A stretch of DNA of 64,000 nt. Origin: Firmicutes bacterium HGW-Firmicutes-15 (GTDB lineage Bacteria > Bacillota > Syntrophomonadia > Syntrophomonadales > Syntrophomonadaceae). Both the position numbers and the translations under genes were made by a program. The notes under the pieces were generated by a model. It was not told the origin of the DNA, did not search any database, and saw only the letters and a program-made list of their open reading frames with translations. Shown here piece by piece: positions 1-64,000 of the stretch. Location of the stretch: the NCBI GenBank assembly GCA_002840245.1, contig PHAA01000007.1, positions 62,001 to 126,000 of the forward strand. The letters are read 5' to 3'. Positions within the stretch are counted from its first letter, which is position 1. Each line of letters opens with the position of its first letter.

Positions 1-17
1 CAACAAATAAAATGCAA

Positions 18-39
18 AAGGACCGTTAATACGGTCCTT
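18..39 (-). terminator. Terminator of the DUF3795 gene
   Basis: A 9-bp perfect hairpin (arms 18-26 and 31-39, loop TAAT) lies just past the stop of the minus-strand gene at 62-400. On the minus strand it is followed by TTTTGCATTTT, so it fits a Rho-independent terminator for that gene. Confidence 0.75.
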
Positions 40-61
40 CATAATAAGGTTTTTGCGAAAA

Positions 62-400
62 TTATAGCTTTTTTGGGCCAATCTGCTCCTGCTTAAAACG
101 ATCCAACCCTATCGTTTTAATTCTATTCAAATTACCAATTCTATCTGTGTTAAAAATAAAACCAAAAAATCTTGATACTATGTTGTATAGCTTTTTACAC
201 TGCTTAAAATCCCCAAAATCTTTACATAACGCACATGTAGAAAAGCCACGTTCCATAGAACAAGCCTTCATCTTACAATTACTATTCATTGGTTTATCAC
301 TATGACAGCCCTGGCATTTATCTTTTATAAACATACCACAATTAGTGCAACAAAGACCACAGTACGCGATAATTGGTTCGTTGGTGATATTATGGTTCAT
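62..400 (-). CDS. DUF3795 cysteine-rich protein
   Basis: A 112-residue protein dense in cysteines: an N-terminal YCGLCCTNCGMF motif, then CQGCH, a C-M-K-A-C pair and CALCKDF. This arrangement is typical of the DUF3795 family of small, presumably metal-binding proteins common in anaerobes; the biochemical role is unknown. The ATG at 400 has a GGAGG site 7 bases upstream, which fixes the start. It is a single-gene unit with its own terminator. The C-terminal third is basic and lacks cysteines. Family assignment is from the cysteine pattern only. Confidence 0.8.
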   Translation of the reverse strand: MNHNITNEPIIAYCGLCCTNCGMFIKDKCQGCHSDKPMNSNCKMKACSMERGFSTCALCKDFGDFKQCKKLYNIVSRFFGFIFNTDRIGNLNRIKTIGLDRFKQEQIGPKKL

Positions 401-455
401 TGGAAATCCTCCGAATTTATTGTGATTGTTTATTAAATATACTCTTGCATACTGA

Positions 456-1937
456 CTATAGAGATCGAGCCAGAGTGATTAGTTTTTCGGCTACTTCTGC
501 CATCTCCATGACCGAAGCAGTGACCTCCTCGGTGGCAGCCGCCTGCTCCTGACTCTGCTTAACTGTTCCTTGGGAGGCCTCGACAGCTTCCTGGACCTTA
601 AAACTGATGTCTCGAATTAACCTTCCGATCTCATCAGCTGTCTGTTTCGATTGATCGGAAAGCTTTCTTATTTCTTCTGCCACCACCCCGAAGCCTCTTC
701 CTAATTCCCCGGCCCGGGCTGCTTCAATCGCTGCATTCAATCCCAGCATCTTGGTTTGATCCGCTACGTTCTTGGTGAAGACCAGAACCTCGCTAATATT
801 TGCCAAATATTTCTGCACATCGTTGATTTCGTCGGCGAGTTTGCTTTCTGTAATATTAATCTCTCCGGCCGAAGCAGCAATTTCCTGCATGACGCTGGCC
901 ATTTGCTCAGTATTACTACTCAGTTTGCCGGCCGCATCCTGCAGGTTACTGGCCAGGTTGCGCGGCGTGGTTATACCAAAGGTGCCTACCACCTCACCAG
1001 TTTCTTCATCAAAGAGAGGAATACTTATCATGCGGATATTCCCCAACTTCTTGGTGCTAATATCAACCTGTATCCTTTTCTTGGCCTGGATGGTCTGGAC
1101 AGCAGTCTTTACTTCCGTTATCGGTAAACCGATGGTCACATTCGTGTCAAATTTATCTGAACCCATGCGGCAATTTACCTTCTCCATATCGCTCGCCCCT
1201 ACCCAAGCTCCTTCGGGCTGGGAATCGATTATAATGGGTGCGAAAATATCAAAGGCCTTGACTACAGGATGAAGCCGGGGTGCAAACACCCCGTAAGTTC
1301 CTGCCACGGCATTGTGCTCATCGTCATCTTCAAAAATGGGAACCACCCAGATATTCAAACGAATACCGTAAATCTTCTCATTCACTGTTTCACTTATCGG
1401 TTTACGGGTCTGAATACAGCGTTGAATAACGCCACCCTGCACTAGGGTCTCCCCCACCCGGATACCGGCAAATTCAATATTGTGGTTTTGAACAAAGTCG
1501 TAACGCAGGGTGTCGGTAGTAAAATAGATTACACCATCTTTTCCGTAGGTCGGGGTGAGAAAAGCTGCCGATGTCCGAAAAGCCTCTTTCTTACTACGGG
1601 CTCTTTTTAAAATCCGCTCGTGCCCTTCTACGAAAGTCATCATAACATTAGCCATATGGGAGTCCATCAGCGAAGCAGAAGCCGACTTCATCTTCAGCGC
1701 CTGCTCTTGAACACTTTTATTGCCGGTGGCCTCGATAATGATCTCCAGCCCCGGGGTGCGCAATAAATCACCCAAATCCTGAAAAGCAGGAACACCAAGT
1801 CCTCTGGCTAACTTCATTCCCGGAGCTTCAGCATTCACATCACACAAGCCCACGACTTTAAATTCCTCAATGCCATGGAATGCTCCCAAGATTGTGGTTC
1901 CTCCCTTGCCTCCCCCAATAATCCCAATGTTTGTCAT
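456..1937 (-). CDS. Soluble methyl-accepting chemotaxis protein with Rossmann domain
   Basis: A 493-residue chemoreceptor-like protein with no transmembrane segment. Residues 1-120 look like a dinucleotide-binding Rossmann fold (GIIGGGKGG at 5-13, acidic end of strand 2 at GLCDV). Two PAS-like stretches follow at about 130-330, then a methyl-accepting signalling domain whose conserved tip, [13 protein letters not shown], sits at about 399-411. It should signal through CheA/CheW, none of which is in the window. The ATG at 1937 is preferred over the longer frame starting at 2003 because it has a GGAGGGG site directly upstream. The coiled coil after the tip is short. Binding of NAD(P) or a related metabolite is inferred from the glycine motif. 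It stands alone on the minus strand. Confidence 0.85.
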
Positions 1938-2376
1938 ATTTACCCCTCCCCTTTGTTTATATTTGTTATTATTCAACATGAGGCTGCAAAGCCAAATGTT
2001 CACTTGTTCATATTTATAATGATACTACATAATATGGTGGAACATACAAGAAATGCTATAAAGGCCGGTAATGTTTTATAGTCATTTTTACGGTAAACTG
2101 TAAAAAATCCAATTAGTTAACGTAGAAAGCCCCCGCATTAGCGAGGGCATTACTTTATAACTATATAATACATTGCTTCTTTCTATAACCTTCGACCGAT
2201 TTCTCCATGATATTTACAAATATTATTTAATTTGATGAAGCAATTGATTGCGTATTGTGTCACAATTACCACCTTGACAGATGTTTATGGCATAAACAGT
2301 AGCTTAACCCAAGTGATTCAATATTGTCTTTCGCTGTTATTTATCGTATATCACGTCGAGGTTTGCATTCTCAGAT
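1938..2376. other. Intergenic region
   Basis: AT-rich, no convincing gene. It holds the promoter region of the chemoreceptor and a G+C-rich hairpin (2129-2148). I see no RNA gene or coding remnant. Confidence 0.6.
2129..2148 (-). terminator. Possible terminator hairpin
   Basis: Arms 2129-2136 and 2141-2148 form an 8-bp G+C-rich stem with one G-T pair and an ATTA loop. On the minus strand it is followed by TTTCTACG, so it may end the DUF975 transcript, although it lies about 230 bases past that stop codon. Confidence 0.4.
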
Positions 2377-3123
2377 TCAAGAAAGTTCATCTATCAGTAA
2401 TTCTTCATTAGTACATAGACCATTTTGTATGGCATGCTGACGTAATATCATATATAACTCGGACTCAGTGGCATTTTGATAAGGCATTACAAATAAGATT
2501 CCAACAAAAAATGCCAACATTCCTAAAAGATACCAGCCAATAAAGGAAAGATCCAAAACAAAGATTGAAAACTTTTGTCCATCAGTCATTTTTACGCTCA
2601 ATTCCAATGCTCGTTTATAATTTATTTGCGGATTATCAGCCAAAATATAAGGAACCATTCTATAAGCATAAAACTTAACGATACCTGGAATGATCAGTAA
2701 TAAGAACCACAACAAATTAATAAAGGCACGCCATAGCATACCTTTGATAACACCGAAATACTTTAATTTTACAAAAGCAAAGCCTAAATTGTTCATGTCA
2801 AAGTCATTTTGGGCAGATCGGATAAAGTAACGTCGTCCACCAACTTCTAGTGGATAACCTAAAAAAATTCTAAAAGCTAATGCTAAAACCATTATAAAGA
2901 GAAAAGCACCAATAAAAATAGGCGCATATGCCCACAAATCACTCACAGAGCCAGAATATTTTCCGGAAATGTTTCCTGAATGATCACCACCAAACCTCCA
3001 ATTGAAAGAGTTGCTACTGGTCCCTCCTACCAGAGCGATGACTAAGCTAACTAAAAAGGCTTTCCAATAAGAAATCTTCAACACTTCTTTTGCTCTAGTC
3101 TTAATCAATTTTCTAGTCCACAT
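2377..3123 (-). CDS. DUF975 integral membrane protein
   Basis: A 248-residue membrane protein with the DUF975 hallmarks: an N-terminal RAKEVLK-x-SYWKAFLVSL motif leading into the first membrane helix, a second long helix near 68-92, a PGIVKFYAYRMVPYIL segment near 140 and a final helix near 190-215. Function of the family is unknown. The start at 3123 has a GGGAGGGG site. Residues 38-60 form a Gly/Ser-rich loop, probably an external or cytoplasmic linker. It is not tightly linked to either neighbour. Confidence 0.8.
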   Translation of the reverse strand: MWTRKLIKTRAKEVLKISYWKAFLVSLVIALVGGTSSNSFNWRFGGDHSGNISGKYSGSVSDLWAYAPIFIGAFLFIMVLALAFRIFLGYPLEVGGRRYFIRSAQNDFDMNNLGFAFVKLKYFGVIKGMLWRAFINLLWFLLLIIPGIVKFYAYRMVPYILADNPQINYKRALELSVKMTDGQKFSIFVLDLSFIGWYLLGMLAFFVGILFVMPYQNATESELYMILRQHAIQNGLCTNEELLIDELS

Positions 3124-3322
3124 ATATTAACTTCCCCTCCCTAACAATCCGTCAATAGAAAAACTCCCCAGCTTGTTAAATATATGACTAAATATTTAAT
3201 TTAATATTATTATAACAGAAGGGTGATGTAACGCTTTTTTAAGCTTTCTACGTGTTTTTGATAGAAAAATGACACTGATACAGATAATAATTATTTTACA
3301 TATCAGTGAGATATGCCTGTAA

Positions 3323-4210
3323 CTAATCAAAGGCAAATCCCAGATATCCCAAATCCTCAGGCGTTATTTCAAGATCAATTTCCTGATTTGCCCTAATTAT
3401 TCCGAAAGGACGGATGGAGCCTTGAAGTTGTTTGCCTAAGAATGCAGGTGTGCGCAAAATATATTCTTTTGCATGAAATAATTTGGCTATATATTTAACA
3501 GCTACAGGGAGAAGCTCCTCAGGAATAAGGATTTCTTTAATAAATACCTTATCTGAATTCATCTTTTCAATTACTACACAACCCTGTACTTCTTCAATTT
3601 CTATACCATAGATATCCGCACCGAACTGCTGTGATAGCATTTTTTGGTAGGTAATTTCTTCATCAGCATAGGAGACATAAAGCCTCCCGCTAAGTTGTTT
3701 ATTTCTCCTGTGATTATATTCTTCGGGAGTAATGCCTGATATAGTGCAGTGCCAGGTTTCACTCACGTCCCAGCTCTCGATCAAATTCCAGGTAAATGAA
3801 GCCTCTCGAATATAGAAACCATCCTGATATCCTTGTTGGCGATAAAAGTCAAAAAGTTGTTTCTCGGATGGAACCAGAATGGAGAACGCATTCGTCTTTT
3901 TTCTCAAATAATGGTAAGCGAAATTCATTATCTGGGTTGCATACCCTCTGCTCTGGTATTTTGGATGGGTTGCGATAGCGTAGAGCATGGTAGAATTAAA
4001 GCTTCGCTTATCAGCGGCTATTGTTTTGATCGGCAGCATTGTTAGCATGGCTAAAATCTCTCCATCTTGAAGCAGCAACAGCGTTTCATCTTCTTTATAC
4101 CGATTGGCGTAGTAGAAATCAATATAATGGTCGCTATCTCCAAAGCAAAGTTTCCATATTTCTTTTTGCCGAGCCGTTTCGCCCGCTTTAGCCAGTCTGA
4201 CTTCGCTCAT
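3323..4210 (-). CDS. GNAT N-acetyltransferase, Eis-like layout
   Basis: A 295-residue acyltransferase. The N-terminal half is a GNAT fold with the acetyl-CoA loop seen as HPKYQSRGYATQIM near residue 86, following an ATHP strand. The C-terminal half (about 150-295) is a second domain of the type seen in Eis-like enzymes that modify amines. The substrate is unknown. It lies 39 bases downstream of a DUF2156 gene on the same strand, so the two are probably cotranscribed. A GGGAGG site lies about 15 bases before the ATG, which is rather far, so the exact start is slightly uncertain. Confidence 0.8.
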   Translation of the reverse strand: MSEVRLAKAGETARQKEIWKLCFGDSDHYIDFYYANRYKEDETLLLLQDGEILAMLTMLPIKTIAADKRSFNSTMLYAIATHPKYQSRGYATQIMNFAYHYLRKKTNAFSILVPSEKQLFDFYRQQGYQDGFYIREASFTWNLIESWDVSETWHCTISGITPEEYNHRRNKQLSGRLYVSYADEEITYQKMLSQQFGADIYGIEIEEVQGCVVIEKMNSDKVFIKEILIPEELLPVAVKYIAKLFHAKEYILRTPAFLGKQLQGSIRPFGIIRANQEIDLEITPEDLGYLGFAFD

Positions 4211-4249
4211 CTTAACTCTCGTGATCCTCCCTCGTCAATTCCCTTAAAT

Positions 4250-5164
4250 TCACACTGACTTTAATCCTACAAATTTTCCCCAGTATTTTTCCTCCATTTT
4301 AACCGGGTGATAAGATAACTTAGCTTTTCTTAATCCCTCTTGGCCCATATCTTCCTCACGATTAATATAAATCAGTTCGGGATGATTTTTCTGAATTAGA
4401 GTCGCAAATTCACGGTTGATCATTTGATAGGCACCCTGTATTTCCTCAAGTGCTTTTTCAATATGAATATCATAGGTATCTGAATTAAGTTTGTCTCCCA
4501 TAGTGTAGGCAACAACCCTTCCTTCTGAACGAAGGAGTCCACCTTCTAAGCCAAGCTCCATAAAATAATCAAAACATCGTCGTACCGCGCAATTTTCATT
4601 TGCAAGCTGTTTCTCATCCTCACACCCGTGTGCTTTACACCATTCTAGGTTCATCTCCCAGCACTGTGCTAGATTTTCAGATGATATCTGTTCAAAGCTC
4701 CAGATGTTATGTTTTTTAAAATGATTGACATGGTTGCGTTTTGATTTAATTTTATCACCCGATAGAGTTACGAGCTTGTCCAAAAGGTAAACATAGTCAA
4801 AGCTGTCTCGCCTCTCAGTATACTCAAAACGGGCTGGAAATAAGCTGTTAATTACAGCAATATTCTCAGTCGATAGTCCAGCTAATATAAAGTCATACCC
4901 ACAGGTTGCTGCGTCTTGCTCCATTGCCTCTATGATAAATTTGGGATCACCCTGGCCTGCAGGATAAAAATAATACGGAACTCCATCCAAGTTTACACCT
5001 TTAACAAGCAGGTAATCGTCTATCCGTGCCACACGATAGTTATAGATTTTTGACCATGCAAAAATGTTGGTGAAATTATAATGGCAGCCGCGCATATCGG
5101 CTGCAGCAAGAAGAATATCAATCCACTTTTTATCGTTTATCTCTACTTTTTTAAAACTTATCAT
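4250..5164 (-). CDS. DUF2156 acyl/aminoacyl transferase-like protein
   Basis: A 304-residue soluble protein of the DUF2156 family, related to the catalytic GNAT-like domain of phosphatidylglycerol lysyltransferases (MprF). Visible features are KSKRNHVNHFKKHN near 140 and INREEDMGQEGLRKAKLSYHP near the C terminus, both typical of the family. It lacks the membrane domain of MprF, so lipid lysylation should not be assumed. An AGGTGG site precedes the ATG. It is first of an apparent two-gene unit with the downstream GNAT gene, which may act on the same kind of substrate. Confidence 0.8.
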   Translation of the reverse strand: MISFKKVEINDKKWIDILLAAADMRGCHYNFTNIFAWSKIYNYRVARIDDYLLVKGVNLDGVPYYFYPAGQGDPKFIIEAMEQDAATCGYDFILAGLSTENIAVINSLFPARFEYTERRDSFDYVYLLDKLVTLSGDKIKSKRNHVNHFKKHNIWSFEQISSENLAQCWEMNLEWCKAHGCEDEKQLANENCAVRRCFDYFMELGLEGGLLRSEGRVVAYTMGDKLNSDTYDIHIEKALEEIQGAYQMINREFATLIQKNHPELIYINREEDMGQEGLRKAKLSYHPVKMEEKYWGKFVGLKSV

Positions 5165-5269
5165 CTAATAATTCCACCTAACATCTCCAAATAGCGATCA
5201 AGCATTTCTCCAATATATTCTCGCCTTTATACTATGATCTATGCATCGGTAATAAGCATACAAAAAATA

Positions 5270-5974
5270 CTAGATAACAACCTCCTGCCCTCTTTGGGTA
5301 AATTGAATAACCTGAGTAGCAGAATCCTTCATTCTGGTGCAAAACTGCCTAACTACATCGTGATCATCCCAAAAGTGCATGGGGATAAAATAACCGGGAT
5401 TGATTTCATTGATAAATAACTCTGCCCCTAAACAATAATTTTGTTCTAATCTAGGATCAACCGGAAAGAAGGCAATATCTATGGATTCCCCTTTTATTTT
5501 TGCTATTTCTTCTTTGAACCCTTTCTCTGCAATAATATTTTCTGCAGGTGTTTCCTCTTCCCAGTACCACCAGTTTAAATCTCCGGCATGAAATATGCTT
5601 ACTCCATCACATCTGACTAAAAATGATACACCTTCGTCAGTGGAGCCGTAGGCTTTAACATTTATATCATCAATTTGTTTCTCCTCGTAGGGTGAAATGA
5701 AGGTAATATTGTCTTTTGTGAGCGGAATATCCTTAACACTACAAATATCATTGCTTAGGATGTATTGAACACTTGGCTGTGGCTGCTTATTCTGCCATTT
5801 AAATATTTCGGGGTTATAATGGTCAGGATGTATATGGGAGGAAAATACGTAAGTTTTTTTGTTCTTCAAATTGAGAGAACCCTGATAGAAATCAAAGACC
5901 AATAAGCACTTATCTGTTTCTACGCAAAAACCACTATGATATAAATATTTTATGATAATATTTAATTTCTCCAT
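5270..5974 (-). CDS. MBL-fold metallo-hydrolase, UlaG-like
   Basis: A 234-residue metallo-beta-lactamase-fold protein with the metal site SHIHPDH near residue 47 and further ligands in HAGDLNWW and the late MHFWDD segment. It resembles short UlaG-like hydrolases; the substrate is not known. The frame extends to 6016, but the ATG at 5974 has a GAGGTG site six bases upstream and is chosen. It precedes the DUF2156 gene by about 105 bases on the same strand and may belong to that transcript. Confidence 0.8.
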   Translation of the reverse strand: MEKLNIIIKYLYHSGFCVETDKCLLVFDFYQGSLNLKNKKTYVFSSHIHPDHYNPEIFKWQNKQPQPSVQYILSNDICSVKDIPLTKDNITFISPYEEKQIDDINVKAYGSTDEGVSFLVRCDGVSIFHAGDLNWWYWEEETPAENIIAEKGFKEEIAKIKGESIDIAFFPVDPRLEQNYCLGAELFINEINPGYFIPMHFWDDHDVVRQFCTRMKDSATQVIQFTQRGQEVVI

Positions 5975-6272
5975 TGATAGCACCTCATTTTGATTATACA
6001 TATGAATCATCCCCAATTGAGTCTACAGTTGTCTATTTCATTAGTCAATATTAGAAGTAAACGCAGATTAATCCAGTATAGCCCGCTCTGAAACACTCTA
6101 TATCTTCTCGAACTGTTTTTATTCATCTGTATGTTTTCCTATTCCAATGTCCCATAGTATTCAGAGTAAGGGTTAATACTAAGCTATTGACCATAATACT
6201 GACTATGGTTATTCTAGAATTGTATTGAAACTTAGAGACTATATTAAGTAAGAAAGTTTTAAAGGAGTAATT

Positions 6273-7100
6273 ATGAAGAATAATTACAGCGATGTGCAGG
6301 TATCCCCTAAAGGTAATCAAACAACGAAGATCACTATTTTCTATTTTTCCGGTACCGGTAATTCTTTGTGGGCAGCCAGGGCTTTGGCCCGCGAACTTGG
6401 CAATACAGAACTGATTTCCATGGTGGATTGGGATATTAACCAGCGTAATATTGATTCGCAGTTGATAGGCCTGGTTTTTCCAGTGCATATTTGGGGCGTG
6501 CCGAAACGAGTTTTGGAATTCCTGGACCAATTGCAGGCAATGTCCCCTGATTATATCTTTGCTGTTGCTAACAATGCCGGTCAAGTGTCTAATACCCTGG
6601 TGCAATTACACAAGGTTATGAAATCCAAGGGTTTAGTCCTATCCAGCGGATGGTCGATCGTTATGCCTTCCAATTATATCCCATGGGGAGGTCCGGGTTC
6701 TTCGGAAAAACAAAATGAACTTTTTGCGGCAGCTCGTATAAAGATATCTGATATTGTGCAGGAAATTAACCGCAGAGTTAAAAAACCAGTGGAGAAAGGT
6801 CCCCTCTGGCAAAGGATCGTTTTTACCTGGCTGTATAAATTAAGTTTTCCTCATGTTCCTGAGATGGATCGAAAGTTCTGGGTTGATGACCGGTGTAATC
6901 AATGCGGGCTATGTGTTCAGCTATGTCCCAAGAAAAATATTACGATGCTGGGTGAGAAACTGGTCTGGGAAAATCACTGCGAGCAATGTTTGGCCTGTAT
7001 ACAATGGTGCCCCCAAGAAGCCTTGCAGTACGGTAAAAAAACGCCAGCTTATTCACGTTATCACCATCCGGAGATCAAGGTTAAGGATTTAATGAAATAA
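6273..7100 (+). CDS. EFR1-type flavodoxin/ferredoxin protein
   Basis: A 275-residue electron-transfer protein. Residues 20-170 form a flavodoxin-like domain with the FMN loop FSGTGNSLWAA. The C-terminal part carries two 4Fe-4S motifs, CNQCGLCVQLCP near 210 and CEQCLACIQWCP near 238. Such EFR1-family proteins are common in strict anaerobes; partners are unknown. The AAAGGAG site before 6273 supports the start. The glycosylase gene follows 56 bases later on the same strand. Confidence 0.88.
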   Translation: MKNNYSDVQVSPKGNQTTKITIFYFSGTGNSLWAARALARELGNTELISMVDWDINQRNIDSQLIGLVFPVHIWGVPKRVLEFLDQLQAMSPDYIFAVANNAGQVSNTLVQLHKVMKSKGLVLSSGWSIVMPSNYIPWGGPGSSEKQNELFAAARIKISDIVQEINRRVKKPVEKGPLWQRIVFTWLYKLSFPHVPEMDRKFWVDDRCNQCGLCVQLCPKKNITMLGEKLVWENHCEQCLACIQWCPQEALQYGKKTPAYSRYHHPEIKVKDLMK

Positions 7101-7156
7101 GATTATAGTTTCAATACGATTGGGAACATTAAGCGGTAACTTTACCGGAGGTTTTA

Positions 7157-7798
7157 ATGAAAGGATTACTAGAAATATACAACACCCTTTTGAATGCCTA
7201 TGGTCAGCGGCACTGGTGGCCTGCAAAAACTCCATTTGAAATGATGCTTGGCGCTATATTAACTCAAAATACAACCTGGATGAATGTGGAGAAGGCAATA
7301 AGAAATTTTGGTGAGCTCTTATCTCCAGAGTTTATATCTTCGATAAGTAATGATGAATTAGCACAATTAATCCGCCCAAGTGGTTATTACAATCAAAAAG
7401 CAATCAAGCTGAAAGCCTTTACACAGTGGTTCGAAAGATACTCGTATGATGTGGAGAAAGCGATACAGATGAATGGGCAATTTCTACGCACCGAACTCCT
7501 TGCAGTTAAGGGAGTGGGGTGTGAAACGGCTGATTCAATTTTGTTGTATGCCTTAAACAAGCCTTTTTTTGTAGTGGATACCTATACCAAACGTATATTA
7601 TACAGGCTCGGCTATGATTTGCCAAATACTTATGATGGATTGCGTCTGAAGATAGAGGAGAGTATTCCATCGGACATATACTTGTATGGCGAATTCCATG
7701 CTTTATTTGTTGAACATGGCAAACGGCATTGTAAAAAGACGCCATCTTGTCAAGCCTGTCCAGTTGACGCTGTATGTAAAAAGCGTATTTTCGTATAA
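7157..7798 (+). CDS. HhH-GPD DNA glycosylase with Fe-S cluster, MagIII-like
   Basis: A 213-residue base-excision repair glycosylase of the endonuclease III superfamily. A helix-hairpin-helix lies at about 112-130 (VKGVGCETAD), followed by the catalytic Asp in VVDTYTKR. Four C-terminal cysteines (C-x5-C-x2-C-x5-C) should hold a 4Fe-4S cluster. The lysine that defines endonuclease III as a lyase in the hairpin is replaced (GVG-C-E-T), and the TWMNVEKAI and ESADxI-like pattern match the MagIII 3-methyladenine glycosylase branch better than Nth. A GGAGG site precedes the ATG. Excision of alkylated purines is inferred from that resemblance. Confidence 0.85.
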   Translation: MKGLLEIYNTLLNAYGQRHWWPAKTPFEMMLGAILTQNTTWMNVEKAIRNFGELLSPEFISSISNDELAQLIRPSGYYNQKAIKLKAFTQWFERYSYDVEKAIQMNGQFLRTELLAVKGVGCETADSILLYALNKPFFVVDTYTKRILYRLGYDLPNTYDGLRLKIEESIPSDIYLYGEFHALFVEHGKRHCKKTPSCQACPVDAVCKKRIFV

Positions 7799-7827
7799 TC
7801 CTAATTAGTGCGATGTACCCACGCTCC

Positions 7828-8499
7828 TTATTGTTCGGTAATGGTTATTTCCTGAATTAAGACATCATTGGTTGGTTTGCTTGCTTCGCCTCTAGAGTCG
7901 GCCTTAACAGGAACTGCTGCTATTTTTAATACTACATCCATGCCCTCAACAACTTGGCCCCAAATTGTATAATTAGGAGAGTTATTCAGATTTTTGGATT
8001 GTTCTCCGGTGCAAATAAAGAATTGACTTCCATTGGTGTTTGGGCCACTATTGGCCATGGCTACAATCCCTGGACCATATGTTAATTTATTGGGTAATTC
8101 ATCTGCAAACTTGTATCCTGGACCTCCTGTACCAGTACCAAGCGGATCACCGGTCTGAATCATAAAGTCTTTGATTATACGATGAAAAGTAATGCCATTG
8201 AAAAAGCCTTGCCTGGCCAGGAAAACAAAATTGTTTACAGTTATCGGAGCGTCATTGTTTAGCAGTTTGATTTTAAATATTCCCATACTGGTTGTGACAA
8301 CAGCGTTGTATTGTTTAGTTTTATCAATACTCATTAATGGAAGGGTTGTATACGTATTATTGCGTTTCGCAACCGAAGGAGAATCAATATTTGTATTGGT
8401 ATCTTTTCCTTGAGGGGCTTTGTTGCCCCACAAATACCAGGTCCCCGCTGCTGATAAAACCAAAATAACAGCCAAAATCATATACACATTCTTCTTCAT
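7828..8499 (-). CDS. Membrane-anchored cyclophilin-type peptidyl-prolyl isomerase
   Basis: A 223-residue protein with an N-terminal membrane anchor (residues 5-23), a Ser/Asn/Thr-rich linker and a cyclophilin domain from about 65 to 220. The catalytic signature is seen as FHRIIKDFMIQTGDP and the GSQFFICT strand. It probably speeds proline isomerisation in proteins folding outside the membrane. No lipobox cysteine is present, so it is an uncleaved anchor or signal-peptidase substrate. A GAGG site lies nine bases before the ATG. The gene is convergent with the glycosylase. Confidence 0.9.
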   Translation of the reverse strand: MKKNVYMILAVILVLSAAGTWYLWGNKAPQGKDTNTNIDSPSVAKRNNTYTTLPLMSIDKTKQYNAVVTTSMGIFKIKLLNNDAPITVNNFVFLARQGFFNGITFHRIIKDFMIQTGDPLGTGTGGPGYKFADELPNKLTYGPGIVAMANSGPNTNGSQFFICTGEQSKNLNNSPNYTIWGQVVEGMDVVLKIAAVPVKADSRGEASKPTNDVLIQEITITEQ

Positions 8500-8556
8500 T
8501 CTTTATTACCTCACAATATAATCTTCAACTATACAACTCACTGGTTTTTATCGACG

Positions 8557-8736
8557 TTATGCCTTTCGATAGACATTGAGACCAATTTTAATATCCTCTT
8601 TTCCTGGGATAGACACGTTGCCTTCAGTTGAGCCAATAATAATGCTCTTTCCCGAAGATGATGTACCGTATTCCTTTGATATATCAACAGTTATTGTCAA
8701 TATATTTCCGTCCAACTTCATTTCGCAGTTCTTCAT
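8557..8736 (-). CDS. Small protein, 59 residues, unknown function
   Basis: A 59-codon frame begins MKNCEMKLDGNILTITVD and ends in NVYRKA. A TAGGAGG site lies nine bases before the ATG. The middle, KEYGTSSSGKSIIIGSTEGN, is rich in Ser/Gly and could be mistaken for a P-loop, but the pattern does not match Walker A. The sequence suggests a small all-beta protein. It sits on the same strand as the cyclophilin (57 bases downstream) and the NHEJ genes (about 200 bases upstream). I recognise no named family; coding is supported by the ribosome site and codon-like composition. Confidence 0.7.
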   Translation of the reverse strand: MKNCEMKLDGNILTITVDISKEYGTSSSGKSIIIGSTEGNVSIPGKEDIKIGLNVYRKA

Positions 8737-8937
8737 AGAAAATCCTCCTATCTTTACTATCTACTCCTATTCTGGCACATAAAATTAGTCTGTTCCATAT
8801 TAATATCTACTGATTTAGCCATCTTTTCACGCGGATACCATATTTTATTTAAGCAGGCGCTTAATCATCATCTTCATTTTTGCCTGAATATCGTCCGAAT
8901 ATCCCTGTCCACGGCGATAATATTCTTAATCGATATC

Positions 8938-9858
8938 TCAAAGTTCACTTCTTTGAGATATTCCCAGAATCTTAATGGCTTTCTCCAGTTCCTGCCGATC
9001 GTTCAAAACTTCTTGAAACAAATCCCCCACCTTCTTTAATCGTTCCAGCACAGTTCGAATCGTAAAATCTCCAGGTCGTATTGATTCTAGCTCCTGCCAC
9101 CCTATAGGGGTCGAGACAGTGGCACCATCACGAGGCCGAACGCTGTAGGGTGCACAAATGGTTTTACCCAGCCCGTTCTGAAGGTAGTCGACGTAGATCC
9201 GCTTCCCTCTATGCTGCAACGATCTTTGTATGGTGGCGATATCTGGAACTACATTACAAATCAGTTGGGCAATCATCTGTGCAAAGCTGCGAACCTGGCT
9301 GTAGGAATAGCGGGGTACAATAGGAAGATAGATATGCAGACCTTTTGAACCTGATGTTTTCAGATATACGTCGAGACCGAGTTTGCCCATTAGGTCTTTT
9401 AGAAGACGGGCAACACTAACGATCTCTTCAAAAGTATTTTGTTCGGAGGGATCAAGGTCAAAGACAATATAATCTGGATTTTCGATTGTAAATGTTTGCG
9501 ACATCCAGGGATGAATCTCAATACAGGCCTGATTGGCCAGCCATATCAGGTCAGCCTGGGCTTCAACCAAAACATAATGTTTTATCCCTTTACTCCCCGC
9601 CCAGGCAAAAGTCCGGATCCATTCCGGCAGGTATTGGGGGGCATTCTTTTGATAGAAGGAGGCTTCCTTGATGCCATTGGGATAGCGGGTAAACACTAAC
9701 GGACGCTGCCTGAGGTGAGGGCTAATAAACGAAAAAACAGCGCCATAGTATTCCACCAGATCATGTTTTGTGTAGCCTTGTTCGGGCCACAGAATTCGAT
9801 CAAGATTCGTGAGCTGTATTTCTCTTCCTTCAATTGCTATCGTTGTTGAACCCGTCAT
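8938..9858 (-). CDS. ligD: LigD-type primase-polymerase (PolDom)
   Basis: A 306-residue archaeo-eukaryotic-primase-type polymerase matching the polymerase domain of LigD. The two metal-binding aspartates are seen in VFDLDPS near residue 142; SGSKGLHIY and RIYVDYLQN are the other conserved blocks. It fills gaps, often with ribonucleotides, during end joining. It is a free-standing domain, with the ligase domain encoded by the gene 19 bases upstream. A GGAAGTGAGG stretch precedes the ATG. It is last in the ku-ligase-polymerase operon. Confidence 0.92.
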   Translation of the reverse strand: MTGSTTIAIEGREIQLTNLDRILWPEQGYTKHDLVEYYGAVFSFISPHLRQRPLVFTRYPNGIKEASFYQKNAPQYLPEWIRTFAWAGSKGIKHYVLVEAQADLIWLANQACIEIHPWMSQTFTIENPDYIVFDLDPSEQNTFEEIVSVARLLKDLMGKLGLDVYLKTSGSKGLHIYLPIVPRYSYSQVRSFAQMIAQLICNVVPDIATIQRSLQHRGKRIYVDYLQNGLGKTICAPYSVRPRDGATVSTPIGWQELESIRPGDFTIRTVLERLKKVGDLFQEVLNDRQELEKAIKILGISQRSEL

Positions 9859-9877
9859 GCCTCACTTCCTTTCTCCG

Positions 9878-10816
9878 TCAAACACTGCAGTCTGAATCCA
9901 TTACATTTATAAATGCTTTTATCACCGGAAATCGCAAATGAAGGGATTCAGTCCACTCTAAAAACTCTACCAGTACAGCCATTCGAGGTTCTATATAATG
10001 ATGATTTCGCTGAGACCGCTCGTCAAAGGGTGACGTACCGACTTCCAATGCAGGCAGTTCCTCGGAAAGCATTTTTAGATGTTCAGAGCTGAGACCGTTG
10101 GCCGCTTTCCCTGCAAAGTTCAGCTTCCCTTCTCTGACTACGCCCAGCAGAAGAGCATTCACTTGATTAGCTCTCAGGGTATAGCCACCTACAAGGCAAT
10201 TTTGCGTTTGGAGGCATTTTATTTTATACCAATCGCTATGGTTCTTGCCAGGGCTGTACAAGCTGGTTTTTCTTTTGGCAACAATCCCTTCTATGCCAGC
10301 ACTTCGGACCGCTTCAAACAGGGTTGTTCCCTCGGAAAAGCTTTCAACCTGATGAAGGTATTCCTGATTATCAAACAGCTCAGTCATTTTGAAGATACGT
10401 TCCATCAGGCTTTGCTGTCTTAAATCTCTTCCATTCAAAAACAACAGGTCAAATACCATGTAGGAAATTGGCAGAGTTTTACTTGCATGCTTAATACTCA
10501 TAGCAGTGCTTGAACGATCTCTTTGCATTACACCTGGAAAACTGGGTTTTCCCTTCCGCAACACAACAATTTCGCCGTCTAATACCGCGTTTTTCACCCC
10601 AAGTAGTCCTGCCAGACTTTGTAGTTCCGGATACTGCTCGGTCCGGTGGTTTCCTCGTTTGTTTCTCAAGTATACCGTTTCTCCGGAAATAGCTGCGATG
10701 ATCCGAACTCCATCCCATTTCACCTGATAGAGAAAGTCTTCGCTGTCAAAGGCATTCTCGCGAATGATTGGGTCCATGGTTTTGATATCTGTTAAGAACG
10801 TTTTAATATCTAGCAT
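9878..10816 (-). CDS. ligD: ATP-dependent DNA ligase, LigD ligase domain
   Basis: A 312-residue ATP-dependent DNA ligase. The adenylated lysine is Lys33 in VKWDG; the later nucleotidyltransferase motifs are visible as LDGEIVV, EGIVAKRK and WYKIKC, and an OB fold follows to the C terminus. It seals breaks held by Ku. Its ATG at 10816 directly abuts the TAG of ku (TAGATG), which implies translational coupling. Unlike many LigD proteins it carries neither polymerase nor 3'-phosphoesterase domain; the polymerase is the next gene. Confidence 0.93.
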   Translation of the reverse strand: MLDIKTFLTDIKTMDPIIRENAFDSEDFLYQVKWDGVRIIAAISGETVYLRNKRGNHRTEQYPELQSLAGLLGVKNAVLDGEIVVLRKGKPSFPGVMQRDRSSTAMSIKHASKTLPISYMVFDLLFLNGRDLRQQSLMERIFKMTELFDNQEYLHQVESFSEGTTLFEAVRSAGIEGIVAKRKTSLYSPGKNHSDWYKIKCLQTQNCLVGGYTLRANQVNALLLGVVREGKLNFAGKAANGLSSEHLKMLSEELPALEVGTSPFDERSQRNHHYIEPRMAVLVEFLEWTESLHLRFPVIKAFINVMDSDCSV

Positions 10817-11650
10817 CTAGCTTCCGGTTTTGGCCCGTTTCCCCTGGCCGCTCTTTTTCTTCTTTGGATCAACCTTATTCGCCTCTGACAGCTTAACACT
10901 GGCTTTGAGTGCTTCCATCAAGTCAACAACTTTACCACCCTGCGGCTGTGGGGTAGGTGTCACGATTTCCTGTCCAGCGATTTTAGCTTCAATCATTTCC
11001 CACAAAGCTTTACGATAATCATCCTCGTATCGTGCAGGATCAAAATCGATGGAGAGATTCTCGATTAGACTTACTGCCATTTTGATTTCGTTCTCATGCA
11101 GCTTCTCTATCCCAATTCCCTTGCCAAGTTCAGCAGGCGAGCGAATTTCATCAGGATAGAAAATGGTCTCCAAAATGAGGTGATCATCCTTTACTCGCAA
11201 TGCGGCCAGGGATTGCTTGGATCGAATCATGATTTTTGCGATCGCAATTTTCCCTGTTGTTTTCATGGCTTCTGTGATCAGGCTGTAAGCCTTGTCTCCT
11301 CCAGGAGAAGGTGCCAAGTAATAGCTTTTGTCAAAATATACCGGATCAACCTGTTCCAGTTTAACGAAGTCTAATATGTCAATGGTCTTGGTATTTTCCT
11401 GGGGAATCCGCGCTAAATCTTCTTCATTAATAATTACGTAATTACCCCTCTGAATTTCATAGCCTTTGACGATATCTTCTGGCTTGATCTCTTTACTGCA
11501 TTTCGAGCAGACCTTTTGATAGTTTATCGGGGCCATGCATTCCTGATGCAGGTAATGGAACTTGAGATCTTTATTCTCGGTAGCTACATACATGCTCACC
11601 GGGATATTTACCAGGCCAAAACTCACTGCACCTTTCCAAAGTGTTTTCAA
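10817..11650 (-). CDS. ku: Ku-type DNA end-binding protein
   Basis: A 277-residue bacterial Ku homodimer subunit, normal length for the family. It starts KTLWKGAVSFGLVNIPV, the signature Ku N terminus, and ends in a lysine-rich tail that in other bacteria helps DNA threading and ligase recruitment. It binds double-strand ends and recruits the ligase and polymerase encoded downstream. The start is a TTG at 11650 behind AAAGGAG. It heads the NHEJ operon. Such operons are frequent in spore-formers, but I see no clear sporulation promoter. Confidence 0.95.
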   Translation of the reverse strand: MKTLWKGAVSFGLVNIPVSMYVATENKDLKFHYLHQECMAPINYQKVCSKCSKEIKPEDIVKGYEIQRGNYVIINEEDLARIPQENTKTIDILDFVKLEQVDPVYFDKSYYLAPSPGGDKAYSLITEAMKTTGKIAIAKIMIRSKQSLAALRVKDDHLILETIFYPDEIRSPAELGKGIGIEKLHENEIKMAVSLIENLSIDFDPARYEDDYRKALWEMIEAKIAGQEIVTPTPQPQGGKVVDLMEALKASVKLSEANKVDPKKKKSGQGKRAKTGS

Positions 11651-12020
11651 AAACGTCGCTCCTTTCAGGGCTTATTCACACTTAGCTTCTAGCCTCTGCC
11701 GGTAATTTATTCGCGTTCAGAAAAATTTTATCAATTATTCTGCATATTAAGTAACTACAGCCCAATGATTCGGTCAGCACCAACAAAATGTCCTGGAAGC
11801 AACGCGATAGAGAATAGAAAAGGGCCTAACTCTTTATTTCTAAGGAATTAGGCCGTTTTTACCATTTGATGTTTTTCAGCAAAGTATACCCTGATTAGAT
11901 TCAACTATTAAACACTGATATCATTTTATAATTATCGTAAACTAGAAGCGAAATACCTAGCCACAAAAGCCTCGTTCTTGGGTTTCGTTATATAGATTTG
12001 AAACTTTACACACTCTCATA
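11651..12020. other. Intergenic region upstream of ku
   Basis: No gene is visible. A 7-bp terminator stem (11823-11854) serves the amidase gene, and the remaining 170 bases up to ku should hold the NHEJ promoter, of which I find only a weak candidate. Confidence 0.6.
11823..11854 (-). terminator. Terminator of the amidase gene
   Basis: Arms GGCCTAA and TTAGGCC (11823-11829, 11848-11854) form a perfect stem. The minus strand continues CTTTTCTATT and the plus strand GTTTTT, so it could work in both directions. The nearest upstream gene on the minus strand is the amidase. Confidence 0.65.
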
Positions 12021-13964
12021 TTAAAAACTACTTAATTTATTCGCCTGCATATACCCCGCAATTCCATCGGCTATAGCCTGGGCCGCAAGATCCCTGAATT
12101 TCAGCTGTTTTAATAGCTCGCATTCATTATGGTTACTGATAAATGCCAATTCTACTAATGCCGAAGGCATCTGGGTATTTCGCAAAACGGCAAAGTTTGC
12201 CTGCTTAACACCCCGGTCGTTGAGATTCAGTTTGGCTACCAATGATTGTTGCAGCCTTTCCGCTAGATTATATCGCTCATCTTTCTGTATATATAACTGG
12301 GGATTTTCCACAGGAAAATAGCAGTAAGTCTCAGTCCCTGAAGGATCCGGACTGAGACTAGCATTATTGTGGATAGATACAAAGAGCGCAGCATTATAAA
12401 GGTTTGCTATGCTGGTTACTTCGCTCAGGCTCAGATAGGAATCGTCTTTCCGAGTATATCCGACTTTGATACCCTTTTGGGTAAGAATTTCCCCAACCTT
12501 CAAGACGATGGGCAAATTTACATCTTTCTCGTCGATGCCATCCCCTCGTGCACCTGTGTCTTTGCCACCATGCCCGGCATCCAGCACCACCATAGGAATG
12601 CGATTCTGAATTTCGCTTTGGTCGATAAACATGATAGTCAGAGTAGCTAGGTCACTACTCATTCCTACTGCGAACTTTGCCGCTTTGCTGGTTGTTATGG
12701 TCAAAACTGTCTGATTGATCGAATCAGTTGTTTTCTTCTCGAATTCCATACTGCTAGTGAGAGTGCCGTCATAATGATAGCTGACCTGGGCTTTGCCAGG
12801 CAGGACATTATCTAATACCAATTCCAGCCTGTTTCCGGTCTGGCTGGAAGTATAAGCCAGGGCAACCGTCGAACTGACAGTAATTATTTCCCCGCTAGTG
12901 CCAAAGGTACTTCTTTTCACTCCAGTAAGAAAGTCCGGTATGGTAAGCACTTGCTTTTTACCCTCATTCTCAGTCGTAGTTTGGTATTCCACGCCGGTGG
13001 GAAATTGTATCTCCACCACCACGTTTTTGCCCTGGTTGCTGCCCCGAGCTCTAATTAGCTGGTTTCCAAATGGTGCTTCTATATAGCTCGTTCCCTCCAT
13101 CTGCACGTTAGCAAAGGTATAAGTCATTTTGCCGCTAATTTTGCTCATCTTGGTTTCCAACGTCACTGCGGATTCTATAATAATTCTCAGGCCACTGTTA
13201 TCCCGCTCCGTGGAAAGATGCAATCCCTCCAATTGTGGTATGGGTTCAGAGGGCACTATCACAACCGGCGCACTTTCCTTCCAAACAACATCCACTACCC
13301 ATGCCGCTACCCAGGCATTCTTTCCTTCCCTGCTAACCTGATACCATCCGTTTTGCTCGCCCAGTAAATCCAACCTATCCCCTGAACTCGCTGTATCAAC
13401 GATGGCAAAATTCCGCGCCGGGCCGCTTCGCAGATTCACCGATTCTTTACTTACAGTAACTGCTATTGCTTTCGCTCCATCTGTAGGTGATGTTTGCATA
13501 GTAATGATCCGCTGCTCCTCGTCCCAGGCCACATATCCACCAAAGGCCTGACCTATAAACCGCAAGGGGGCCACAGTTCTCTGATTGACTATCCTGGCAG
13601 GTACATCCAGTGGGTATATTACCCCATTCACTGTTGGTTGAATCGAGTTCAATGGCAATACCACTGTGGTGTTTCCCCGAGTAGCCGTAGCAGTTTGCGT
13701 TTCCTGGTCCCATTTTACCGTGGCTCCCATCGCTTCAAAAATTGCCCGCAGGGGTACCAGAGTCCGATTATTTTCGATAAGCGGAGGAACCTCGAAGTGC
13801 AGTTGCTGATCATTCAATATAACGGTAAGGGCTGGAGGTGTAATCACAGCTTGGCTTAAAGCAGCCTTAGCGGACATGGGATTCCCGCATAAAAAGCCAA
13901 AAAATATAGTTATAAACAATATTGCAGTTATATTTGTACGTACTGGTTTAATAAGTTTTACCAT
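12021..13964 (-). CDS. N-acetylmuramoyl-L-alanine amidase with stalk, SH3 and AMIN-like domains
   Basis: A 647-residue secreted wall hydrolase. Order: signal peptide 1-34; copper-amine-oxidase-like stalk repeats about 45-157 (two VPLR / APLRF motifs); SH3 domain 168-226; AMIN-like beta region about 245-345 and a second similar stretch to 450; Amidase_3 catalytic domain 456-640. Zinc ligands fit His465 (DAGHGG), Glu479 and His532 (SIHNN), with catalytic Glu605 (LVELAFISN). It cleaves the amide bond between muramic acid and the stem peptide. GGAG lies nine bases before the ATG. Its stalk and SH3 modules recur in the glucosaminidase at 51606-52991. Confidence 0.92.
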   Translation of the reverse strand: MVKLIKPVRTNITAILFITIFFGFLCGNPMSAKAALSQAVITPPALTVILNDQQLHFEVPPLIENNRTLVPLRAIFEAMGATVKWDQETQTATATRGNTTVVLPLNSIQPTVNGVIYPLDVPARIVNQRTVAPLRFIGQAFGGYVAWDEEQRIITMQTSPTDGAKAIAVTVSKESVNLRSGPARNFAIVDTASSGDRLDLLGEQNGWYQVSREGKNAWVAAWVVDVVWKESAPVVIVPSEPIPQLEGLHLSTERDNSGLRIIIESAVTLETKMSKISGKMTYTFANVQMEGTSYIEAPFGNQLIRARGSNQGKNVVVEIQFPTGVEYQTTTENEGKKQVLTIPDFLTGVKRSTFGTSGEIITVSSTVALAYTSSQTGNRLELVLDNVLPGKAQVSYHYDGTLTSSMEFEKKTTDSINQTVLTITTSKAAKFAVGMSSDLATLTIMFIDQSEIQNRIPMVVLDAGHGGKDTGARGDGIDEKDVNLPIVLKVGEILTQKGIKVGYTRKDDSYLSLSEVTSIANLYNAALFVSIHNNASLSPDPSGTETYCYFPVENPQLYIQKDERYNLAERLQQSLVAKLNLNDRGVKQANFAVLRNTQMPSALVELAFISNHNECELLKQLKFRDLAAQAIADGIAGYMQANKLSSF

Positions 13965-14120
13965 TCATTACCACTCCACCCAATCATGATACTGACTATT
14001 TCTGCTTTTTCATCACTTATTGCTGTTAACTTTGCAGGTAAATGAAGATAACTCGGCTATATTAATACTATATACTTAATATATGACAACAATCTTGCAC
14101 TTTTGATAATATCTTTTAAA

Positions 14121-14155
14121 ACTAAAGGAGAACGGCAACCGCGTTCTCCTTTAGT
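14121..14155 (-). terminator. Strong terminator of the ABC exporter
   Basis: A perfect 14-bp stem (14121-14134 with 14142-14155) with a seven-base loop, followed on the minus strand by TTTTAAAAGATATT. It sits 46 bases past the stop of the ABC gene and closes the GC-rich island. Confidence 0.8.
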
Positions 14156-14201
14156 GACTATGTACTTGGAAATTACCACCATCGGGCCAATTCGTTTCCC
14201 G

Positions 14202-16349
14202 CTAATAGCGGGCCGCGTGTTCCTCAAGTGCTTTGCGCAGGTGCGGCGCTTTCTCTATCAGGTTCAGGAACAGCTCGCGCTGCAGACTCAGGATCACGGT
14301 GGGTACGGTGGTGGTCACAGTGGCGGTCCGCGGAATGCTCTTCAGCAGTGCGATTTCGCCAAAATGGTCGCCGTCTTCTAGCAGGTTCAACTTCAGCTCG
14401 CTTTTATCGGCCTGACGCCGAGTAACAGACATACGCCCTCGAACGATGATATAGAACTTGTCGCCCGAATCCCCTTCGTGCACCACCACCCGCCCAGCCG
14501 GATGGCGTTCGGCTACAAACAAGCCTGACACTTCGGCCAGTAAATCATCCTCAAGTTCGGCCAGTACGGTCACCATTTTCAGCCTTTCGACCGTCACTTC
14601 CGCCATCTCGCCATCGCCGCTCAATATAAAGCCGCTCTGCTTTTGCCAGAGCGCGCTGTAATGCCCCTGCATGGCCAGGAGTTCTTCATGGCTTCCCTGT
14701 TCGACAATGCGGCCGTTGTCAAAGACACAGATTCGGTTCGCATGGGTGATCGCGGCCAAGCGATGCGTTACCGATACGACTGTTCTCCCCTGCGCGATAC
14801 GGCGCAGGGTATCATTCACCCGGGCTTCCGTCGTCGGATCCAGGGCCGAGGTGGCCTCATCCAGCACTAATATTTCGGGATCGCGCACCAACGCGCGGGC
14901 CAGGGCTACCCGTTGCCGCTGCCCACCGGACAGCATGCCGCCGCGCTCCCCGACCGGTGTATCATACCCGTGGCTTAAGCCGAGAATCGCCTCGTGAATC
15001 TCGGCAGCCCGCGCCGCAACCTCTATTTCCGCTTGGGTCGCGTCCGGACGGCCCAGCCTTATGTTCTCCCGGACGGTGGTATTGAACAGAAAATTATCTT
15101 GCAGAACGATACCGGTTTGGATGCGCAGCGACTCCTGTTCCGCCTGGCGCAGGTCGATACCGTCCAATGTTACGGTGCCTCTGTCGGGATCACGATATCG
15201 CATCAATAATCCGATCATGGTGCTTTTTCCCGAACCGCTGGAACCAACCAGTGCGGTCCAGTCACCGCGTGGAATCGAGAGATTGACCCCAGCCAGCGCC
15301 AATCGCTCCGGTGAGTAGCTGAAATCGACTGCATTGAAGCGAATCCCCGTGGACAGTCGGGGCAAACTGACCGCGTTCGGCACATCCATAACGACCGGCA
15401 CCTCACGCAGCAGGCGGTCGATGCGCTCCATACCTGATGCTGCCTGCAGCAACTGCGGAAAGATTCCCGTGAGGTCATAGATAGACAGGCTAACCGTAAT
15501 GAAAACTGCGTTGAAGGAGACTAGTGCGCCGATGGACAGATCTCCTCGAAAAGCCAGCCCAGCCGCCACACAGACGACAGTAACATGAAAGGCGAGGGCG
15601 GTGAGGGCCGGGGTTCGCTCCATCATGAAGCTAAGGAAATTGGCGCTGACCGCCGCACGGGACAGCTGGGATGCCTGAGCGCGAAACCGATCGAACACCA
15701 GCTGCCTCAGATTAAATGCTTTAATTACGGTTTGCGCGCTGGCGTTTTCGGTAACGGTGTTAAGCAAGTTGGCCTGTTCGTCCTTGTATTGGTCATTCGC
15801 GTCTGTTGCCCTGCGGCCAAGCAGTCGGGGGCCGATCAGGCACACAGGCAGCCCAAGCAGGGCCAGCAATGCCAACTGCCATTGCAATAAGAAAAGCACC
15901 GTGGCACTGAAAAACAGGCCGATCACGGCCATAACTCCGGCAGGAATCGCTTGAACTATGGCAATTTCGACAGAGGACAGATCGGTGGAAAAGTTGGTCG
16001 CAATGTCACCGGGGCGGGTTCGGTTGAAGAATTCGATCGGCAGTTCCTGCAGGTGCCCGAACATACTGAGCCGTAGGTCGGTCAGGATGTCGGCGCTTAA
16101 CCGGGCGTACATGAAGTCGCGTCCGACGGCGATAATTGCCACCAGCAGCGCCCCAATGGCAAGAGCAGCTAGAATGCCCACCAGAAAAGCATGATTGCCA
16201 GGAACTATCGCATCATCGATCAGATATTTGAAGCTGAACGGCATCAGGGTCTCGTAGGCCAGATGCACGATCATGCCTAGAAGCAACAGGATGGCCGTTT
16301 TTTTGTACGGACGTAACAAAAGAAAAATCCGTTGTAGAAAGTGTTTCAA
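14202..16349 (-). CDS. ABC exporter with C-terminal cyclic-nucleotide-binding domain
   Basis: A 715-residue half-transporter. Residues 1-300 hold a six-helix ABC membrane domain; the ATPase has Walker A (GSSGSGKS), the LSGGQRQRVAL signature and Walker B (ILVLDEATS). After it, about 595-715 form a cNMP-binding-type beta barrel (GDSGDKFYIIVRG, FGEIALL, PRTATV). The RTA pocket suggests real nucleotide binding, which could gate export. The start is a TTG at 16349, behind GGAGG; the ATG at 16388 has no such site. It lies 74 bases after the methyltransferase gene. Base composition is far richer in G+C than the flanking DNA, indicating transfer. The substrate is unknown. Confidence 0.9.
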   Translation of the reverse strand: MKHFLQRIFLLLRPYKKTAILLLLGMIVHLAYETLMPFSFKYLIDDAIVPGNHAFLVGILAALAIGALLVAIIAVGRDFMYARLSADILTDLRLSMFGHLQELPIEFFNRTRPGDIATNFSTDLSSVEIAIVQAIPAGVMAVIGLFFSATVLFLLQWQLALLALLGLPVCLIGPRLLGRRATDANDQYKDEQANLLNTVTENASAQTVIKAFNLRQLVFDRFRAQASQLSRAAVSANFLSFMMERTPALTALAFHVTVVCVAAGLAFRGDLSIGALVSFNAVFITVSLSIYDLTGIFPQLLQAASGMERIDRLLREVPVVMDVPNAVSLPRLSTGIRFNAVDFSYSPERLALAGVNLSIPRGDWTALVGSSGSGKSTMIGLLMRYRDPDRGTVTLDGIDLRQAEQESLRIQTGIVLQDNFLFNTTVRENIRLGRPDATQAEIEVAARAAEIHEAILGLSHGYDTPVGERGGMLSGGQRQRVALARALVRDPEILVLDEATSALDPTTEARVNDTLRRIAQGRTVVSVTHRLAAITHANRICVFDNGRIVEQGSHEELLAMQGHYSALWQKQSGFILSGDGEMAEVTVERLKMVTVLAELEDDLLAEVSGLFVAERHPAGRVVVHEGDSGDKFYIIVRGRMSVTRRQADKSELKLNLLEDGDHFGEIALLKSIPRTATVTTTVPTVILSLQRELFLNLIEKAPHLRKALEEHAARY

Positions 16350-16423
16350 AGCGCACCTCCAACCGTTTTCGTCGAGAAATATATTCAATCACAAGGCACC
16401 ATCCCGCATCTCTGGCAGTCTAA

Positions 16424-17266
16424 TCAGGTCGCCTGGGCTGTAATCAACAACCGATTGGCCATAATGCCAAGCTCCTGCCCCCGTACGGAGCGATTCTCCA
16501 CCGAACCGCTATTCTGCACCGCAGTAAAACCGGCCTGTTCCAGCAAACCGGCCAGCTTCTCGAAGGAATAGAGCCGCACCGCGTAAAAATGGTCTTCCAG
16601 CACGCCCCGTCGTTTGTGAATATAGATCGCTCGCGCGATCAGGCGGCTGCGGTCTCTGGATAGCGCGCGTTCGTACAGTGACAGGTGATTCCTATCCAGC
16701 CACGACCAGGTTTGCGGCTCGAAGTTGGTTTTCAGCCACTCGCCGTTCGGTAGGTCGAGAAACAGTCGCCCGCCACTGCGCAGCACCTTTTTTACCGACT
16801 GCAGCACGCTAAAATCTTCTTCCGGGGTTTCGAAATAACCGAAAGAGCTGCCCATTATGGCAACACAATCGAAAGGGATTTGCGGGGATCTGATCCTGCG
16901 GGAGTCCCCTTTACGGAAGGTCACTACGGCGTCCATGGCAGCGGCCCGCTTACGGGCCAGCCGAATGAGATAGGACGATTGATCGATGCCGGTGATATTT
17001 CGATATCCGCGTCGCGCCAGTTCTAGGCTGTGACGCCCCTGCCCGCAGCACAGATCGAGGAAGAACTCCTGCTGCTCCAGCCCAGTCGCTGCAATCATGG
17101 CGTCCAGATCGTTGCAGGTGTTTTCGTCGTCCTCGACGATATCGCCGTCGCTCTTTAGGTAAATGGCGTTGAACTGGCGGCTCCACCAATCCGGGGTCAG
17201 GTGCACCTCCAGGTCTGCGACCGGACCCTGGCAGTCAAGTTCGGGTCGTCTAGGTTTTCCCGCCAT
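16424..17266 (-). CDS. SAM-dependent methyltransferase
   Basis: A class I methyltransferase of about 280 residues. Motif I is FLDLCCGQGRHSLELA and the acidic residue ending strand 2 is in TGIDQSS; the strand-4 region is FDCVAIMGSSFGYF. The substrate is unknown. The frame runs to 17362, but the ATG at 17266 has GGGAG about ten bases upstream and gives a typical N terminus. It shares strand, G+C-rich composition and close spacing with the ABC exporter, suggesting a transferred pair that modifies and exports one compound; that link is inference. Confidence 0.82.
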   Translation of the reverse strand: MAGKPRRPELDCQGPVADLEVHLTPDWWSRQFNAIYLKSDGDIVEDDENTCNDLDAMIAATGLEQQEFFLDLCCGQGRHSLELARRGYRNITGIDQSSYLIRLARKRAAAMDAVVTFRKGDSRRIRSPQIPFDCVAIMGSSFGYFETPEEDFSVLQSVKKVLRSGGRLFLDLPNGEWLKTNFEPQTWSWLDRNHLSLYERALSRDRSRLIARAIYIHKRRGVLEDHFYAVRLYSFEKLAGLLEQAGFTAVQNSGSVENRSVRGQELGIMANRLLITAQAT

Positions 17267-17642
17267 ATCAGCCCCACTCCCTTCTTTGCCTCCATCGCAG
17301 CGTATCCAGCCGGCCAGACACGGCCAGTTCCAATGCAATCTTACGGACGGCTCCATTTGCATTATTATACAAGACCCTGGGGGTTTTGAACATTGTAAAC
17401 CAGATCCTCAAAGAATACCCAATTAATCCATCCCAAACCGGAAAAGATATTTTTGAAACTGCCAATATTAATGTCCAGACCGAAAAATATATTTAATAAC
17501 ATGAAAAGGCCGACTAAGGCTAATCACACACCCCAGTCGGCTTACTATTAAAATTTTAATTCAATTTCACACTCAACCTATACCTAATTATGCAAAGAAA
17601 AAATGCCTTACACCTTCATATCTTTCACGAAGGATAGAATTC
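17267..17642. other. Intergenic region at the island edge
   Basis: Composition changes here from G+C-rich (up to about 17340) to A+T-rich. It holds a TATAAT-like element upstream of the methyltransferase and the lon terminator. The minus frame 17268-17465 shows no ribosome site or family resemblance and is not called. Confidence 0.55.
17507..17543 (-). terminator. Terminator of lon
   Basis: The stem GCCGACT/AGTCGGC (17509-17515, 17535-17541), extended by weaker pairs, is followed on the minus strand by CTTTTCATG. It lies about 100 bases past the lon stop codon. Confidence 0.6.
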
Positions 17643-20027
17643 TTATAATACAGAACTATTTCTCTGTCCGTCGTGAATAAGTCCATGTCTTAAAACTATT
17701 TCCGGTTTAGGTAGGCTAATGCCCAAAGCCTCTCGTAAGACATCTTCGATGATTTCCACTGGCTTAATAATTAGCTGCTCTTTCACTTCGTCAGGTAACT
17801 CCTTAAGGTCCTTCATATTTTCTTTGGGTATCAGCACTTTCTTTATTCCAGCTCTATGAGCAGCCAAAAGTTTTTCCTTAACCCCGCCGATAGGTAATAC
17901 CGCACCTCTCAGGGTGATTTCTCCAGTCATAGCCAGGGTGGAATCTACCTTTATCCCAGTTATGAGTGAGGCTATGGCTGTGAAAAGGGCTATACCAGCT
18001 GATGGACCATCTTTCGATACAGCTCCTGACGGTACGTGAATGTGCAAATCCCTTTCTTTAAAGTTGAAATTCAGGGTGCTGATGGACAGCCTTGATTTGA
18101 CTAAGCTTAACGATATTTGGGCTGATTCCTTCATAACATCACCTAATTTGCCGGTTAGAATTAATTTGCCAGTTCCAGGCATATCAGTTCCTTCAATGAA
18201 AAGTATCTCCCCGCCGACGGGAGTCCAGGCCAGGCCGGTTGCTACACCTGGAGGGTTATCTAATTGAGCTACATCGTGCCTCGATATCTGGTTCCCTAAT
18301 ATTTCTTCCAGCATATCAGGCCTGACTACATAAGGGGTCTGTACCGTATTGGAGACGATTTTCTCCGATGTCACCCTGGCAATAGAGGCTATCTGTTTTC
18401 TCAACCCCCTCACACCAGCTTCTTGTGTATAATCAGCGATAATACCCTTTATGGTTTCATCTTCAATTACTAACATTTCATTATTTAGACCATGCTCCTC
18501 TAAAACCCCAGCTACTAAATGATCCTTAGCAATGTGATATTTCTCGTTGCTAGTGTAACTGGAAATCGGGATAATTTCCATTCTGTCCAAGAGTGGTCCC
18601 GATATATTTTCGGTAGAGTTAGCTGTCGCTATAAAGAACACCTCGGACAGATCATAAGGCACTTCCAGATAATGGTCTGTAAAGCTATTGTTTTGTTCTG
18701 GATCTAATACTTCCAAAAGTGCACTGGCTGGATCTCCATTATAGGCAGTCATAAGTTTATCCACCTCATCAAGAACAAATACTGGGTTCTTCTCGCCAGC
18801 CTTCCTCATGTTCTGAATAATTCTTCCTGGCAAAGCACCAATATAGGTCCGACGATGGCCTCGAATCTCAGCTTCGTCTTTAATTCCGCCTAAACTTACG
18901 CGAATATATTTCCTGCCCAGGGCCTCAGCAATACTCTTACCCAGGCTAGTTTTCCCGGTTCCAGGAGGCCCCACTAATAGTATAATCGAGCCCTTCTTAT
19001 CCTTCTTAAGCTTCATAACCGCTAGATGTTGTATTATCCGGTCCTTAACCTTTTCCAGGCCATAGTGCTGTTCATCCAAAATCCTTCTGGCTTCTTGAAG
19101 ATTTATTTCTTTAGATTCACCTTCACGCCAAGGAAGTTCAACCAGTATATCCAGATAATTTCGTATAATATTGTAATCGGGGCTGCTAGGGTTTTGGCTT
19201 TCAAACTTGCTTACTTCTTCAAGGGCAGTTTTCAACACCTCATCAGGCATACCCGCCGACTCGATTCTTTTTCGGTAATCCTTTCCATCTGTGCCGTTGC
19301 CACTGTTACCCTCATTTAATTCCTCCTGAATAGACTTCAGATGTTCACGCAAGACTGTTTCACGTTGAGCTTTATTAGCCTTTTCACTAAACCTCTCAGC
19401 CATTTCGAATTGTAGCTTGATGGACTCTTTTTGTTTAAGCAAATGGTCCATAAACTGCAAACATCTTTGTTTTAAGGATCGTATTTCAATCAAACCTTGC
19501 TTTTCTGCATTGGAAATACGCAAATATTGTCCAAGTTGTCCCATTAAAACATTCAAGTCGATTTCTTTATCGAAGGCTTTAATAAAAGGCTCTGAGCCTT
19601 TAAAATTCATGCCAATTTCACGTACTAATCCTTTTATATACGCCAACATTTCTTCCTGACTCTTTATGTCCAGGTCAATAATATCAGGCGCTATATCGTA
19701 GTTGGCCCAGATTGCTCCAGCGTCAAAGTTCAAATCAGTAAGTTCAACTCGATCAACTGCTTTGATCTTCAGGAGACTATGTTGTTCTTTCTGAATGATA
19801 TCCAATACTCTTACCAGGGTTCCAACCATATAAAAATCAGCTTCAGTCAAAGAATTCTGATTGAAATTTTGTTTTAAAGATAAAATAATTGCACTTTTTT
19901 CATCATCAGATAGTAATATCTTAAGAGATTCGCTTTTTAAAGCTAAGGTATACTCCATCCCCGGCAATAAGATAAGGTCTGAACTGGGCACCACTTTTAG
20001 CTCTTGATTTACCGCATTATTAGCCAT
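17643..20027 (-). CDS. lon: ATP-dependent protease Lon
   Basis: A 794-residue LonA protease, normal length. Residues 10-205 are the N-terminal substrate-recognition domain, then a coiled-coil region, the AAA+ module (Walker A GPPGTGKT at 353-360, Walker B FVLDEVDK) and the C-terminal protease. The catalytic dyad is Ser676 in KDGPSAG and a lysine of GGVKEK about 43 residues on. It degrades misfolded and regulatory proteins in the cytoplasm. GGAAGG precedes the ATG. A 16-bp inverted repeat (20056-20071) lies just upstream. Confidence 0.97.
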   Translation of the reverse strand: MANNAVNQELKVVPSSDLILLPGMEYTLALKSESLKILLSDDEKSAIILSLKQNFNQNSLTEADFYMVGTLVRVLDIIQKEQHSLLKIKAVDRVELTDLNFDAGAIWANYDIAPDIIDLDIKSQEEMLAYIKGLVREIGMNFKGSEPFIKAFDKEIDLNVLMGQLGQYLRISNAEKQGLIEIRSLKQRCLQFMDHLLKQKESIKLQFEMAERFSEKANKAQRETVLREHLKSIQEELNEGNSGNGTDGKDYRKRIESAGMPDEVLKTALEEVSKFESQNPSSPDYNIIRNYLDILVELPWREGESKEINLQEARRILDEQHYGLEKVKDRIIQHLAVMKLKKDKKGSIILLVGPPGTGKTSLGKSIAEALGRKYIRVSLGGIKDEAEIRGHRRTYIGALPGRIIQNMRKAGEKNPVFVLDEVDKLMTAYNGDPASALLEVLDPEQNNSFTDHYLEVPYDLSEVFFIATANSTENISGPLLDRMEIIPISSYTSNEKYHIAKDHLVAGVLEEHGLNNEMLVIEDETIKGIIADYTQEAGVRGLRKQIASIARVTSEKIVSNTVQTPYVVRPDMLEEILGNQISRHDVAQLDNPPGVATGLAWTPVGGEILFIEGTDMPGTGKLILTGKLGDVMKESAQISLSLVKSRLSISTLNFNFKERDLHIHVPSGAVSKDGPSAGIALFTAIASLITGIKVDSTLAMTGEITLRGAVLPIGGVKEKLLAAHRAGIKKVLIPKENMKDLKELPDEVKEQLIIKPVEIIEDVLREALGISLPKPEIVLRHGLIHDGQRNSSVL

Positions 20028-20055
20028 ATTATATGCCTTCCTTTCTGTAATTGGA

Positions 20056-20071
20056 TCACTATATAAAGTGA
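20056..20071. promoter_or_regulatory. Inverted repeat upstream of lon
   Basis: Arms TCACT and AGTGA flank ATATAA, which on the minus strand contains a TATATA -10-like core. It could be an operator overlapping the lon promoter; no matching regulator is identified. Confidence 0.35.
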
Positions 20072-20100
20072 ACGCTCGTTTAATAACGACCCAAATAACT

Positions 20101-20119
20101 GGGGATAGCTAGTATCCCC
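20101..20119 (-). terminator. Hairpin after the tetR gene
   Basis: Perfect 7-bp stem GGGGATA/TATCCCC with a five-base loop, 22 bases past the tetR stop codon. The downstream T content is modest, so termination strength is uncertain. Confidence 0.5.
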
Positions 20120-20141
20120 GAATAATTTCAACAAGTTAGAT

Positions 20142-20705
20142 CTATCTTAATAATGCATCCTTGATCATTCTGATCAAGTCGTCGAGCATAGGATCTGCAG
20201 CATCTTTTCTATTATGGTAACGAACTGCTATGCTCTTAACTGGATTAAAAAGAATCGCTGTTATAGTAGCATTATCAACATCTTTAATAATTTGTCTTGC
20301 CTTAAGATCATCAAATATTAAGGTTATTTTTGACTTTCCTTCAATTACCTTGCAGCCATTGACCAGGGCCGGACAACTGGAGAACTGCTCAACGAAATAG
20401 AACTCTTCTCCGTACTCAATAATATAGGTGTAATAGGCCCGAACCAGCGATTCAATAAACTGCTCTCCGCTCATATCTGTTCTAACCCTACTATATAAAT
20501 AAGTATAGACTTCCTCGTAATACTCTCTATAGATATCGTTGAGCATAGAATCCTTGCTGTCGTAATACACATACACAGTAGCAGGGGATACACCTGCCTC
20601 TTTTGCAATCTTGGAGATAGAGGCACCGTGGAAACCCTCAGCTAGTATTAACTTGATCACGGCTTGCTTTATATTCTGTTGTTTATTATCATCTTTTCTT
20701 CTCAT
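20142..20705 (-). CDS. TetR-family transcriptional regulator
   Basis: A 187-residue regulator. The N-terminal helix-turn-helix is typical (ISKIAKEAGVSPATVYVYYDSKD at residues 26-48, quoted here only by its ends ISKIAKEAG and TVYVYY). The C-terminal ligand domain is not informative about the inducer. AAGGTGAGG precedes the ATG. A perfect inverted repeat lies between the -35 and -10 elements of its own promoter, so autorepression is likely. Neighbours lon and the cysteine-cluster gene share its strand; which of them it controls cannot be told. Confidence 0.88.
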   Translation of the reverse strand: MRRKDDNKQQNIKQAVIKLILAEGFHGASISKIAKEAGVSPATVYVYYDSKDSMLNDIYREYYEEVYTYLYSRVRTDMSGEQFIESLVRAYYTYIIEYGEEFYFVEQFSSCPALVNGCKVIEGKSKITLIFDDLKARQIIKDVDNATITAILFNPVKSIAVRYHNRKDAADPMLDDLIRMIKDALLR

Positions 20706-20722
20706 TGCCTCACCTTAATTGT

Positions 20723-20751
20723 ATATTAAATGATCATTCATTTATAGTCAA
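20723..20751 (-). promoter_or_regulatory. tetR promoter with embedded operator
   Basis: On the minus strand TTGACT (20746-20751) and TAATAT (20723-20728) are 17 bases apart. Inside lies an inverted repeat, TAAATGA-TCAT-TCATTTA (20727-20744), a form typical of TetR operators. A bound dimer would block RNA polymerase. Confidence 0.65.
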
Positions 20752-20780
20752 GACATTTATGTTGCCTAAATCCAGGATTT

Positions 20781-21506
20781 CTAGTGATTGGTCACAGCCT
20801 GAAACTTTATCCGTCTAGCCTCAAATTTCTCGTTAGCTTTCATAATTGCTTTGGCTACCCTGCTGTCTGGAAATAGGCGTCCGTTTTTGCCGGACTCGTC
20901 GTTGTACTTGAGAAAGACGTCGTAAACTTTGATCGCGAGAATGGCCAACTGGGATGAGTTTTTCGGCACTAGCTCAGCAGGGAAGCATTCAGCACGCTCT
21001 CGCAAGAACATTGCTGCGGCTTGTACCGCTGAATGCTGGTCGCTGTCGCGCTTGGTAGGGTAACTGAACTTCCAGTGCCGTATCCGCTGATTAATCAGAG
21101 CTTTGTCAGTGTCACCCGCTTCAATTCCGGCTGCGGTGAATATCCGGCAGTCGTAGCTGCGACAGGTTAATGAGCGATGCTCATAGATCGAACACTTGTT
21201 ATCGATCAGCATAGGGCAGTGGCCATTCTCATAGTAACCCAACAACACATTACCCTTGGGCAGACCGGGTGCCGCGAATAAGAGTTTTCTATTTATCTGG
21301 GTAAGTGTCTGGGTTTCTTCTGGTCTGATATGGATGAAGTATGACGACGTACAGCAGGCTTTGCACTCACCGCAAGGTACATCAGTTCCGTTTTCTTTTA
21401 CTAGCGTGTTCCGTGTACGACGAAGCCATGAAGAGAAGCAGCCAGCCGGTAGATATTGCTGTTCGGCCATGTCTTCGACACCGAGTAGTTTTATATCGTT
21501 ATCCAT
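20781..21506 (-). CDS. YkgJ-type cysteine-cluster protein
   Basis: A 241-residue soluble protein with CGECKACC near residue 48 and a later CSIYEHRSLTCRSYDC block, the layout of YkgJ/UPF0153 cysteine-cluster proteins that are predicted to bind zinc or iron-sulfur. The exact role is unknown. The frame extends to 21533 but the ATG at 21506 has AAAGGTG eight bases upstream. It lies 75 bases before the tetR start on the same strand, with a separate promoter for tetR in between. Confidence 0.78.
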   Translation of the reverse strand: MDNDIKLLGVEDMAEQQYLPAGCFSSWLRRTRNTLVKENGTDVPCGECKACCTSSYFIHIRPEETQTLTQINRKLLFAAPGLPKGNVLLGYYENGHCPMLIDNKCSIYEHRSLTCRSYDCRIFTAAGIEAGDTDKALINQRIRHWKFSYPTKRDSDQHSAVQAAAMFLRERAECFPAELVPKNSSQLAILAIKVYDVFLKYNDESGKNGRLFPDSRVAKAIMKANEKFEARRIKFQAVTNH

Positions 21507-21830
21507 CGGATCAACACCTTTCAGACAATTCATCGGGATTCTGCTAATCAGAGGAAGGTATAAAGTTCAGGAAATCTTCCGTTTTCAAAAACAAGTAATA
21601 TTAAGCATGTGTTCAAATCTATAATACTCCACTTCCCTTTTTACATAAATACATAATTTGATTATCTTACTGCTTTTACATGCAATTAAATAAACATAGT
21701 TGCTTGTGATTTAATACATGAGTGTTAAAATGTTAGGTGCCTGGCGTGCATGGCCACGTGGATAATGGTCCTTTAAATAGCGTACAAGTTATCGGTCAAC
21801 TATTTTAAGAAGATATGAGGTTGTAAAGAA
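21507..21830. other. Divergent intergenic region
   Basis: A+T-rich, between the minus cysteine-cluster gene and the plus helicase gene. It contains the helicase promoter candidate and an untranslated leader of about 95 bases with a short G+C-rich hairpin near 21735-21760. No gene is visible. Confidence 0.55.
21704..21731 (+). promoter_or_regulatory. Candidate helicase promoter
   Basis: TTGTGA and TAAAAT separated by 16 bases lie about 100 bases before the helicase ATG. The long leader would suit post-transcriptional cold control, as known for some DEAD-box genes, but this is inferred. Confidence 0.4.
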
Positions 21831-23273
21831 ATGGTTAGGATAGATTTTAAGCAGTATGGTTTTTCTGATGAAATATTGCATGCGATAGAAAAATTAGGCT
21901 ATGAAAACCCCACCGATGTCCAGGAGCAGGTTCTCCCTCATGCATTTAAAGGCAGGGATCTAATAGTACAAGCTCAAACCGGCAGTGGTAAAACCGCTGC
22001 TTTCGCGATACCGATCTGTCAAAATATTGTTCTAGAACAAAAGCAACCCCAGGTATTAGTGCTTACCCCAACGAGGGAATTAGCTGTCCAAGTCCAAGAG
22101 GAGATTGCCAATATCGGTCGCTTCAATCGAATCCGGGTTGCTGCCATTTACGGACAACAGCCAATTTACTTTCAAAGAAATCAGCTTCGGCAACGGGTCC
22201 ATATCATTGTTGCCACGCCTGGAAGAATTTTGGACCATCTGCAGCGAGGAAATGTTAGCTTTGAAGAGATAAGGTACCTGGTGCTTGATGAGGCTGATGA
22301 AATGCTAGATATGGGCTTTATTGATCAGGTGGAGGCCATTTTAAAAGTTATGCCTCCCGATCGTGTAACGATGTTATTCTCTGCTACCATGCCTGATGCC
22401 ATAGAAAAAATATGCAGTCAATATATGCGCAGCCCCAAGAAGATTGAAGTAGTTTCACAAAACCCAACCACAGCTAGAATTGAGCAATATTATTATACCG
22501 TCGAAGAGGATGACAAATACCATCTCTTGAGTCAAATTATCAATACTCATAGGCCGGATAGTTGTATTGTCTTCTGTCATACCAGGGAAAAAGTGAAACT
22601 ATTATACCATCGGATGAAGACACAAGGACATAGTTGTTGGGCCTTGCATGGCGGAATGGAACAGCGGGATCGCCTGGCAACGATGCAGGGTTTTAAGAAC
22701 GGGGAATTCCCTTTTCTTATCGCTACGGACGTCGCCGCCAGAGGAATCGATATCGAAGAGCTTAGCCTGGTTATTAATTATGACATTCCTTTTGAAAAAG
22801 AAAAATACGTTCATCGCATTGGTCGGACGGGACGAATAAACAACGAGGGGCTTGCAATTACCCTCATCTCCCGTTGTGAAATGAAAATGCTGCAAGAGAT
22901 TGAGAACTATGTGGGCTATCAGATACCCGAGAAAGCACTGCCCTCCCTTCAAGAGCTTCTAGATGGAACGACTCGGGTTGAAGTGATAAATGCCTACAGA
23001 CCTACCCCTAAGCGTGACCGCTGTGCCGAATTAAATGCCGATATCATAAAATTACGGATCAACGCCGGCAAGAAAAAAAATATGCGACCCGGCGATATCC
23101 TTGGCGCACTTACGAAAATTGAATGCGTAAGAGCTTGTGATATTGGGATTATTGATGTGCAGGACCATTTTTCTTATGTAGATATCCTGGCAAATAAGGG
23201 AGGTCTTGTTCTAGAAGCACTAAAGGATATGCCCATTAAGGGAAAAAAGGTAAACGTGAAGCCGATTGAGTAG
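21831..23273 (+). CDS. DEAD-box ATP-dependent RNA helicase with DbpA-type RNA-binding domain
   Basis: A 480-residue helicase. Q motif VQEQVLPHA, Walker A AQTGSGKTA, VLDEADEM (DEAD), SAT and HRIGRTGR are all present in order within residues 1-350. The C-terminal 75 residues (from about 402) form a DbpA-type RNA-recognition fold, GDILGALTK to VNVKPIE, which in the DbpA/YxiN group targets 23S rRNA hairpin 92. A ribosome-assembly role is therefore likely, although CshA/DeaD-like functions are possible. GAGG precedes the ATG at a somewhat long distance. Confidence 0.92.
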   Translation: MVRIDFKQYGFSDEILHAIEKLGYENPTDVQEQVLPHAFKGRDLIVQAQTGSGKTAAFAIPICQNIVLEQKQPQVLVLTPTRELAVQVQEEIANIGRFNRIRVAAIYGQQPIYFQRNQLRQRVHIIVATPGRILDHLQRGNVSFEEIRYLVLDEADEMLDMGFIDQVEAILKVMPPDRVTMLFSATMPDAIEKICSQYMRSPKKIEVVSQNPTTARIEQYYYTVEEDDKYHLLSQIINTHRPDSCIVFCHTREKVKLLYHRMKTQGHSCWALHGGMEQRDRLATMQGFKNGEFPFLIATDVAARGIDIEELSLVINYDIPFEKEKYVHRIGRTGRINNEGLAITLISRCEMKMLQEIENYVGYQIPEKALPSLQELLDGTTRVEVINAYRPTPKRDRCAELNADIIKLRINAGKKKNMRPGDILGALTKIECVRACDIGIIDVQDHFSYVDILANKGGLVLEALKDMPIKGKKVNVKPIE

Positions 23274-23495
23274 AATAAGAAATGTAGGTGGAAGAGACAT
23301 TTTGATTTGCCCTAAATACCTAAAAAACAAATTCATAATAGAAGGAATAATATCTGCAATTGTAGAATTCTGCAAATATATTGAAAAAGGTGCTTGCCAT
23401 GCATTATGTAAATGTTACCAAGCTGTCCAGCCTATAATTCCGCTTGGTAGTAATGATGTTGCCTTTCCATCCATATGCTTTTGGAGGTTGTAATA

Positions 23496-24344
23496 ATGAA
23501 ATCCAACAAAAATCTTATTTTAGTCATATTTATCCTGGCGCTTTTTACTCCCCAACTCATATTGGGGTATCAAAACAACAGTCAGAAACAGAAGAGTGTT
23601 GAAAAGATGCCCGAAGCTACATTAACAGAAAATAGCATCCCGGAGCCACGGCAACCTGAAAAAGAGCTTGTCAAAATACCGGTTACGCCTGGAAAAACGG
23701 TGTCTATTCCCATTCTTATGTACCATGAAATAGGTGAAGGTCCTGATTGCATGTGGGTAACGGAAAAAGATTTCTATAATCAAATGAAATATTTGCACGA
23801 TAACGGCTATCAAACTATTAGTTTATCCCAAGCAGTTGAACTATTGACTGGTCATTACGATACCAGCAAAAAAGTGGTGCTAAGTTTTGATGACGGATAT
23901 CTTACCTTCTATTCCTATGCTTGGCCGATTTTGAAAGAATTTGATCAACAGGCTACTATCTTCATTATTAGTAAACTGGTAGGAACTCCGGATTATTTGA
24001 CCTGGGAGCAAATCAGATTCCTGGCCTCCAACGGTATCGAAGTCGGCGGACATACTAGAACCCATCCCCTTTTGCCTACATTAAGCGCTGCGCAATCTGA
24101 TGCAGAAATAACTGGGGGAAAACAGGATATAGAAGCCCAACTGGGTAAGAAAATCAATACATTTTGTTATCCAACTGGAAAATATAATGCCCAGATAGTA
24201 AAGCAGGTGAAGGATGCGGGATATGTGGCAGCAGTTACCATGGAACAGCGCAAAAGCTTCTCCACAGACAATTTACTTTTAATGCCCCGATTGGGCGTAT
24301 ATAAAGACGATCCCCTGGACCGTTTTACAGCTGTTACTAAGTAA
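23496..24344 (+). CDS. Secreted polysaccharide deacetylase (NodB domain)
   Basis: A 282-residue exported protein: signal peptide 1-24, a linker, and a NodB domain from about 75. Metal site and catalytic base are visible as SFDDGY and GGHTRTHP; PILMYHEI opens the domain. It would remove acetyl groups from an extracellular glycan or peptidoglycan. The ATG at 23496 has GGAGG; the longer frame from 23475 has none. Convergent, three bases apart, with the TPR lipoprotein gene. Confidence 0.9.
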   Translation: MKSNKNLILVIFILALFTPQLILGYQNNSQKQKSVEKMPEATLTENSIPEPRQPEKELVKIPVTPGKTVSIPILMYHEIGEGPDCMWVTEKDFYNQMKYLHDNGYQTISLSQAVELLTGHYDTSKKVVLSFDDGYLTFYSYAWPILKEFDQQATIFIISKLVGTPDYLTWEQIRFLASNGIEVGGHTRTHPLLPTLSAAQSDAEITGGKQDIEAQLGKKINTFCYPTGKYNAQIVKQVKDAGYVAAVTMEQRKSFSTDNLLLMPRLGVYKDDPLDRFTAVTK

Positions 24345-24347
24345 TTA

Positions 24348-25016
24348 CTATCTCACCAGGGCTTGAAATTCTGGCAAATTGCGCATCTGACCAAAATGAG
24401 CCTGCCTTTTGGCTACTGCTTTTACGCCTTGATCAAGTTCAATGGCTTTCTTTAAATATTTTAAGGAATCGTTAGTATTACCCCGGTCAGCATAGATTGT
24501 GGCAATCCCGTAATAACTCCAAGTATTCTGGGGATCACCCTGGATGGTTTTTTCAAACCAAAATATTGATTTATCATAATTGTTTTGCAGCTTGTAAGCC
24601 ATAGCCATATCATAAAAAGCTGGTACATAATCTGGTTTTATATCCAGGGTCTTTTGTATCAGTTCCATCCCCACCTGATAATTACCTTCGAAACAGAGTG
24701 CAATTCCCTTAGATGTATATGCTTTATAATTGTCTGGATTGGCGGCGATAGCCTTATCGAAGCTAGTTACTGCTTCCTGATACTGGTATTTTTCATATAG
24801 CTTCAAGCCCTGATCAAAACATTGTTCTGACTCTGCTGCTTTTACCGGATCTACAGTCTTAGCAACCGGTAAAGGTTGAGGATTTTCAACATTCTGCACC
24901 GTATTGGATTTTATAGGTGACTTTGTATCTGATGCGGTTTTCAATGTACATCCCTGCAAGCCGACCAGAAGTACAATTGATGCCAAAAGCATAATTTTGC
25001 CTGGATTTCTTTTCAT
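24348..25016 (-). CDS. TPR-repeat lipoprotein
   Basis: A 222-residue protein with a lipoprotein signal peptide whose lipobox ends LQGC (Cys at about 23). After a Pro/Thr-rich linker, residues 65-205 contain about four tetratricopeptide repeats (for example AVTSFDKAIAANPDNYKAY and the later SYYGIATIYADRG). TPR arrays mediate protein contacts; the partner outside the membrane is unknown. GAGGG precedes the ATG. Confidence 0.85.
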   Translation of the reverse strand: MKRNPGKIMLLASIVLLVGLQGCTLKTASDTKSPIKSNTVQNVENPQPLPVAKTVDPVKAAESEQCFDQGLKLYEKYQYQEAVTSFDKAIAANPDNYKAYTSKGIALCFEGNYQVGMELIQKTLDIKPDYVPAFYDMAMAYKLQNNYDKSIFWFEKTIQGDPQNTWSYYGIATIYADRGNTNDSLKYLKKAIELDQGVKAVAKRQAHFGQMRNLPEFQALVR

Positions 25017-25228
25017 GTTTGTTCCCTCTCTCCTCCTCTGTTGATCTGCTTAAAGAACTGTAGAATATATCCTATTAATTATATCATTAATTCTTTCCAT
25101 AACTGCTATTATAGCGCCAAAATAATGGGACGACATTTTTCTGCTTTCTTTGTGTTGCAGAAATGTATTAGAATAAGCTGTAGCTATATGTCGAATCATA
25201 AGCATCCTAAGCTGTCAGGAGGATAAGT

Positions 25229-26179
25229 TTGAAAAAGATATTGGTACTATTTATACGTTTTGTTTTAATAAGCACCCTTTTATTTGCTCTGACATCTCCA
25301 TTTGTAGTGCTTTATGGCCCCTTCACCAACATACGCAACACGGTGGTTGGTGCAGTAGGCACATCCATGCATTCTCATTGGCTGCGCTATTTTATGAGCG
25401 ATGAGAAGGTAAATAAAATATTGGCTGACTCACAGGGTACTAATGGAGACTTGAGCAACGAAATAGTATCCCAGTTCCAAAACAGTCACAGCGGTGATAT
25501 TAAACTGACTGACATCAGCAGCGCCAGATTTCAGGGCTACCTGCTTGAAATTGCCGATCCCACACGTTTGAAAGTAGGGACGGCGGCAACTCTGGGAGAA
25601 AAGGGACAGACGACCAGTGAGATAGCCAGGCAGAATGGTGCCATTGCTGCTGTAAATGCAGGAGGTTTCATGGATCCCAACGGCACCGGCAATGGCCGCG
25701 AGCCATTTGGGGTTGTCATTAGTAATGGCAGTTTCATATATGGCGATAATTTTACCGCTCCGGTGCCATTGATCGGCTTTAACAAGCAAGGTGCATTAGT
25801 CACTGGCAAGTACACCAGCAAACAGATCAAGGCTATGCAAATTACTGAGGGAATTTCATTCTATCCGACCCTTATTATAAACGGTAAAAAACAAATCACC
25901 AGCGGCGACGGAGGGTGGGGTATTGCTCCCCGCACTGCTATAGGACAAAAGGCAGATGGACATATACTGCTGCTGGTGATTGACGGCCGTCAACCTCAAC
26001 ACTCGATCGGAGCTACAATAGTTGATGTTCAAAATATTCTCTATGACAACGGTGCAGTCACTGCTGCCAACCTCGACGGAGGCTCCAGTACTACTATGTA
26101 CTTCCAGGGTAAGGTAATTAACCGACCGTGTGATTTGTTAGGTGAGCGTTCTATTCCCACTACCATTTTAGTTATTTGA
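25229..26179 (+). CDS. Phosphodiester glycosidase (NAGPA) family exported protein
   Basis: A 316-residue protein with an N-terminal membrane anchor/signal (5-30) and a NAGPA domain (about 90-316) ending with NLDGGSSTTMYF. Members cleave or rearrange N-acetylglucosamine phosphodiester links, in bacteria probably in wall or exopolysaccharide metabolism. The start is a TTG directly behind AGGAGG (25217-25222). The next gene begins 13 bases after the stop, so the two form an operon. Confidence 0.88.
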   Translation: MKKILVLFIRFVLISTLLFALTSPFVVLYGPFTNIRNTVVGAVGTSMHSHWLRYFMSDEKVNKILADSQGTNGDLSNEIVSQFQNSHSGDIKLTDISSARFQGYLLEIADPTRLKVGTAATLGEKGQTTSEIARQNGAIAAVNAGGFMDPNGTGNGREPFGVVISNGSFIYGDNFTAPVPLIGFNKQGALVTGKYTSKQIKAMQITEGISFYPTLIINGKKQITSGDGGWGIAPRTAIGQKADGHILLLVIDGRQPQHSIGATIVDVQNILYDNGAVTAANLDGGSSTTMYFQGKVINRPCDLLGERSIPTTILVI

Positions 26180-26192
26180 GGAGGAACCAAGA

Positions 26193-27044
26193 GTGAGAAA
26201 ATTTACTAGATTGCTTCTGGTAGCAGTATTATTTCAAGCTGGGATATATTTCTATTTCGATCAGGTAATACTGGTACCGGCTGCCACTTTTTCGCAGCAA
26301 ATTATTCTCGAGGGAAATAAACAAGCCATTGATCCACAAAAAATATCAACCGACCAAAAATATTGTGCCAAAATGCAAGCTGATAGTGTCACCTTTTTAA
26401 CGGCAGATAATAAAGAAATAAAAAAGGTCCCCCTGCAGGCTGAGGAAAGTGTCAGCTATTTTTCCTGGGTGCCTAATTCTCACCTGGCCTTGATTGGAAT
26501 CAGCAATAGCACATCCCAGAGTACTAGTGTGACCTTGAAAGCGATCAATCTGGATACTAACAGCCTCCCGCAAGAGCCCAAGATTAGCGGCCTGTCAGCA
26601 GGAGCAAAAATTGACAGTGTGGCTTTTTCTCCCCTGGTCAATGTGACCTATATGCGTGTCACTGCGAAAACTTCCAGTTCTATCTACCGCACCGATGCTA
26701 ATAATAAGCTTACTAAGGTGTTTACCAATTCTACCCTCGAAAGAATTGCTTGTTTGCAGAGTGTGGACATGCTGTTATATGATAACAAAGCTGATAAATC
26801 AGTCTATGCCCGCAGTACTAACGGGAAGATTAAGATGGTTTCGCCCAAAGTTGGGCATTTTGCTCTGATTGGTACCGATAAGGATGATAATATCTATATT
26901 GGACGTTTAAGCAGTACAGGGTTAGTTTCTACTATATTAAAAGGTACCATTAACGGGAATTTCACAGAATACCAAACATTTACCACCCCCTCATCCCAGG
27001 CTTCGATAACTGTAAGCTATGACGGCAAGCTGCAATTAAAGTAA
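26193..27044 (+). CDS. Exported protein of unknown function, propeller-like
   Basis: A 283-residue protein with a signal peptide or anchor (1-25) followed by repeated beta-rich units with patterns such as VSYFSWVPNSHLALIG and KIDSVAFSPLVNVTYM, suggestive of a WD40/TolB-like propeller. I recognise no named family. GTG start behind GAGGAGG. Tight linkage to the phosphodiester glycosidase suggests they act together at the surface, but no direct evidence of this is visible. Confidence 0.7.
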   Translation: MRKFTRLLLVAVLFQAGIYFYFDQVILVPAATFSQQIILEGNKQAIDPQKISTDQKYCAKMQADSVTFLTADNKEIKKVPLQAEESVSYFSWVPNSHLALIGISNSTSQSTSVTLKAINLDTNSLPQEPKISGLSAGAKIDSVAFSPLVNVTYMRVTAKTSSSIYRTDANNKLTKVFTNSTLERIACLQSVDMLLYDNKADKSVYARSTNGKIKMVSPKVGHFALIGTDKDDNIYIGRLSSTGLVSTILKGTINGNFTEYQTFTTPSSQASITVSYDGKLQLK

Positions 27045-27088
27045 TAACGTTGACACCTCCTTATTGTCTGAAAATAAATAAGCTGGTT

Positions 27089-30000
27089 TCAGATCTGACC
27101 GTATTCATGGCTGGGTGGGTCCAGAGCTATTTCTCGTTTACTTCCCATGCGTGTTTTAAGATCATCCAGCAGGGAATAGATTACCGGGACTACGACCAGG
27201 GTTAAAAAGGTGGAGGTAATCAATCCGCCAATGGTTGCGTATGCCATAGGCGCTCTCATTTCTGATCCGGTTCCCAGCCCGGCTGCGAGGGGTAACATAC
27301 TGAAAATCATAGCCATTGAGGTCATCATAATTGGCCGCAATCTGGTTAATGCTGCCTGCTTCAGGGCATCATCCCTTTCTACTCCCTTTTTCCGAGCCTG
27401 TTTAGTAAAGTCAATTAAGAGGATAGCATTCTTGGTTACCAACCCCATTAGCATAATTATTCCGATCATAGAAACTAGATTTAGTTCGCTGCCCATTATC
27501 AGGAGACCATAAATTGCTCCAATTACTGCCATGGGCAGGGCCAACATGATTGAAAACGGGTCTATGTAGCTCTCGAACTGTGAAGCCAAGATAAAGAAAA
27601 TAAACATTATGCCAATAAATAAGGCCAGTGACATAGAGTTAAAAGTTTCATTCATTCGTTCAGTGTCACCACCTGCATAAAAACGGTAACCAGAAGGCAG
27701 ATTTATTTCATTTTGGACCCTCTGCAAAAAAATCTTATTAAAATCACCTAGGGAAATGCCGTCCAGGTTGCCTGAAAGTACAATTTCCTTATACCGATCA
27801 GACCGACTGATGGTATTAGGAGCGGTGGAAAAGATTGGATCTGCCACCTGCTTTAAGCTAATAGAAGGAATAGGATTGCTCTCAGAACTATAAATGCTAG
27901 AAAGGTAAATGTTGTTTATATCACTGACGTCCTGGCGCTGCTGACCAGCCAGTTGGAGTCTCACATCATAACGGTCTTCCCCCTCTGAAAACTGACTTAC
28001 TACCGTCCCTGTGAATAGCGTACGGATGGTTTGGGCGATCTGGGCGGTACTCACCCCAAGATCAGCGGCTTCCTGGTTTTTAACCACCAGTTTCATCTCC
28101 GGTTTACCGGGCTTGGAACTGCTGCTCACGTCTACAACTCCTGGTATATCTTCTAAAATGCTCTGAGCCTTTTCGGCATAAACTTGCATTTGATCCAGAT
28201 CATATCCCTGGAGTCGGAACTCCCATCCCTTTTCATCAGTTACACCCTGATTAAAAAGCATTGATACTCGGATTCCGGGGATGGTTTTCAGCTTCTGTCG
28301 CATGTCAGCCAGTATCTGCTTAATTGTGCGGTCACGTTCATTTTTGTCATTCATTTTCACATAAATAGTAGCCTGATCTGTTTTAATGGTGGAGTAGATC
28401 TTCATTACTTCCGGGTAGCCGAGCAAACAGTCCTCTACCATGCTGGTAGTATTTCGAGCTGCGCTCAGGTTTAAACCGGAATCAAATTCAACTATCATGG
28501 TGGACTCACCCATATCACTGCTGGGGACAAATCCTGTACCCATAAACGGAATTGCGACAAGACTGCTCGCAAAGAGTATGAGAGCCAAACCCATAGTCAA
28601 CCAGCGTCGGTGCAGAGACCAGGATAAGACTCGTACATATTGATGGGTAAAAATATCAAAACCCTTATTAAACCAGGCCAAAAACCTTCCCAGGGGTCCT
28701 CCGGGCATCATTTCCTCTCTATTTAAATAACGGGAAGATATTAATGGCACCAGAGTAAACGAAACCAAAAGTGATACCAGTATACTAAAAACCACAGTAA
28801 TTCCGAACTGCTTGAAGAACTGGGCTACCTGACCAGTCATCATACCTACTGGCAGAAAGACGGCGATTACCGTAAAAGTTGTGGCAGTAACCGCTAAACC
28901 TATTTCGGTGGTTGCATCTCGTGCAGCATCCAGAGGAGATTTCCCCATTTGCAGGTGGCGGGAGATATTTTCAATTACGACTATAGCGTCGTCAATTAAT
29001 AAACCCACGGAAAGAGATAATGCCATTAATGACATGGTATTAAGAGTGAAACCCATAAAATTCATACATAAAAAGGTGGTTATTATTGAAGTAGGAATAG
29101 CAACTGCACCAATTAAAGTACTACGCCAGTTGCGCAAGAAAAGAAATACCATAAGTACAGCTAAGAGGGTACCCTCAAATATTGTCTGAACCACGTTATT
29201 TACTGCACTCCGAATATTAATCGAATTGTCACGCACAATATCAATCTTTACACCCGGTGGCAGCCCTTTATTTATTTCTGCTATTGACTTCTTAATGGCA
29301 TCTGCGACCACCACTGTGTTTTTGCCGGACTGCTTTACGATGCTTATACCTATAGCCGGTTTTCCCTGGAAAAGCGCTAGACTCTCCGGTTCTTCTGTAC
29401 CGTCAACTATCGTAGCAATGTCTTTAACATAGAGCTGAATCCCAGCACGTCGAGCTACCGGCAGTTGATAAAAATCCTCAACCCTGCGTAGTTCACCGGA
29501 GGTACGCACTGTTATTTTTCGTTCGTCACCGGTAAGGCTCCCTCCGGGAACCTCCATATTTTGACTCTGCAGACTACTTATGACTTCCGGTATGCTCAAG
29601 CTGAAGGAAGCCAGTTTATTCTTATCCAAATCAATTTGGATCTCTCGTTTTTCTTGACCCACTATGTCTACAGTGCCAACACCAGGAATCGTTTCCAGTT
29701 GTTTTTTCACCTTATCATCCACCAGCACGCTCAGTTCTCTAATGGATTGATCCCCGGTAACGGCCAGAGACATTATCGGCGTGGATGAAGGATTGAAACT
29801 GGAAATAATAGGCTCTTCAATATCCTCGGGCAGTTCTCCCCTTATTCCACCCAGCTTATCACGTACATCCTGGGTAGCTACCTGAGCCTTGGTTTCCAGA
29901 GTAAACTCAGCCCAAGTTGTAACTACGCCCTCCTGTATATTGGTGTAGGTATGTTTAACTCCAGATATCTGGCCGATGACCTCTTCCAGTTTTACTGCGA

Positions 30001-30187
30001 CCTTGGTTTCCATCTGTTCGGGGGAGGCTCCAGGTTCGATAATGGTTACTACTACATAGGGAAATTCAATATCCGGCCAGTCATTAATATTTAAGCTGGA
30101 ATAGCTGAGCATACCAAGTATTACTAACGCTAGAATGGATACAGTAACAAAAACCGGCCGTTTCAAGCTGAGATTGGTAAGAAACAT
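27089..30187 (-). CDS. RND efflux transporter, HAE1/AcrB-like
   Basis: A 1032-residue RND pump of normal length: one N-terminal helix, a large extracellular porter region, six central helices, a second porter region and a final helix block. The proton-relay acidic pair is seen in SVGLLIDDAIVVIEN near residue 405, the HAE1 hallmark. It should expel hydrophobic compounds using the proton gradient. The ATG follows GGGGG; the adaptor gene ends three bases upstream. No outer-membrane channel gene is in the window. Confidence 0.95.
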   Translation of the reverse strand: MFLTNLSLKRPVFVTVSILALVILGMLSYSSLNINDWPDIEFPYVVVTIIEPGASPEQMETKVAVKLEEVIGQISGVKHTYTNIQEGVVTTWAEFTLETKAQVATQDVRDKLGGIRGELPEDIEEPIISSFNPSSTPIMSLAVTGDQSIRELSVLVDDKVKKQLETIPGVGTVDIVGQEKREIQIDLDKNKLASFSLSIPEVISSLQSQNMEVPGGSLTGDERKITVRTSGELRRVEDFYQLPVARRAGIQLYVKDIATIVDGTEEPESLALFQGKPAIGISIVKQSGKNTVVVADAIKKSIAEINKGLPPGVKIDIVRDNSINIRSAVNNVVQTIFEGTLLAVLMVFLFLRNWRSTLIGAVAIPTSIITTFLCMNFMGFTLNTMSLMALSLSVGLLIDDAIVVIENISRHLQMGKSPLDAARDATTEIGLAVTATTFTVIAVFLPVGMMTGQVAQFFKQFGITVVFSILVSLLVSFTLVPLISSRYLNREEMMPGGPLGRFLAWFNKGFDIFTHQYVRVLSWSLHRRWLTMGLALILFASSLVAIPFMGTGFVPSSDMGESTMIVEFDSGLNLSAARNTTSMVEDCLLGYPEVMKIYSTIKTDQATIYVKMNDKNERDRTIKQILADMRQKLKTIPGIRVSMLFNQGVTDEKGWEFRLQGYDLDQMQVYAEKAQSILEDIPGVVDVSSSSKPGKPEMKLVVKNQEAADLGVSTAQIAQTIRTLFTGTVVSQFSEGEDRYDVRLQLAGQQRQDVSDINNIYLSSIYSSESNPIPSISLKQVADPIFSTAPNTISRSDRYKEIVLSGNLDGISLGDFNKIFLQRVQNEINLPSGYRFYAGGDTERMNETFNSMSLALFIGIMFIFFILASQFESYIDPFSIMLALPMAVIGAIYGLLIMGSELNLVSMIGIIMLMGLVTKNAILLIDFTKQARKKGVERDDALKQAALTRLRPIMMTSMAMIFSMLPLAAGLGTGSEMRAPMAYATIGGLITSTFLTLVVVPVIYSLLDDLKTRMGSKREIALDPPSHEYGQI

Positions 30188-30190
30188 CTT

Positions 30191-31294
30191 CTATTCCCCC
30201 TGTTCGCTGATAGCTTGAATTCGGTCCTGATCTTTTAGTTTGTTCACATTGCTCACTACTATGGGTTGGCCTTCTTTCAGTCCAGATGTTATTTCTACCA
30301 TCTGGTCCATTATGGAGCCAATCTGAACCTGTTGTCGTTTGACCTGCCCGCCATCAGGACTGAACACATAGTAAAGACCATTCTGACTGGTAAGGGCATC
30401 TCTCGGAACTGTCAGGACATTTTGATCTTCTCCGGTATATATTTTCACCCGAACAAACATACCTGAACGCAAAAGCTGTTCCAGGTTGTCGAGTTTGATC
30501 TTCGCTTGAAAGACGCGGGCTGCTGAACTGGCAGAAGGATTAATAATAGTAAGTGAACCCGAAAATCTGCGGGTACCATAAGCATCTACTGTTACATCTG
30601 CTTTTAATCCCGGTTTAAGAAGAGACAGTTCCTGTTGTTGAATATTTACTAATGCATAGACAGAGGAGATATCCTCAACCGTCATTAGCGGAAGACCAGC
30701 CGAGAGCATTTGGCCCAGGTTAACATTGCGGTTGCTTACTATCCCGCTAATGGGTGCGCAGATAGTGGTGTTATCCAGGGAATTGCGGGCATTGGCTGCT
30801 GCAGCGGCAGCAGCTTCAACATCAGCTTCAGCCACCTTTAAACCCATTTCTATATCCTGTAAATCCTTGTTAGATATTGCTCCGTTTTTATAGAGTTCCT
30901 TGAGGCGCTCAAAATCGGTTTTGGTGGATACCAGCTTTGCTTCCGCCTTTTTAAGATCGGCCTGGGCTGCTGCCAACAAATTGAGGTAATCCTGATTCTC
31001 TATCATAACTAGTGCTTGCCCAGCAGTCACTGCAGTCCCATTCTCGACCAATACCTGGCTGGTACGACCAGCACTTTTAGGACTTATTATGGCAGTTTCA
31101 TGGGCTTCTAACGTACCCGTCAATTGCAGGGCGTTTTCTTTCTTTAATAGGGCGGCTTTCTTAATATTAACGGTCGGAACAGTGTCAGTAATAGTTTGAA
31201 CAGAGGGATGCTTCCATATAGCGCTTGATTTCCAGAGGCCTATAATTACTAAGAAAAGAATCGGTATTAACCACAGTTTCCATTTGCTTTTCAT
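30191..31294 (-). CDS. RND efflux adaptor (membrane fusion protein)
   Basis: A 367-residue HlyD/AcrA-type adaptor with a single N-terminal anchor (9-24), a biotinyl-lipoyl-like domain split around an Ala/Lys-rich coiled-coil hairpin (about 95-175, AAAQADLKKAEAKLV), a beta-barrel domain and a C-terminal membrane-proximal domain. It links the pump to other envelope parts. Its ATG overlaps the tetR stop codon (ATGA), which implies coupling. Confidence 0.93.
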   Translation of the reverse strand: MKSKWKLWLIPILFLVIIGLWKSSAIWKHPSVQTITDTVPTVNIKKAALLKKENALQLTGTLEAHETAIISPKSAGRTSQVLVENGTAVTAGQALVMIENQDYLNLLAAAQADLKKAEAKLVSTKTDFERLKELYKNGAISNKDLQDIEMGLKVAEADVEAAAAAAANARNSLDNTTICAPISGIVSNRNVNLGQMLSAGLPLMTVEDISSVYALVNIQQQELSLLKPGLKADVTVDAYGTRRFSGSLTIINPSASSAARVFQAKIKLDNLEQLLRSGMFVRVKIYTGEDQNVLTVPRDALTSQNGLYYVFSPDGGQVKRQQVQIGSIMDQMVEITSGLKEGQPIVVSNVNKLKDQDRIQAISEQGE

Positions 31295-31866
31295 ACCTTC
31301 TTAACCTCGCAGTCCATATTAATCTTAATCCCGTCATAAATAATGGTTTGAAACATTTCCAAAGCTTGATTAAGGGTCAAATCATGAATTCTCGTAAAAT
31401 TAGAATCAAATATTACTTCAATCGTTCGCTCCCAGACCATTTCAATTAGTGCAGGATGAATATCCGAACGAAATATTCCCTCCTGAATACCCTCTGCTAG
31501 CATTTTTACAACTTCATCCTTGTTAAACTGCTTGAATTTATTAACCTTTTCCCACTCATCAGGAAAATACTGCTGCATTTCAGCTATCAGCCATGGAGGT
31601 ACTTCATCATGTATCGGACATAGTAAAAAGGCATTAAGTTTTTCAAGGACTCCTCCGTCAATTTCTAGTGCTTCCAAATGCTTATCTTTCGCCACTTCCA
31701 GAAAGTAATCAACCACTGTGCTGATTATCTCGCTTTTACCGTTGAAATACTTGTAAACAGTTTTTTTACTTATACCAATATCTGTGGCAATCTCGTCAAT
31801 AGTAAATTTCCTGAATCCATAACGTTGGATCTGTTTCATAGCCGACTCAATAATCCTTTGGTGCAT
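31291..31866 (-). CDS. TetR regulator of the RND efflux operon
   Basis: A 191-residue TetR protein; the HTH is seen as IDEIATDIGISKKTVYKYF. The ATG at 31866 follows GGGGAG at nine bases, and is preferred to a longer frame from 31929. As first gene of the tetR-adaptor-pump operon it most likely represses its own transcription until a pump substrate binds. Confidence 0.88.
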   Translation of the reverse strand: MHQRIIESAMKQIQRYGFRKFTIDEIATDIGISKKTVYKYFNGKSEIISTVVDYFLEVAKDKHLEALEIDGGVLEKLNAFLLCPIHDEVPPWLIAEMQQYFPDEWEKVNKFKQFNKDEVVKMLAEGIQEGIFRSDIHPALIEMVWERTIEVIFDSNFTRIHDLTLNQALEMFQTIIYDGIKINMDCEVKKV

Positions 31867-31883
31867 ATATAAACACTCCCCAC

Positions 31884-31948
31884 GGAAACCTTTTAAGTTT
31901 TTTGAGTTTCCTCGAAATAAGTTTAACAATATATGCCAATGCTGTCAA
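31884..31948 (-). promoter_or_regulatory. Promoter and candidate operator of the efflux operon
   Basis: TTGACA (31943-31948) and TAAACT (31920-31925) are separated by 17 bases on the minus strand. Downstream of the start site an inverted repeat, GGAAAC (31884-31889) and GTTTCC (31906-31911), may bind the TetR protein encoded next. Confidence 0.6.
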
Positions 31949-32010
31949 TATGCTTTAATTCCAGACTATGTATTTGAGAAAAATTTAGTGGAGGTAAATA
32001 GTAAGGTTTA

Positions 32011-33384
32011 TTATTGTGTGACCCTTAACCAGTTAGCATTGATGATTTGTGCCATTAGTTGTTTACCCTCAATATCGAGATGAAGGCCATCAACAGCATA
32101 TTGAGGAGGTAAGTTGTGACTGTCATCGGAAAAATAAGGTTCAATATCAATGTTGTAATGCTGTTCCCGGATAAACGAATTTACTGATGCAAATTCTTCT
32201 TGCCAATTGGGGATTGTATCTTCATTGAAAGCTTTTTTTATGGCCTCTGGAATAATGGGTGGAAGTGTAAGAAAAATAGGTCTAATACCATATAGAATAC
32301 ATTTATCGCGGATGGCAGCAAGTTCTTCAATAACCTGATAAGCTGGTACACCACCACGTAGACTGTTAGTTCCGCCCATGATAATCAGAAATCTAGGTTG
32401 GTATGGAAGCACATCGTTTTCGAAACGATTTAGCATAGTTTCCGATGTATCACCGCTTTTTCCCAAATTAATATTGGGAAAAGCTAAATAGGTTTGAAAG
32501 CTGTATTCAACATTAGCTGGTGAATAGGAAATGGCTCCTCCTCCATGAGTTATACTGTCACCAAGTGTGCCAGCGTAACTCCCGGCTGTAGAAGAAACAG
32601 AAAATTCTTCTGCATCAGAGTATACACCAATGGGTCCACCGGATTCATCAAGTCCTCTCACTCGCCAGTAATAGGTACCAGGAGTACTTAATGCTTCTTC
32701 ATCATAGCAATCAAAACTTCCTCTGATAATTTGATTCCTGAATTGGTACTGAGAAGGCGATAATCCATTGGGGTTTTCAGGAGGATCTGTAGTTAATTCA
32801 ACTTCATAGTCTACGGCACCATAAATAGGGATCCAAGAATATACCGGGTACAGGGGCATGGGCATATTGGCTTGCTTATATCCTGTATTGGATATGGGCT
32901 TTAAGATCTGAGCCAGGGTGTGATCAATATATAGAGGAGTTGCATCGGAAAAGACACCAATAGGATTTCCGTTAAAATCAATTCCGCGTACCCGCCAGTA
33001 TAAGTGATCACCAAGAAAAGTCGATAAGTCGATACTATAACCATTGACAAATACTTCTCGGGAAGCATAGAACTGATAGATAGAGGGAGAGGTATCATTT
33101 GGTTTTTCTGCTGGTGCAGTTAAAAACTCAATTTCATAATAAACGCTTCCAGGGGGAATTGTCCAACGTAATAGTGGAATGTTAGGAGCTGGGGCATCAG
33201 GAGGATATTTAGTGAGTGCCACAGGTTTAAGCTGTGTAATATCAGTAGAGGGTTTCATATCTGATATTGCTGGTGAATCAGAGTAGGTTGGAGTTTTATT
33301 TTTGCTAAAGCCGAGATTATCATTAATTTCAATAGAGTAAATCATTGTTGTTAATATAAATAGGATGATTACGACTCGTCTCAT
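32011..33384 (-). CDS. Exported SGNH/GDSL hydrolase with N-terminal Fn3-like repeats
   Basis: A 457-residue protein with a signal peptide (1-18). Two similar modules of about 95 residues (near 60-155 and 160-255), each with YWRVRGxDxxGxPIGVFSDA-type endings, look like fibronectin-like beta sandwiches. The catalytic domain (about 265-457) has GDSITHGGG, the GGTNSLRGG block and DGLHLD, matching SGNH blocks I, III and V. It is probably an extracellular esterase or deacetylase acting on glycans. ATG at 33384 follows AGGTG by nine bases; a GTG at 33396 is the alternative. Confidence 0.85.
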   Translation of the reverse strand: MRRVVIILFILTTMIYSIEINDNLGFSKNKTPTYSDSPAISDMKPSTDITQLKPVALTKYPPDAPAPNIPLLRWTIPPGSVYYEIEFLTAPAEKPNDTSPSIYQFYASREVFVNGYSIDLSTFLGDHLYWRVRGIDFNGNPIGVFSDATPLYIDHTLAQILKPISNTGYKQANMPMPLYPVYSWIPIYGAVDYEVELTTDPPENPNGLSPSQYQFRNQIIRGSFDCYDEEALSTPGTYYWRVRGLDESGGPIGVYSDAEEFSVSSTAGSYAGTLGDSITHGGGAISYSPANVEYSFQTYLAFPNINLGKSGDTSETMLNRFENDVLPYQPRFLIIMGGTNSLRGGVPAYQVIEELAAIRDKCILYGIRPIFLTLPPIIPEAIKKAFNEDTIPNWQEEFASVNSFIREQHYNIDIEPYFSDDSHNLPPQYAVDGLHLDIEGKQLMAQIINANWLRVTQ

Positions 33385-33437
33385 GAATAAAAACACCTAC
33401 TTGATTATCATCTTTGTACTATATTATCATACTTTAT

Positions 33438-34325
33438 CTATGATTCGTTGATCACTCGCAGCATTGTATCTAAAAATGCTGATGCAGCAATGGACAATTG
33501 CATGTTTTTATTATATGCGATACCAATACTTCTTTTAGGGATGACTGGAAGTGTGGATAATTCAATAAGAGTTCCTTCGGTCAGCTCCGGTTTAACAAAA
33601 TCTTTAATTACAGACGCAATACCCATACCTATCTTAGCAAATTCTATTAAAAATTCCATGTTGCCAAAAACTATTTCAGGAATTATGATTAATCCCCATT
33701 CTTTAAGATGTTTTTCCACATATTCTCTAGTAATATTACCATCTTCCAGAAACATAAATGTCCCAGAGGATACAGTATCTGCATCACCCAAAATATCTAT
33801 ATAGCTTTGGCTCGCCACAAAAATATCCTGAATTTCAGCAAGCTCTATAAAAGCATATTTTGAGCAGTCAAAAGGACGACTTATGATACAAAAGTCGATT
33901 TTTTCGTCATCTAAGAGTTTAAGACTTTCAAATGTGGTTTTACTGGCAACATTCACTTCGATATCGGGATATTCTTTAATGAAATCTTCCAACTTTGGTA
34001 TAAGAAAGTGTTTAAAAAGAGTAGTGCTTACACTCAGGGTGATTTTACCCTTTTCTCGCAATAAGAGCTTTTTCACAAGCTCCTCTCCTTTGCTAAGTTC
34101 AAACATGGCTTTCTCAACGTATTCATAAAAAAGCTTCCCTTCATACGTCAGTTTCACTCCCCTTGAACTTCTTGAAAACAATCTAATGCCAATATGATCT
34201 TCTAACTTCTTTATTGATCTGGATACAGCAGGTTGAGTGATATGAATATTTTTGGCAGCAATAGAGATATTGTTGTAGTTGGCAACTGTATAAAATATTC
34301 TGTATAGTTCTAAAACACCATCCAT
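33438..34325 (-). CDS. LysR-family transcriptional regulator
   Basis: A 295-residue LysR regulator: winged HTH at 1-60 (NISIAAKNIHITQPAVSRSIKKL, seen by its core QPAVSRSIKKLE) and an effector domain from about 90. ATG at 34325 follows GGAGG by seven bases. It is divergent from the trans-aconitate methyltransferase-like gene 100 bases away; LysR proteins often control the divergent neighbour, so that gene is the likely target. Confidence 0.88.
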   Translation of the reverse strand: MDGVLELYRIFYTVANYNNISIAAKNIHITQPAVSRSIKKLEDHIGIRLFSRSSRGVKLTYEGKLFYEYVEKAMFELSKGEELVKKLLLREKGKITLSVSTTLFKHFLIPKLEDFIKEYPDIEVNVASKTTFESLKLLDDEKIDFCIISRPFDCSKYAFIELAEIQDIFVASQSYIDILGDADTVSSGTFMFLEDGNITREYVEKHLKEWGLIIIPEIVFGNMEFLIEFAKIGMGIASVIKDFVKPELTEGTLIELSTLPVIPKRSIGIAYNKNMQLSIAASAFLDTMLRVINES

Positions 34326-34424
34326 TTCATTACCTCCAAACATAGCAATGATGATTAATATGCATTTCTATTATATAACAAATAATGATAAACTAATAAT
34401 ATTAAACGGGAGGAGATGAGTATT

Positions 34425-35198
34425 ATGGCCGACTGGAATCCAACGGAATATTTAATATTTGAAAAGGAAAGAAGCAGACCAGCGGCCGACTTGGTTAAAC
34501 GTATTAATCACAGCAATCCTGGAAGCATAATGGATGTAGGCTGCGGCCCAGGCAACAGCACTAATATTCTATATGACAGATGGAAACAGGCCAGTATCAC
34601 AGGAATTGACAACTCGCCTGCAATGCTGGAAAAAGCGAAAATGATTAATAATTCTATGACTTGGGTACTTTGCGACGTAAGTGGAGATTTATCGCATCTG
34701 GGTAAATTCGATATTATTTTCTCCAACGCGGTTTTTCAATGGATTCCGCAAAATGAAGTATTAATAGCAAAGCTGTTTAAAATGCTAAATCAAAATGGGG
34801 TTTTAGCAGCACAAATACCGTATGTAAAAGAAATGCCAATCCATAAAATTATTATGGATATAGCAAGTAGGCCTAAATGGTCCGAACACTTCAGGCATCT
34901 GTCTACATCGTACAAATTATACTCACCAGAATTTTATTATGATGTTCTTTGTGGTATGACTCAAGATATAGATTTATGGGAAACTAGATATTTTCATATT
35001 ATGAATGGATATGATGATATTTTACAGTGGTTCACAAGTACAGGATTGCGACCTTATTTAGATTGCCTGAGTGATGATATGAAAAAGACGGAATTCACAA
35101 ATGATATTTTAACAGAGATTAGACAGGTTTACACAACCTTTAAGGATGGTAAAATACTATTCCCATTCCACCGTATTTTCTTTACTGCGTATAAATAA
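34425..35198 (+). CDS. tam: Trans-aconitate 2-methyltransferase-like protein
   Basis: A 257-residue class I methyltransferase closely resembling Tam: it starts MADWNPTEYL, has the motif I DVGCGPGNST, and GIDNSPAMLEKAK at strand 2, with FSNAVFQWI later. Tam methylates trans-aconitate, a spontaneous by-product that inhibits aconitase. The ATG at 34425 matches the family N terminus and has GAGGAG nine bases upstream; the ATG at 34416 is too close to it. Divergent from LysR. Confidence 0.85.
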   Translation: MADWNPTEYLIFEKERSRPAADLVKRINHSNPGSIMDVGCGPGNSTNILYDRWKQASITGIDNSPAMLEKAKMINNSMTWVLCDVSGDLSHLGKFDIIFSNAVFQWIPQNEVLIAKLFKMLNQNGVLAAQIPYVKEMPIHKIIMDIASRPKWSEHFRHLSTSYKLYSPEFYYDVLCGMTQDIDLWETRYFHIMNGYDDILQWFTSTGLRPYLDCLSDDMKKTEFTNDILTEIRQVYTTFKDGKILFPFHRIFFTAYK

Positions 35199-35654
35199 AA
35201 TAGGAGGTTTGTCTCAAGTCTACTTTTTATCAGATAGCCCGACCTATATAACCAGCCAATTTGGAATATTCAGAAGCTGTAACCATAATACTTTTCCTAT
35301 TTGCCACCATCGGTCAGGATTATTAATTATCTCTGTTATTTAATATGTTGTTTTTATTGACTATTGTGCATTCTCAGATCTAAGAATGTACAATAATTCA
35401 CTTTAAATCGCAAATGCGGTTGATGTCCTTATTCTCAAGCAGGAGTTTAGGAGTACCTTGTTGGGCAACTTTTATCATGTCACGTCCTACCTTCTTCTCT
35501 ATCCAATGTTTAACAGAATCCTCCCGAACTATGTTTACAACGCCTAATATGTAGCAGGAAATAGGATTTAATTATTGAATAAAGGGATAAAATAGAATTT
35601 GATTAGTTGGTTATTATAAGCAGGAAAATGTAAAAAGCGATCTGGGGGTACAGT
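35199..35654. other. Intergenic region with coding remnants
   Basis: No intact gene. On the minus strand 35398-35571 is an open frame that reads like protein (VVNIVREDSVKHWIEKKVG and PKLLLENKD) but has no start codon; a stop interrupts it upstream. A shorter frame near 35215-35300 is similar in kind. The family is not recognised. The pepT promoter must lie in the last 100 bases. Confidence 0.4.
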
Positions 35655-36902
35655 ATGGGAACATTACTAGATAGATTCTTAAGATATGTCAAAATTGATA
35701 CTCAGTCAAATGAGGATTCGACTACTCATCCTAGTACACATGGACAGATGGAATTGGCCAAGATTCTAGAAACAGAGCTTCAGGAATTAGGCTTAAGTAA
35801 TATCGCCCTAAGTGAAAAGGGATATTTGATGGCCGAACTACCTGCAAATGTAGATAAAAAACTACCTACTATAGGTTTTATAGCCCACCTGGACACTAGC
35901 CCCGATGTATCAGGCAAAGATGTGAAGCCACAGTTATTTCTAGATTATGATGGCAATGATTTAATTCTGAATCAGTCTGAAAACATTGCTTTAAAAATTC
36001 AAGATTATCCTGAACTCAGCAATTATCTCGGCCAAACCATTATTACCTCCGATGGAACTACCCTGCTGGGGGCTGATAATAAGGCAGGAATAGCAGCAAT
36101 CATGACTGCTATAGCTAATTTGATTAATATGCCGGATATAAAACACGGTAAAATAGTTTTAGCTTTTACCCCAGATGAGGAAATAGGCCAGGGTGCCGAT
36201 TTTTTTGATGTAGCTGGCTTTGGAGCAGATTTTGCTTACACAATTGATGGAGGTCCCTTAGGGGAACTTGAATATGAAACCTTTAATGCAGCTATAGCCC
36301 ATATTGGTATTCAAGGTATTAATGTACATCCTGGATCAGCCTATTTGCATATGAAAAACGCTATGTATATTTCCATGGAACTAAATGGTATGCTGCCAAT
36401 TAATGAACGTCCTGAGTATACTCGTGATTATGAAGGTTTTTATCATCTTACCAAATTTGATGGAAGTGTTGAATGGGCTAAAATGGTCTATATAATTAGA
36501 GACCATGATAAGACTAAATTTGAAAAAAAGAAGGCGTATTTAGAGTACTGCGTAGATTTTCTTAATGATAAATATGGTGAATCCACGATTAATCTCAGGA
36601 TGCAAGATCAGTATTATAACATGAAAGAAAAAATTGAACCGGTGTTTCATATAGTCACCTTGGCAGAACAGGCAATGGTTGAGATCGGAATTAATCCGGT
36701 CATAAAACCGGTTCGGGGTGGTACCGATGGTGCTCGCCTTTCCTTCATGGATCTCCCCTGCCCTAACATTTTCACCGGTGGTCATAACTTTCACAGTCGC
36801 TTTGAATTTGTTAGTCTAGAGTCAATGCAAGCGGCTGTAAATGTTATCACAAAGATTATTGAACTTATCGAGGCTAATGATAATCCATATGATCGGGCTT
36901 AA
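35655..36902 (+). CDS. pepT: Peptidase T (tripeptide aminopeptidase)
   Basis: A 415-residue M20B metallopeptidase, normal length. Zinc ligands and catalytic residues are visible as AHLDTSPD near 80, LLGADNKAG near 140 and TPDEEIGQG near 175, with the late GGHNFHSRFE. It removes N-terminal residues from tripeptides in the cytoplasm. GGGGG precedes the ATG. It is a single plus-strand gene between decayed regions. Confidence 0.95.
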   Translation: MGTLLDRFLRYVKIDTQSNEDSTTHPSTHGQMELAKILETELQELGLSNIALSEKGYLMAELPANVDKKLPTIGFIAHLDTSPDVSGKDVKPQLFLDYDGNDLILNQSENIALKIQDYPELSNYLGQTIITSDGTTLLGADNKAGIAAIMTAIANLINMPDIKHGKIVLAFTPDEEIGQGADFFDVAGFGADFAYTIDGGPLGELEYETFNAAIAHIGIQGINVHPGSAYLHMKNAMYISMELNGMLPINERPEYTRDYEGFYHLTKFDGSVEWAKMVYIIRDHDKTKFEKKKAYLEYCVDFLNDKYGESTINLRMQDQYYNMKEKIEPVFHIVTLAEQAMVEIGINPVIKPVRGGTDGARLSFMDLPCPNIFTGGHNFHSRFEFVSLESMQAAVNVITKIIELIEANDNPYDRA

Positions 36903-36947
36903 TTGATATTCTTTATCTATATTTACCACGGTATAGGCGAGTAATAA

Positions 36948-37126
36948 GATCCGCTGATTAGGATGGGTATATCATTTATATCCATACCTATCATTGTTGC
37001 TCATACCGTGTCAAGCGCCAGCGTATCAGTACTGAAGAGTATTTTTCTCGAATTGTACACTTCTCCCGCAGTTGTTCCTTCACCTTGCATACCTGTGATT
37101 CCGTCCATAATATGCAACCAAATTCA
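36948..37126 (-). pseudogene. Fragment of a DUF362 iron-sulfur protein gene
   Basis: The minus frame reads LHIMDGITGMQGEGTTAG, then RKILFSTDTLALDTV, a stop (37001-37003), and in the same frame ATMIGMDINDIPIL. This is the conserved central part of DUF362 proteins (a DGI-x-GMEG-x-GP motif followed by S-x-DP-x-ALD). A stop interrupts it and both ends are missing, so it is a remnant. Confidence 0.6.
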
Positions 37127-37154
37127 CACCAAAAAGACAGAGCGGAATATTAAA

Positions 37155-37424
37155 ACACAAAAATCCCTCTGTTTGTAATAAGCAGAGGGATAAAATAATC
37201 TCTAACACAGGTTCCTGTGAGAGGGAGCCTGTTATTAGTATTTTGCAACCGGACAACAACTTCAGTACGCCCGACTACCTATCTCAAGAACCTTATATAC
37301 CAGTCAAGCAACTTTACGTACGCACCCCTGGCGGGTTCTACAAGAGCAAATGGATTAAAGATACAGTTATCATAAGACTAATTAACCTCTGCCAGACAGA
37401 GGTTCACAATTCCTATATCTCATT
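37155..37424 (-). ncRNA. Candidate structured non-coding RNA
   Basis: A strong promoter (37431-37459) and a terminator (37163-37191) delimit a transcript of about 270 bases without a plausible reading frame. It has an 8-bp hairpin near the 5' end (AACCTCTG/CAGAGGTT, 37384-37404), pairing between AGAACC and GGTTCT, and a CACAGG-TT-CCTGTG palindrome (37206-37219) just before the terminator that can pair in more than one way. I could not match it to 6S, tmRNA, RNase P, SRP or a T-box by eye. Confidence 0.5.
37163..37191 (-). terminator. Terminator of the RNA candidate
   Basis: Perfect 9-bp stem (37163-37171 with 37183-37191). On the minus strand it is followed by TTTTTGTGTTTT, a good Rho-independent tail, although no gene on that strand precedes it. 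Confidence 0.7.
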
Positions 37425-37430
37425 GTTGTT

Positions 37431-37459
37431 ATTGTAACAGATAAAAACGTTAATGTAAA
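37431..37459 (-). promoter_or_regulatory. Promoter of the RNA candidate
   Basis: TTTACA (37454-37459) and an extended -10, TG-T-TACAAT (hexamer 37431-37436), with a 17-base spacer on the minus strand. Transcription should begin near 37424. Confidence 0.6.
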
Positions 37460-37794
37460 CAATATATTTAGCTAATTAACATTTCTGGTGACAGCCATTC
37501 GACTATCCTCATTTATTCCATCATATACCATCCCCTATTTGCCTATAGCTGCAAACATAGGATATACCGTCCATTAGCTCCTTTTATAAACCATATCCAT
37601 TGCCAATGCCCATATTTACCAAAAGGTAGTACTCGTAATTAGTCGAATTATGGTATCAAGGGGGTAGAATAGTTTTTTTGGGAGGTAAAAATAAAAAAGT
37701 TTAGGTATGGTAAGTATCCCAGTTATATAGGCTTTTAACCAGCTTTAATCGCAATTTTGTAATAGAAACAAATGTTGGAAAGGTGTGTTTTATT

Positions 37795-38433
37795 TTGAAG
37801 AAAAAGATAATGATAGTTTTAATTACATGTCTCATGATCACCACCCTGGTTGGCCCTGCAATGGCAGATACATATTCGAGTTATAATTCTTTAAAAACCC
37901 ATAAAACCATAAATGTTGATTATAAGATAGTTACCCGCGACACTGCTTCATCCACTGCAGTCATCGCCATTCATGGCGGAACCATAGAACGAGAAACCGA
38001 TGAGATAGCCTCTGCGGTAGCCTCCCAGGGTGGGTATGATTTCTACAGCTTTATAGGTCTCAAATCCGGAGGCTCAACGCTTCACATTACTTCCACCAAT
38101 TTTAATGAACCTACAGCGCGCAACCTGGTAGCAAAATCCACCAAAACCCTGTCGATCCATGGCTGCGGTGGGACTAGTCAGGCAATAACCTACGTGGGTG
38201 GCCTCGATACAACCCTTGGCAACAAGGTTAAATCATCTCTGAAGGCGGCAGGGTTTAAAGTAGCGTCTGCCCCATCTAGCTTAGGTGGACAAGCCAGGAC
38301 AAATATATGTAACAGTAACAGCATCCATAAAGGAGTTCAGTTAGAACTAAGCTCAACCATGAGAACTCAATTAGCCAATAATGGCAAATCATTTGATCTC
38401 TATGTAACAACGCTGGCTAATGCTCTAAAATAA
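37795..38433 (+). CDS. Poly-gamma-glutamate hydrolase family protein (PghP-like)
   Basis: A 212-residue exported protein: signal peptide about 1-23 (ending GPAMA), then a DUF867/PghP domain. Probable zinc ligands are seen in AIHGGTIE-RETDEIA and LSIHGCGG; a late VQLELS segment fits the conserved glutamate. Phage PghP hydrolyses poly-gamma-glutamate capsules. A TTG at 37795 follows AAAGGTG by eight bases and gives a proper signal peptide; a GTG at 37783 is the alternative. No phage genes flank it. Confidence 0.85.
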   Translation: MKKKIMIVLITCLMITTLVGPAMADTYSSYNSLKTHKTINVDYKIVTRDTASSTAVIAIHGGTIERETDEIASAVASQGGYDFYSFIGLKSGGSTLHITSTNFNEPTARNLVAKSTKTLSIHGCGGTSQAITYVGGLDTTLGNKVKSSLKAAGFKVASAPSSLGGQARTNICNSNSIHKGVQLELSSTMRTQLANNGKSFDLYVTTLANALK

Positions 38434-38463
38434 TAAATGTATTGGGGAAAGAATACTATAAGA

Positions 38464-38485
38464 GAGGCCTGCTGATGCAGGCCTC
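38464..38485. terminator. Hairpin between convergent genes
   Basis: A perfect 9-bp stem GAGGCCTGC/GCAGGCCTC with a TGAT loop, 31 bases past the hydrolase stop and 43 before the asnS stop on the other strand. It could end both transcripts; T tails are weak. Confidence 0.5.
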
Positions 38486-38527
38486 CAACTCCAATAAAAT
38501 TTCGCGCTAGACCGTCTGGTAGATCTG

Positions 38528-39922
38528 CTAAAACTCACAGGATTTTACTGTTCTAGGAAATGGCACAACATCTCTTATGTTACTTACCCCGGTAACGTAC
38601 ATAACCAGCCTTTCAAAACCCAGTCCAAATCCGGCATGCTTGACACCACCATATTTTCTTAGGTCCAAATACCAGCATAGCTCCTTTTTATCCATCCCTA
38701 GTTCTTCCATTCTTTGCTCTAATACATCGGCTCTTTCTTCTCGTTGACTTCCCCCTATTAATTCGCCAACTCCTGGCACCAACAAATCCATAGCTGCAAC
38801 CGTTTTCCCATCATCATTCTGCCGCATGTAAAATGCTTTAATCCCTTGGGGATAGTCAGTTACAAACACGGGTTTGGCATATACTTTTTCGGTAAGATAT
38901 CTTTCGTGCTCAGTTTGCAGGTCATTGCCCCATGTCACAGGATAATCAAACTGCTGTCCAGATTCGATAAGAATTTCTACCGCTTTTGTATAGCTTAAAT
39001 GCATAAACTCTGACTCAACAACGTTTTTCAGTCTATCCCTAAGGCCTTTATCAACGAATACGTTGAAGAATTCCATCTCCTCTTGGGCGTTTTCCAGGAT
39101 ATAAGCTATTACGTATTTCACCATATCTTCAGCCAGTTTCATATCATCCTGTAAATCTGCAAATGCGATTTCAGGCTCAATCATCCAGAACTCTGCTGCA
39201 TGTCGGGCTGTATTTGAATTTTCAGCTCTGAATGTTGGCCCAAATGTATAAACGTCTCTAAATGCCAGCGCAAAAGCTTCAGCTTCTAATTGACCACTCA
39301 CCGTCAAATTGGTTCTTCGTCCGAAAAAGTCCTCCGAAAAATTCACTTCGCCTGTTTCCACAACAGGCGGACTCTGGGGATCAAACGTGGTTACCCTGAA
39401 CATTTCACCAGCGCCTTCGGCATCACTAGCTGTTATTATGGGTGTGTGCACATATACAAACCCCTTTTCTTGAAAGAACTTGTGAATTGCCCAGGCAAGC
39501 ATCGAACGAACTCTAAAAACAGCTGCAAACAAGTTGGTTCGCGGACGTAAATGGGCTACCTCTCTTAGGAACTCTCTAGTATGTCGCTTCGGCTGAATGG
39601 GATAATCTTCGAGAGAATCACCTTCCATTACTACTTCTGCTGCTTTTATTTCAAAGGGTTGTTTACCCTGCGGGGTTTCAACAACTTTTCCTGAGATTCT
39701 TAGTGCACAACCCACTCTAAACCTGGCCACTTGCTCAAAATTTTGCAGTGATTCCTTTTCGTATACGATTTGAATCGTGTTAAAATGCGTTCCATCATTT
39801 AAAGCTATAAAACCGAAGGATTTTTGGTCACGGTTAGTTCTAATCCATCCGCTCAGTTCTACATCTTGATCTGCATATCTCTTAGTGTCCCTTACTAGCT
39901 GCCTAACCACTACCTTTTCCAA
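38528..39922 (-). CDS. asnS: Asparaginyl-tRNA synthetase
   Basis: A 464-residue class IIb synthetase. An OB-fold anticodon-binding domain (1-110, [18 protein letters not shown]) precedes the catalytic core with [19 protein letters not shown] (motif 2 region) and [15 protein letters not shown] (motif 3). These details and length fit AsnRS rather than AspRS. The start is a TTG at 39922 behind GGAG, matching the usual family N terminus; the longer frame to 40039 lacks a ribosome site. Its leader overlaps that of the divergent permease. Confidence 0.95.
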
Positions 39923-40057
39923 AACTTTATTCTCCTTTCTATTACCACTTTCAACCTTAAGTATAATTATACCCATATTGCCATGGATAGAAGCATATTT
40001 TATAACTTCTTGGTGGCATACTATGAAAGCAAAAATCATATGCAGGAGGAAAACCCT

Positions 40058-41449
40058 ATGCAGAAAAACGGACTATCAGCTTTTCAACTCACTATGCTTG
40101 CCCTGGGCACTGTCGTTGGTGGCTCATTTTTTCTTGGCTCAGCTATCGCTATTAAGGCTGCCGGACCTTCCATTATTATAGGTTTTATAGTAGGTGGTAT
40201 AATGGTGTATTTTATACTCAGTGCCCTATCAGAAATGACGGTCGCGAATCCCGATTCTGGTTCTTTTCGAACCTATGCTGCGGAAGCCTATGGACCTTGT
40301 ATGGGATTTTTAGTAGGCTGGGTGTATTGGACTGGTCTGGTACTGGCCATGTCCAGTGAAGCTACAGCCGCTTCGTTTTTTATTGAATCGTGGTTTCCCT
40401 ATCTATCGTTGCCTCTATTATCAATTGGTATAGTAATTGCCATAACTCTATTAAATTTATTGGGAGCTAGTTTGGTAACCCGATTAGAAAGCACTCTGGC
40501 TAGCGTAAAATTGCTCGCCATTCTGGCCTTCATAGTACTTGCCGTAGTTCTGGTATTCGGTTTTTTGCCAGCCAGAACTCCAATTGGCTTGGGGGCAGTT
40601 CGAAATGCCGTCTTTTTTCCAAATGGTATTGGCGGGCTGGCAGGCAGTATGTTAATCGTAATATTTAGCTATGCCGGTTTTGAAATTATTGGTTTAGCAG
40701 CTTCTGAAGCCCGAGACCCGCAGAAAACTATACCCCAGGCCATAAAAGCAACGGTCATCTCTCTGGTTGTATTGTACATTTCCGTCATTTCTTTGATGTT
40801 GCCACTTATCTCTACCCAAAGTCTATTACCCAAGATCAGCCCAATGGTGTCAGCCTTGAATTTTCGAGGATTAGGAGTAGCTGCCGGATTAGTGAACTTT
40901 GTATTGGTAACAGCTATCCTATCTACAATGCTGGCAGCTACCTTTGGCCTAGGCAGAATGCTTCGCTCTCTCGCGGATAGTGGAGATGCACCAGGTTTTT
41001 TAATTGACCGGGGCGATGTGCCTCTACGAGGTATTATATTTTCCGGTATCGCTATGTTGCTTTGTGTAAGCATGTCGTACGTGCTGCCTAACAGCATTTA
41101 TATTTTTCTGCTTAGTTCCGGAGGATTTTCTCTGCTTTTGGCTTATCTGGTAATCATGTTAACCCATCTGAAATTCCGTAAACGTTGTGGCTGTCCGCCT
41201 CAGGGACACTGTCAGTTAAATGGTTTTCCTTATACCACCTGGACTGCCGTCATTAGCTTGATAATCGTAATTGTAACCATGCCCTTGATCCCCGGGCAAG
41301 GTGCGGGTCTGTTTGCTGGCCTATTGCTGCTCGGTGTCTATACTCTGTTCTATTATATATTCCGTTTATCTCCCCTCCGTACGGTGCCTGCAGCAAAACC
41401 AATGCAAAATGAAGGGAATCAGGAGAATCCAAGCTCAGACGGGCAATGA
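40058..41449 (+). CDS. APC-family amino acid permease
   Basis: A 463-residue integral membrane protein with about 12 helices. The N-terminal [19 protein letters not shown] matches the helix-1 substrate motif of APC amino acid transporters, and [20 protein letters not shown] is the family's conserved helix-6/loop block. The substrate is not predictable. ATG at 40058 follows GGAGG. Its last 31 bases overlap the end of the convergent AAA+ gene. Confidence 0.9.
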
Positions 41450-44205
41450 AAATTCTTATATCGTATTTCACCACATATTTCTTCAATCTCAATACTCAAT
41501 GAATCTACTTTATAGTTATTTGCCCGTATATGACAAATTGGCTTATTGATTTTTTCAGCCCTATCCACAATATGGGCTGTAACCGAGCTATCCTGATGAT
41601 CATTACCGTCCCAGACCACGATTAAGATGTCACTGTGCTCGGCTATAAAATAACCAGCTTTAAGATAGGCTAACTTTCGCGTTGGGGAGGGAGGCATTTC
41701 AATTATTTCTAGAGCCCTTTGCGACAACCAATATATTAATTCTTGTCGCAGTTCAGCCCCCTGACTGTCAATCCTATAGTCATTAGATGGACCAAAATCA
41801 TTTATATATTCGTTCTGAGGAACCGGCAATACAGCAATCAGTCGTGAAGTCTCCCTTTTCAGTAGTTGACGAGCAACTAGACGATCAGCACCTGCCGCCA
41901 GTGGCGAGAAAACCGTAAGATAATGTTTCGAGTACTTCTGTTCAATAAACTTGATTACTTCATTAACTGCCTGCTCTAATTTATCTATTTGTTTGGGATC
42001 TAAATTGGTATGTCCTGTAATTCCAATCCTAAGCATTTCCCGGTGTCCCATATAGGTTAAAGCATTAAATTCTTTTACATTTACGTGCATCTCAATAATA
42101 TTATCCGGGGGTAGACTTGATAATTCGTATTTTCGTTTATCAGCAAGACTACTCATTTTAATCAGGTTCTCCATAGAGCGTGCACCATGATAATATTTTG
42201 TCACCCGTAAAAAAGCGTCCAGGACACCTGCCTCTATTTCAAATTGATCATTTGTCCTAATTTGAGGTGCATTTGTTTCAAGGTATTGTCTTAGAATAAA
42301 TGCCCTGCGGATCATGTAAAGTCTATCTTCTACAGTATTAGGGTTGCCATTAATACCTCTAATGTTTATATAAGCACGCAGGCGACTTATAAAATCAGGC
42401 TTTTTAGCAGTTCGATCCTCTAGATTGTTGCCAGTTTGAAACTCTTCAAATGAATGTCTGGTCGCACCAGCAAAGACGTAGATCCCCCCCCCTAGAGGAT
42501 GGGATGTTCCCTTATCGGTAAATTCACCATCCTGCATAGGCGCTAAAAAATTCCGTAACCATCCTAATGGACGACTTTCACACGGGTTATCAAATTCATC
42601 CCAAAACACAAGTGGCATTTTGCCTTTAAGATTCAGGTCGCGAATCTGATGAAAAGCGGTTTGCAGTTCATCGGCAGATTCGAATTGAGATAGGTTAAAG
42701 GTGAGTTGAGCATCTTCGCCAATTCCGAGTCCTTTGGCAATTTCCTTGACCACAAATGATTTTCCCGATCCAGGAGGGCCAAATACAGCCACACAGAGAG
42801 GGGTCTCGGGATTTTTCAGCTCCAGGTAATCCTTCATGGCATTGTTTACGCTTCGAACCCCTTCAATTTCCTGCCGATCTGCACTGGACCAGGCACCAAT
42901 CGTTTCGACCGGAACATCTGGCAATGCTGCCAGTGGTCCTTTAACCACAGTATTCCTGGCACATTCGTTTACTGCTCTCTGGGGATCTTGCAAAACATCA
43001 TTATTTATCTGATTTTTCAACAATTTTTCTTCTAGAATTGTCCAATGATCCTTATCCTCTTTATTGATCAACTCATCATTTCCCGAACTAAAGCATCCTA
43101 GGTCACCAATTTGTTTATATAGGATATTTTCCGTGCTATCTTCTAATGATCTAATCTCACTATACGAATTAGCTATAGCTTTAGTAGGAAACTGCAGATA
43201 TTTATGATCATCTTGCTCCACCACTTCATACCCTTCTACGTGGAGTTTGCGAGCCAATTTAACACCTATAAAGGTAGCTTCAATCCAATTAACTCGTTCT
43301 GGGTCTTCAGCCCAGGCAGTCGCAAGAGCACCTAATAAACAGGCATGGTAGCCCATCATTTGACCGGGGAACTGACTGGCAAAGTCTCCTTCCTGACCGC
43401 TGCGGTCGAAAATTATGGTGCACTTATCTTTCTCAACGATTACAGCACCACTGGCACCAATGGTCACAATTACTTGTTTATACTTCATGGTTTTTCCCTG
43501 TTGGTCAACAAATGGACACTTCGAACTTAGCACCGCAGCAACGACTTCCTCCAACATTCTTTCCCATGATAATGATATACCTATCTTTACAGCGCAGGAT
43601 CGCAAGTCGCTTAAAGTAGTTACTATTGTAGTTCTATGGGCTAAACCTAACTCTATTATCCTGTCAAGTAGAGGATTCTCCTTGCTATCGTTATATTGAC
43701 CTAGCTTGAGTATAATATCGTGCGGAAGGTTATCTCTGGAAAGAGCCGATAAAACCTCAGGCCATCCCTCTTTACAATTCCGAAAACCCAGGCCACTATC
43801 CTGAATCACTAATAAATCAGGGTTCCCATAAAGCTTGGCAGAAGGGTAATCCCAGAATCCCGGCTCAAATTCATGCCATTTTTCTAAGCGAAATGAACTG
43901 TACTGAAATCCTGGATTAACGTATTCCTTCCATACTGTCCAAGAAGTTGTTATCCGGTTATCTTTTGGACGGTTTAGCAGTTCCTCATCGAGCATTGCTC
44001 CCTCAACCCTGGCTTTTTCGGCAGATATCATTTCATTTAACAACTGAAGAACCATGGCGGAACCGCCTGGCTTTGAACTTAGTCGAACCTTGAAATCTTC
44101 CTTTTGTTGTTTCCAGTAATATACCCCGCCCCTTACTATGATATCTTCGTTATGAATTCTAAACCAATCTACAGTTGGATCGCCACACATTTGTATGAGG
44201 TTCAT
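41419..44205 (-). CDS. PfkB-like / AAA+ ATPase / SLOG-like fusion protein
   Basis: A 928-residue soluble protein of three parts. Residues 1-345 resemble a PfkB/ribokinase-fold sugar kinase (GGSA at 48-50, LLVIQDSGLGF at 131-141, VTIGASGAVIVE at 247-258), though catalytic residues are not clearly conserved. Residues 440-700 are an AAA+ module: Walker A GPPGSGKS 476-483, Walker B LVFWDEFD 532-539, sensor 1 FAGAT near 580, Arg-rich SRLRAY near 607, sensor 2 GARS near 675. Residues 722-895 are a Rossmann domain like SLOG/YpsA nucleotide sensors (IGITGHTNL, FSPLAAGADRLVA, DILIVVWDG). GGGGG precedes the ATG. A sensing or defence ATPase is inferred; no partner gene is evident. Confidence 0.85.
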   Translation of the reverse strand: MNLIQMCGDPTVDWFRIHNEDIIVRGGVYYWKQQKEDFKVRLSSKPGGSAMVLQLLNEMISAEKARVEGAMLDEELLNRPKDNRITTSWTVWKEYVNPGFQYSSFRLEKWHEFEPGFWDYPSAKLYGNPDLLVIQDSGLGFRNCKEGWPEVLSALSRDNLPHDIILKLGQYNDSKENPLLDRIIELGLAHRTTIVTTLSDLRSCAVKIGISLSWERMLEEVVAAVLSSKCPFVDQQGKTMKYKQVIVTIGASGAVIVEKDKCTIIFDRSGQEGDFASQFPGQMMGYHACLLGALATAWAEDPERVNWIEATFIGVKLARKLHVEGYEVVEQDDHKYLQFPTKAIANSYSEIRSLEDSTENILYKQIGDLGCFSSGNDELINKEDKDHWTILEEKLLKNQINNDVLQDPQRAVNECARNTVVKGPLAALPDVPVETIGAWSSADRQEIEGVRSVNNAMKDYLELKNPETPLCVAVFGPPGSGKSFVVKEIAKGLGIGEDAQLTFNLSQFESADELQTAFHQIRDLNLKGKMPLVFWDEFDNPCESRPLGWLRNFLAPMQDGEFTDKGTSHPLGGGIYVFAGATRHSFEEFQTGNNLEDRTAKKPDFISRLRAYINIRGINGNPNTVEDRLYMIRRAFILRQYLETNAPQIRTNDQFEIEAGVLDAFLRVTKYYHGARSMENLIKMSSLADKRKYELSSLPPDNIIEMHVNVKEFNALTYMGHREMLRIGITGHTNLDPKQIDKLEQAVNEVIKFIEQKYSKHYLTVFSPLAAGADRLVARQLLKRETSRLIAVLPVPQNEYINDFGPSNDYRIDSQGAELRQELIYWLSQRALEIIEMPPSPTRKLAYLKAGYFIAEHSDILIVVWDGNDHQDSSVTAHIVDRAEKINKPICHIRANNYKVDSLSIEIEEICGEIRYKNFHCPSELGFS

Positions 44206-44546
44206 TTATTTTGCCCCCTTTTAAAAGTTGTGAAAAAACGAAACCCCTGTTGATTTGGAACTTACTTTGTTCCCCAACAAGGATCTAGTATCGTGAATGC
44301 CCCGTTACCATATGCTTACTATTCTAAACTAGATTTGCCTGTATTGATACTAGACTGAGGTAATTATTAGGGGAATTTCCTATCATCCGAAAATTGGGTG
44401 AAGCCTTTTTATACAACAAATATCATGTATTTAATAGCTAAAAAGAATATCTTTCACTTTAGTGCCATTAACTGGAACCCTCAATAACGCCAAATGAATA
44501 CTATGTAAGGAAGCAAAGCAACACATTATTAAAGGAGGATGATTAT
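44206..44546. other. Divergent intergenic region
   Basis: A 340-base A+T-rich stretch between the fusion-protein gene and the lactonase-type gene. It must hold both promoters. I see no gene, clear hairpin or repeat. Confidence 0.55.
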
Positions 44547-45611
44547 ATGTGTCATCATAAAAAGAGGCTCAGAGGCTTCGTTTTTGCCATGACTAATACA
44601 TCTGAAACTAATGAAGTCATTGTTTTTCGCCGGGGTAAAAACGGGATACTCACCCGTCTGAACGCCTACGATACGGGTGGCAGTGGCACTGGCACGGAGA
44701 TAGTTGATCCACTCACATCACAAGGATCACTAATTTTGTCGCGTGATGGCCGCTTCCTTTTCGCCGTGAACGCTGGCAGTAACAGCATCAGCAGTTTCCG
44801 TGTGAACAAGTACGGCGTTCTTACTTTAGTTGACGTTGAGCCCTCTGGTGGCATCAAGCCTAACAGCCTGGCAAATTTCCACAATCTCCTTTATGTCACA
44901 AATGCAGGCAACGCTACCAACGCTTCCAATGTCACAGGGTTCAACTTGAACTCGGACGGCAGTCTCACACCGATTATTGGTTCAACCGAACCGCTGAGTA
45001 CCGCTAACGCCCAACCAGCATGTATTGTCTTTAGTCCACGCGGGCACAAGCTAGTTGTCTCCGAGCTTAATAACAACGTCCTCAGCGTATTCCTCGTCAA
45101 TGGGGACGGCACCCTCACCGGGCCAATCGTCAACAACTCAAATGGTGGGGGTCCGTTCGGTTCTGTTTTCCTTTCCAAAGGTTTCTTGCTGGTTTCGGAG
45201 GTAGGTCCCAATGCGTTGTCATCTTACATCGCCAATGTGTATGGAACGCTTAATGTCATTAGCGGTTCGGTCCTAAATGGCCAAAGTGCAACCTGCTGGG
45301 TTGCTTCCAGTAAGAATGAACGCTTTGCCTATACTTCTAATGCCGGCAACGACACAATAACCATCTATCGCATTAAAAAGTATGGAAGACTGGCCGTTGT
45401 AGCAAGCGTGCCGAGCACTCCTGAGGGAACAGCGGCGCCGATTGATAACGGAGTAAGCAGGGACGGTCGAAACTTGTATGTCTTGAACGGGAATGAAGGT
45501 TCGATCAGTGTGTTTCGTATCAGGAAGAGTGGTTTGTTCCTCAAACTGATACAAGTATTTGAGGATACCGGGCTGCCGGAAGTGGGTGCTCAGGGTCTGT
45601 CTGTGCGCTGA
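44547..45611 (+). CDS. Lactonase-type seven-bladed beta-propeller protein
   Basis: A 354-residue protein built of repeated blades of about 45-50 residues, each with patterns like GRFLFAVNAGSNSISSFRV and ERFAYTSNAGNDTITIYRI. This is the layout of the 6-phosphogluconolactonase/Lactonase family propellers. There is no signal peptide, and the N terminus begins MCHHKK. Whether it has lactonase activity is not known. AAAGGAGG precedes the ATG, and a strong hairpin follows the gene. Confidence 0.82.
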   Translation: MCHHKKRLRGFVFAMTNTSETNEVIVFRRGKNGILTRLNAYDTGGSGTGTEIVDPLTSQGSLILSRDGRFLFAVNAGSNSISSFRVNKYGVLTLVDVEPSGGIKPNSLANFHNLLYVTNAGNATNASNVTGFNLNSDGSLTPIIGSTEPLSTANAQPACIVFSPRGHKLVVSELNNNVLSVFLVNGDGTLTGPIVNNSNGGGPFGSVFLSKGFLLVSEVGPNALSSYIANVYGTLNVISGSVLNGQSATCWVASSKNERFAYTSNAGNDTITIYRIKKYGRLAVVASVPSTPEGTAAPIDNGVSRDGRNLYVLNGNEGSISVFRIRKSGLFLKLIQVFEDTGLPEVGAQGLSVR

Positions 45612-45680
45612 TCCTCATATTTGTAATTATCCATTAAACGCTAAAGCTTCTCAAGTTTATAGTCACAGATTAATAAGGAC

Positions 45681-45716
45681 GGACGGTTCCTTAAATGTTT
45701 TATTTAGGAACCGTCC
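45681..45716 (+). terminator. Terminator of the propeller gene
   Basis: A near-perfect stem of about 15 bp (GGACGGTTCC... with ...GGAACCGTCC, one bulged T) followed by TTTGCTTTCC on the plus strand, 70 bases past the stop codon. Confidence 0.75.
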
Positions 45717-45800
45717 TTTGCTTTCCCTATATATTTATGGATAATTACCAATCAATTTGTGTCAGTCATTAACGTTCAATCTGCGATTCATATATAGGTA

Positions 45801-46310
45801 TTAATGAACCCTTACATCTTTGGCACCGTGATTTCTTAAAATAGAAGCAACTGTGTCAGTTTTGTCGTCATTAGCCTTAAGAATCACTACCGTATTGCCT
45901 TCCTTAATCTTGGTTTCATAGAAGTCACTGCGCTCCTTGGGTATACCGTAATCAACCAATGCTCCTGCAACACCGCCAGTTACAGCGCCACCCAGGGCAG
46001 CAGCTAAAGGTCCCATGGCAACGATTGGTCCTATCCCTGGAATTAATAGAGCTGCGGTGCCTAAAGCCCCTAAAGCTCCGGCGCCTAGACCTAATCCTGC
46101 TATTCCGCCTATAGTTCCACCTGTCATCGTGCCATTGGAGAGGTTCTGTTTTCCACTCATGCCATTGTTGTCTTTGCCTTTACTACCTTCTTTTCCACCA
46201 TTCTCGTTTCCTAGAATGGAAATCTCATTAAACCCCTTCTCTTTTAGTTCATTTGTTGCTTGCCCTGCTTGCCTGCTATCTTCAAAATAGCCGATTACCT
46301 TTTTTCCCAT
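45801..46310 (-). CDS. General stress protein 17M-like (YflT family)
   Basis: A 169-residue protein: an N-terminal YflT/GsiB-type region (VIGYFEDSRQAGQATNEL), a Gly/Lys-rich linker, a long Gly/Ala zipper (about 65-120) probably inserting in or lying on the membrane, and a C-terminal region resembling the first. The layout matches heat-induced stress proteins. ATG at 46310 follows GGAGG by eight bases. Function in the cell is not defined. Confidence 0.78.
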   Translation of the reverse strand: MGKKVIGYFEDSRQAGQATNELKEKGFNEISILGNENGGKEGSKGKDNNGMSGKQNLSNGTMTGGTIGGIAGLGLGAGALGALGTAALLIPGIGPIVAMGPLAAALGGAVTGGVAGALVDYGIPKERSDFYETKIKEGNTVVILKANDDKTDTVASILRNHGAKDVRVH

Positions 46311-46404
46311 TATTTCAACCTCCAACAATTATTCCATTAATAATATTTGCGTTCAAACCAAAAACTATTATTGAAATATTTTCATTTACAGCTAGGTCCA
46401 AGGA

Positions 46405-46448
46405 AAACAGAAGACCGTCCCCATCGCGATGAGGACGGTCTTCTGTTT
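46405..46448 (-). terminator. Terminator of the PrsA-like gene
   Basis: A perfect 16-bp stem (46405-46420 with 46433-46448) whose 12-base loop itself contains CATCG/CGATG. On the minus strand TTTTCCTTGG follows. It lies about 120 bases past the foldase stop codon. Confidence 0.75.
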
Positions 46449-46565
46449 AATAATTAGATTGAGGATAACTCAATGGTAACACTGTGTTCCAAACCATTCT
46501 ATTACCACTAGTGCCGAATCTGCACCACAATGTTATCGGAATTTCTAATTCTATTCCCCCACATA

Positions 46566-47462
46566 TTATTGGCCCAGGTAATTCTTAACATCATACTGTT
46601 GATATAGGTCTTGAATCCAGCTGTCATATTCTTCGCCTATCTTTTTATCAAGCAAAGCATCTCTTATTTCAGCTTTACTTTGTTCATAATTGGCTTCCTG
46701 GGCATCCTTTTTATCAACCAGTTTAATAATGTGGTAACCATATTCTGTCTTTATTGGATCACTAATTTCTCCAACTTTTAAAGCAAAAGCAGCTTCCTCA
46801 AATTCTACAGCCATCTTTCCACTTCCAAAATATCCGAGATCTCCTCCATTCTCCTTCGTCCCATTATCGGTTGAGTATTCTTTTGCTAATTGGGCGAAAT
46901 CTCCACCGTTAACTATTTTTTGTTTAACTTGATTAGCTATTTCAAAACTATCTGCCAAAATGTGGCTGGCTTTTACTTGTTTTTCCTGGGCAAACGTTGC
47001 TTTGTTTTCTTCAAAATAAGCTTTAAGTTCCTCTTCCGTAATGGTAATCTGCGGTTCGAGGATTTTTTTCACTTTCAGGTTGTCGACGATATCTTTTTTG
47101 ACTTGATCCAATGTATAACCGCTCATTGCTAATGCCTGAATAAAACCTGCTTCGCCTCCATACTGTTCGTAGTATTTGTTTATTTCCTTTTGGATATCGG
47201 CATCAGATACTACGACATTTTGTTTTTTGGATTCAAGTTCAACTATTTTTTGAGAAATTAGTGAATCCAAAACCTGCTTCCCACTTGACTGCACCAACGC
47301 ATCGTATAGCTGATCTTTATTAATATTTTGCCCATTTACACTCGCTATAACTTCTGGTTTTGATTGCACAATTCCGTAACCAATAAATAGCCCGATAACT
47401 GCACAAACAATTATTGAATAGGTTATTATATGGCGGTTAGTTTTCCTAATTTTCCATTTCAT
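46566..47462 (-). CDS. prsA: Parvulin-type foldase, PrsA/SurA-like
   Basis: A 298-residue protein: one membrane anchor (12-32, no lipobox cysteine), a SurA-type chaperone N domain (ASVNGQNINKDQLYDAL), and a parvulin domain at about 165-255 (KASHILAD, GGDLGYFGSGKM, EYGYHIIKL). It would help exported proteins fold outside the membrane. PrsA proper is a lipoprotein; here the anchor is a helix. GGAGAG lies 12 bases before the ATG. Confidence 0.88.
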   Translation of the reverse strand: MKWKIRKTNRHIITYSIIVCAVIGLFIGYGIVQSKPEVIASVNGQNINKDQLYDALVQSSGKQVLDSLISQKIVELESKKQNVVVSDADIQKEINKYYEQYGGEAGFIQALAMSGYTLDQVKKDIVDNLKVKKILEPQITITEEELKAYFEENKATFAQEKQVKASHILADSFEIANQVKQKIVNGGDFAQLAKEYSTDNGTKENGGDLGYFGSGKMAVEFEEAAFALKVGEISDPIKTEYGYHIIKLVDKKDAQEANYEQSKAEIRDALLDKKIGEEYDSWIQDLYQQYDVKNYLGQ

Positions 47463-47804
47463 TTGTTTAAATAGCTCTCCTTACTTAATCAATTTTGGCA
47501 GGCCAACATGTCTGCTGCTGTTAAATATATTTGCACAAAACCATTTCATTAAAGAAATTGTAAGTGTCAGTCCCTATGACGAAATATCATTAAAGACAAG
47601 CTCGATTCCTAACGCTCTGGTAATCATTGACTTTTCTCAGTAGCTCTCAGATTTATATTGCCCTGACTAGACCAAAGATAACAATCATATGTCAATAAAA
47701 TGTTAGAGGGTGTGCATTTAATTAACATATAGGCAAGGGCGCCCAAATATTTTTCGGGCACCCTTTGTTGTTTAATTAAATTGTACTCAAGTGAACCAGT
47801 TAAA
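47463..47804. other. Intergenic region
   Basis: Holds the promoter region of the PrsA-like gene and, at 47735-47765, the terminator of the S-layer protein gene. No gene is supported; the minus frame 47624-47821 runs through the terminator. Confidence 0.6.
47735..47765 (-). terminator. Terminator of the SLH protein gene
   Basis: A 10-bp stem (47735-47744 with 47756-47765) with one mismatch, 40 bases past the stop codon. Confidence 0.6.
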
Positions 47805-49901
47805 TTATGATTGTACGGCAATAATCAGGCTGCCCTTAGCTACAATCCTGCTGCCATTATTTACTGTATAGCTAATAGTTGTATTACCTGCTGCAACCGC
47901 TGTGATTGCTCCAGTCGGAGCATCAACAGATGCTTTGGCGGGATCACTTGATATCCAGGTAATACTCTCGCCTGCTCTGGGTGCTGTAAATCCGGTAGGT
48001 GTTACTGCTCCGGCGCCAACTTTAACTACTCCTATACTTGGGTTATTGACTGTTGCTGCTGCATAGACTGTGATTGCTTTTGAATTTAAATTACCGCTGG
48101 TTGAAACAGTGTAGCTAATGTTAGTTGTACCTGCCTTTAAGGCTGTAACCACTCCAGTTATGCTGTCAACCGCAGCAACTGTCGGATTACTTGAAGTCCA
48201 GCCACCGGCACCTGCTTCTGTAGTTGCAGCAGCAGCTGTGATAGTCTCTCCGATTTGGAGTACATTTAATCCGTTGACTGGTGCGCCCGGTACCACTGCT
48301 GCAATAACTGTGATTGCCAGGCTGCCTTTGGCAACAATATTGCCAGTGGCTTTTTTGGTTACTTCATAAGCTATAATCGTGTCGCCAGCTTCTACTGCAG
48401 TGATTACTCCAGTTGTTTCGTCAACTGCTGCTTTATCAGTATCTGTTGAAGTCCATGTAATTATCTCTGTCGAATCTGATGGTGTAAAGCTTGTAGGTAT
48501 TACGGGTCCAGCACCAACTTGTACTATTCCTATGCTTGGGTTATTAACTATTGCTGCTGCATACACTGTGATTGCTTTTGAATTTACTTTGCTACTGGTA
48601 GAAACAGTGTAGCCAATGTTTGTGGTTCCGGCTTTTAATGCTTCAACTGTTCCAGTAGTTTCATTAACCGAAGCAACGGTCGGGTTACTTGAAGTCCAGC
48701 CACCTGCTCCTGGTTCTGTGGTATCTGCTGTAGCCGTTGTGGTCTCACCCATCTGGAGTACGCCTAATCCGGTTACCACTGCACCCGGTACTACTACAGG
48801 AATAACTGTGATGGTCAAGCTGCCTTTAACAACTATTTTGCTGGTGGCTTTGTTGGTTACCTCATAAGCTATAATTGTATCGCCAGCATCTACTGCAGTG
48901 ATTACTCCAGTTGTTTCATTAATGGTTGCTTTATTCGTAGCTGAGGATGTCCATGAAATGGTCTCGGTTCCGTCTGCTGCTGTAAAGCTTGTAGGTGTTA
49001 CATTTTCGGCACCAACCTGAACTACTCCGATGCTGGGATTATTTATGGCTGCTTCTGGATATACCGTAATCTCTTTTGAATTTGTCTTTCCACTGGTTGA
49101 AACAGTGTAGCTAATAATAGTGGTGCCTGCTTTTAATGATGCCACTATTCCGCCATTAACATCAACTATAGCAATGGAGGGGTCGCTTGAAGTCCAGCCG
49201 CCTGCCCCTGCTTCTGTGGTTGTTGCAGTAGCTGTGGTGGTCTCTCCCATCTGGAGTACACCTAATCCGTTTATTTCTGCACCCGGTACTGCTTTAATTA
49301 TTGATTGACCTATTACTACCACCGCTTCAGCCCTGGTAGCACTTCCTTGAGGTTTAAAGCTATTATCAGGATAACCAGCTATTATTTTGTTGCTGCTCGC
49401 TGTATCAACGCTGCTTGTGGCCCACGCTGAAATTTCATCATAGTCAGAAAATGACTTCCCTGTAGTAACTGTATCCAACTTAGCAGCATTAACAACCATA
49501 ACTGCTACCTGTTCGCGCGTAATTATGTCATTGGGTCCAAATGAGCCATTTCCATAACCGTTTGCGATACCGGAAGCACTGGCGGTGGCGATATAATCTT
49601 TAGCCCAGTGGTCAGCAGTATCTGTGAAATCTTCGCCGTTCTTGGCCTCCAACTTAAATGCCTTTACCAAAACAACTGCAAATTCAGCTCTGGTAATGGT
49701 TTGATCAGGTTTAAAAGAGCCATCCGGGTAACCACTTATGTTATTCTGGGCAGTTAAGTTTTCAATTTGACTCTGAGCCCAGTGACCATTAATGTCATTC
49801 AAGTCCGAGCTAGCATAAGCTGAAGGCGTCGGGATGCCAAAAACTATAGTCCAAATAAACATCGCTAGTACCAACCAGCTAAACTTTGTGTTTTTCTTCA
49901 A
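47805..49901 (-). CDS. S-layer-homology surface protein with Big_2 repeats
   Basis: A 698-residue surface protein: signal peptide (1-31, ending SAYA), three SLH domains (about 34-205, with TRAEFAVVL, TREQVAVMV and TRAEAVVVI), then three near-identical tandem units of about 165 residues, each two Big_2 immunoglobulin-like domains (GLGVLQMGE... and NPSIGVVQVGA...). SLH domains hold it to wall polymers. The start is a TTG at 49901 eight bases after GGGGAGG; the longer frame has no ribosome site. Confidence 0.9.
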   Translation of the reverse strand: MKKNTKFSWLVLAMFIWTIVFGIPTPSAYASSDLNDINGHWAQSQIENLTAQNNISGYPDGSFKPDQTITRAEFAVVLVKAFKLEAKNGEDFTDTADHWAKDYIATASASGIANGYGNGSFGPNDIITREQVAVMVVNAAKLDTVTTGKSFSDYDEISAWATSSVDTASSNKIIAGYPDNSFKPQGSATRAEAVVVIGQSIIKAVPGAEINGLGVLQMGETTTATATTTEAGAGGWTSSDPSIAIVDVNGGIVASLKAGTTIISYTVSTSGKTNSKEITVYPEAAINNPSIGVVQVGAENVTPTSFTAADGTETISWTSSATNKATINETTGVITAVDAGDTIIAYEVTNKATSKIVVKGSLTITVIPVVVPGAVVTGLGVLQMGETTTATADTTEPGAGGWTSSNPTVASVNETTGTVEALKAGTTNIGYTVSTSSKVNSKAITVYAAAIVNNPSIGIVQVGAGPVIPTSFTPSDSTEIITWTSTDTDKAAVDETTGVITAVEAGDTIIAYEVTKKATGNIVAKGSLAITVIAAVVPGAPVNGLNVLQIGETITAAAATTEAGAGGWTSSNPTVAAVDSITGVVTALKAGTTNISYTVSTSGNLNSKAITVYAAATVNNPSIGVVKVGAGAVTPTGFTAPRAGESITWISSDPAKASVDAPTGAITAVAAGNTTISYTVNNGSRIVAKGSLIIAVQS
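47815..49290. repeat. Three tandem ~495-bp coding repeats
   Basis: Within the SLH gene, landmarks such as GTACxxCxTAATCC recur near 48268, 48768 and 49261, so units are about 493-501 bases. Each codes for a pair of Big_2 domains. High similarity between units makes copy-number change by recombination likely. Confidence 0.75.
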
Positions 49902-50546
49902 AATGTCATCCTCCCCTGTTATTCTCAATACTATTGACTGTTGTATGCAACTGCAGATTCCGGACATGAGATTAGAATGCTCTAAATTATCCTCCCCTTA
50001 TGTTCAATATTTCGTTCATCACTGTTATAAACCGAAATTATCGGGTTTATAAAGTCTTATTAATTTTAGACTACTTCAAGGCAATTACCTTTATGTAAAT
50101 AATAGCAAAACCTAATTTACAGGCCCTGATTACCTTTAAATGCTAAATTGCCAGGCACACTCTCTATTTAACAATTCAGTTCGAATATCAGCCAAGGCTA
50201 CACTAGCGATTAATTCTCGTGGTCCGGGCTTCGGTCCAAGCCTTTCCATCAATCTCCACCTAATCGCTCCCTTAATTGGGTAGGAGGAATCGACTAAACC
50301 GAGTCCTCTAAAACCACGTAGTTACAACAGTGCGATATGCACAAGATAATTTGGATTGCGAATCCTATGATATGTTTCAAATATGGCGAATAAAGCGGTT
50401 TAGTTGAAATACTGGTAATTGGTCGAGATTGCGGAAGTTGATGTGACAGTTGTAGGAGGTATGGATGATGCTATTCTAAATAAAGCATTTAAATAACTCA
50501 GATAACACTTATCATTAAACGGCTGCTTGTAAAACTCAAGTGGCAT
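49902..50546. other. Intergenic region with coding or RNA remnants
   Basis: No intact gene. A minus frame (about 50145-50320) reads like protein (GAIRWRLMERLGPKPG, ASVALADIRTELLN) but lacks a proper start; a plus frame near 50420-50500 ends VTVVGGMDDAILNKAFK. The same stretch folds on itself (CGTGGT at about 50218 with ACCACG at about 50312), so a structured element is also possible. Confidence 0.35.
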
Positions 50547-51521
50547 CTACAAAAAAAGCGTATATACCAGTTTTTGTTCTTCTTGTATCCTCAGCACTTT
50601 ATGACGCTTTACCAGGTAGTCCAGGTGGGCGATGGCTTCTCCGGTGGCAAACCATTTTTGAAAACTGGGAAAGTCATCCCAAGAATCATAGGTCATGTCC
50701 CAATGCATTAGACTAGCAACCTGATAAGCGCTCATAGTTCCTTCTGTGAGGATGTACAGAATCTCCTGCAGCCTATTAGCATGATGATGCTTTAACTCGG
50801 CTATTCTTTCGTGATGGTCATGGATTATTTCCCTATGTCCTGGCAAAACAATGCGGATATCCATATCGTCAATTTTGTCGAGACTAGCCAAGTAATCTCC
50901 CAGAGAGTCATCCACTCCGTCCCAGTGGGTGATATTGGAGGTAATGTGGGCTAGAATGTGGTCACCAGATATAAAAAATTTGTGCTCAGGCTCATATAAA
51001 CACATGTGCCCTGGTGAGTGCCCGGGGGTAGCGGTACACACTAGATGATAGCTGCCGACTTCAATTATATCAGCATCCTGCACATAGGTGAAATCCATAT
51101 CGCTGCCAGAGATAAAGTTCGTAATGGTCTCCCCCTGGTTGCTTATCATTGCTTTGGGGAAGCCGTTTAAGGTAAAACAACCATTAACTTTCATCCAGTA
51201 GTCAGCAGTCATACAAGCACGCATTATGTCTGCGTCCACTCTACTGCAGTATACAGCTGAATCTTTAGTTGCCAGGGTATAGACTAAACCAGAATGGTCG
51301 CCATGCACGTGAGTAATAAAAAAATCCACCTCTGACCAATTCAGTCCCAAATCTGCAATTCCCTTCAGTTGTGCTTTGAGGCATTCCGGCCAGTTAAATC
51401 CAGTATCTATGAGAAGGCTTCTGTGCCTTCCTTTTATTAAATAGGAGTTTAAGGTTTTCAGAGGATTCCCCGGCAGGGGGATTTGTAATAGATAAATACA
51501 AGGTAATATCTCCTCAATCAT
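50547..51521 (-). CDS. MBL-fold metallo-hydrolase, glyoxalase II/LACTB2-like
   Basis: A 324-residue hydrolase. The metal site THVHGDH lies near residue 92, with later ligands in TPGHSPGH (about 188) and SGDHIL (about 210), and VLPGHRE. The C-terminal 75 residues resemble the winged-helix tail of LACTB2-like proteins. The substrate is unknown. The ATG at 51521 lies behind AGGAAG. A single minus-strand gene. Confidence 0.85.
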   Translation of the reverse strand: MIEEILPCIYLLQIPLPGNPLKTLNSYLIKGRHRSLLIDTGFNWPECLKAQLKGIADLGLNWSEVDFFITHVHGDHSGLVYTLATKDSAVYCSRVDADIMRACMTADYWMKVNGCFTLNGFPKAMISNQGETITNFISGSDMDFTYVQDADIIEVGSYHLVCTATPGHSPGHMCLYEPEHKFFISGDHILAHITSNITHWDGVDDSLGDYLASLDKIDDMDIRIVLPGHREIIHDHHERIAELKHHHANRLQEILYILTEGTMSAYQVASLMHWDMTYDSWDDFPSFQKWFATGEAIAHLDYLVKRHKVLRIQEEQKLVYTLFL

Positions 51522-51605
51522 AAATCATACACTTCCTAAAATATTTAAATAATTATATATAATATTTTTTAATGCCTATGGTTGATTAGAATATTTTAGC
51601 TAAGC

Positions 51606-52991
51606 TCATCGTCCAAGTGTTTTTATCTTTTCCAGAGCAGAATCAACCTCGGGAAGAAATATAGTTCTAATTTTTTCGCCATAGGTAGCTGAACTGGCAT
51701 AATGACTAGTCGTAAGATCGTTAAACAGTGTTTGTATAGGAGCGCCAGCCTTTGCATGGGCCAAAAGCTGCTTATAACTAGAGTTGTTTGTATACAAATT
51801 GCTCACATCTTCAGCAAATTCCTCAGGTGATAAATATTTTTTAAACCCTCCGGTATTAGGATCCGTAATTCCACCAAAGTTATTATAATATTGGGCTAAT
51901 GCCGATGTTCCATACCCCGACTCTTCCGCCCACTGCGCCAGCAAGAAATTTACAGGAAGGCCGGTTCCCTTACTTGTCGCTTCAGCATACTGCTTCATTT
52001 GTAGGACAAAGGCTTGATGGTTAGATGGCACAGGAAGAAGAGTGGATTCTTTTTCGCTGGGAGACGAAGAGTTCGCAGCAGGCTGTATTGCCGTTGATTC
52101 CCATTCCGGAGAAACCAGCCAACTCGCTACCCATGCTAAGTGCCCATGATACATGACCTGATACCAACCGTCTTTTTCAGCTACAAAGGCCATCCTTGTA
52201 CCTTTGGGGGCCAATCCAACCAAATCTGATGATGTAGAAGGACCGCTGCGTATATTAACATCAGGGGCGGATATAGAAACGGCGATTATCTTGATCCCTG
52301 AGTCTGAAGGGCAATAAATATTTATAACCCGGTTATCTCCGTCCCAAGTGGCTTTGCCACCCAAGGCTTCTCCTAAAAAACGTAAAGGGGCGAGGATCCT
52401 TCCGTTCACAATTTGGGCAGGAACATCCAGACTTTTAACCTGGCCATTGATGGTGGGAGTAAGTGATCCTATGGTTAAGGTGATGGTCGTAGCGCTTTTG
52501 CTGGCTGTTACTGTTTGGGAGCGGTTATCCCAAGATACGGTGGTGCCAAGAGGTTCAAGAATTGCCCTTAAAGGCACCAGAGCACGACCATTTACTAAGA
52601 TAGGGTTTGTATCGCAATTAATCAAATTACCATTTATGTAAACTTGTATGGGTGATAATTGAGATGTTGATGGACTCAGGCTGGTTAAGTATTCAGCTAT
52701 CCAACCGGTCACATTCCCACAGGACATCTTTACCCAGCCATTGCGTCGCTCCAGAATATTAATACTTGTATTTTTACTCAAGCTGCCGAGGCTGCCATAT
52801 GAAATGCCTGGTCCTGAGCGAACATTAACGCCATTGCCATTGACTATTGCAGTTTCGGCATAAGCCGTTAGGTTAATTCCTCCCAGGCCAAGAAGTGTAA
52901 ATACTATCAGCAGCACAACCGTTTTCCGACTTTTAAACATAGGGAAATGTTTTATAATCTTCACCCTTTCTGCACTGATAGGAGCTATCAA
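51606..52991 (-). CDS. Exported glucosaminidase with SH3 and stalk domains
   Basis: Up to 461 residues. Order: signal peptide (about 20-45), SH3 (48-104), copper-amine-oxidase-like stalk (115-228, VPLRAIL and APLRFLG), SH3 (238-294), Ser/Pro linker, and a glucosaminidase/lysozyme-like domain (325-455; AEESGYGTSALA holds the probable catalytic Glu). It would cut glycan strands of peptidoglycan. Its stalk and SH3 are clearly related to those of the amidase at 12021-13964. The true start is unclear: TTG at 52991 lacks a site, GTG at 52964 and ATG at 52940 are alternatives. Confidence 0.88.
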   Translation of the reverse strand: MIAPISAERVKIIKHFPMFKSRKTVVLLIVFTLLGLGGINLTAYAETAIVNGNGVNVRSGPGISYGSLGSLSKNTSINILERRNGWVKMSCGNVTGWIAEYLTSLSPSTSQLSPIQVYINGNLINCDTNPILVNGRALVPLRAILEPLGTTVSWDNRSQTVTASKSATTITLTIGSLTPTINGQVKSLDVPAQIVNGRILAPLRFLGEALGGKATWDGDNRVINIYCPSDSGIKIIAVSISAPDVNIRSGPSTSSDLVGLAPKGTRMAFVAEKDGWYQVMYHGHLAWVASWLVSPEWESTAIQPAANSSSPSEKESTLLPVPSNHQAFVLQMKQYAEATSKGTGLPVNFLLAQWAEESGYGTSALAQYYNNFGGITDPNTGGFKKYLSPEEFAEDVSNLYTNNSSYKQLLAHAKAGAPIQTLFNDLTTSHYASSATYGEKIRTIFLPEVDSALEKIKTLGR

Positions 52992-53186
52992 TATGTTAAT
53001 AAAAATTCGACACCATTTTATTTAATCCTTCCACGAAAAGCTGAAATATCATAACCTAAGGAACATAAGCATGCTATTAGAATATCTACTGCAGATTTTT
53101 CCTGGGATAAGATTCTATTTGTAATTCCTACTTGTTGGTAAAGAAAGCAATTCAGTGATAGGATTAAACGATAAAATAAATTATAG

Positions 53187-53215
53187 CACCTCATTTCAAG
53201 CTTTAAAATGAGGTG
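53187..53215. promoter_or_regulatory. Perfect inverted repeat upstream of the MFS gene
   Basis: Arms CACCTCATTT and AAATGAGGTG (53187-53196, 53206-53215) are a perfect 10-bp inverted repeat in the divergent promoter region. It may be an operator or a leader hairpin for the MFS gene starting 38 bases on. Confidence 0.55.
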
Positions 53216-53252
53216 TACCTCCGTACAGCTTACTAGTAAAGAGGGTTTCTTT

Positions 53253-54485
53253 ATGACAGACGGACTAGCAAAAGACCTAAAGGGTGAAGGCGTGCAAACA
53301 TGGGGAAAGCCATCCTACATCTGGACCCGAAATTTCACCTTGCTGTGTTTAGCCAACTTTGTATTATTTATGAGCACTCAGATGCTCTTCCCCAGCCTGC
53401 CAGGGTATCTATTCGAGATTGGCGGCAACCAAAAAGACGTTGGATATGTGACAGGTGCCTATACCATTAGCGCTATGGTAATGCGTCCCTTTGCCGGCTG
53501 GTTAGTTGATCGCCATGGCCGAAAATCAACTATGATTTTGGGCATGGTTATGATGCTGACTGCCTCTCTACTTTACACCCACGCAGGTGACGTTTCCTTA
53601 ATGACTTTGCTGCGCAGTCTTCATGGTCTGGCCTTCGGCATGGTTAGCACGGCCATCGGCACCATTGTGGTAGATAGTTTGCCTATTGGACGTTTGAGTG
53701 AGGGCATGGGGTATTTCGGATTGACCTCTTCCCTTTCAATGGCTATAGCACCTATTATTGGTTTTTCCTTAGTGGGGAAATCCGGTTATCCTCTGTTGTT
53801 CCTAGGGGTAAGTCTGCTCACAGTGCTGGCCTTTGGCTGTAGTCTTCTGGTTCAAGGTACCAATGCTCCAATCAGAGTATCGAGCAGCCCTGCTACAGGT
53901 ATCTGGTCCCAAATGTTTGAGAAAAGTGCTCTGATTCCATCTGGTGTGATGTTTTTCCTGGCTGTAGTTTATGGTTCAGTGCTTTCTTTTATCGCTTTAT
54001 ATGCGGCTGAACGTGGGATTGCTAATATTGGATTGTTTTTTACAGCTATGGCTCTAGCCATGTTGGTTTCACGACCCATGTCCGGTCGCTGGGCCGACGG
54101 AGGTGGTATCAATATGGTCTTACTCATTGGCCACCTGGCCCTGCTCATTGGTATGGTGACCACTGGCTTTTCCAGCATCATCACCCATTTCCTATTGGCC
54201 GGTGCATTTATTGGCCTTGGCTTTGGTTTTTGCCTTCCCACTTTACAGGCCCTGGCTGTTCGTGATTCACCAGTACATCGACGAGGTGCAGCCACCGGCA
54301 CATTTTTTGTCGCCTTTGACTTGGGTATAGGTTTAGGAACAATTGTCTGGGGCTATGTGGCAGCAGCAACCAGCTATCAGATAATGTACTTTACTACCCT
54401 GCTTCCCTTGGCTCTGGCTGGAACAATCTACTTCAAATTGATAGCTTCCGTTAACCGTAGGGACTTATCTGAAGACCCCTGCTGA
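53253..54485 (+). CDS. MFS transporter
   Basis: A 410-residue protein with 12 predicted helices. The loop-2 MFS motif is GWLVDRHGRKSTM near residue 82, and a weaker second copy, SGRWADGGG, is in the central loop half. It looks like a drug or metabolite exporter. ATG at 53253 follows AGAGGG by seven bases. No regulator adjoins it, but an inverted repeat upstream may be a control site. Confidence 0.88.
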   Translation: MTDGLAKDLKGEGVQTWGKPSYIWTRNFTLLCLANFVLFMSTQMLFPSLPGYLFEIGGNQKDVGYVTGAYTISAMVMRPFAGWLVDRHGRKSTMILGMVMMLTASLLYTHAGDVSLMTLLRSLHGLAFGMVSTAIGTIVVDSLPIGRLSEGMGYFGLTSSLSMAIAPIIGFSLVGKSGYPLLFLGVSLLTVLAFGCSLLVQGTNAPIRVSSSPATGIWSQMFEKSALIPSGVMFFLAVVYGSVLSFIALYAAERGIANIGLFFTAMALAMLVSRPMSGRWADGGGINMVLLIGHLALLIGMVTTGFSSIITHFLLAGAFIGLGFGFCLPTLQALAVRDSPVHRRGAATGTFFVAFDLGIGLGTIVWGYVAAATSYQIMYFTTLLPLALAGTIYFKLIASVNRRDLSEDPC

Positions 54486-54636
54486 TGATATGCAATTCAA
54501 TTTGTGAGTGGAGTAATTATATGCGTATATTTCATTATTAAATAAACTTAGATTTCATGCTATTTTCGACAATATCTATCAAAGGTAATCGGTTATTGTT
54601 ATAAAAGCGGAGATGAGATCCAAGGAGGCAGTAATA

Positions 54637-56805
54637 GTGAATAATGAAAACAAGACCAGAGAGCAACTCATAAGTGAGATTGCTGAACTACAGCAAAAAA
54701 TTATAGATCTTGAGCTTGCCCAGATAACTCAAAATCTTAGCTCCACAATTCCAGAACCGTTGTCACCCAGCGGCATGTGCTCTGCAGGCAGTCACGAATC
54801 TTTCGCTTCCTTTAATCATGGATGCCAAAAACCAGATGATAACTCAAAAAAATACCATATCTCGGAGCTTATAGATATTCCTCTTCTTCAACAATTGTTT
54901 GATTCATTTTTTGAACTTACCGGAATAATGCATGCAGTTCTGGATGTCGATACCAATATTCTAAGTAGGACAGGCTGGAGTGATATGTGCCTAAATTTTC
55001 ATCGTGTATGCTCCGAAACCGAGTCCAGATGCAAACAAAGTGATAGCTATATCTCTGACCATCTGCAGGATGGCCCTTATATTGGGTATAGGTGTTTAAA
55101 CGGACTCATAGATTATGCAACCCCTATCGTCGTCGAGGGCCAGCACCTGGCCACTATCTATCTGGGACAATTGCTGAACGAACCACCTAATGAGGATATT
55201 TTCCGTCAGCAAGCTCAAGAATATGGATTTGATGAAGCAGCTTACATCGAGGCGCTTCACAAGATTAATATCGTACCTGAGCACCATATTAAACCTATTA
55301 TGGAATTTTACTCTAAACTGGGACAAGTTCTGGCTTCTATGGGGCTGGAACGATTGCGCCGTATAGAGGCAGCAGATTTCGCCCTAAGAGATCGAGAGGA
55401 ACGCCTGAGACTGGTTTTGGAAGGTAGTAGCGATGCCTTTTGGGATTGGAATATTGAAACCGGGCAGATATATAGGAGCGCGCGCTGGGCAGAGATGTTT
55501 GGATACTCCCCTGAGGAAATCGAACCAAAGATCCACACATGGGAGAGACTCCTTCATCCGGATGATATACACGGTACAACGAAGACACTTAAAGAACATC
55601 TGGATGGACTAATATCAAAATATGAAGTTGAGTACCGGCTATTAACCAAATCCGGTGAGTGGAAATGGGTTCTGGAGCGCGGGAGGGTTGTAGCGAGGGA
55701 TGAGCAGGGTAAGCCGTTGCGTGCAGCTGGCACATGTTCAGACATCACAGAACGCAAGCAAGCGGAAGAGTCTTTGCGTTTGTCTGAGGAAAGCTTCTCC
55801 AAGGCCTTTAATGCTAGTCCAGTCTTAATGGCCATTTCTACCCTGGAGGAGGGAAGGTACATTAAGGCCAACAATGCCCTTTGCCGTACTTTAGGTTTTA
55901 ATGATGAAGAGATAATCGGCCAATTATCATTAGAGTTGGGATTTTGGTGTAATCCAGTTGACCGTAACCTGATAAAACAGAGGCTTATGGCTGACCAATC
56001 AGTTCAGGACATGGAAATTCGCTTCTGTAAGAATACAGGAGAGCAAAGATTGGGATTATTTTCTGCGGAGAGACTTGATGTTCATGGCGAATCATGTATG
56101 CTCAGTATTCTTATGGATATAACTGAACTTAGACAAATGGAAGTTGAAATGACCCGTCTGGATAGGCTCAATCTCGTTGGAGAGATGGCTGCTAGTATAG
56201 GCCACGAAATCAGAAACCCCATGACTACCGTTCGCGGTTATCTGCAAATCTTGCGGGAAAATAAGGATTACGTTCAAGAGGTGGATTACTTTGATCTTAT
56301 GATTGAAGAACTGGATAGAGCTAATTCAATAATCACCGAGTTCCTTTCTTTAGCCAAAAACAAGATGGTAGATATGAGGCCAAGTTGTCTCAATACAATA
56401 ATCAGTAAATCATTTCCGCTGATTCAGGCTAAGGCTATGAGTAAAGATCATTACATAAAGCTAGAACTAGATGAATTACCTAACCTGCCCCTTGATGAAA
56501 AAGAAATCCGTCAGCTAATCCTCAATCTGGTCAATAACGGACTTGAATCAATGTCTTCTGATGGATGTATTAACATAAAAACATTTATAGAAAATGAAAA
56601 GGTGGTACTAGCGATTCAGGATCAAGGTCAAGGGATAGATCGTGGATTGCTGGAAAAACTAGGTACACCTTTCTTGACCACCAAGGAGCAAGGTACTGGT
56701 TTAGGATTAGCAGTCTGCTACAGGATTGCTAATCGTCACAATGCCAAAATTGACATAGATACCAGTTCAACCGGTACAACTATTTATGTTAGGTTCCCAT
56801 TATAA
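54637..56805 (+). CDS. Sensor histidine kinase with PocR and PAS domains
   Basis: A 722-residue soluble kinase with no membrane helix. A short coiled coil (1-35), a PocR sensory domain (about 70-235, with CSETESRCKQSD and YRCLNGLIDYATPI), two PAS domains (about 245-380 and 385-500), then HisKA with His523 (GHEIRNPM) and a HATPase with NLVNNGLE, DQGQGI and GTGLGL. PocR in known regulators senses small alcohols or hydrocarbons. GTG at 54637 follows AAGGAGG. No response regulator is adjacent, so it is an orphan here. Confidence 0.9.
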   Translation: MNNENKTREQLISEIAELQQKIIDLELAQITQNLSSTIPEPLSPSGMCSAGSHESFASFNHGCQKPDDNSKKYHISELIDIPLLQQLFDSFFELTGIMHAVLDVDTNILSRTGWSDMCLNFHRVCSETESRCKQSDSYISDHLQDGPYIGYRCLNGLIDYATPIVVEGQHLATIYLGQLLNEPPNEDIFRQQAQEYGFDEAAYIEALHKINIVPEHHIKPIMEFYSKLGQVLASMGLERLRRIEAADFALRDREERLRLVLEGSSDAFWDWNIETGQIYRSARWAEMFGYSPEEIEPKIHTWERLLHPDDIHGTTKTLKEHLDGLISKYEVEYRLLTKSGEWKWVLERGRVVARDEQGKPLRAAGTCSDITERKQAEESLRLSEESFSKAFNASPVLMAISTLEEGRYIKANNALCRTLGFNDEEIIGQLSLELGFWCNPVDRNLIKQRLMADQSVQDMEIRFCKNTGEQRLGLFSAERLDVHGESCMLSILMDITELRQMEVEMTRLDRLNLVGEMAASIGHEIRNPMTTVRGYLQILRENKDYVQEVDYFDLMIEELDRANSIITEFLSLAKNKMVDMRPSCLNTIISKSFPLIQAKAMSKDHYIKLELDELPNLPLDEKEIRQLILNLVNNGLESMSSDGCINIKTFIENEKVVLAIQDQGQGIDRGLLEKLGTPFLTTKEQGTGLGLAVCYRIANRHNAKIDIDTSSTGTTIYVRFPL

Positions 56806-56826
56806 ACGAGCTTCGGCGAGTTTATA

Positions 56827-57657
56827 TCAGGGTTTAATCCACCAATCTTTATCCCGGTATACTTTTTGAACTTCCTTTAATTGCTCTTTTTCTGCATAGA
56901 ATTTCTTTTTCATATTCCTTACCCACCCGTCAAAATGTTCAACAATATTGCTTGCCGAGAACCTCCAGTTATCTGTTGGAGGAAAATACGGAATGTTATT
57001 AGCCTGCAAAATACCCTCAGTCATACAAATGGGGCATTCTATTTTATTGTTGGGATGCAAACGAAACAAATCAGATCCGCAATAGGGACATTCTCTTATA
57101 CCCGGTACATAGGCTTCACTATCAAATAGTTTTTCCCCTAGGTGGCGGGCATATTCCAGATTAGCGGAATCAAAAAGAGATTCCCCTGGCAGCGTAGCTT
57201 CAACCTGCCAAAAATCAATTATTTTCATTTGCAAAAGTCTGGGCATGACTAATGCGGCCGTCTTTGTGTATCCTTCCCATCCTTTAGCACCATAAGGTAC
57301 GACCAGTATGCAAGGTTTACCGGCCGTGAATGCAGCAAACTTAAATGCACTTACCATCCGATCACTCAACATCTTATAATACCCATGCGGTCCTAATAAA
57401 TAGATGGGCACCCCGATAATCAAGGCATCTGCTTGATTAATTTTGTTCACAATAAAATTGAAATCATCTTTTATTGGGCAATCATTGTCTGGCTGCAAGC
57501 ATAGATAACAAGCTTTGCAGGGTTCGATTTTCATATCGGTGAGACGAATTAATTCCGGATGGCAGTCTTGTGGAGTGTTGTTTATAATCTCTTTTACTAA
57601 TATCTCGCTATTGCCCAGTTTTCTATGGGATATTATTAATCCAAGAACATTTTTCAT
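56827..57657 (-). CDS. Flavodoxin-family NAD(P)H oxidoreductase with zinc-ribbon-like segment
   Basis: A 276-residue FMN-binding protein. Residues 1-185 form the flavodoxin fold (SHRKLGNSEILV phosphate loop; PCKACYLCLQ cysteine motif; GVPIYLLGPHG), as in iron-sulfur flavoproteins. Residues 193-220 add CPYCGSDL-x-CPIC, a zinc-ribbon-like pair that is unusual. Redox partners unknown. GGAGGGG precedes the ATG. It follows the thioesterase by 17 bases and forms an operon with it. Confidence 0.85.
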   Translation of the reverse strand: MKNVLGLIISHRKLGNSEILVKEIINNTPQDCHPELIRLTDMKIEPCKACYLCLQPDNDCPIKDDFNFIVNKINQADALIIGVPIYLLGPHGYYKMLSDRMVSAFKFAAFTAGKPCILVVPYGAKGWEGYTKTAALVMPRLLQMKIIDFWQVEATLPGESLFDSANLEYARHLGEKLFDSEAYVPGIRECPYCGSDLFRLHPNNKIECPICMTEGILQANNIPYFPPTDNWRFSASNIVEHFDGWVRNMKKKFYAEKEQLKEVQKVYRDKDWWIKP

Positions 57658-57674
57658 ATTATATATCCCCTCCC

Positions 57675-58160
57675 CTAGCTGATAAACTTTGGCGGTATAG
57701 ATTGATATTCCATAGCCGATACCGCCTGGGTAATGGTTTGCATCCCTGGAGTTACCATTTGTTTTGACGTACCATGGGCCAAATACCTGCCTTGATTATC
57801 AATAATCACCGCCTCAGCAATACAAATACTCTTTCCCGCCTTTATCCGTTTTCCTTCAATTATAAGATGACTATCTTTTATCGGCGCTAAAAAATCGACT
57901 TTTAAATCAAGAGATACTAATCCGGCATTTTCCTCAACATCACAATAAACTGCCCAGTAAGCGGCTGTATCAATTAGAGAGGAGTAAACACCTCCATGTA
58001 TTCCTCCAAATGGATTAAGATGTTTGTTTTCCAGGTTTACCTCAACCTTTGAATAGCCCATTCCTAATTCACAGACCTCCATCGACAACAGCCTAAAATA
58101 TGGCCCCTGGTTGATTAGATCGATAACTGCTTTAATGTGCTCAGTATTTAGTTTTGGCAA
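57675..58160 (-). CDS. PaaI-type hotdog-fold thioesterase
   Basis: A 161-residue hotdog protein; HGGVYSSLIDTAAYWA is the family's conserved helix-loop, preceded by NPFGGI. Such enzymes hydrolyse acyl- or aryl-CoA esters. The TTG at 58160 has AAGGAGG eight bases upstream and is chosen over the longer frame from 58202. Cotranscribed with the flavodoxin-like gene, downstream of tetR. Confidence 0.85.
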   Translation of the reverse strand: MPKLNTEHIKAVIDLINQGPYFRLLSMEVCELGMGYSKVEVNLENKHLNPFGGIHGGVYSSLIDTAAYWAVYCDVEENAGLVSLDLKVDFLAPIKDSHLIIEGKRIKAGKSICIAEAVIIDNQGRYLAHGTSKQMVTPGMQTITQAVSAMEYQSIPPKFIS

Positions 58161-58276
58161 TACAATAACCTCCTTCTTAGACCCCAAGTGAGATAGGGTC
58201 ACATCCTATCGACTGCAATACATGTTGGTTCGTAGTAGTCTGATTGAAAAAATTGTTTTACTATCTGCGAATCGCT

Positions 58277-58879
58277 CTATTGGTTTTTCAATAGACCTTT
58301 AGCCAATGTTTCATGGAAAGATACGACCATCTCTATCATTTCTTCCTTGCTTATGGCATTTAGAACTATCCATTTGTATAATAAGAATTTCTCAGTGGCT
58401 AAAATAGCGTGGGCAATAGGTGGCGCCGAAACACTATTGAAAGCACCTTTTTTTATGCCGTATTCAATATTCCTGGTATAAAACACAATTAATTTATCCT
58501 CAAATTGCTTTAAACATTGATCAATAGAGTCACTTGCTCCTGCTACTCTACTATATATTTCTGATAGTTTTTCGTTTTGAGCGAATACTTCCATGGTTAC
58601 TCGCTTTGTCTCAACAAATCTTTCATACAGATTTTTTTCTACTGTGTAATACTCAGCAATACTCGAAATGATTTGTTCTGCAAAGCCTTCTAGCAGCGCT
58701 TTTAAGACATCTTCCTTGTCAATAAAATAATTATAAAAAGTACCTGTTCCAACGCCCGACTTAACGATAATGTCACGAATTGCAGTGTTATGATAGCCTT
58801 TCTCAATAAACAGATCTATAGCGCATTCCAAAAGTTTTTGACGTCTTTCCATGTTCTGTCTTATTACTGGTATTGTCAT
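58277..58879 (-). CDS. TetR-family regulator
   Basis: A 200-residue TetR protein; the HTH appears as IRDIIVKSGVGTGTFYNYF. ATG at 58879 follows GGGGGTG; GTG at 58888 is less likely. It precedes the thioesterase and flavodoxin-like genes on the same strand and has a near-perfect operator over its own start site, so it probably represses the whole group in response to an acyl-CoA or related ligand. Confidence 0.87.
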   Translation of the reverse strand: MTIPVIRQNMERRQKLLECAIDLFIEKGYHNTAIRDIIVKSGVGTGTFYNYFIDKEDVLKALLEGFAEQIISSIAEYYTVEKNLYERFVETKRVTMEVFAQNEKLSEIYSRVAGASDSIDQCLKQFEDKLIVFYTRNIEYGIKKGAFNSVSAPPIAHAILATEKFLLYKWIVLNAISKEEMIEMVVSFHETLAKGLLKNQ

Positions 58880-59179
58880 ATATATCACCCCCGAGTGTAC
58901 GTTCGTTCACTTTATTATACAATGATATTTCATTGGCCGTCAACCACACAGGACATGTGACAAACATGGTAGTTTTAGTGAAAAGGGTAACGCATTGGGT
59001 AGTCAGAAATGCTGGATTTAATTATCAACGTTCTTAGATGCAAGACATGACAGCAAAAGTATAAACAAATGTTGGCAATGACCAAAGGCTCATTAATTCG
59101 TAACCAAATACAATTTGCCTATATCGATGAGGGTATAGATTATATAATGTTTAGACAAATTCCAACATCCTTTTATATT
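58880..59179. other. Intergenic region
   Basis: Holds the tetR promoter and operator (58896-58943). The rest is A+T-rich with no gene. Confidence 0.6.
58896..58943 (-). promoter_or_regulatory. tetR promoter and operator
   Basis: TTGACG (58938-58943) and TATAAT (58914-58919), 18 bases apart, are followed at the expected start site by the inverted repeat TG-x-ACG-xx-CGT-x-CA (58896-58909). Binding would block initiation. Confidence 0.65.
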
Positions 59180-60277
59180 TCAACTTAAACAGTCAGTAAG
59201 GATCTCATTTATATCTTCAGGTCTGGGAATGACGAAATTGTTGTTAATGTTTGTGGTGTTTAAAGCATGTTTAAGAAAAACTTTTCGTTCATCAGGAGTA
59301 CAGGCTGGAGCTTTGCCGCAGAGAAGCTCCATTAACTCCCTAAATTCTGCTAGCGATGCCAAAGAAGATACTTTCAGAGCCTTGGTGATTCTGTCGCTCT
59401 GACTCATTTTATGATTAAACTCCATCCATGATGGCATAATAATCCCATTTGCCCGCCCATGAGGCATTTCTTTATAATAGGTCAGAGAATACCCGATCGC
59501 ATGAGGTATTGAAGTACCAGTCAAGCTGATGGAAATGCCCGCCAGGTAGGATGCATATAACAGCGACTCCATGTTTTCGGATGCAAGCTCTTTCCTATGA
59601 GCAATTATTTGAAGCTCCTTACCCAGAATCGTCATCGCCTCCTGGGAAAAAAGAGAACTTATAGTATTGTTTTTTACTGATAAAAAACTCTCGATTGCAT
59701 GAGAATAGGCATCGACAGCAGTGTCTGCGGTTATCTGCCAGGGAAGGCTGCTGGTATAGGATGAATCGAGAAAAGCTATGCTGGGGATGAGTTTAAAGCT
59801 GCCAATATTTCTTTTTGTCTGATCTTTATGGCTTGTCAGTATGGATGCCGGGGTTACCTCCGAACCTGTACCGGCTGTGGTAGGTACGAGCACGATCGGG
59901 AGAACATCTCCATATTTTAGTTCAAACAATTCTTCATCCGAGATATCTGACAGATTAGTGATGGCAACAGCTTTAGCAGCATCCATCGGTGAACCGCCGC
60001 CAATACCAATAACAAAATCAGCCTTCATCTCCTTAGCTAGGGCAGCTCCCCTCCGAACAGTCTCGATTGTTGGGTTTGGTTCAACTTCATTAAAGAGTTT
60101 CCAGCTAATCGATGCTTTCTCAAACGCCCTGTAGACATCCTCAAGAGCTCCATTACGAATGCTTGAACCGCCTTTTCCAGTTACAATCAGGGCTCTAGAA
60201 CCTAGAGTATGAAGTAACTCTGCCTGGTCATTTACTACTCCCTGTCCAAAAAAGACTCTCGTAGGAAAATACGCTTG
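59180..60277 (-). CDS. Iron-containing alcohol dehydrogenase, start codon missing
   Basis: The open frame codes for about 365 residues, normal for group III Fe-ADH: YFPTRVFFGQG at the N terminus, the NAD site GIGGGSPMDAAKA, and metal ligands in VDAYSHAIESF and HAIGYSL...MPHGRANG. No ATG, GTG or TTG is available until 60028, which would drop 83 residues of the dinucleotide domain. Where the family start is expected, a stop (TAG, 60278-60280) stands directly before CAA-GCG. One missing T would turn ATG into this TAG. It is probably a start-lost pseudogene or an assembly error. Confidence 0.75.
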   Translation of the reverse strand, partial: QAYFPTRVFFGQGVVNDQAELLHTLGSRALIVTGKGGSSIRNGALEDVYRAFEKASISWKLFNEVEPNPTIETVRRGAALAKEMKADFVIGIGGGSPMDAAKAVAITNLSDISDEELFELKYGDVLPIVLVPTTAGTGSEVTPASILTSHKDQTKRNIGSFKLIPSIAFLDSSYTSSLPWQITADTAVDAYSHAIESFLSVKNNTISSLFSQEAMTILGKELQIIAHRKELASENMESLLYASYLAGISISLTGTSIPHAIGYSLTYYKEMPHGRANGIIMPSWMEFNHKMSQSDRITKALKVSSLASLAEFRELMELLCGKAPACTPDERKVFLKHALNTTNINNNFVIPRPEDINEILTDCLS

Positions 60278-60315
60278 CTAAACCTTAACTTCGGCTATAA
60301 ACGTTTATTGGTCTT

Positions 60316-61698
60316 TCAATAATCTACTGTCATGCGCTGTTGATGGTCCAGACAGGATGCGATAAAACGCTTTGCAGCCTTTGGATTTGAGCGCAGATGC
60401 AGATGTATATAAGAAGCTAGCAGATTGCCGGAAATATAGCCGTCAAATCTTCCCGGCGCTCCTATTCCGCCAGTCAAGGTATAAGCAGCAGACTGCTCCG
60501 TTAACTCTGAAATCGTGGAATAATGAAACTCATGTCCTTTAAGTGTCTCACCTGCCTTCGCCAGAATTGAATCACTGCAGGCCATGGCCTCAACATATCC
60601 CATCGCTACCAACTTGCGTTTCATCCGAGTCACAGCAGGAACAATCCCCACCCCGGGCCACTCTTTTTGTTCAAAATCACTAATACCAGCGGACAAGTAC
60701 ATTAAGGCTCCACATTCTCCATAAATAGGCATCCCCTTTTTATAAGCCTGACGTAACGCAAGATGCATGGCTTGATTGTTAGCTAATTGTTCCAAAAATA
60801 TTTCCGGAAAACCACCTCCCAAATACAGACCATCCACTGCAGGAATTCTGTCATCGTGCATAGGGCTGAAATAATTCAGAACTGCCCCCAGTTCTTCCAG
60901 GTAATCAAGACTATCCTGATAATAAAAACTAAAAGCTTCATCCCGAGCTACCCCAATACAGACCTGCTTTGCAGCCTGTTTAGGAACAGGCGTATAATCT
61001 TCTAGCTCATTTGCCGATCTGGCAAGACGAAGCAAGCTTTGCAGGTCCACAGACTCTTCGGTGAGATCAGCCAACCTAGTAATGACATCGTTTATATCGT
61101 CATGTTCCGCTGCAGGCAACAGACCCAGATGCCTCTCTGGCATTTGTATATCGATGCAACGATTTACGCATCCCAAAACCGGAATCCCCAGTTCCTCCTC
61201 CAGGGCTTTTCTCAAATATTTTTGGTGAAAATCACTGGACTGGTTCAGGATCACTCCCGCCAATTGTAGTCCTGCTTCATATTCCATGAAACCTTTCACT
61301 AACGCCACACAGCTCTGGGCCATGGCCCCGACATTGACGACTAAGACTACGGGCACCTTTAGGATCATCGCAACGTGTGCACTGCTCCCCTCTATTCCCC
61401 CGCATTTAACGCCATCAAAAAGACCCATTACGCCTTCTATAACAGAGATATCCGCCAAGGCCGCATGCTTGGAAAAGACCTCATGGACTACCTCCTCTGT
61501 GCCCATCCAACTGTCCAGATTATGCGAACGCTGCCCTGAAGCACAGAAGTGCCAACCGGGATCGATGTAATCTGGGCCCACTTTATAGGGTTGTACACTA
61601 AGCCCCATTCTGCGCAGGGCAGCCAATATGCCTAAAGTAATTGTTGTTTTTCCTACGCCGCTATGAACCCCGGCGATCATTAGTCTGGGTAATTGCAT
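60316..61698 (-). CDS. cbiA: Cobyrinic acid a,c-diamide synthase
   Basis: A 460-residue CbiA/CobB amidotransferase, normal length. The N-terminal P-loop is GVHSGVGKTTI and the C-terminal glutaminase has GLYLGGGFPE and the catalytic Cys in YGECGALMYL. It amidates carboxyl groups a and c of the corrin ring using ATP and glutamine. ATG at 61698 follows GGAGG. It lies 130 bases after cobC on the same strand, in the cobalamin cluster. Confidence 0.95.
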   Translation of the reverse strand: MQLPRLMIAGVHSGVGKTTITLGILAALRRMGLSVQPYKVGPDYIDPGWHFCASGQRSHNLDSWMGTEEVVHEVFSKHAALADISVIEGVMGLFDGVKCGGIEGSSAHVAMILKVPVVLVVNVGAMAQSCVALVKGFMEYEAGLQLAGVILNQSSDFHQKYLRKALEEELGIPVLGCVNRCIDIQMPERHLGLLPAAEHDDINDVITRLADLTEESVDLQSLLRLARSANELEDYTPVPKQAAKQVCIGVARDEAFSFYYQDSLDYLEELGAVLNYFSPMHDDRIPAVDGLYLGGGFPEIFLEQLANNQAMHLALRQAYKKGMPIYGECGALMYLSAGISDFEQKEWPGVGIVPAVTRMKRKLVAMGYVEAMACSDSILAKAGETLKGHEFHYSTISELTEQSAAYTLTGGIGAPGRFDGYISGNLLASYIHLHLRSNPKAAKRFIASCLDHQQRMTVDY

Positions 61699-61829
61699 GA
61701 TAACCTCCAAAAATCAACTTTCAACTTCCGCTGTCCACAATATAATACTGCCTGCGAAGTGGACAATCATGATGCTTAGTCACCTGGTAACCATTGAGTT
61801 AGACATAAAAAAAGTCTCTACTCATTCAT

Positions 61830-62408
61830 TCAGTTTTTACAGATTAGTATCCGACCCTCTTCTGTAATATCGATAATTAAGAACGAAGCTGTTTCAACCG
61901 CATTTTCCCACAGATCGGTACATTCGTCGGCATGACGCAAGACCGCTTTGATCACACCACCATGGGTGACTAACAGTGCGACTTGATGATTTGCCTGCTT
62001 GATTTCATGGATGAACTGCAGAACCCTTTTGCTTAGACTTTGAAATGACTCGCCTCCTGGCACAATATAGGTCTCAGTATCGCGAACCCATTCATTAAAC
62101 GCCTGCGGGTATTTTTCGTACACTTCTGTAAATGTCATACCTTCCCATTCTCCAAAAGATAGTTCTCGCAAGCGAGCATCGCAAATTGACTCAATTCCCA
62201 ACGATCTGCCGATTATCTGAGCCGTCTCTCTCGCGCGCATCAAATCACTGCAAAAGATAACCTGCGGAGACTCTTGGTCTTGTAAGTGCAATGCCGTCTG
62301 GTAGGCCTGTGCCCTGCCCGTTTCATTGAGAGGAATGTCACTTTGTCCTTGATACTTCTGCTGTGCATTCCAATCGGTTTGCCCATGTCTGACCATAATG
62401 ATCCGCAT
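61830..62408 (-). CDS. cobC: Alpha-ribazole phosphatase / histidine phosphatase
   Basis: A 192-residue phosphatase with the RHGQTDWN motif at residues 7-14, and a second His in VTHGG near 149. Cluster position, directly after cobS and cobT, indicates removal of phosphate from alpha-ribazole phosphate or adenosylcobalamin phosphate. GGGGGG precedes the ATG. Gap to cobS is 31 bases. Confidence 0.88.
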   Translation of the reverse strand: MRIIMVRHGQTDWNAQQKYQGQSDIPLNETGRAQAYQTALHLQDQESPQVIFCSDLMRARETAQIIGRSLGIESICDARLRELSFGEWEGMTFTEVYEKYPQAFNEWVRDTETYIVPGGESFQSLSKRVLQFIHEIKQANHQVALLVTHGGVIKAVLRHADECTDLWENAVETASFLIIDITEEGRILICKN

Positions 62409-62439
62409 GATTCATCTATCCCCCCAGGTACTTCTGTTC

Positions 62440-63192
62440 TCAAATCGCCAGATAGGAAAGTATGATTACGGTAACCATAAGCAAGACTGTTTCAGTGCTT
62501 TCACATAAGGCGCCATAATTATCCCCTGTCAGCCCGCCCAATCGTCCTGCAATCCAGCGTGCGATCAGGATCATGATGCCAACTGTAAGGATTAGAGGCA
62601 GCAGCACCTGCCAACCACCTACAGCTATCGACCCCAGAAGAAGCAGGACTGCTGCACCGACCAGCTTTTCCTTTCCCTTTTTGGCACCAAACGAATTTCC
62701 GAGACCCGATTCTGAACGCGCGTAAGGAAAAAAACTAATCGCATATACCATCACCAAGCGTCCCAGGGCAGGAGCAATAAAAAGTGCCAAAAGCTTGTGC
62801 TCCAGAGGCAACTGGTATAAAAAGCTGAGTTTTAAAAGCAGGATCGCAGCCATCGTAACTGCCCCCATGGCTCCAATTCTGCTGTCTCTCATGATCTCCA
62901 GCTTTCTCTCTCGATCTCTGCCGCTGAACAACCCATCTGCAGAATCCATCAGACCATCCATGTGCATTGCTCCAGTGATGATAATCCAGAGCACTACCAC
63001 CATTACATCTCCTGCCAGTCCTAGGGATAGGATATGAGCCAGGTAAGCAGTCACGGCTAGAAGACCACCAATGACAAAGCCGACCAGAGGATAGAAATAG
63101 AGCGAAAAGGCCATTTCTTTCTCCGATGCAAGACGATTGCCATAAGCAGGTATTATGGTTAAAAAACTGAGTGCCAGCAAAAAATTACGCAT
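62440..63192 (-). CDS. cobS: Adenosylcobinamide-GDP ribazoletransferase
   Basis: A 250-residue membrane enzyme with about six helices. The conserved loop MHMDGLMDSADGLFSGRDRE near residue 80 (read as two halves, DGLMDSADGL and FSGRD) binds metal and substrate. It joins alpha-ribazole to the cobinamide. GAGGAG precedes the ATG. Between cobT (25 bases upstream) and cobC. Confidence 0.95.
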   Translation of the reverse strand: MRNFLLALSFLTIIPAYGNRLASEKEMAFSLYFYPLVGFVIGGLLAVTAYLAHILSLGLAGDVMVVVLWIIITGAMHMDGLMDSADGLFSGRDRERKLEIMRDSRIGAMGAVTMAAILLLKLSFLYQLPLEHKLLALFIAPALGRLVMVYAISFFPYARSESGLGNSFGAKKGKEKLVGAAVLLLLGSIAVGGWQVLLPLILTVGIMILIARWIAGRLGGLTGDNYGALCESTETVLLMVTVIILSYLAI

Positions 63193-63217
63193 ATAATTCT
63201 CCTCTTAGCCTTTGATC

Positions 63218-64000
63218 TTACTCTTTATTGCTTACACCAGCTTCTTCAAAGGTTGCCATTTCATTTATTATTTTAACCGCTGCCTCAAAAATATGGAAGG
63301 CCAGCACTGCACCACTACCTTCCCCCAGCCGCATATCCAGGTAGAGCATTGGTTCCAGACCGATTTCCTCCAACATGATTCGATGCCCGGGTTCCTGCGA
63401 GAGATGAGAGGCAAATAGATAGTCCCGACATTTTGCATTCATTTTATAAGCCACCAGTGCTGCAGCAGAAGAGATAAAACCGTCTATCACAACCGGCACC
63501 CGGCGAGCGGAAGCACCAAGGATAATCCCTGTAATTGCTGCGATCTCGAGTCCGCCTACTTTTCGAAGGACATCTAGGGGTTGATTGGAATCAGGTTGGT
63601 TGATTTCCAGGGCTCGTCTGATGGCATTTTGTTTACGAATCAATCCCGTATCATCGATCCCCGTTCCCCGACCCGTGATGGAGTCGATCTCTCTGCCACT
63701 GAAACAGGCCAGGATAGCACTGCTGGGGGTGGTATTGCCTATTCCCATTTCTCCGGTCGCAACCAAGGTTACACCTCGGTCAATTTGTTCATTTACCAGC
63801 TCAATGCCTGCTTCAATCGCGGCAATAGCTTCTGATTCGGTCATAGCCGCTTCTCTTGCCATATTTCTGGTACCAGAGCAAATTCTGCGGTTAATTAAAT
63901 CCGGGTGTTGTATGGGCTCCGCCGCGATTCCGATATCTGCCACGACTACGCGCGCGCCGGCATGTTTAGCCAAAACATTAATTGCCGCTCCATGATTTAA
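63218..64000 (-). CDS. cobT: Nicotinate-nucleotide-dimethylbenzimidazole phosphoribosyltransferase, partial
   Basis: The C-terminal 260 residues of CobT; the frame stays open to the window edge (NHGAAINVLAKHAGA is readable upstream of 63973), so the N terminus lies outside. Conserved blocks are EMGIGNTTPSSA, GRGTGID and the late RLGEGSGA. It makes alpha-ribazole phosphate, the nucleotide loop precursor. First visible gene of the cobT-cobS-cobC-cbiA order. Confidence 0.95.
   Translation of the reverse strand, partial: LNHGAAINVLAKHAGARVVVADIGIAAEPIQHPDLINRRICSGTRNMAREAAMTESEAIAAIEAGIELVNEQIDRGVTLVATGEMGIGNTTPSSAILACFSGREIDSITGRGTGIDDTGLIRKQNAIRRALEINQPDSNQPLDVLRKVGGLEIAAITGIILGASARRVPVVIDGFISSAAALVAYKMNAKCRDYLFASHLSQEPGHRIMLEEIGLEPMLYLDMRLGEGSGAVLAFHIFEAAVKIINEMATFEEAGVSNKE

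Follow-up and report, generated by a model that had tools for sequence, protein, structure and literature searches.

Nucleotide-centric conflict systems that combine SLOG and SLATT domains are reportedly the subject of Burroughs et al. 2015, and Thoeris pairs a TIR protein, ThsB, with ThsA, which carries a SLOG sensor. SLOG domains of the YpsA clade include cADPR sensors, and other SLOG families (LOG) are nucleosidases (PMC9503650). Two further domain families enter the comparison: RyR domains bind or cleave 2'/3'cADPR according to a preprint whose data come from phage counter-defence proteins (PMC13232231), and a second preprint describes the DUF4062 protein of Swarozyc, a defence system, as a TIR-like NADase (PMC13174449).

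The gene that we compare with these systems lies in a window of 64,000 nucleotides (the whole stretch of DNA analysed, from contig PHAA01000007.1 of Firmicutes bacterium HGW-Firmicutes-15), at 41419..44205 on the minus strand, which is the strand of every feature described below. It is a genuine 928-aa open reading frame for a pseudo-PfkB domain, an AAA+ module and a SLOG domain, with an ATG start and, 5' of the ATG, a Shine-Dalgarno-like sequence (AAGGGGGC, 44213..44220). Homologues at 60-79% identity have the identical start residue and are colinear with the 928-aa protein across its full length. Compared with the nearest homologue, all three domains are under purifying selection, with dN/dS of about 0.04 for AAA, 0.09 for SLOG and 0.12 for PfkB, values that are rough because dS exceeds 1 and is near saturation. 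The AAA part is the best conserved (84-89% identity to four homologues of the crown clade defined below), and a variable linker at residues 346-410 (42976..43170) has the lowest identity and the highest dN. The single three-part chain proposed in the first-pass annotation is thus borne out by the reading frame itself, by models for the PfkB and SLOG folds and by Pfam for the AAA+ module.

Residues 1-345 (43171..44205) form a ribokinase/PfkB-fold domain. An AlphaFold model of residues 1-348 had a pLDDT of 93.4, and when it was searched with Foldseek, all of the first 50 PDB matches listed were ribokinase-family enzymes (best E 1.9e-9). TM-scores against ribokinase structures were 0.40-0.51 by query length, which marks the domain as a divergent member of the fold. 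Sequence profiles were less informative: PF00294 (PfkB) gave no match in the window protein (hmmscan, E up to 10), hhalign of the domain against a PfkB profile built from two sequences gave nothing useful, and a profile search found no reliable PDB relatives for either the N-terminal or the C-terminal domain. Matches to RecA fusions from the profile search were discarded as chance, no stretch having passed on its own. We found no viral fold match to the N-terminal model.

Two substrate-side elements of the ribokinase fold can be recognized by homology, namely D13 (44167..44169), which is invariant wherever it could be aligned, and the conserved pair G47-G48 (44062..44067). The catalytic Asp of the GAGD motif, on the other hand, has probably been lost. 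Its likely slot, which was located from the motif and the start of a helix in the model, not by residue-level superposition, is G285-Y286 (43348..43353), and across 74 homologues it holds Tyr in 53, as in the window protein, and Asp in 3. Without the catalytic Asp, the PfkB part is likelier to be a sensor than a kinase, and we read it as a probable pseudokinase. The domain therefore has the fold and the substrate-side residues of the ribokinase/PfkB family without its GAGD Asp or its PF00294 match, and the structure search bears out the sugar-kinase-like fold claimed earlier.

The central part of the protein, residues 411-717 (42055..42975), is an AAA+ module with a lid, and it scores 27.7 bits against Pfam AAA (PF00004), above the curated cut-off of 21.2. 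Walker A (GPPGSGKS, residues 476-483, 42757..42780) and Walker B (LVFWDEFD, residues 532-539, 42589..42612) lie exactly where they had been annotated. Both are invariant in the aligned homologues, with the qualification for Walker B that the stretch VFWDEFD also served as a search pattern for collecting them. Equally invariant are R608 (in PDFISRL, 42382..42384) and R676 (in GAR, 42178..42180), which by their positions in these motifs are a candidate arginine finger and a candidate sensor 2. With these elements and the Pfam match, the AAA+ motor is complete, as had been stated.

Residues 722-928 (41422..42042) make up the SLOG domain. Pfam sequence profiles detected neither PfkB nor SLOG in the window protein, and the assignment comes from structure: an AlphaFold model of residues 718-928 (pLDDT 90.5) matched Bacillus subtilis YpsA (2nx2) best in Foldseek, at E 2.4e-7, followed by DprA at E 1.6e-5 and, more weakly, by the ThsA SLOG domain (prob 0.98, E 4.5e-3), LOG and TRPM. 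This series of nearest folds identifies the C-terminal part as a SLOG domain, and the search for a SLOG/YpsA fold, on which the earlier description of a SLOG-like Rossmann domain depended, thus returned YpsA first. The glycine motif GITGH (residues 728-732, 42010..42024) has both of its glycines invariant among 39 SLOG sequences. The GGT loop of the SLOG superfamily is expected to bind ligand phosphates; all but one of the 18 separate SLOG genes keep it, whereas the window protein has SSVT in its place (residues 873-876, 41578..41589). SxT-type loops likewise stand in place of GGT in the crown-clade SLOG domains, the basal member L026 excepted. With this substitution, the crown-clade SLOG may no longer bind the ancestral signal: its ligand may be a different one, or it may have ceased to bind any. 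With the other fold features present and GGT absent, we class the domain as a divergent SLOG-fold domain and not as a proven nucleotide binder.

We collected homologues by scanning genome contigs with two peptide patterns and keeping the best 80, which gave at least 75 loci; most of the genomes are metagenome bins, and the flanking gene calls are mechanical open reading frames. A tree built from the core sequences places all the SLOG-fused proteins together in a single group (SH-aLRT 99). Its crown, which includes the window protein, is found in Syntrophomonadaceae, Peptococcaceae and their relatives. The deep fused branches L028 (Acidobacteriaceae) and L030 have TIR neighbours, as does L034 (Acidobacteriaceae), a fused locus that was omitted from the tree because its sequence is broken.

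The crown-clade gene itself stands alone. No TIR, RyR, channel or extra SLOG gene was found near it at any of 22 loci (324 kb), nor does the window protein have a match to the RyR domain (PF02026), in agreement with the earlier view that it stands as a single gene. Its neighbours change from genome to genome and in the window are ordinary genes. An AsnRS gene lies close to the window gene and again close to its homologues in L022, L023 and L025, but its orientation differs there, so we did not count it as synteny. The contigs of genus-mates that we compared carry only single flanking genes of the window locus. Among the 61 genomes searched, the gene is present in 9 (a count that excludes a tenth with a weak AAA-only match), and it is missing from all 6 genus-mates; no homologue was found in phage or viral contigs. 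Co-occurrence across relatives is weak, with RyR in 3 of the 9 gene-bearing genomes (p 0.04) and TIR in 4 of 9 (p 0.02), both p values being uncorrected for kinship. An RyR protein acting in trans as a needed partner was rejected on the count of 3 in 9.

When PADLOC was run on the other proteins of the window, it revealed no convincing defence island; its matches were mostly to helicase- and protease-type models. One weak match among these proteins carried the name TIR (E 2e-11). Given the varying neighbours, the lack of partners and the lost GGT loop, we consider the window protein a solitary, derived form. Since none of the 22 crown loci has partners and the window has no convincing island, a defence role in this host is one that we can only infer.

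The picture is different for the wider family outside the Bacillota clade, whose members are 31-38% identical to the window protein and occur in Chloroflexota, Thermomicrobiota, Acidobacteriota, Planctomycetota, Actinomycetota, Thermodesulfobacteriota and one archaeon. Most of them end in two C-terminal RyR repeats (PF02026, E 1e-19 to 1e-26 in the three tested), and the EHxxW ligand motif is kept in 34 of 36 full RyR tails; a smaller set consists of the PfkB-AAA core alone. SLOG is here a separate gene, found in the flank of 20 of 48 loci; in 17 of these 20 it follows directly downstream of the core, in the same orientation and after a gap whose median is 5 nt. Genes of the TrkA_N type are present at 14 of the 48 loci, and most of their products have RyR repeats and an N-terminal stretch resembling a membrane span, for which reason we call this TrkA/RCK-RyR protein channel-like. 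TIR genes occur at 13 of the 48 loci, and DUF4062 or STAND-WD40 proteins lie near some others. At L085 the genes follow one another as core-RyR, SLOG, TrkA-RyR and TIR, spaced 9, -4 and 49 nt apart, and at L081 the partner SLOG carries a fused SLATT domain, which is a 2TM effector.

The association with TIR was quantified over the 48 loci (685 kb), where 19 TIR genes were observed and 0.44 expected. The expectation rests on 27 matches in about 42 Mb from 13 genomes, mostly picked for having TIR at the locus, and about 17 of the 27 fall by coordinates inside studied loci, so that the background density is more likely to be overestimated than underestimated. The studied loci also supplied the seed of the local TIR profile; independently of it, Pfam found TIR_2 in 13 of 92 wide-family neighbours, along with TrkA_N in 10, RyR in 7 and DUF4062 in 4. 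The sensing or defence role proposed in the first-pass annotation thus fares differently at the two levels: wide-family relatives sit in conflict-type operons and basal fused members lie beside TIR, whereas the crown-clade loci have no such partners and the window has no convincing island. Collectively, the operons of the distant relatives point to a conflict system, not yet described, that works with nucleotide signals; the window gene would be a stripped-down descendant of it, reduced to a single gene.

These operons, read with the literature on RyR, DUF4062 and YpsA-clade SLOG domains, lead us to favour a module that combines an ADPR-type signal with an AAA+ hub and an effector in the membrane. 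In its operon form, a TIR or DUF4062 enzyme would make an ADP-ribose-derived signal, the core with RyR repeats would work together with the separate SLOG protein, and the core would probably control the TrkA/RCK-type channel-like protein. The window protein would be a switch made of a single chain, both ends of which sense small molecules. Its N-terminal ribokinase-fold domain would bind, but not phosphorylate, a sugar or a nucleoside, its SLOG domain at the C-terminus would bind a nucleotide signal or keep the protein off, and ligand binding would alter the ATP-driven assembly of an AAA+ ring that then acts on a downstream target. That the window gene is a self-contained AAA+ switch from a family of nucleotide-signalled conflict modules, of the NAD/ADP-ribose type, is a reading to which we give about even credence. 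Our more extended proposal is tentative and, we think, less likely than not: a prokaryotic ADP-ribose-signalled ion-channel system, so far undescribed. In it, TIR or DUF4062 enzymes would make a signal for SLOG and RyR domains to read, a pseudo-PfkB AAA+ hub would process that signal and the TrkA/RCK-RyR channel-like protein would be gated by it, with the window protein as a single-chain relative in which SLOG replaces RyR. Such a system would have its parallel in the cADPR-RyR signalling of animals and might be related to it.

Some of what is seen at the window locus would also suit a metabolic regulator with no conflict role in its host, in which the PfkB fold senses a sugar or nucleoside, the SLOG domain senses adenine nucleotides and the AAA+ module, working as Rubisco activase does on its target, remodels an enzyme or complex of metabolism. 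The retained substrate-side residues, the altered SLOG loop, the solitary position of the crown-clade gene among ordinary neighbours and a weak resemblance in sequence between the AAA core and Rubisco activase (E 0.016) are all compatible with it. We nevertheless think it unlikely, if a serious contender, as the gene is patchy and missing even from the six genus-mates, no conserved metabolic neighbour was found, and the wide family and the basal fused members are linked to TIR, RyR and SLATT genes.

The two remaining alternatives assign catalysis to one of the end domains. If the SLOG domain itself cleaved or made a nucleotide signal as a nucleosidase-like enzyme gated by the PfkB-AAA part, the protein would be a one-gene abortive defence, and a sensor, a switch and a possible output domain are indeed present in the single gene, LOG-type SLOG families being nucleosidases. 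Its nearest fold, though, is YpsA and not LOG, and in the window SLOG we saw neither a GGT loop nor the PGGxGTxxE motif of the LOG type, which makes this reading improbable. An active PfkB-type kinase producing a phosphorylated signal, fused to AAA+ and SLOG, seems to us very improbable despite the ribokinase fold and a T-x-G-x-x-G-like motif, VTIGASGA, in most of the window clade: the GAGD Asp is missing, and its slot is Tyr in most homologues and Asp in only three. The switch with two sensors thus stays our preferred reading. If this is correct, bacterial NAD/ADP-ribose signalling gains a new hub protein. RyR and SLOG would also share an operon with TIR and a channel-like protein, so that one can test whether bacteria use RyR and SLOG domains to read the kind of signal with which these domains are associated in animals (RyR calcium and TRPM channels). 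The operons at L085, L049, L040 and L038 are candidates for phage-defence and ligand assays.

The architecture had been put forward as one that no described system has, and this still holds for the databases and literature covered. It has no match in Pfam, NCBIfam, PADLOC, PHROGs or PDB sequences, and we found no description of a PfkB-AAA+-SLOG protein in the literature, with Burroughs et al. 2015, which may mention it, outside the comparison. Against the window protein itself, PADLOC models gave only mad8 (25 residues, E 0.007), nothing beyond the P-loop, and PHROGs and NCBIfam gave generic P-loop matches only. SLOG-SLATT systems are resembled by L081 in its fusion of the partner SLOG to SLATT, and the wide family has a PfkB-AAA+-RyR hub and a TrkA/RCK-RyR protein that those systems are not known to have. 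RyDEP-type proteins have PF02026 with an H-x-x-W ligand motif in common with the wide family, but they are phage counter-defence proteins (PMC13232231), whereas in the wide family RyR belongs to a multidomain hub of bacteria, and the window protein has no RyR. With Swarozyc, the likeness is that its DUF4062 family neighbours several wide-family loci, and the available part of that preprint describes no AAA+-RyR hub (PMC13174449). Thoeris, finally, has a SLOG-fold sensor in common with the window protein, and the TIR gene beside its SLOG recurs in many wide-family loci, where an ADPR-type signal is likely, but not at the window or the 22 crown loci; in Thoeris, SLOG is fused to Sir2 or another known effector, whereas the window protein has no Sir2 NADase or other such effector domain, its SLOG being joined instead to an AAA+ module and a PfkB fold.

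We observed that the window's own genome (G000) carries a separate cluster of genes that appear to encode a class III nucleotidyl cyclase, a single RyR domain and a TIR protein (locus L105, 5527-9178; G000:C37, around 51301-51573; also L106). The order cyclase-like, single RyR, TIR is common to this genome and that of a relative (G024), and the cluster possibly represents a second nucleotide-signal system. Within the window, LigD-type polymerase-like, ATP-dependent DNA ligase-like and Ku-like genes (end joining), judged by eye, lie at 8938-11650.

Two Peptococcaceae proteins (L024, 3706-4311; L029, 12146-12751) show further decay of the glycine and WDG motifs in their SLOG domains. Elsewhere, a fusion with 2TM regions marks the SLOG partner at L081 (4157-6388), where the protein has a SLATT_1 match above cut-off; the SLOG partner at L067 (12012-13940) seems to be built alike, judged by eye only.

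A homologue on Methylobacterium plasmid pA (L111), annotated 'RyR domain-containing protein', adjoins HTH and transposase genes and one large SIR2 family gene. Bacillus subtilis plasmid pBS72 (L113, 4638-6492) encodes TIR, caspase-family and SLOG proteins consecutively, and the window SLOG domain is 28% identical to this plasmid SLOG.
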